Shown here piece after piece: positions 1-20,216 of a stretch of DNA of 20,216 nt; the first letter of the stretch is position 1; every line of letters starts with the position of its first letter. This stretch comes from a virus: the IMG/VR virus record IMGVR_UViG_3300030328_005209, positions 1 to 20,216 of that record. The stretch is one strand, 5' to 3'. The position numbers were made by a program, and so were the translations under genes. Under the pieces are notes generated by a model that searched no databases, was not told the origin of the DNA, and was given only the letters and a program-made list of their open reading frames with translations.

Positions 1-3000
1 TTTAAGATTGACTTTGCCGTTCGCGCCGTCGTTTTCTAGTATAAATCCAGCTATTTCTGAAGACCCATTAGTACCATCTATTCTTAACGACCTTACGGCA
101 TCCGCTCCACTTGCATTTATTTTAACGCTAGTATTACTTGGAACTGTAATAAGGGAGTCCCCAATCGTATCCGAGTCTGTCCAACGTGGAATAGTATTGG
201 CGGTACCGCTTCCGTCTACGCTTCCAGCGCCCGGAGCAGTTTCCCAAGCAATTCCACCTGCGCCATCAGTTGTAAGAACTTGACCGTCAGTTCCGCTGCC
301 ACCGTTGATTTTTAACTTAGCGCTGTTTATGTCAACAACGCCATCAGATTTTATAGTTAGGCGAGCTGTAGCAGAACCACCTGTAGCTTGAGTTTCAAAT
401 TCTAGTCGCGCACTATCTGTAGCTCCATCTTGGACCCCTTTAATATTGGCAAGATCTGAGTCTACGTTTGTGTTACCAAACCTGACGTGACCTAAAGTTC
501 CAGTAGTACTCCCACTCGTCCTTGTAACTCCAATTATACCACCGTTAGCCCCATTTGCTTGAAGACTATATACAGGAGCATTACTCGCCCAAGACCCGGC
601 TGAACCTATCCCCACCAACCCTGAAGAAGTAATCCGCATCCGCTCAGTAATAGAATTCGAACCGTCTGGGGCAGTTGAAAAAACTAACCTACCCGGAGTG
701 TCATCCGCTGCTGGAGCGCCGTCTATAAAACATTCTATAGCTCCCGGTGTATTTGAAAAATTTGCTCCATCATAAGCATGGTAATATACTCCACCGGCCC
801 TATCCCCATTTAGAACTATAGTAGGAGAAGCGTTAGAGCCTCGAGCTGAGGCTAAATGCATTGCCCCTCCATAAACATCAGCACCGCATCTTACGGTAAC
901 AATTCCTTGAGTCCCCAGTTGTTGCAATAAAGGCGTCCAGTTCCACTCTCCAAATGGCCCAAGCGCAGTAGAATCGCCTACCAACACTTGCTTAGCGTTA
1001 GTGATTGACATTGAAGGGACGCTAGAACTTCCGGTGAAAAATTCTAATGTATTCTCACCTGTCGCTCCGTCATTACCAATCTCTGCCCAGTTGTTATTAG
1101 AATCATTAGCGATTTTATAACGAAGGTTTGTGTCACCACGTAACGTCATGTTACCTTTTACTTCGAGTAGTTCGGACGGTGCATCAGTTCCTATGCCAAC
1201 GCTACCACCTGATAGAATTGTAAGTCTTTCTGTGTTATTAGTTGCAAAAGCTAAACTTTGAGACTGGTCTGTCCAAACAAAAGCGTGGCTATCATTAACA
1301 CCGATTCTTAGTCCATGAGTTTGAGTGCCGCGAGTTATTTTTATTCCAAGATTAGCGGAAGCGCTAGTGTCGTGTATGTTTAAATTGTCATTGGGACTAT
1401 TTGTTCCTATCCCAACGCTTCCTCCAGTAATATACGATACGTTATCTGTTGCAAATTGATTAATTAAAGTTCCAGCAGAATTATACTGTGCGTATTTGGC
1501 GTTGTTAGCCCCGCCTGTTGTAAAATAATGCTGGTTGTTTGCGCTGCCGTTGGGTCTGAAAGATACTGTTCCGTTTACTTGTAGCTTATGGTCGGGGGCG
1601 GCAACTCCTATACCAACGCGATCATTAGCTGCATCAGTACGAATTAAGTTAGCATCTGTATCTCCTTCTATTCTGACATCTAAATTTGCTCCCTCCTCAT
1701 TAATGGTCATTTCACTTACTGTGTCCTCAGTAAAGTCAAGAAAATTAACGCCACCAACTTTAAAATTAATATCGTCCTCAGTGAACCTGATATTAGTGTG
1801 AGAATCTCCGTTATGACGAATATATTCGTTTACGCCAATGTTGCCAGCTACCTGTAATGTGTAAGCTGGATCAGTTGTTCCTATACCAACACGCCCCTCC
1901 TTGGTTAGCACCATCTTTGAGCCAAACGAACTAGCGTTTCTAGTGGCAAAATGTAGCTTAGAGTGAAATGAAGAATGATTCTCCATCTCCATATACATTC
2001 CACCCATATATGCAGAACTAACTGCCCCCTCGAATAAAACTCCTACTAAATTACCATCAGTATCAGACGTATTTTTTAAATTTATATGTGCACTACCAGT
2101 TCCATATGGCGAGCCTTCATCTACATTAGTATGCGAGCCTTCAATATCTACTTCTGAACCGGGGTTATTTGTTCCTATGCCAACATTAGCGCTCCTTAAT
2201 ACCATTGTCTCTGTACTAACGCCAGTGAGGTAAGTACTAAATCTTAAAGCCCCGTCTTCGTTACCATCGGAAACATCAATAGCTTCACCAATTATATTTG
2301 CATAATTTATATCTTGGTCAGCATCGTTTCTTCCTCTGAATGCTATTCGCCCTAAGTCATCAGCATCGGCAGGAGACTCAGAACTTCTATAAAGAACAAC
2401 ATCGGGACCGTTAGCAGAGTTGGGGTTATTAGTTTCAAATATAGCAAGATCCGCTACTGTGCTATCGAACACATGCAATTTAGCATCTGGAGAAGCTGTT
2501 GAAATTCCAACATCTCCATCATCATATATTATTGAGTTACCAATAGTATCTGAGTCAACCCACTTTGAAACATAGTTGGCTGTTCCGCTTCCTCCTACGC
2601 CAGAGAGGACATCTTCAACTAATTTCCATTGTGGTCCATCTTCTTTACTTGTTAAAACGTAACCATCAGCTCCTGTGGAGTTTGTTGAGTCGTAGAGATA
2701 ACCGCTGATTATAGCGTCGCCAGAAACATGAAGTCTATGCTCTGGATTAATAAGATTATCGCCTATGGCGACATTACCTCCCTCTTCTACGTATAATTGA
2801 ACTGCAGCATCTCCAGCATCATAAATACTGAAACCCCCCGGAGCGCCATTGTAATGACCTACGAACCATTTAGCACTGCCAGCATTTAGATATTTAATCC
2901 CAGCGCTTTTACCATTATCCGAATTAATAGCGACCCAATTGTTTTGGTTGCCTCCATCGAACATCGCCAAAGTAGTTGAGTCGCCAGAGACATGAAGTTG

Positions 3001-4662
3001 ATGACTAGGACTTGCTGTTCCTACCCCAACACTACCCCCTTGAGTCAAAGTCATTACCTCAGTAGCAGGGCTTCCATCGCCATCTAAACCAAAACCTAAA
3101 TAAATTTTAGCATTAGCGCCGCCAGAATTATTTAATGATGAAATAGTTAAGCGCCCAGAGCTAGTAGAGTTATATCCAAAATATCCACCTAAAGAGGCGC
3201 TACTTCCTCCTGCTTGCAACGCACCTTCAAAATTATCACTATCAGCTGCTTGGTAAATGTGAACATTACGGTAAGGAGTCGCTGTCCCTATACCAACTTT
3301 TCCGTCAGCAAGGATGGTCATTTGATCTGTTCCAGATTTATCAAAATGCAGAACAGCGCTTGAGTACAGTCTACTAATGTAGGCGTGTTCAGTACCCTCT
3401 GAATCGTACTTAATTTCTAATGCTGAATTACTTGTCTTCCCTCTTCCTAACTTTAAAGCCGCTACATAATTGTTTCCACTCGGGGAAGTCCCGCCATAAA
3501 AATGTAATTGTCTTTGAGAGGAGACGTATACGTTAAATAGAGACCCCGGAGCATCTGTTCCTATACCAACATTACCGTCAGAATTTATACGCATCGCCTC
3601 ATCAGCTGCGGCAATTCCGTTAGTTTTGAAACGGACATAATCTGTTGAAGCAAGAGTAATCCCGTAGCCGGTGTTAACTGCGTTAATTTCAAATTGGTTA
3701 GTTCTGTCGGTTCCTCCGCCAGTAGCTCCCCATAAATTTATATATGATGTTTTTGAATTATTAGTTAGGCTTATAGTTGGGCCAACTGCATCATTTTGCT
3801 TAACATGTAATATTGTTCCCGGAGTAGCCGTTCCTATACCGACATTAGCACTTTTTATCACCATCGTCTCTGTATCAGTACCCGCAACGATAGTATTAAA
3901 CTTTAAAGCTCCGTCTTCTGTACCGTCTGAAACATCAATGGCTTGAGCAACTATATTCGCATACTGTACGTCTTGTGAATTATCATTTCTCCCCTTAAAA
4001 TCTAAAGTTCCTAAAAGGTCATTATCTGCAGGGCTTGCAGAGTTCCGATAAAAAATGACATCTGGGGCGTCAGCCGCTGCAGGATGAGTACTTTCGATTA
4101 TTACTAAATCGCTATTAACAGTATCATAGACGTGAAGCTTAGCCCCCGGATTGGCCGTACCAATTCCTACATTGCCATTATCATAAATAGTTCCCGAGGT
4201 TAAAGTATCTTCATCAGACCAGCGAGCTACATAGTTAGCAACACCTGAACCTCCAACACCGGATAAAACAGACTCAATACTTTTCCAATTAACACCAGTT
4301 GTTCCTTCGTTGGTGAGGACCATTCCTCCTTCTCCGATATAATTATTAGAATCGTAAATATTGCCAGAGATACCGAGCTTATTAACATTAAGCCTGTTGC
4401 CATTCGTGAAAGTTAAATCTGCATCCCCGCCGAAAGCTCCTGCATTATTAAACTGAACTTGAGTGTTAGCTCCGCCGGGAGTTCCTCCGCCTCCTCCGCC
4501 TCCTGCTAATTGCGCCCATTGGGAAGTCCCTCCCACACTTCTCCTGACATATTGAGTCAGGTTACCGGTGTCAATAAGATACGCGCCATCAAGAACTCCT
4601 GTCGGTTTAGTGTCCGAAGTGTTTGTTGTAAATCTATCTCCTGCGTATCTTGTAATTGCCAT
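1..4662 (-). CDS. Giant repetitive tail fibre protein, 3'-partial (1554 codons in window)
   Basis: The minus-strand frame is open from an ATG at 4662 to the window edge with no stop, so at least 1554 residues are present and the C-terminus is missing. The N-terminus (MAITRYAGDRF) leads to a seven-glycine hinge near residue 55. About thirteen copies of a VGIGTxxP-type motif then recur every roughly 70-100 residues, with stretches such as ETMVIKSANVGIGTATPG. This repeat style is familiar from phage fibres and adhesins made of trimeric beta-structured segments, and such proteins often end in a self-cleaving S74-type chaperone. That part would lie left of the window and is not seen. A block of about 160 residues appears twice (about 3800-4320 and 2150-2640), and its first part recurs degenerately at about 80-280. 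The start lies 2 nt after the upstream stop, suggesting translational coupling. A role in receptor binding is inferred; fibre class is well supported, exact position on the virion is not. Confidence 0.85.
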   Translation of the reverse strand, partial: MAITRYAGDRFTTNTSDTKPTGVLDGAYLIDTGNLTQYVRRSVGGTSQWAQLAGGGGGGGTPGGANTQVQFNNAGAFGGDADLTFTNGNRLNVNKLGISGNIYDSNNYIGEGGMVLTNEGTTGVNWKSIESVLSGVGGSGVANYVARWSDEDTLTSGTIYDNGNVGIGTANPGAKLHVYDTVNSDLVIIESTHPAAADAPDVIFYRNSASPADNDLLGTLDFKGRNDNSQDVQYANIVAQAIDVSDGTEDGALKFNTIVAGTDTETMVIKSANVGIGTATPGTILHVKQNDAVGPTISLTNNSKTSYINLWGATGGGTDRTNQFEINAVNTGYGITLASTDYVRFKTNGIAAADEAMRINSDGNVGIGTDAPGSLFNVYVSSQRQLHFYGGTSPSGNNYVAALKLGRGKTSNSALEIKYDSEGTEHAYISRLYSSAVLHFDKSGTDQMTILADGKVGIGTATPYRNVHIYQAADSDNFEGALQAGGSSASLGGYFGYNSTSSGRLTISSLNNSGGANAKIYLGFGLDGDGSPATEVMTLTQGGSVGVGTASPSHQLHVSGDSTTLAMFDGGNQNNWVAINSDNGKSAGIKYLNAGSAKWFVGHYNGAPGGFSIYDAGDAAVQLYVEEGGNVAIGDNLINPEHRLHVSGDAIISGYLYDSTNSTGADGYVLTSKEDGPQWKLVEDVLSGVGGSGTANYVSKWVDSDTIGNSIIYDDGDVGISTASPDAKLHVFDSTVADLAIFETNNPNSANGPDVVLYRSSESPADADDLGRIAFRGRNDADQDINYANIIGEAIDVSDGNEDGALRFSTYLTGVSTETMVLRSANVGIGTNNPGSEVDIEGSHTNVDEGSPYGTGSAHINLKNTSDTDGNLVGVLFEGAVSSAYMGGMYMEMENHSSFHSKLHFATRNASSFGSKMVLTKEGRVGIGTTDPAYTLQVAGNIGVNEYIRHNGDSHTNIRFTEDDINFKVGGVNFLDFTEDTVSEMTINEEGANLDVRIEGDTDANLIRTDAANDRVGIGVAAPDHKLQVNGTVSFRPNGSANNQHYFTTGGANNAKYAQYNSAGTLINQFATDNVSYITGGSVGIGTNSPNDNLNIHDTSASANLGIKITRGTQTHGLRIGVNDSHAFVWTDQSQSLAFATNNTERLTILSGGSVGIGTDAPSELLEVKGNMTLRGDTNLRYKIANDSNNNWAEIGNDGATGENTLEFFTGSSSVPSMSITNAKQVLVGDSTALGPFGEWNWTPLLQQLGTQGIVTVRCGADVYGGAMHLASARGSNASPTIVLNGDRAGGVYYHAYDGANFSNTPGAIECFIDGAPAADDTPGRLVFSTAPDGSNSITERMRITSSGLVGIGSAGSWASNAPVYSLQANGANGGIIGVTRTSGSTTGTLGHVRFGNTNVDSDLANIKGVQDGATDSARLEFETQATGGSATARLTIKSDGVVDINSAKLKINGGSGTDGQVLTTDGAGGIAWETAPGAGSVDGSGTANTIPRWTDSDTIGDSLITVPSNTSVKINASGADAVRSLRIDGTNGSSEIAGFILENDGANGKVNLK

Positions 4663-4664
4663 AA

Positions 4665-5699
4665 CTATGAAAAAGTAAATTTAAATCCATAAAAAGCTCC
4701 ACTACTATAAGTTCCATCCATCGTTGAAGCGTTTATCCTTATTTGGTAAGTTCCTGCACTTAAAGGAGTGCTCGTTCCTTTGTTAGAGAACACGCCGGTT
4801 CCATTGTCGTTTATGTAAATAGTTCTATCGTCTTCATCAACGAGGGCATTTGGAGTATTTCTAACTGCTCCCTTTTCTGGGTAAGCCGTCCCTCCATTCT
4901 TTCCTTGGTAGTTGATTATAGTATTTAAGTTGTTGCCTGAATAAAGCTTAGATTGCTGCATGTCCCACCTGCCTATGGCGGGAGTCGCGTTCTCTTTGAA
5001 TCTCTCGTCTTCAGGAGCTTTTCCCGAGCATAATAAAGTAGAAGTTTCGGCGGCTACATCATAAATCTCCAAGGTCATTGAATCATAATAATCAGCCCAA
5101 CTCGCAGGCCATGTAGAATCTCTACCTAATCCTGAAACTTGGACTGTCATGGCGGTTGGGGACCCTAATGTGAAAGTCCCTGTAGCAGATCCACTTTGAA
5201 TAAAACTATTCCATTTAGTGACAGCATCACCCCAAAGAAGGTCTGCATCTCTATCTATAGCTGAATCTCCATCTGCTTCAAAATTTAAACTTACATATAA
5301 GCCGTTTTGTTCTACAATCCATGGCTCAGCCCTATGAGGAGCCTCCACCTCTACTCCTTCTGAATTTATCCCCCCTGTTAAATACCAACCATAAAAAACT
5401 CTATCGGAAGGAAATCCGTTGGCATCATTAGGGGTTAGACCTTCAGTTATTAATGTGGTAGTAGAGCTGTAATAAGAGAAGTACTCATCATCAAAATTAT
5501 CAGGGTCTATATTAACTATAAAAGGATAACTGCTATATTGCTGAATAGGAAAAGGTTCAGTAACTCCTATAGATGAGCTGTTCCCAGCAGGGTCATGACT
5601 CCAATACAGTCCTGTACTCCAAGAGATTGTGGCGGAAGTATCCGGAGCTGCCTCTACTGACTCTTGTTTCCAGAAAGCTGTTGGATAATTTAATGACAT
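4665..5699 (-). CDS. Hypothetical virion appendage protein
   Basis: This is a 344-residue protein with no signal peptide or membrane segment. It is rich in Ser, Thr, Gly, Asn and aromatic residues, a composition typical of secreted or virion beta-rich proteins. I recognise no catalytic motif. The C-terminal region (about 245-344) has alternating short hydrophobic and polar stretches ending in GFKFTFS, which suggests a beta-sandwich tip or carbohydrate-binding-like fold; this is inference only. The ATG at 5699 overlaps the upstream TAA by one base (TAATG), and the stop is 2 nt before the giant fibre ATG. The three genes 6637-1 therefore look like one fibre operon. It may be a fibre tip, connector or accessory adhesin. 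Confidence 0.6.
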   Translation of the reverse strand: MSLNYPTAFWKQESVEAAPDTSATISWSTGLYWSHDPAGNSSSIGVTEPFPIQQYSSYPFIVNIDPDNFDDEYFSYYSSTTTLITEGLTPNDANGFPSDRVFYGWYLTGGINSEGVEVEAPHRAEPWIVEQNGLYVSLNFEADGDSAIDRDADLLWGDAVTKWNSFIQSGSATGTFTLGSPTAMTVQVSGLGRDSTWPASWADYYDSMTLEIYDVAAETSTLLCSGKAPEDERFKENATPAIGRWDMQQSKLYSGNNLNTIINYQGKNGGTAYPEKGAVRNTPNALVDEDDRTIYINDNGTGVFSNKGTSTPLSAGTYQIRINASTMDGTYSSGAFYGFKFTFS

Positions 5700-6637
5700 T
5701 ATGGGTTAACATATCCAGTAATCGCGGAAGCAAAAAGCATTCCATCATAACATGCAAAAGTATAAACGTTCGTCCTGCCGTTGTCTAAATGCGGAGGGCC
5801 TCCCGTTCCTCCCCACAATACTGTAGACCCAGAGGTGAAAGTAGGTATTAGTGGAGCGCTGTGGTTATTTTTAACATACATAGTTAAAGTCTGCCCAGCT
5901 AAAGCTTCGGAAAAAGTATACGCAGGTGAAGTAGCGTCCGTTAATGTGTCGTGTTGTATATTAGAATCGCTCCAGTCAACTGTAAAATCCGCTTCATGAG
6001 GCAAATGTCTAGAGGTCTTATTTATAACTATATTGTCCCCGGTAATCCCCTGATTGTCAGGAATAGTTAAACCCCCCTCACTAAAAGTAACGTCTCCTGA
6101 GACTGGGGCGCTAACTAGAGATAGGGCTTGGCCACTAATATGTACGTGCCTAATCCCTGAAACCGTCATGTCCCGCGCAGCTTGCATGACAAGATTCTGA
6201 CCGTCTTCATCTAAAACAGTACTTGCAGTTGTATTAAAGAACAGGCTAGCGACATTCGTAATATTATTATTCTGCATATTAAGGGTAGTTGTCGCTACAC
6301 AATTACCCATGTTATCCCCTCCCACAGGGTTGCCTATGCCGCTTCCAGTCGTTAATTGACCGTCAGTTTTATTAACCATTAAGTAAGCATGGGTGTTCCC
6401 TCCTGCAGCGCTAGTATCAACCCAGTTACTTTTGTCAAAATATACATCATTAGTGCCGGTAAAACCAATTTGACTAATCGCAGACGGAACCGGACTAAGA
6501 ATGTAAGTCGCTACAGTTTCTGTTTCAGCTTTTTTAGTGGTAAAGTTGCTGCCGCCAGCAGCAACGGCTACCGGGAAATAATCACCAACCCCTACATTAG
6601 CAGCAGTTGTAAGTTGAGATATCTTTTTATTTGCCAT
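5699..6637 (-). CDS. Tail fibre-like structural protein with KISQLT-type N-terminus
   Basis: This 312-residue protein starts MANKKISQLTTAANVGVGDYF. The pattern K-I-S-x-L-T, then D-x-x-P-V-A, then a short polar segment is a recurrent N-terminal signature of phage fibre and appendage proteins. The middle (about 110-210) has short repeated beta-type stretches with many Asn, Asp and Gly, fitting a beta-helical or trimeric fibre shaft. The C-terminal part (about 215-312) looks like a separate small domain. It is the first gene of the fibre operon: a good Shine-Dalgarno (AAGGA) lies 5 nt before the ATG, and the phage motif AGTGTA lies 24 nt upstream. A structural role is likely; the exact component is not resolved. 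Confidence 0.65.
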   Translation of the reverse strand: MANKKISQLTTAANVGVGDYFPVAVAAGGSNFTTKKAETETVATYILSPVPSAISQIGFTGTNDVYFDKSNWVDTSAAGGNTHAYLMVNKTDGQLTTGSGIGNPVGGDNMGNCVATTTLNMQNNNITNVASLFFNTTASTVLDEDGQNLVMQAARDMTVSGIRHVHISGQALSLVSAPVSGDVTFSEGGLTIPDNQGITGDNIVINKTSRHLPHEADFTVDWSDSNIQHDTLTDATSPAYTFSEALAGQTLTMYVKNNHSAPLIPTFTSGSTVLWGGTGGPPHLDNGRTNVYTFACYDGMLFASAITGYVNP

Positions 6638-6655
6638 TTTTCCTTAAACCTTAAT

Positions 6656-6667
6656 AATATATACACT
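6656..6667 (-). promoter_or_regulatory. AGTGTA-type promoter-like motif before the fibre operon
   Basis: The minus strand reads AGTGTATATATT in the 33-nt gap between the tail-tube-like gene and the fibre operon, with 24 nt between AGTGTA and the ATG at 6637. It matches the element found before most other transcription units here (GTG plus a TAWWWT hexamer, here TATATT). No clear -35 box is visible. This unit has the longest spacing and a normal Shine-Dalgarno. Confidence 0.6.
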
Positions 6668-6670
6668 GTT

Positions 6671-8092
6671 TTAATACGGCGGAATAAGATTTGTTACCAT
6701 TAAAGCGTTACTTTCTTGCTGTAAATAGTAACCGTCATCATCGCCGCCCTCCAAGAGGACAAAATCTTCCACCTTCTCCATACCTAAAACCCCACTTATA
6801 AAAAGCCCGTGAGTTTGATCATCTGGATTTATCTCCACATTAAAAGAAGCGCTAAAGGTTTTGTTGGATCCTATAGCGCTATTATAACCAAAATTATTAC
6901 ATTTAGCCCCTTTGAACGTATACCTTAAAGCTTCGTCCTCTTTATGTATTGGAATAGCTCCAGCATTAATTGGGGCTAGGATACTTTTTTGACATTCATT
7001 AGGTGGGTCAACTTTTATTGTGAAATCGTACCCGCTATTTAATGATACTAAGTCTACTAATGAACCACTATTGCCCGACTCTACTATCCCCTCAATTGAT
7101 AAATTTGCAAAAACTGGAGAGTTTGGAACAGTATCTACTGGAAACTTATACCCCATATTGGTAAGAGGCTCACGGTTTAAATCAATCGAAATATCGTAAT
7201 TTTGTATGTGAAGCTTATTAAAATCTACCCCCAGACCAGAAAAAGAATCAGTTGTAATAGTAATATCTCCGGGTCGAAGCGCTGAGTATCCTTCTTCGGC
7301 TAAAACCCTCGGAATCACTACATCCTTGTCAGGGCTTATAGTCCCGCTTTTAGTCTCTATTCCCGGGGCTTGAAAACCACTGCCGCTCATGGTAAAAGTA
7401 GTATTATAGCAAGTATAATTAACTGATGCGCTAGGTAATCCCCCTACCGCTCCTCTAGTGTTGTAAGATCTTAAATACGAGTTACCGAAACCTATAACGT
7501 GATAATCGGGAGAATTTGGATCTATTGACTGTTGAGTGTCGGGATTAGTGAAGTCTTCTTTGTAGTAAAATTTATCAATATCGTTCCCTTCTTGGTTCAC
7601 CACCACATATATATTTTTACAATCTCTATATTCACTTAAAGGAAAATCTTGCCAAGGTCTTTTAAGTTTTTTGTTTTTGTTTTTCTCAAAAAAACCCGAT
7701 AACAAAGAGGTCTCTTCATTATTTTGGTAATACGATTCTCCACTGTATGGATAATTGAATAAAGGATAGTTTACATTTAAACCTAATCGGGCCTCATTTT
7801 TAGTGCCACATAAAAGGTAATTGAAACTTAAATCAACAGTAGGGTAATTTATAATCGGCCTATCTACTATCCCGCGTTGATTCAGTTGCAAAACGTCAGT
7901 ATGGGGAATGTTAATATTGTAACTTACCGACTGAATACGGTCTATAGGATTAAGCCTATTGATTTTCTGAACTAAATCTGAATAGCTATTTGTTGGATTA
8001 GGGCTATCGTAATTATAAAAGTTATAATCAGTTTCTGGAGCAGGTCCTACAAACAAGGCCTGACAATTGTAAATTACTCTTGGCTGGGCCAT
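6671..8092 (-). CDS. Tail-tube-like virion structural protein with duplicated domain
   Basis: This 473-residue protein has no signal peptide. Two segments have the same design. Residues about 51-95 (RIQSVSYNINIPHTDVLQLN, then RGIVDRP, then PTVDLSF) and about 295-340 (LHIQNYDISIDLNREPLTNM, then GYKFPVDT, then ANLSIEG) each give a beta strand, a polar turn with D/N-R-x-P or H-T-D, a G-containing loop and another beta strand. From memory this pattern occurs in tail-tube or tube-like proteins of environmental phages. The protein would then be a two-domain tube or tail-completion subunit. It starts with TAATG overlapping the portal stop by one base and has a strong GGAG site, so it is probably co-transcribed with the portal. 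It could instead be a capsid decoration or neck protein. Confidence 0.55.
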   Translation of the reverse strand: MAQPRVIYNCQALFVGPAPETDYNFYNYDSPNPTNSYSDLVQKINRLNPIDRIQSVSYNINIPHTDVLQLNQRGIVDRPIINYPTVDLSFNYLLCGTKNEARLGLNVNYPLFNYPYSGESYYQNNEETSLLSGFFEKNKNKKLKRPWQDFPLSEYRDCKNIYVVVNQEGNDIDKFYYKEDFTNPDTQQSIDPNSPDYHVIGFGNSYLRSYNTRGAVGGLPSASVNYTCYNTTFTMSGSGFQAPGIETKSGTISPDKDVVIPRVLAEEGYSALRPGDITITTDSFSGLGVDFNKLHIQNYDISIDLNREPLTNMGYKFPVDTVPNSPVFANLSIEGIVESGNSGSLVDLVSLNSGYDFTIKVDPPNECQKSILAPINAGAIPIHKEDEALRYTFKGAKCNNFGYNSAIGSNKTFSASFNVEINPDDQTHGLFISGVLGMEKVEDFVLLEGGDDDGYYLQQESNALMVTNLIPPY

Positions 8093-9966
8093 TACTTTTC
8101 TCCTTCATAAATACTTGAATATAATATCCCCGCTAAAAAATCATCAACCTGATGCTCTAGTGCAACGTCTTGAATTTTTTTAACTCTTTCGTGGTCTCTG
8201 TCAGTAGGTTCGGCCGCATACCTTCCTGCTTTCGCTAGCCAGTTAGGAGGATCTTCATTAGCTATGACGATGTTAGTAATCTCCCTAGCTACTTCTTTCT
8301 GTTGCTTACTTAACCTTTTCCTGTTATGAATCTTCCTCAGAGATGCTTCCACTTCTAAGTTAAGTTTGTCCGAAAGGTTTAAGTTTTCTTGAATCTTAGA
8401 TAAACTAAAATTTAAAGTCGCCTTAGTGCCTATTGGAGTTTTTGTGTCGGTTTCTTTGGGGGCGGCAACCCCGGCAGGTCTTCCATTTACTTTAGGAGCT
8501 TTTGCACCTCCTATCACGGGCTCGTAAAGACCTTGGTTTCTAAGCTCTTTAAATCTTTTTTGCGATTCTACTGACTCTTCCGGCGTTGGAAAACGGCCTG
8601 ATTCTATAGCCTGCATGCCTTCCTCTGCTGTAAGCACCCCTAATTCAATCAAGCGGCTGTAAATACGAGAGTAAACAGAGGTGTCTCTCAAATCTACATC
8701 TTCAAAATGAGCAGTTGGATAGTTTTTAAATCCTAACTCCTTTGAAATACGTCTTATTTCAGGCATTAGAAAATTCTCTAGAAATACTCGACGCCCCTGT
8801 TTAAGCCTCTCCATAAATACTTGGACTTTAATACTAGTATTAGCGAACTTCTCATCACTAAGAAGAATGTTATTAAGGCCCATTTGTATATCTTGGTTAA
8901 CTACGTCGTACTTTTTGGGGTCAAGAATATTTCCTATATCGGGAATTACAAACTTAGCATCTGTAGTATAATCTGAAATTAATACGCGCCCTACAGACTC
9001 ATTCTCAAAAAGCTTCTGCATGGCCATTAGGTTTCTCTGGTTTACTCCACCTTTGGAGGGCTCAGTTCCCATTGTAACTAACAGTATGGCTTGATTAGTT
9101 GTTCGAGCTACCGCCATGTCCATTTGTTTCATTTCTTGTTTCCAGTTAATATCTTCTAAAACTGGGAAGCCCATGGGAACCGCGAATGGTTCGTAGTCTT
9201 GCTTTTTATAAAAAACTGCAGAAAGTTTATCTGTTTCTAGAGGAATTATTATAGCTGACATTCCAGCTTTTTTAGTCTCTTGGATTAACTTTTTAGTTTC
9301 TTCTGGTAAATTTTCATAAACTTCCTTGTCTTCTTCAGTTTGAGGATGACGTAATCTTTGTAGTTCGTAGTCAGTAACAACTTTATAGTAAACTCCAGTG
9401 CTAAAAGAAATACTTCCCTGAAGCTGTATGTCAGAGGGATTAAGGATTATATACTTCGCGGGTATATTTAAATCTTCCGCCGCTTGGCTTATGCCAAAAG
9501 TTTGGTTGATTTTAAAAACATCAGATTTATCCATTTTGGCGTTAAACCGGTAAATGAAGACATTTCCTGATCGGTAATACTCTCTAAAGAAACGGCTTTG
9601 TAAATCATCTATATTAATTTTAGTGAAAAGAGTCTCAAAGAACTCTCTCGATTTTTTGCTTCCACCTGTATAATAAAGATCGCTGATAGAGAATTCCGTC
9701 ATCAAGTCTATAGTGTTTCTAAAGACTGAAAAGTTATAATATGCTTTTTGGCAGAGGATTATTGTATCTCTGATGTCTATGTTAGAATTATTTGAGACTC
9801 CAGCGGAATACTTGAATGGGATCATGCCATTACTTATATTCCTAAACCTGTCCGTCCGCGGTATGTCTGCGGCAGCGTTACGGCGAGTCCTCGTCTCAGC
9901 AGCCTTAGCTTCATGCATAGCCATTAATGGTTCCGCACCTTGTTCCGTTTTCTTCCTTACAGCCAT
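8092..9966 (-). CDS. Portal protein
   Basis: This 624-residue protein would form the dodecameric ring at the head vertex through which DNA is packaged by the terminase and ejected. Features fitting a portal are an N-terminal basic, Ala-rich region, then D-I-R-D and SVFRNTIDLMTEF (about residues 65-95), where portals commonly have the start of the clip and wing fold. A middle segment has AVARTTNQAILLV. A long helical C-terminal half includes ERLKQGRRVFLENFLMPEI and LIELGVLTAEEGMQAIESG, the latter very typical of portals near the crown. It lies directly downstream of the large terminase, the usual order. The ATG at 9966 is preceded by an AGTGTA motif that overlaps the terminase stop codon. Confidence 0.85.
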   Translation of the reverse strand: MAVRKKTEQGAEPLMAMHEAKAAETRTRRNAAADIPRTDRFRNISNGMIPFKYSAGVSNNSNIDIRDTIILCQKAYYNFSVFRNTIDLMTEFSISDLYYTGGSKKSREFFETLFTKINIDDLQSRFFREYYRSGNVFIYRFNAKMDKSDVFKINQTFGISQAAEDLNIPAKYIILNPSDIQLQGSISFSTGVYYKVVTDYELQRLRHPQTEEDKEVYENLPEETKKLIQETKKAGMSAIIIPLETDKLSAVFYKKQDYEPFAVPMGFPVLEDINWKQEMKQMDMAVARTTNQAILLVTMGTEPSKGGVNQRNLMAMQKLFENESVGRVLISDYTTDAKFVIPDIGNILDPKKYDVVNQDIQMGLNNILLSDEKFANTSIKVQVFMERLKQGRRVFLENFLMPEIRRISKELGFKNYPTAHFEDVDLRDTSVYSRIYSRLIELGVLTAEEGMQAIESGRFPTPEESVESQKRFKELRNQGLYEPVIGGAKAPKVNGRPAGVAAPKETDTKTPIGTKATLNFSLSKIQENLNLSDKLNLEVEASLRKIHNRKRLSKQQKEVAREITNIVIANEDPPNWLAKAGRYAAEPTDRDHERVKKIQDVALEHQVDDFLAGILYSSIYEGEK

Positions 9967-9975
9967 AATTTACTT

Positions 9976-9987
9976 TAAATTTACACT
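9976..9987 (-). promoter_or_regulatory. AGTGTA-type promoter-like motif before the portal gene
   Basis: The minus strand reads AGTGTAAATTTA, with 15 nt between AGTGTA and the portal ATG at 9966. The motif begins on the last base of the terminase TAA stop, so it occupies the short junction between two otherwise consecutive genes. It would let portal and downstream genes be transcribed separately from the packaging operon. Only a weak AAAG ribosome-binding site lies between motif and start. Confidence 0.55.
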
Positions 9988-11819
9988 TAACCAAGCATTC
10001 TGGGAGTAAATGTATGGTTAATTTGTTGTACTTCTGTATTTTTAAGATCATTATAGGCTTTAACGGCCCAATTTCCTAACATTAAAGTGGTGTAATTATC
10101 CTTACGAGCACGATTAGCCGAAGTACTTCTTTTAAGGTGCTGGGGCAGGTCAAAGGTTTGAATTCCTTTGGCTGTAGTCTTAACTTCAACTAACGCACAT
10201 TGCTTTCTGGTTTGATAAATAATGTCATCTTGGAACTCTATCAAATCACCTTTATTTTCGTAAGGCATTAGTTTCATAGGAACCGCTTGAGCTGATACTT
10301 TATCGAAAAAGCTTCCGCACGCAGCAGTACGCGAAGCGAACCATATCCTCTTATGGTCAATGGAAGCTTGTAAATATTCATTAGCCTCCCGGAGAAAAGT
10401 GCTAGAAAATAACTGTTTGAAGCAGATCATATTTTCTTTCACGTTATATTGAGTCTTTGCTTTGAGTAACATTTGTTGATAATCGTTACCAGTTTTATCA
10501 CTATTAAAATCAAAAAACTTTAAATTAATGCGTGAATCCCGAAACAGTTCCGATTCATTAGCTCCATCAATAAACTGATATCCCGCGTTATCTATAATTA
10601 AGAGAACGATATTAAAGCTAGTAACTAGATAATGAAGATATTTGATATGATCTTTTAAATCCCCTCCCGCTACTGCATAAGCATGCACTAAGGTAGATTC
10701 ATTACCTTTTTCTTCATCAAGTTCTAAAACCGACATTGCAAAATAATCGGAACTTGGACTGTTACTAAAACTAGGGTCAATAGCTAATATATATTCTTTA
10801 TCTGGCTCCCCTTTAACTAAGGTATGCTGTTTCTCCCCATCTGGTATAGTGCAGTCATGCATTTTCTTAGCACTAAAATAACTATCACTTCCATCGGTAA
10901 ACTGAGCACAATATTCTCGCTGAAAAGAGGAATTAGAAGAGCCTCCAGACTGAGCTTCTTCTATAACTGTACTGTCTATCATATCAGAAGGAATAGAGTC
11001 AAAAGCCATCTGTGATATAAAATAATTAGATTGTTGGATGTCTTCCGAATAGATATTATTCATCCATTCTTTGTACGTTTTAAAAAGGTTTTCAAAACTG
11101 AAGCTGGCCGAAGAGAGCGCTATCATTTTAGAGTTGTTCTCGAAAACAATTCGGTCTTTTTCTTGCATCTGGCCTTTTTGAATAAGGTCATCTTCCATTT
11201 CTCTTATTTTTATCCTCTCAGCCATATCTTGGGGAGCCACCAAGAAAGGCATAAGAACTGTCTTGATGGTATCCTCAGGCAGGAGTAAAAACTCATCAAG
11301 CACTAGAATGTTTGCGCGGAAACCACGAATCTTTTCTCCGCTTAGAGGGATAGCGGTGATAGTCCCTTCGTTTATCTTCCATTCGAATTGATCGTTACGT
11401 TTAGATTTAGCTCCGAAAGCATGAGCTAGCATTTGAGCTTCTTTAGATTCGACTATCTTCTCCAAGTTATTAAAAATAAATCGAGCTGTACGAAAAGTAG
11501 GTCCAGCAATTAAGATTTTTGTACGAGGCTCAAAAATACATTGAAGAAAACAATAAACAGCCGCTATAAAACTTTTGCCACAACCGCGGCCCCAAACACA
11601 CATACTAAAGTTTCGGTTAAAAAAAGCTTTGAGAGTTATTTCTTGATATAAAGCTAATTTAATTCCCGAAAGCAATTCTGTAGTAAAACCTAAATTAGAC
11701 CGCATGAATTTGGCCAAAGTTATTTTTGCTTGGCGGTCAGGGAGTTCTCCTTTTAAATCAAGAAAGTCTTCATTTAAATTTGGTAACGGTTTTTTATATT
11801 TTTCAGGACAATACCACAT
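9987..11819 (-). CDS. Terminase large subunit (DNA-packaging ATPase/nuclease)
   Basis: This 610-residue protein has both halves of a large terminase. The ATPase domain has a Walker A loop GRGCGKS (residues about 77-83) and a Walker B ILVLDEF with D175 and E176. A coupling-type SSASFSF segment follows. The C-terminal RNase H-like nuclease shows acidic clusters at AIDPSFSN (about 345), LLIIDNAG (about 405) and the late IEFQDDIIYQ (about 533), matching the three metal-binding acidic positions of the family. The protein docks on the portal, pumps DNA into the prohead using ATP, and cuts the concatemer. The length is close to T4-type terminases. The ATG follows the upstream TAA with no gap (TAAATG), so expression depends on the upstream operon. 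No residues appear to be missing. Confidence 0.95.
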   Translation of the reverse strand: MWYCPEKYKKPLPNLNEDFLDLKGELPDRQAKITLAKFMRSNLGFTTELLSGIKLALYQEITLKAFFNRNFSMCVWGRGCGKSFIAAVYCFLQCIFEPRTKILIAGPTFRTARFIFNNLEKIVESKEAQMLAHAFGAKSKRNDQFEWKINEGTITAIPLSGEKIRGFRANILVLDEFLLLPEDTIKTVLMPFLVAPQDMAERIKIREMEDDLIQKGQMQEKDRIVFENNSKMIALSSASFSFENLFKTYKEWMNNIYSEDIQQSNYFISQMAFDSIPSDMIDSTVIEEAQSGGSSNSSFQREYCAQFTDGSDSYFSAKKMHDCTIPDGEKQHTLVKGEPDKEYILAIDPSFSNSPSSDYFAMSVLELDEEKGNESTLVHAYAVAGGDLKDHIKYLHYLVTSFNIVLLIIDNAGYQFIDGANESELFRDSRINLKFFDFNSDKTGNDYQQMLLKAKTQYNVKENMICFKQLFSSTFLREANEYLQASIDHKRIWFASRTAACGSFFDKVSAQAVPMKLMPYENKGDLIEFQDDIIYQTRKQCALVEVKTTAKGIQTFDLPQHLKRSTSANRARKDNYTTLMLGNWAVKAYNDLKNTEVQQINHTFTPRMLG

Positions 11820-12758
11820 TTATAATAATTTTAAATCATACGCCAACTGTAAGTCATACTTCTCTTTCAAAGCATCGGATAATAAAAGTTTTTTTACTAT
11901 CCTTACGCACTCCTTCCTCCCATTTACAAAAAGAAATTGAATGTCTGGGAACTCTTGAATCAAGTCTCTAACATTATGAAAAATAAAATCTGGGGTAACC
12001 CGAGTATTCTTTTTATAAACATGCTTGAGCCTGTTGAAGGCTAAACAGTCAGAAAGATTCCTTTCCACTAAAACTACCATGTAAGCTTTTTCTTCCGCCG
12101 CTCTATTTATTTCATTTTTAAATCTTTCAAGACCAGAGCTTAGAGTACCTATGAGATCAGGGACAGATTTTCTTTCTATGTAGGTGTTCTGAGTTTTTTC
12201 TTTATCGTTTAAACAGTAATCCCCAAATTTTAACCCCTTCACTTCAGTAGGAAAATCATCTATATCTAGAGGATTTTGTTCTCGCGAATCTATATAAATA
12301 AGATGATCTTTTGAAAAAGTTTCTTTATAATCTTTTTTTATAGGCGTTTTTTTAAATTTGTTTTTGTACCCTATGTCTTCACATAGCTTATAATAATCAC
12401 CAAATAATTCTTGATAAAAAGGTATGGGAGGTATCGGCAACGTTCTCAATTCAACTTCACTGGGGGAATAAACTAAGCCTTTTTCTTCCTTTCTTTTCAG
12501 CAATAAATCTTTACAATATTTCTGAGCCTCAAAAATGGGAATGTTTTTTAACCAAGTTTTTAAATTCCTTTTATTATTAAAGTCAGAAGAAAAATACTGT
12601 TCTTTATTTTTGAACTTGATTAATTCATTAGTGTGTTTATCTCTACGAGGGTAATACTTATGATAATACTGGACAATAGATAATTTATGGGCTTTGATAT
12701 GAAGGTGGAGCCCTCTATCTTTATCAAATTCTTTTCCGCATTCTTGACACTTAACCAT
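11820..12758 (-). CDS. C2H2 zinc-finger plus ERCC4-type nuclease
   Basis: This 312-residue protein has two recognisable parts. A classic C2H2 finger sits at the extreme N-terminus: C4, C7, H20, H24, giving C-x2-C-x12-H-x3-H. An ERCC4/XPF-type nuclease core occupies about residues 150-235: D157-S-R159-E160, G179-D180, E195-R196-K197 followed by D201, R212-F-x-x-E216, then V231-E232. This is the GDx(n)ERKx3D signature, and all catalytic positions look intact. ERCC4 enzymes cut branched or flapped DNA. The gene sits directly before the large terminase (TAA then ATG), so a role in resolving replication or recombination branches before packaging is plausible, comparable to a packaging-linked resolvase. 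Destruction of host DNA is another option. It overlaps the upstream gene by 8 nt and has a GAAGAGG ribosome-binding site. Confidence 0.85.
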   Translation of the reverse strand: MVKCQECGKEFDKDRGLHLHIKAHKLSIVQYYHKYYPRRDKHTNELIKFKNKEQYFSSDFNNKRNLKTWLKNIPIFEAQKYCKDLLLKRKEEKGLVYSPSEVELRTLPIPPIPFYQELFGDYYKLCEDIGYKNKFKKTPIKKDYKETFSKDHLIYIDSREQNPLDIDDFPTEVKGLKFGDYCLNDKEKTQNTYIERKSVPDLIGTLSSGLERFKNEINRAAEEKAYMVVLVERNLSDCLAFNRLKHVYKKNTRVTPDFIFHNVRDLIQEFPDIQFLFVNGRKECVRIVKKLLLSDALKEKYDLQLAYDLKLL

Positions 12759-13860
12759 TAAGAACCTCTTCTTCGCTTATGCCCATAATACGAGATTTAA
12801 TATCCTCCATAGAGCTTAGTCTTTCTATTTCAGCAGATATGTTTTTCTTTCTTATTTCGGCTATTTTAATCATCTTAGTTCTAGACTCTTCGTCTTTCCA
12901 AAGTTCCACGAGGTTTAAAATGGAGGCCGATTCTTGAAGAACTTTACTCATTCGCTGGCTTCTCTTTTCTTTGAGCTCGTTAAGGAGCTTTGTTTGACGA
13001 TTAACGCACTGGTTATACTCAGTTTGCGCCGTGTTGATAGCTTCCACTAAGCTCATTGCCATTCTCCGACCTTCGGTATCTTCAGCGTTTTGGTCAAGGA
13101 GCTGCTGCAATCTTTCTACGCGTCTTTGGATATTAGAAGCTATTACTACTTCTGCGGATAAAACTATATACTGATCTACCTCCTCTTGAGAAAGGTCAGA
13201 TTTATCCCATGTGTAACGAACAAAACTACTTTCGAAAAGCTCACGATCCGTTTCAACAGAGTAAGTGCTGATTTGATGAAGAAAGCGAAATGTATGCATG
13301 TATCCAATAAGGGTAGATAAATTCTTTTTTATTTTTGTTGTAATTTTTTCTTTATCGATTCCGTTATGAACATACTTATTAACTCGAACTACTGCCCGAG
13401 ATTCGGACTTAGGAGGAGCATATCCTCCCTCAACTGCTACCTCATCATTAGTTTCAGAATATTTAACTTGATTGGGTATACTGTTTATAAATTCTGCGAC
13501 AACTTTATACCTTAAATCCAAAGCAGAAATTTTATTATCATCAAATATCAACCTAGTCATATCCATGGGTTTCATGGCCCCACAATTATTAGAGATATAT
13601 TCTTTTTGGTCGTCGGTAAGTTGTACTTTCTCTTTGGGGTAATATTTGTGAGAGACTTTAGCTTCAAGACTTTTTTCTGCTAAGAACTTTTTAACAGCCC
13701 TGCCATATTTGCTTCTTCCGTCTTTCATCTCTTCGGGGATGTCAGAAAAAACTAGTTCTATCAATTCTTTTAAATGAGGGGCGCCATCATTACGTTTGTT
13801 CCACTCCTCCAAGATAGCTAACTGCTGGTCTTCATTTAATTCTATATTTTTCTCTTTCAT
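12751..13860 (-). CDS. HTH-like and coiled-coil protein, candidate small terminase
   Basis: I do not recognise this 369-residue protein with certainty. The N-terminal 125 residues contain two similar helical units, one starting ELNEDQQLAILEEW and the other QLTDDQKEYISNNC. Each continues into a segment like LIELVFSD or TRLIFDDN and then a helix ending in FLAEKS or FINSI, like tandem helix-turn-helix modules. A central basic region follows. The C-terminal half (about 230-360) is strongly charged and predicted to form long coiled coils. DNA-binding N-terminus plus oligomerising coil, in the packaging operon two genes before the large terminase, fits a small terminase subunit, although it is long for one. 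A transcription co-factor is an alternative. It overlaps the sigma-like gene by 4 nt and the nuclease gene by 8 nt. Confidence 0.5.
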   Translation of the reverse strand: MKEKNIELNEDQQLAILEEWNKRNDGAPHLKELIELVFSDIPEEMKDGRSKYGRAVKKFLAEKSLEAKVSHKYYPKEKVQLTDDQKEYISNNCGAMKPMDMTRLIFDDNKISALDLRYKVVAEFINSIPNQVKYSETNDEVAVEGGYAPPKSESRAVVRVNKYVHNGIDKEKITTKIKKNLSTLIGYMHTFRFLHQISTYSVETDRELFESSFVRYTWDKSDLSQEEVDQYIVLSAEVVIASNIQRRVERLQQLLDQNAEDTEGRRMAMSLVEAINTAQTEYNQCVNRQTKLLNELKEKRSQRMSKVLQESASILNLVELWKDEESRTKMIKIAEIRKKNISAEIERLSSMEDIKSRIMGISEEEVLNG

Positions 13861-14540
13861 AGAATTTCTATTTCTCCATTAGCAATAATTTTTTTTACTT
13901 TTTGAATTATTGACTTTTTAACATTTTTAATTTGCTTATATCCGGGCACTCGGTTTTTTTCGTTAGTTTTATAACCCATCAAAGAAGCAGCTTTTTCTTC
14001 AGAAAGATTATCTATATAAAGAGCTTTATAGATTTTCCATTCGGCAGGTTTCAATGATTGATACATTTTCTCGTTTAATCTTTTCATTAACATAATAATG
14101 TCGATATCTTTATATTCAGCCATGTTAATTTCGCTAGAATGTTCATTTATAGAAACAGGTAACTTAGCGTCATAAGCTTGCTTCTTGGTTTTTACCCAGT
14201 TCGCAAAAAGAGGACACGCTTCACATTGTTTTCCGTAAATGTAGCAAAGATCTCCGGATTCGGCCGCCGCGCATTTCAAACAAGGCCTGCAGTAATTCCC
14301 ATAATTATTACGAATTAAATTTTTTATCTGATTAGATATAATCCTATTAATCCATGGATTAAGGGGCTTTTTAGTATCGTAGAGATGCCATTTTTTAAAT
14401 ATATGGATTCTTAGAATTTGAGAAACATCGTCAAAGTCCATCCAAGCTAAAGCTGTCAAGTTCCACTTAGACTTTCTTTTTTTTATCTCAATATCTATCT
14501 GTTCAATATAATCTTCAAATTGAGGTTTACGTTTCGGCAT
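13857..14540 (-). CDS. Divergent sigma-70-like factor with six-cysteine insertion
   Basis: This 227-residue protein looks like a reduced sigma factor. Residues about 34-80 (MDFDDVSQILRIHIFKKW, then PLNPWINRIISNQIKNLIRN) match the region 2 pattern of ECF and phage sigma factors: a D-D-V-x-Q helix, then W-I-x-R-I-x-x-N and a basic helix. Residues about 162-218 (LKPAEWKIYKALYIDNLSEE, then KAASLMGY) resemble region 4, an HTH for promoter binding. Between them is a cysteine-rich insert with C84, C87, C90, C99, C106, C109 (C-x2-C-x2-C-x8-C-x6-C-x2-C), probably one or two zinc sites. Such a protein would redirect host RNA polymerase to phage promoters; the AGTGTA elements in this window are candidate targets. 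It overlaps the zinc-ribbon gene by 14 nt and the next gene by 4 nt. Start ATG at 14540 has no obvious ribosome-binding site. Confidence 0.7.
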   Translation of the reverse strand: MPKRKPQFEDYIEQIDIEIKKRKSKWNLTALAWMDFDDVSQILRIHIFKKWHLYDTKKPLNPWINRIISNQIKNLIRNNYGNYCRPCLKCAAAESGDLCYIYGKQCEACPLFANWVKTKKQAYDAKLPVSINEHSSEINMAEYKDIDIIMLMKRLNEKMYQSLKPAEWKIYKALYIDNLSEEKAASLMGYKTNEKNRVPGYKQIKNVKKSIIQKVKKIIANGEIEIL

Positions 14541-14925
14541 TGTCGCGGCGAGATGAACCAGCGTCCTTCAAAAAATCTTGAGTGATAGTTTCTTTAGAGT
14601 AACTGGTGTCTACCTCCCTCTGATAGCCGTCGCCTAACCCTTCTGGATGTGACCCTACAATATCTTGGATCTTGTGAGAGCTTAAAGCGGTAGGACCTTC
14701 TAGTACAAAATCCAATTTCCCAATATTAGGCTCCTCGAAATATTCCTCCTCGTCTTCTCTCTCTGTTTCTACAACTTTAGATTGTGTAATAGATTTAGTC
14801 TTAAAAACTGTTTTAGCTTGACTTTTCCCCATAGAATTAAAAGAAGCGCCACATGACCCACAGAACAGGGGCTTTTTTAAAGAGTATTCTGTTCCAGCTC
14901 CACAAGTTGGGCAATATTGTTTCAT
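14527..14925 (-). CDS. Small zinc-ribbon protein
   Basis: This 132-residue protein begins with a four-cysteine zinc ribbon: C5, C8, C22, C25 (C-P-T-C and C-G-S-C knuckles). The rest is acidic and low in hydrophobic residues, so probably disordered. It may act as a small nucleic-acid- or protein-binding adaptor. It is the first gene of the operon 14925-9987 and overlaps the sigma-like gene by 14 nt, so the two products may work together, for example as sigma and co-activator; this is inference from position only. Only 9 nt separate the promoter-like AGTGTA from the ATG, and no Shine-Dalgarno fits between them, suggesting a very short or absent leader. Confidence 0.65.
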   Translation of the reverse strand: MKQYCPTCGAGTEYSLKKPLFCGSCGASFNSMGKSQAKTVFKTKSITQSKVVETEREDEEEYFEEPNIGKLDFVLEGPTALSSHKIQDIVGSHPEGLGDGYQREVDTSYSKETITQDFLKDAGSSRRDNAET

Positions 14926-14928
14926 ATC

Positions 14929-14940
14929 AGGTATTACACT
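14929..14940 (-). promoter_or_regulatory. AGTGTA-type motif before the packaging operon
   Basis: The minus strand reads AGTGTAATACCT, 9 nt (from AGTGTA) before the ATG at 14925. It is almost the same as the plus-strand motif facing the other way at 14977 (AGTGTATACCT, then ATATG), so the two divergent units share not only the core but also the sequence up to the start codon. Confidence 0.6.
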
Positions 14941-14976
14941 AAATATATTATTAAAAAATATAGGTTTTTCAAAAAA

Positions 14977-14988
14977 AGTGTATACCTA
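14977..14988 (+). promoter_or_regulatory. AGTGTA-type motif before the zincin-like gene
   Basis: The plus strand reads AGTGTATACCTA. The GTG inside it could be misread as a start codon of the following gene. A possible operator, the inverted repeat ATATAGGT (14958-14965) and ACCTATAT (14984-14991), overlaps its right side. Confidence 0.6.
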
Positions 14989-14989
14989 T

Positions 14990-15265
14990 ATGGATATGGA
15001 AAATGTCAAATTCAAAACCTCAGATGGGATAGAGTATGAATTAATATGGAAAAAACCTCACCACACTTATAATGCTGATGGTTTATGTTATTCTCCAGAG
15101 GCTGATAATCCTAAAATTCTTGTTGACCCCAAACTTAAAAAAAGACGCAAAATGAGCACTCTTATAGAAGAGGTAACTCATGCTTTTTTCTGGGACAAGA
15201 CAGAAAAAGAAGTAAGAAAATTCTCTTCTGTACTTGCGGGTTTAATTAATAAGCAGATTAAATAG
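14990..15265 (+). CDS. Small zincin-like protein with EExxH instead of HExxH
   Basis: This is about 91 residues from the ATG at 14990; an ATG at 14996 is equally possible. The upstream in-frame GTG at 14978 lies inside the promoter-like motif and is unlikely to be used. The segment MSTLIEEVTHAFFWDKTEKE (residues about 55-74) resembles a family of small phage metallopeptidase-like proteins with L-I-H-E-x-x-H-A-x-x-W and downstream E-x-x-V. Here the first ligand position is Glu (E60-E61-x-x-H64), so a canonical HExxH zinc site is incomplete. The second His and the helix following it are kept. It may be an inactive zincin fold or use another ligand. It converges with phoH and overlaps its 3' end by 8 nt. 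No Shine-Dalgarno is visible. Confidence 0.55.
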   Translation: MDMENVKFKTSDGIEYELIWKKPHHTYNADGLCYSPEADNPKILVDPKLKKRRKMSTLIEEVTHAFFWDKTEKEVRKFSSVLAGLINKQIK

Positions 15266-16019
15266 TATCACATTCAGCTAGTTTAGAAACAATAAACTTG
15301 GTTAATTCTGATCGGACAATATCTTCTTCGTTAAACTCGAAAGTATGTATACCCATGTCTCGACTTTCTTGGTTATCAAAGACATTGTAAAGTTTTACAA
15401 AACCTCCTCGATTTCCATTTTTTAAATCGGTTTGCATTGGGTCCGCCATTATAATGCATCTAGAGTATTTACCTATTCTTGTCAATACTGTAACTATTTC
15501 GCGAAAAGAGCTATTTTGAGCTTCATCCATTAATATAGCTTTACCATTCCAACTCATACCTCTAGCGAAGTTAACGGGATGAATTGACACCCTTTTTTCT
15601 TTTTGGAGTTTTTTGACTGTGTCCTCGCTGAGTAACTCATCCAATTTATCCATAAAAGGCAAATTATAATAATGAAGTTTTTCATCTGCATCTCCGGGGA
15701 GAAAACCTAATCGGGAATCAGAGCTTTCTACTGCTGAACGCATATAAATAACATCTGACACTTTAGAAGTGTTTAATAAATTTAGAGCAGAATATACCGC
15801 TGTTAAAGTTTTAGAACTTCCTGCGGGGCCTTTACATAAAATAAGTCTCGTGCTTTTATCTTGTGAAATTTCTATAAATCGTTTCTGTTTGTCAGTCCAA
15901 GGCAACTCTTCGATATAAAACGTATCTTTGGGTTTAAGTGGGTCCCGTTGGTGAATCTTAACCCTTCCGTCCGTAACTTCGAGAGATTCAAAATCTCCCG
16001 TGCTCTTTACTTTTGGCAT
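15258..16019 (-). CDS. phoH: PhoH-like ATPase
   Basis: From the ATG at 16019 this is 253 residues. The frame is open further upstream to 16217, but that extension runs over the promoter-like motif and the opposite-strand MscS-like gene, so I exclude it; ATGs at 16025 and 16028 are alternatives. Features are Walker A GPAGSSKT (residues 64-71), the PhoH-typical MRSAVESSDSRLGFLPGD (about 93-110), Walker B ILMDEAQN with D165 and E166, and a sensor-like MADPMQTDL (about 192-200). PhoH-like proteins are P-loop ATPases often found in marine phages; proposed roles include RNA metabolism and phosphate-stress response, without firm proof. The length and motifs match the single-domain phage form. Its own AGTGTA element lies 11 nt upstream, facing away from the MscS-like gene. 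Confidence 0.9.
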   Translation of the reverse strand: MPKVKSTGDFESLEVTDGRVKIHQRDPLKPKDTFYIEELPWTDKQKRFIEISQDKSTRLILCKGPAGSSKTLTAVYSALNLLNTSKVSDVIYMRSAVESSDSRLGFLPGDADEKLHYYNLPFMDKLDELLSEDTVKKLQKEKRVSIHPVNFARGMSWNGKAILMDEAQNSSFREIVTVLTRIGKYSRCIIMADPMQTDLKNGNRGGFVKLYNVFDNQESRDMGIHTFEFNEEDIVRSELTKFIVSKLAECDTI

Positions 16020-16024
16020 CACCA

Positions 16025-16036
16025 TCATTTTACACT
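16025..16036 (-). promoter_or_regulatory. AGTGTA-type motif before phoH
   Basis: The minus strand reads AGTGTAAAATGA, with 11 nt between AGTGTA and the ATG at 16019. Two alternative ATGs fall within or next to the motif's downstream half. It is the left arm of the head-to-head pair 16031-16048. Confidence 0.6.
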
Positions 16037-16048
16037 CAAAAAAGTGTA
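16031..16048. repeat. Palindromic divergent promoter-like element
   Basis: TACACTCAAAAAAGTGTA has perfect 6-bp inverted arms with a 6-bp spacer. It lies between the divergent phoH (-) and MscS-like (+) genes. Each arm is the AGTGTA core of one promoter-like motif. A looser version of the same arrangement (TACACTCCTGCGTGTA) occurs at 17867-17882. Confidence 0.65.
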
Positions 16049-16054
16049 ATATAT
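16043..16054 (+). promoter_or_regulatory. AGTGTA-type motif before the MscS-like gene
   Basis: The plus strand reads AGTGTAATATAT, 17 nt (from AGTGTA) before the ATG at 16066. A purine-rich AAAAGAAAG between them can serve as a weak ribosome-binding site. Confidence 0.6.
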
Positions 16055-16065
16055 AAAAGAAAGTT

Positions 16066-16572
16066 ATGAACGAGATTTCAGAGATAGCTCCCGAAATGGT
16101 AAACTTAGCTACAAATCTAACTAATTTGTCTCCGGGGCAAATAAATAAAGAAAATGTAGAGGGTTTTTTAGAAAGTTTAATTGGCGAGTATGGATGGCTA
16201 TTACTGATAGCTGTCATAACTATAATGGCAAAAGATATGATTATGAATTTTGCTCAAGGATTATTAGTTTTTATGGGGAATGATTTTAATAATGATGACA
16301 TTATTTATATTTCGGGACGTCAAGCCCGTATAGTTCGCGTAGGAATTCGTAACACGGTTTTTTATATGCTTGATAGAAAAACTAAGATGTTGGTCCCGAA
16401 CGAACAATTAAAACAGCTTACTATTGAAAAAACTTTACCTAAAAACGGTGGAGCTCCCTATCTACCTAAAGGATGCGATCCAAACTTTGTGGGAACAGAA
16501 GAAGTTCCTATAGAGCCTCCTCCCATGCAGGTAGAAGTGGTAAGCAAGCCCACTTCTAGAAAAAAATCTTAA
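16066..16572 (+). CDS. Minimal MscS-like membrane protein
   Basis: This 168-residue protein has one clear membrane segment (about 42-57, YGWLLLIAVITIMAK). An amphipathic stretch follows (DMIMNFAQGLLVFMGNDF, about 57-74), then a small beta domain (about 76-122). That stretch has the pattern of the MscS pore helix and beta domain: short helix with G-x-L, a D/N-D-x-I/V-x-I-x-G strand (NDDIIYISG), G-x-V-x-x-I-like RIVRVGIRNT, an aromatic strand, and the hallmark V-P-N (110-112) before Q-L. The C-terminal 45 residues are Pro- and Lys-rich and probably disordered. MscS channels are heptamers that open under membrane tension. This version lacks the extra membrane helices and the large cytoplasmic cage. 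It could form a small channel, alter host osmotic behaviour or contribute to lysis; function is inferred. It is followed after 2 nt by a lipoprotein gene. Confidence 0.65.
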   Translation: MNEISEIAPEMVNLATNLTNLSPGQINKENVEGFLESLIGEYGWLLLIAVITIMAKDMIMNFAQGLLVFMGNDFNNDDIIYISGRQARIVRVGIRNTVFYMLDRKTKMLVPNEQLKQLTIEKTLPKNGGAPYLPKGCDPNFVGTEEVPIEPPPMQVEVVSKPTSRKKS

Positions 16573-16574
16573 CA

Positions 16575-16805
16575 ATGAAAAAAATGTTTTTATTAACTCT
16601 CCTACTTTCAGGATGTATCTCTCCAACTAGCGTAGACGAAAAAGGAAGACTTGAAAAAGTTAGAATAGCGGTCCCCGCCTTTTTTCAAATAGAAATGGAC
16701 TATTACAAAGATAAAGAAAATTTTCCTAAAGGAACGGTTAAAACTAACACTCCACCACAAATAAATAATATATATCCAAAATTAATGGAAATGACCCCAA
16801 AATAA
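16575..16805 (+). CDS. Small lipoprotein
   Basis: This 76-residue protein has a short type II signal peptide: MKKMF, a hydrophobic stretch and the lipobox L-S-G-C with the lipidated cysteine at residue 14. The mature part is about 62 residues, polar, with a Pro-containing C-terminus (TNTPPQINN, then MTPK). After cleavage it would be anchored in a membrane, probably the outer membrane as residue 15 is Ile rather than Asp; the sorting rule is established for E. coli only. It starts 2 nt after the MscS-like stop, so both are probably co-expressed. Small Pro-containing phage lipoproteins are often outer-membrane spanins, but no partner inner-membrane spanin overlaps it, so that reading is tentative. 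Superinfection exclusion is another option. Confidence 0.6.
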   Translation: MKKMFLLTLLLSGCISPTSVDEKGRLEKVRIAVPAFFQIEMDYYKDKENFPKGTVKTNTPPQINNIYPKLMEMTPK

Positions 16806-16816
16806 GTGTATATATT
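16805..16816 (+). promoter_or_regulatory. AGTGTA-type motif before the Lys-rich gene
   Basis: The plus strand reads AGTGTATATATT, sharing its first base with the lipoprotein stop codon TAA. There are 13 nt between AGTGTA and the ATG at 16824. The in-frame GTG at 16806 belongs to the motif and is an unlikely start. Confidence 0.6.
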
Positions 16817-16823
16817 TATTGAG

Positions 16824-17393
16824 ATGAAAGAGAAAGAAATAGATTTCACAGATCAGATCATTAGATGGCGCGAAGAGCGAGAAGCTGCTATGAGTAAAAA
16901 GCAATATGAAAAAATTGACACTAAGGAGCTTAAGCGCGATGACAAAAAAGAGAAAAAAGAGCATGAAAAAGATGCTTTGAAAGACGACGATAGTAAAATT
17001 AAAAAACTCAAGAAGGGTAAACCTTCTGAAAAGAAAAGCGTCGAAATTCATGATATAAAAAAGGACGAAAAATTCGATAAGAAAAAATTGAAACAAATGG
17101 AAAGCGCGGTCATGAGCACTAAAAAGAAAAATGATTTGCCAGATTCTGATTTTGCTTATATCGAACCGGGAGGAGAAAAAGACTCTGAAGGTAAAACTGT
17201 ACCTCGGTCTTTACGTCATCTCCCTATCAATGATGCAGCTCATGTACGAAATGCTTTAGCTAGATTAAATCAAACCGATATTAGTGCGGAGGCTAAAAAA
17301 GCGGCCCTTAAAAAAATTAAAGCCGCAGCCAAAAAATTCGGTATTAAAGTTAGTGAAGCATCAGCCACTATAGATTATTCTGATTTATACTAA
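16824..17393 (+). CDS. Lys-rich protein with phage C-terminal domain (DUF6582-like)
   Basis: From ATG 16824 this is 189 residues. The N-terminal two thirds are extremely Lys-, Glu- and Asp-rich (repeated KKEKKEHEKD-type stretches) and presumably disordered. The C-terminal domain (about 110-180) runs DSDFAYIEPGGEKDSEG, then PRSLRHLPINDAAHVRNALA, R-L-N-Q-T, and two Ala/Lys helices ending in KKFGIKV. I recall this R-x-L-P-I-x-D-A-x-H-V-R-N-A-x-x-R motif from many phage and bacterial proteins annotated DUF6582, sometimes attached to capsid or maturation-protease proteins; the family name is from memory. The function is unknown; nucleic-acid or capsid contact via the basic tail is a guess. It ends 25 nt before a strong terminator. 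The GTG at 16806 would add six residues but lies in the promoter-like motif. Confidence 0.65.
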   Translation: MKEKEIDFTDQIIRWREEREAAMSKKQYEKIDTKELKRDDKKEKKEHEKDALKDDDSKIKKLKKGKPSEKKSVEIHDIKKDEKFDKKKLKQMESAVMSTKKKNDLPDSDFAYIEPGGEKDSEGKTVPRSLRHLPINDAAHVRNALARLNQTDISAEAKKAALKKIKAAAKKFGIKVSEASATIDYSDLY

Positions 17394-17417
17394 TCTTTCT
17401 TCTTAATCTCGTTAAAC

Positions 17418-17447
17418 AAAAAGCCCCGCGATGGCGGGGCTTTTATT
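17418..17447. terminator. Strong bidirectional rho-independent terminator
   Basis: The stem AGCCCCGC pairs with GCGGGGCT around the loop GATG (17422-17441). It is flanked by AAAA on the left and TTTT followed by ATTTT on the right, so it works on both strands. It lies between the convergent Lys-rich gene (+) and the secreted coiled-coil gene (-) and would end both transcripts. It is much more GC-rich than its surroundings. Confidence 0.92.
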
Positions 17448-17464
17448 TTATATATTTATGTTAA

Positions 17465-17851
17465 TTATTCTCCGGGTTTATTACCGTCAATAACCTTGTC
17501 TCGTTTATTTTGGAATTCTTTTTTTATCTCTTCCATCCTTTTCTTCATTTCTTCTTTATGCTTCTTCCTTAATTCATGCATTTCCTTATGAAGCTCCTTC
17601 ATCTTTTCCCGAAGCTCATTTAACTCCTCGTTATCTATCCTCTTACCTTTCCAGTGATGTTTTCGTTTTTTGCTTTCGAAATGTTTTTTTCTTTTTTCTG
17701 CCGCAGCTTTAAATCTTTCTTTTATTTTATCTTTGTCGATTTTTTCGGGACGAGGTTTGCCTTTGTGTTTACTGGGTTTGGCTTCGGCGGTGGTTAACAC
17801 TGATGCGATGATTGCTACCAGTCCGTATTTAAGGATGTTTTTTACCATCAT
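17465..17851 (-). CDS. Secreted, highly charged coiled-coil protein
   Basis: This 128-residue protein has a clear signal peptide: MMVKN, hydrophobic residues 10-21, and a probable signal peptidase I site A-E-A before K25. The mature protein is very rich in Lys, Glu, His and Arg, with a long charged helix (about 73-118, repeated K-E-L-H-K-E-M type heptads) likely to form a coiled coil. An ATG at 17848 is an alternative start. A periplasmic location in a Gram-negative host is expected. The fold recalls periplasmic spanin segments, but there is no retained membrane anchor. I do not recognise a family. The gene has its own AGTGTA element 15 nt upstream and shares the bidirectional terminator at 17418-17447. 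Confidence 0.65.
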   Translation of the reverse strand: MMVKNILKYGLVAIIASVLTTAEAKPSKHKGKPRPEKIDKDKIKERFKAAAEKRKKHFESKKRKHHWKGKRIDNEELNELREKMKELHKEMHELRKKHKEEMKKRMEEIKKEFQNKRDKVIDGNKPGE

Positions 17852-17860
17852 GGTACTATC

Positions 17861-17872
17861 TTAGTATACACT
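17861..17872 (-). promoter_or_regulatory. AGTGTA-type motif before the secreted coiled-coil gene
   Basis: The minus strand reads AGTGTATACTAA, 15 nt from AGTGTA to the ATG at 17851. The hexamer TATACT after GTG is close to a sigma-70 -10 box. It is paired head-to-head with the plus-strand motif at 17877. Confidence 0.6.
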
Positions 17873-17876
17873 CCTG

Positions 17877-17888
17877 CGTGTAATAAGT
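17877..17888 (+). promoter_or_regulatory. CGTGTA variant motif before the TM protein / HTH unit
   Basis: The plus strand reads CGTGTAATAAGT, with only 9 nt from CGTGTA to the ATG at 17892 and no Shine-Dalgarno between. Together with 17867-17872 it forms a near-palindrome with 5-bp arms TACAC and GTGTA. Confidence 0.55.
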
Positions 17889-17891
17889 TAT

Positions 17892-18113
17892 ATGAAGATT
17901 ACTAAAAAGAAAATCATCATAGCTTTGGCTATCGTAGCCGCATCTGTTTCCCTTGCTTTTGTTTTTGGTCATAAGAAGGAAGAGATACATGAAAAGATAG
18001 CCGATAAGGTCACAGAAAAGGCCACTGAGGCCATTGTAGATAAGGTAGTGGACGAAGCCGCCGATAAAGCAAAAGAAAAGCTCACAGACGAAATTTCAAA
18101 GATATTGAAGTGA
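17892..18113 (+). CDS. Single-TM protein with amphipathic helical repeats
   Basis: This 73-residue protein has a basic N-terminus (MKITKKK), one hydrophobic helix (about 8-25) and a charged tail. The tail repeats a pattern of about 11 residues (EKIADKVTEKA, DKVVDEAADKA, then KEKLTDE), giving an amphipathic helix. The short basic N-terminus favours an inner-membrane anchor or uncleaved signal with the tail outside the cytoplasm. Such tails can lie on a membrane surface or pair as coiled coils. I recognise no family; a holin-like, spanin-like or superinfection-exclusion role is possible. The ATG follows its motif by 9 nt without a ribosome-binding site. The stop overlaps the next gene's GTG start (GTGA), so both are probably made together. 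Confidence 0.6.
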   Translation: MKITKKKIIIALAIVAASVSLAFVFGHKKEEIHEKIADKVTEKATEAIVDKVVDEAADKAKEKLTDEISKILK

Positions 18114-18454
18114 ACCAGTTTCACACATACCTTAAGTATCTAAGGGCGAGAAAATACGACAGCATTGCAAAACTCGCTAGGTTGCTTAAGGTGGATTATC
18201 AAATGTGGCGTAAATTAGAAAGAGGAATAAACCCTCCCCCACGAAAATCCCTACTTAGAAGATTCTGTATCCTCACAGGGACAGTCCAATATGAAGAGAA
18301 TCAATTATTCGCCTTAGCTAGAAGATGGGAGCCTCACCCTGACACAAATACTACAAGACATAATTTGTATCACAAAGGATTAGACCCAAGTTGGATGGAG
18401 GCTATTATAAAAGAAAACACTCCTGACTATCCTCATAAATATTGGAAAAACTAA
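18110..18454 (+). CDS. Small HTH DNA-binding protein (Cro/XRE-like)
   Basis: This 114-residue protein starts with GTG in a GTGA overlap with the preceding gene; no better ATG exists before the HTH. Residues about 5-52 (YLKYLRARKYDSIAKLARLL, then KVDYQMWRKLERG, then RKSLLRRFCILTG) have the arrangement of an XRE/Cro domain: S-I-A-x-L-A-x-x-L-x-V, a recognition-helix segment Y-x-x-W-x-K-x-E-R-G, then a helix ending L-x-G. The C-terminal half is aromatic and His-rich without a known motif. A role as a transcription regulator of phage genes is likely. The inverted repeats around the AGTGTA elements are possible targets, but nothing links them directly. It converges on the next minus-strand gene with a 4-nt overlap of stops. 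Confidence 0.65.
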   Translation: MNQFHTYLKYLRARKYDSIAKLARLLKVDYQMWRKLERGINPPPRKSLLRRFCILTGTVQYEENQLFALARRWEPHPDTNTTRHNLYHKGLDPSWMEAIIKENTPDYPHKYWKN

Positions 18455-19179
18455 GCTGAAGGATATTCTGGGATGTTATCTTCGTGGTATATTTTAGATC
18501 TTAACGGAGAATGCTTTTCAGTTTCTTTTTTATCTTCTTCCGGATAATGGTTATAAAAAAAATAAGGGCTATTACCATAAGAGCGATCAATATCTTCTGA
18601 AGTCATTTCTTTGTCATAGATTTTAACTCTAGGAGGTTTTTCCTTATCGTACGGAACAATAAAATCAGGATTGTGCCAACGCAAAAGATTATTGGGAGGT
18701 ATGGCATAGTTTCCATCATCCATTTCCAGAAAGTGATAACATTTTGAATCTTGGTCGTTAGCGTATCCAATATTGAGCTCATTAAGGTCCCCCTCGTAAT
18801 CATCAATAGTAAATACATACTTACCAGAACGCCATACTCTGTCGCGACAGAATACGTCCACGCGACGGTTTTGCAAAAAACCGAATGTTGTAACTGCGAT
18901 ATCATTATCTTGGCAATCCCATGTTTGCAATAGTGATAATCGCTTCTGCTCATCTTCCGATAAAATGTCATAGTCCTCTTTATGACAAAAGGCCGAAATA
19001 GGCATCTGCCAAAAAATCGCCCCAAAGCACGATTGGAAATGAAAGTGCATCGGGCGATTGATCATTGATTTTACACCAAATATGTACCCTTCTGTCAAGC
19101 CTGAGCTTTCGGGGCCAAATATATACGAGTTCCTAATATAACATCCGATGTATGGGGTATTAGCGTTTAATTGAGCCAT
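18451..19179 (-). CDS. Conserved-looking phage hypothetical protein
   Basis: This 242-residue soluble protein has no signal peptide or membrane helix. The N-terminal part (about 28-65) has GYIFGVKSMINRPMHFHFQS then GAIFWQMPISAFC. The middle (about 86-135) has a W-D-C motif and VDVFCRDRVWRSGKYVFTID followed by D-Y-E-G-D. The C-terminal part has NYAIPPNNLLRWHNPDF. From memory, closely similar blocks (an F-W-x-x-P-I-x-A-x-C stretch, a W-x-x-G-x-Y-x-F-T-x-D strand and a P-N-N-x-x-x-W motif) recur in hypothetical proteins of marine phages. I cannot name a function. It diverges from the TM/coiled-coil gene at 19216. The last 40 residues are charged and probably disordered. Confidence 0.6.
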   Translation of the reverse strand: MAQLNANTPYIGCYIRNSYIFGPESSGLTEGYIFGVKSMINRPMHFHFQSCFGAIFWQMPISAFCHKEDYDILSEDEQKRLSLLQTWDCQDNDIAVTTFGFLQNRRVDVFCRDRVWRSGKYVFTIDDYEGDLNELNIGYANDQDSKCYHFLEMDDGNYAIPPNNLLRWHNPDFIVPYDKEKPPRVKIYDKEMTSEDIDRSYGNSPYFFYNHYPEEDKKETEKHSPLRSKIYHEDNIPEYPSA

Positions 19180-19192
19180 TTTGAAAAAACTT

Positions 19193-19204
19193 CGTGTAAC
19201 TATA
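19193..19204 (+). promoter_or_regulatory. CGTGTA variant motif before the TM/coiled-coil and HMA unit
   Basis: The plus strand reads CGTGTAACTATA, 17 nt from CGTGTA to the ATG at 19216. It lies in the 36-nt gap between divergent genes. Confidence 0.5.
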
Positions 19205-19205
19205 T

Positions 19206-19217
19206 TATATATTACAT
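19206..19217 (-). promoter_or_regulatory. Degenerate motif before the 19179 hypothetical gene
   Basis: The minus strand reads ATGTAATATATA in this range, like the GTGTAATATATA of 16044-16055 but with A for the first G. It lies about 26-37 nt upstream of the ATG at 19179. It overlaps the start codon of the divergent gene, so it is only a candidate. Confidence 0.3.
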
Positions 19218-19542
19218 GTCAGAGACAAATAAAAATAAAAAAATTAGTTTCACGGACTTGGACACATTTTTGAAGATAGCCCCGATGATTGGTTTAGCGG
19301 TATTAGCGTATTTACAAACACTTTTTCCCAGTAAAGTAGAATTCGATAAGCTGGAGCAGCATTTAATTCAAATGGATAAAAAAATTACTGAGATGACTGT
19401 TCTTCAAAAAGCTATAACCTCGAATACTTCTGACATCAAAATGATAGACAATAGAATGAGAATTTTAGAATTAGAGGTAGCTAAACATAATGCACAGTCT
19501 GCTAGTATACCTAAAAACAGACAAGGGTCAGGAGTAAGATGA
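19216..19542 (+). CDS. Single-TM coiled-coil protein (spanin/holin-like candidate)
   Basis: From ATG 19216 this is 108 residues; the open frame extends to a TTG at 19171, but that part overlaps the divergent gene and its promoter region. A polar, Lys-rich N-terminus of about 18 residues is followed by one hydrophobic helix (about 20-36, LKIAPMIGLAVLAYLQTLF). Then comes a predicted coiled coil (about 40-92, FDKLEQHLIQMDKKI and RMRILELEVAK). This N-in, C-out layout with a periplasmic coil resembles inner-membrane spanins and phage lysis accessory proteins, though the N-terminal tail is longer than usual. The gene ends in an ATGA overlap with the exported HMA gene, so the two are probably translationally coupled. 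Confidence 0.55.
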   Translation: MSETNKNKKISFTDLDTFLKIAPMIGLAVLAYLQTLFPSKVEFDKLEQHLIQMDKKITEMTVLQKAITSNTSDIKMIDNRMRILELEVAKHNAQSASIPKNRQGSGVR

Positions 19543-19853
19543 TTAAATTAATTTTACCTCTTTTATTTAGTTTAAGTTTGTATGCAGAGCCAAACTTTGA
19601 TCCTGACGTAGAAATAAAGATAAAGGGACTAGTATGTTCCAGTTGTGCTATTGGAGTAAAAAGAGGATTAGATAAAACTAAATTAGTTAAGAAGGTTAAA
19701 TTTGATACAAAAAAACAATTATGTACAGTAGAGTACATAAGTATAGAGATTCATCCCAGTCAAATTAGAAAAATTGTAAAAGATGCGGGATATGAAGTTA
19801 CTTCTATAAAATGGCTTAAAGATAAAAAACCAAATAGATATAACAAGCCATGA
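19539..19853 (+). CDS. Exported HMA-domain metal-binding protein
   Basis: This 104-residue protein has an N-terminal signal peptide (MIKLILPLLFSLSLYA, probable cleavage after A16). A single heavy-metal-associated domain (about 24-90) follows: strand V-E-I-K-I-K, the metal loop G-L-V-C33-S-S-C36-A, a helix, strand KKVKFDTKK, strand L-C-T-V-E-Y, helix IHPSQIRKIVK and the A-G-Y (83-85) that typically ends the domain. Both metal-binding cysteines are present. HMA proteins such as MerP and CopZ carry Cu(I), Hg(II) or Zn(II); MerP is periplasmic like this one. A phage-coded exported version is unusual. It might bind copper in the host envelope or serve a thiol-linked role. A strong ribosome-binding site (AGGAG) precedes the ATG at 19539. 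The 3' end overlaps a 35-codon Cys4 ORF (ATGA). Confidence 0.8.
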   Translation: MIKLILPLLFSLSLYAEPNFDPDVEIKIKGLVCSSCAIGVKRGLDKTKLVKKVKFDTKKQLCTVEYISIEIHPSQIRKIVKDAGYEVTSIKWLKDKKPNRYNKP

Positions 19854-19957
19854 TTTGTCAAAATAAAGACTGTTTCGATGATACTTGTAAAGGAGAGTGC
19901 AAAAAGAATCCCCCGCCAGTAAAGACGAGGGATTCAAATAAAACTACTAGGAATTAG
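19850..19957 (+). CDS. 35-residue Cys4 mini-protein
   Basis: The ATG at 19850 overlaps the TGA stop of the HMA gene (ATGA), and a TAG follows at 19955-19957. The product MICQNKDCFDDTCKGECKKN, then PPP and a basic tail, has cysteines at 3, 8, 13 and 17 (C-x4-C-x4-C-x3-C) in 35 residues, a density that would suit a metal site. Coupling to a metal-binding protein supports it as real. Against it, the 3' half overlaps a stem-loop that looks like a terminator for the opposite strand, and the ORF is very short. No signal peptide is present. Confidence 0.4.
   Translation: MICQNKDCFDDTCKGECKKNPPPVKTRDSNKTTRN
19901..19935 (-). terminator. Probable rho-independent terminator for the 19961 gene
   Basis: GAATCCC (19906-19912) and GGGATTC (19929-19935) form a 7-bp stem, with two further pairs after a mismatch. 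On the minus strand it is followed by five T residues (19905-19901). It lies about 25 nt past the minus-strand stop at 19961. On the plus strand no T-run follows. Confidence 0.55.
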
Positions 19958-19960
19958 TGG

Positions 19961-20215
19961 TTATTTGGTCTCGACAGTAAGTCCACCAGTATGATGGAGC
20001 ACAAAGTTAGAAATCCACGCATAAACAGCGCCTCCTACCCAACCTCCAATACCAAATGCAGCAATACTCCCCAAGTCTGAGGACACTGCCGCACTAATCT
20101 TTTCGATACCGCCATCAACATCACCTAATGCCCCTGCGCCGATTAAAGCTAACACAGGAAGCACTACGCCCTTGATAGCGCCAGTAGCCACACCCAGCAA
20201 ACCTAAAAAGTTAGC
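19961..20215 (-). CDS. Two-TM Gly/Ala-rich membrane protein, 5'-partial
   Basis: The frame is open to the right window edge (ANFLGLLGVATGAIKGVVLP), so the true start is probably outside. A TTG at 20200 would give 79 residues but is not a convincing start. There are two hydrophobic, Gly/Ala-rich segments: one in KGVVLPVLALIGAGALGD and one in IAAFGIGGWVGGAVYAWISN. A polar loop (DVDGGIEKISAAVSSDLGS) separates them, and a short polar C-terminus ends TVETK. Small size, two membrane helices and a short charged tail fit class II holins, but the sequence has no diagnostic motif. A putative terminator lies just downstream (19901-19935). The nearby spanin-like and lipoprotein genes would fit a lysis region. 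Confidence 0.5.
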   Translation of the reverse strand, partial: ANFLGLLGVATGAIKGVVLPVLALIGAGALGDVDGGIEKISAAVSSDLGSIAAFGIGGWVGGAVYAWISNFVLHHTGGLTVETK

Positions 20216-20216
20216 A

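Follow-up and report, generated by a model that had tools for sequence, protein, structure and literature searches.

The window, a 20,216-nucleotide stretch of viral DNA (IMG/VR record IMGVR_UViG_3300030328_005209), encodes a phage protein that is homologous to MscS-family channels and retains a single membrane helix, a TM3b-like helix and the MscS beta domain. The gene for this protein, called mini-MscS here, occupies positions 16066..16572 (+), starts with ATG and encodes 168 aa, as given in the preliminary description. It is identified by a PF00924 match above the cut-off, an hhalign alignment to cellular MscS, MscS fold matches and purifying selection. On this analysis, mini-MscS appears to be best read as a stripped-down channel, for which TcMscS (PMC12334622) and microsporidian MscS2 (PMC11262690) are precedents. 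The protein probably forms a homo-oligomeric minimal MscS-type pore.

Residues 57-120 matched Pfam PF00924 (MscS beta domain) at 27.5 bits, above the curated threshold of 20.2 (E 3.5e-6), and 7 of 7 related records tested also passed the cut-off. The profile search proposed as a check in the preliminary description thus returned an MscS-family match rather than no hit. Cellular MscS was represented by 16 proteins, namely EcMscS plus 15 encoded in genomes of the order Flavobacteriales. Comparison with this set by hhalign placed residues 49-121 colinear with EcMscS 105-176, a stretch that spans TM3b and the beta domain (E 9e-7, probability 91%). The cellular MscS HMM scored 73/73 distinct phage homologs at 16.6-38.9 bits. 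The top of 5,000 shuffles reached only 8.1 bits, which indicates that the resemblance to MscS is not due to chance. Chance resemblance is ruled out by the Pfam cut-off, the profile comparison and this shuffle control, and the MscS homology claimed earlier stands. The features of MscS superfamily membership found in mini-MscS are the PF00924 profile, TM3b directly before the beta domain, and PN after strand 4.

Structure prediction agrees with the sequence comparisons. AlphaFold2 run with 48 sequences gave a mean pLDDT of 65.6 and a pTM of 0.36, with beta-domain blocks at ~63-81 and an uncertain TM part and inter-domain angle; a run with 20 close sequences was worse (pLDDT 46) and uninformative. 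The predicted strands (79-82, 85-92, 96-101, 106-111 and 120-124) follow the order of the MscS beta domain. Foldseek against the PDB returned MscS-family channels at ranks 1-48 with moderate E-values, from 4e-4 upward. VIA-align matched residues 37-129 of the model to the stretch that runs from TM3a to the beta domain in MscS, MSL10 and FLYC1, with Z 6-8, near the Z 5.5-6.5 reached by unrelated small beta folds. The model therefore has the MscS beta-domain fold with moderate absolute scores, and because unrelated folds score so closely this backs the sequence evidence but is insufficient alone.

The protein divides into five parts. Residues 1-41 (16066..16188, +) form an acidic N-terminal tail, predicted to be non-cytoplasmic from K+R and D+E counts in 69 homologs. 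In the AlphaFold2 model an amphipathic helix starts at residue 28 of this tail, just ahead of the membrane helix. The single membrane helix, residues 42-55 (16189..16230, +), lies at the MscS TM3a position by hydropathy, column conservation and fold comparison. Its sequence, YGWLLLIAVITIMA, is the sole hydrophobic segment of the protein; A/G49 and I53 are conserved and positions 50-51 vary among the 69 homologs. At ~14 residues the stretch is short, and the Gly/Ala packing pattern seen in EcMscS TM3a is missing from it. Residues 56-73 (16231..16284, +) make up a TM3b-like amphipathic helix that aligns to EcMscS from Q112-G113-S-L-S-N117 onward, with the motif K56-D57...N61-F62...G65 in the window protein and K/R-D/E...N...G in the family. 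The MscS beta domain, residues 74-124 (16285..16437, +), is defined by GR-AR-RVG and VPN motifs, the model strands and alignment A5 (48 rows). The VPN motif (V110-P111-N112 in the window protein) is invariant in 48/48 rows, and the majority of the 28 invariant columns fall within the beta domain. The C-terminal tail, residues 125-168 (16438..16569, +), carries a conserved YL motif followed by a variable, mostly basic end in the same alignment. The arrangement of one TM, a pore-helix segment and a beta domain with V-P-N proposed earlier was thus found at residues 42-55, 56-73 and 74-124.

TM1, TM2 and the C-terminal alpha/beta cage are all missing from mini-MscS, which is too short and has one hydrophobic segment. 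A second lineage (L347-L359), with ~40-50% identity, has just ~20 residues ahead of the membrane helix, making TM1 and TM2 impossible there. These data bear out the earlier statement that the paddle helices and cage are absent. Mini-MscS therefore lacks the TM1-TM2 tension paddle and C-terminal cage of a canonical MscS and has the composition of a miniature MscS of the TcMscS/MscS2 type, TM3 plus beta domain without a cage. Separately, two Flavobacteriales-order genomes contain 181-residue MscS-like ORFs without a cage (L309 1475-2017 and L310 1432-1974) that align to EcMscS ~27-175.

Charge distribution was used to predict topology. The 69 homologs have on average 1.3 K+R against 5.5 D+E in the N tail, and 8.9 basic against 5.7 acidic residues in the beta-domain stretch. 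The positive-inside rule therefore predicts an N-out/C-in orientation for mini-MscS, the same as MscS TM3.

IMG/VR was scanned with the window protein, alignments and divergent members. The scan yielded ~73 distinct homologs (69 distinct proteins in the column analysis, 73 in the shuffle control), with identity down to 40-50% and length down to ~137 aa. Their carriers are uncultured, mostly marine bacteriophages, so the presence in related phages that was to be checked is confirmed and the phage origin of the gene is upheld. No homolog was detected among 50,697 phage records (INPHARED) or in any PHROG. The lone match in the genome collection was a contig in a Flavobacteriales MAG that shares the phage gene order and therefore reads as phage sequence; its placement in a Flavobacteriales bin could be a binning error. 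Recent capture of a host MscS was rejected on the same contig and on the beta domains of the sampled cellular MscS, which are at most 30.5% identical. An E. coli MscS query of phage records gave matches that look like bacterial sequence, judged by names and lengths only, and searches of viral contigs for canonical MscS genes with cellular MscS gave nothing usable. PADLOC returned no credible match.

Substitution rates across 17 genes gave pN/pS of 0.11 for the beta domain, 0.26 for the TM, 0.46 for the N tail and 0.39 for the C tail; the ratios are rough because synonymous sites are near saturation in distant pairs. The closest pair (L003), at dS 0.55, is identical in amino acids across the beta domain. 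Purifying selection on this domain is strong. A non-coding or spurious ORF is ruled out by pN/pS and by conservation in the ~73 homologs.

Mini-MscS has a recurrent gene neighborhood. With PhoH as an independent query, 63/69 loci that extend 200 bp or more upstream have mini-MscS adjoining on the opposite strand, close relatives being included among the 69, so that not all loci are independent. The remaining six (L258, L259, L265, L268, L275 and L276) have no adjoining mini-MscS and none elsewhere on those fragments, which indicates that the gene is not strictly essential. A DUF6582-like gene lies beside PhoH in its place in L258, L265 and L268. An inverted repeat, TTACACTCAAAAAAGTGTAA (16030..16049; 0 expected in shuffles), lies between the divergent PhoH and mini-MscS genes, and many related loci have a less strict version of the motif at the same position. 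This repeat is a possible shared operator or promoter element.

A gene for a small lipoprotein of 76 aa (16575-16805, +; lipobox MKKMFLLTLLLSGC, LSGC) begins 2 bp past the mini-MscS stop codon. Iterated HMM searches defined this abutting family, which has 48 distinct forms. Adequate flank was available for 49 distinct mini-MscS cores; in these, the lipoprotein gene is directly downstream in 30, directly upstream in 8, within ~2 kb in 2 and not found in 9. The pairing noted earlier in the window therefore recurs in related loci (38/49). One clade swaps the gene order yet keeps the adjacency, which argues for a functional link between the two proteins. The E. coli Lol rule links an Asp after the lipidated Cys to lipoprotein sorting. 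This Asp is absent in all lipoproteins inspected, and outer-membrane sorting is therefore predicted by that rule.

Several other genes of these loci were annotated. A secreted Lys/Glu-rich protein (17465-17851, -) is conserved adjoining mini-MscS in many relatives. The protein at 17892-18113 (+) has a single TM and a charged helical periplasmic part, with a weak match to Rz-like spanin PHROGs; its counterpart of similar sequence in L040 and L125 reads as a lipoprotein. The gene at 18451-19179 (-) matches phrog_3704, annotated 'ferredoxin' (E 5e-40), and is conserved in related loci. The product of 19539-19853 (+) is secreted, contains an HMA heavy-metal domain (PF00403, E 1.1e-9) and has a CSSC motif. 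In L012, an ORF at 11169-12761 (-) fuses ankyrin repeats, above Pfam cut-offs, to a class III cyclase PF00211-like region just under the cut-off (20.9 against 21.9 bits), and L125 has a similar ORF at 7327-8877.

The data above show the gene, its homology and architecture, its constraint and its gene pairing. We infer the topology, ring, pore, gating and physiological role of mini-MscS as follows. The acidic N tail would lie outside the cytoplasm, and the short membrane helix would replace the pore-lining TM3a. The TM3b-like helix and then a cytoplasmic beta domain would follow. By homology, the subunits would most likely assemble in the host cell's inner membrane into a homo-oligomeric, probably heptameric ring, whose TM3/beta-domain pore would be the sole permeation path. 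The usual partner would be the small, probably outer-membrane lipoprotein from the adjacent gene. The likeliest role would be that of a phage-made pressure-relief or ion-leak valve through which the phage controls the host membrane as infection proceeds. Possible physiological roles include turgor relief, pinholin-like lysis timing and a non-conducting scaffold; the lysis-timing and osmotic-protection factors of the preliminary description would likewise be candidates. A tentative model, with a little over one chance in three, is that a widespread phage lineage has its own regulated membrane pore, in which a single-helix MscS-type ring acts together with a dedicated lipoprotein. Taken alone, the specific valve role is somewhat doubtful.

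Several observations count against a homo-oligomeric pore. The helix is short (~14 residues) without the EcMscS TM3a Gly/Ala pattern, the gene is missing beside PhoH in 6/69 loci, and the TM part of the model is uncertain (pTM 0.36). EcMscS without its C-terminal domains did not insert in E. coli membranes, as cited in PMC11262690. With its lipoprotein partner, the protein could also be a non-conducting scaffold, namely a membrane-anchored beta-domain ring acting with the lipoprotein in, for example, superinfection exclusion or envelope remodelling with no ion passage. Heavier constraint on the beta domain than on the membrane helix, the missing TM3a packing pattern and the lipoprotein adjoining in both gene orders (38/49 cases) fit such a scaffold. 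The K/R-D/E...N...G motif of TM3b and A/G49 and I53 preserve an MscS-like helix face, however, and in 9 homologs with adequate flank no lipoprotein was found; we regard the scaffold as unlikely. A ring that depolarizes the inner membrane late and triggers lysis, as a pinholin does, with the lipoprotein and the single-TM coiled-coil protein being spanin-like, is decidedly unlikely. Lipoprotein, mini-MscS and the TM-plus-helix protein are contiguous in L135, and the 17892-18113 protein matches Rz-like spanin PHROGs (E 0.006), but this match is weak and could reflect coiled-coil composition. To our knowledge, holins normally lack a soluble ring-forming domain. The Phage_lysozyme family, the sole endolysin family searched, was not found in 7 related, incomplete records. 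In favor of the pinholin reading, phage 21 pinholin forms heptameric pores of ~2 nm according to PMC9636201.

Two further alternatives concern the partners of the protein. Mini-MscS shares the ring-forming MscS beta-domain fold, which would suit the earlier proposal that it is a dominant-negative subunit of host MscS heptamers, into which it would insert. Its beta domain is nearly invariant across phages and shares at most 30.5% identity with any of the 16 sampled cellular MscS, making insertion unlikely; the comparison covers these 16 proteins and is not decisive. The proposal is not supported and is very improbable. Mini-MscS could also be an i-spanin whose o-spanin is the lipoprotein, with fold reuse behind the MscS similarity, since an inner-membrane gene beside a small lipoprotein gene is the two-component spanin layout (PMC9636201). 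The adjacency is present, but the charge pattern predicts N-out/C-in and hence a cytoplasmic C-terminal domain, while the i-spanin domain is periplasmic, and the mini-MscS domain is beta in the model, not coiled coil. The i-spanin reading is extremely improbable.

If the minimal MscS-type pore is real, mini-MscS would be among the smallest MscS-type channels in the bacterial world and part of a previously unrecognized phage membrane-control module. MscS-type channels are usually studied with paddle helices and a cytoplasmic cage. A natural, strongly constrained TM3 plus beta domain could tell which parts are needed for the pore and which for tension sensing. The mini-MscS-lipoprotein pair, absent from the cultured-phage records searched, points to host-envelope action in uncultured phages. 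In the literature searched, no report described a conserved single-helix MscS family that spans a broad phage lineage and has a lipoprotein partner; already known are miniature MscS in eukaryotic parasites, MscS-like genes in giant viruses and one phage annotation (PANV1 gp51).

Escherichia coli and Helicobacter pylori MscS share TM3b, the beta domain, the PN motif, a colinear profile and the TM3 orientation with mini-MscS; they differ in having TM1, TM2 and the C-terminal cage. Beta domains of cellular MscS and mini-MscS are ~20-30% identical in the comparisons made. Phage 21 pinholin S21-68, unlike mini-MscS, has no beta domain. It is likewise a small phage inner-membrane protein that is said to form heptameric pores (PMC9636201), an analogy only and dependent on the mini-MscS ring model. 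PANV1 gp51 of a Paraglaciecola sea-ice phage is also a phage protein with an HHpred match to MscS (6RLD) and a transmembrane helix predicted at only ~0.6 probability; it is known by published annotation only and was compared by its description (PMC9239159). Microsporidian MscS2 (e.g. from Nematocida displodere) is reduced like mini-MscS to a TM3-like helix and beta domain with space for about one membrane pass, and its truncated construct is a homo-heptamer, so that TM3-beta alone can form such a ring (PMC11262690). It differs in being eukaryotic and in having no lipoprotein partner described in the sections consulted; its channel activity is putative too. TcMscS of Trypanosoma cruzi (165 aa) resembles mini-MscS in its TM3 and beta domain, short membrane helices, lack of an alpha/beta cage, and unresolved C-terminal tail (PMC12334622). 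TcMscS is eukaryotic, has an N helix and TM2, and is a demonstrated tension-gated heptamer, a state that is putative for mini-MscS; TcMscS shows that a heptamer of TM2-TM3-beta subunits can respond to tension by gating even when the cage is missing (PMC12334622).
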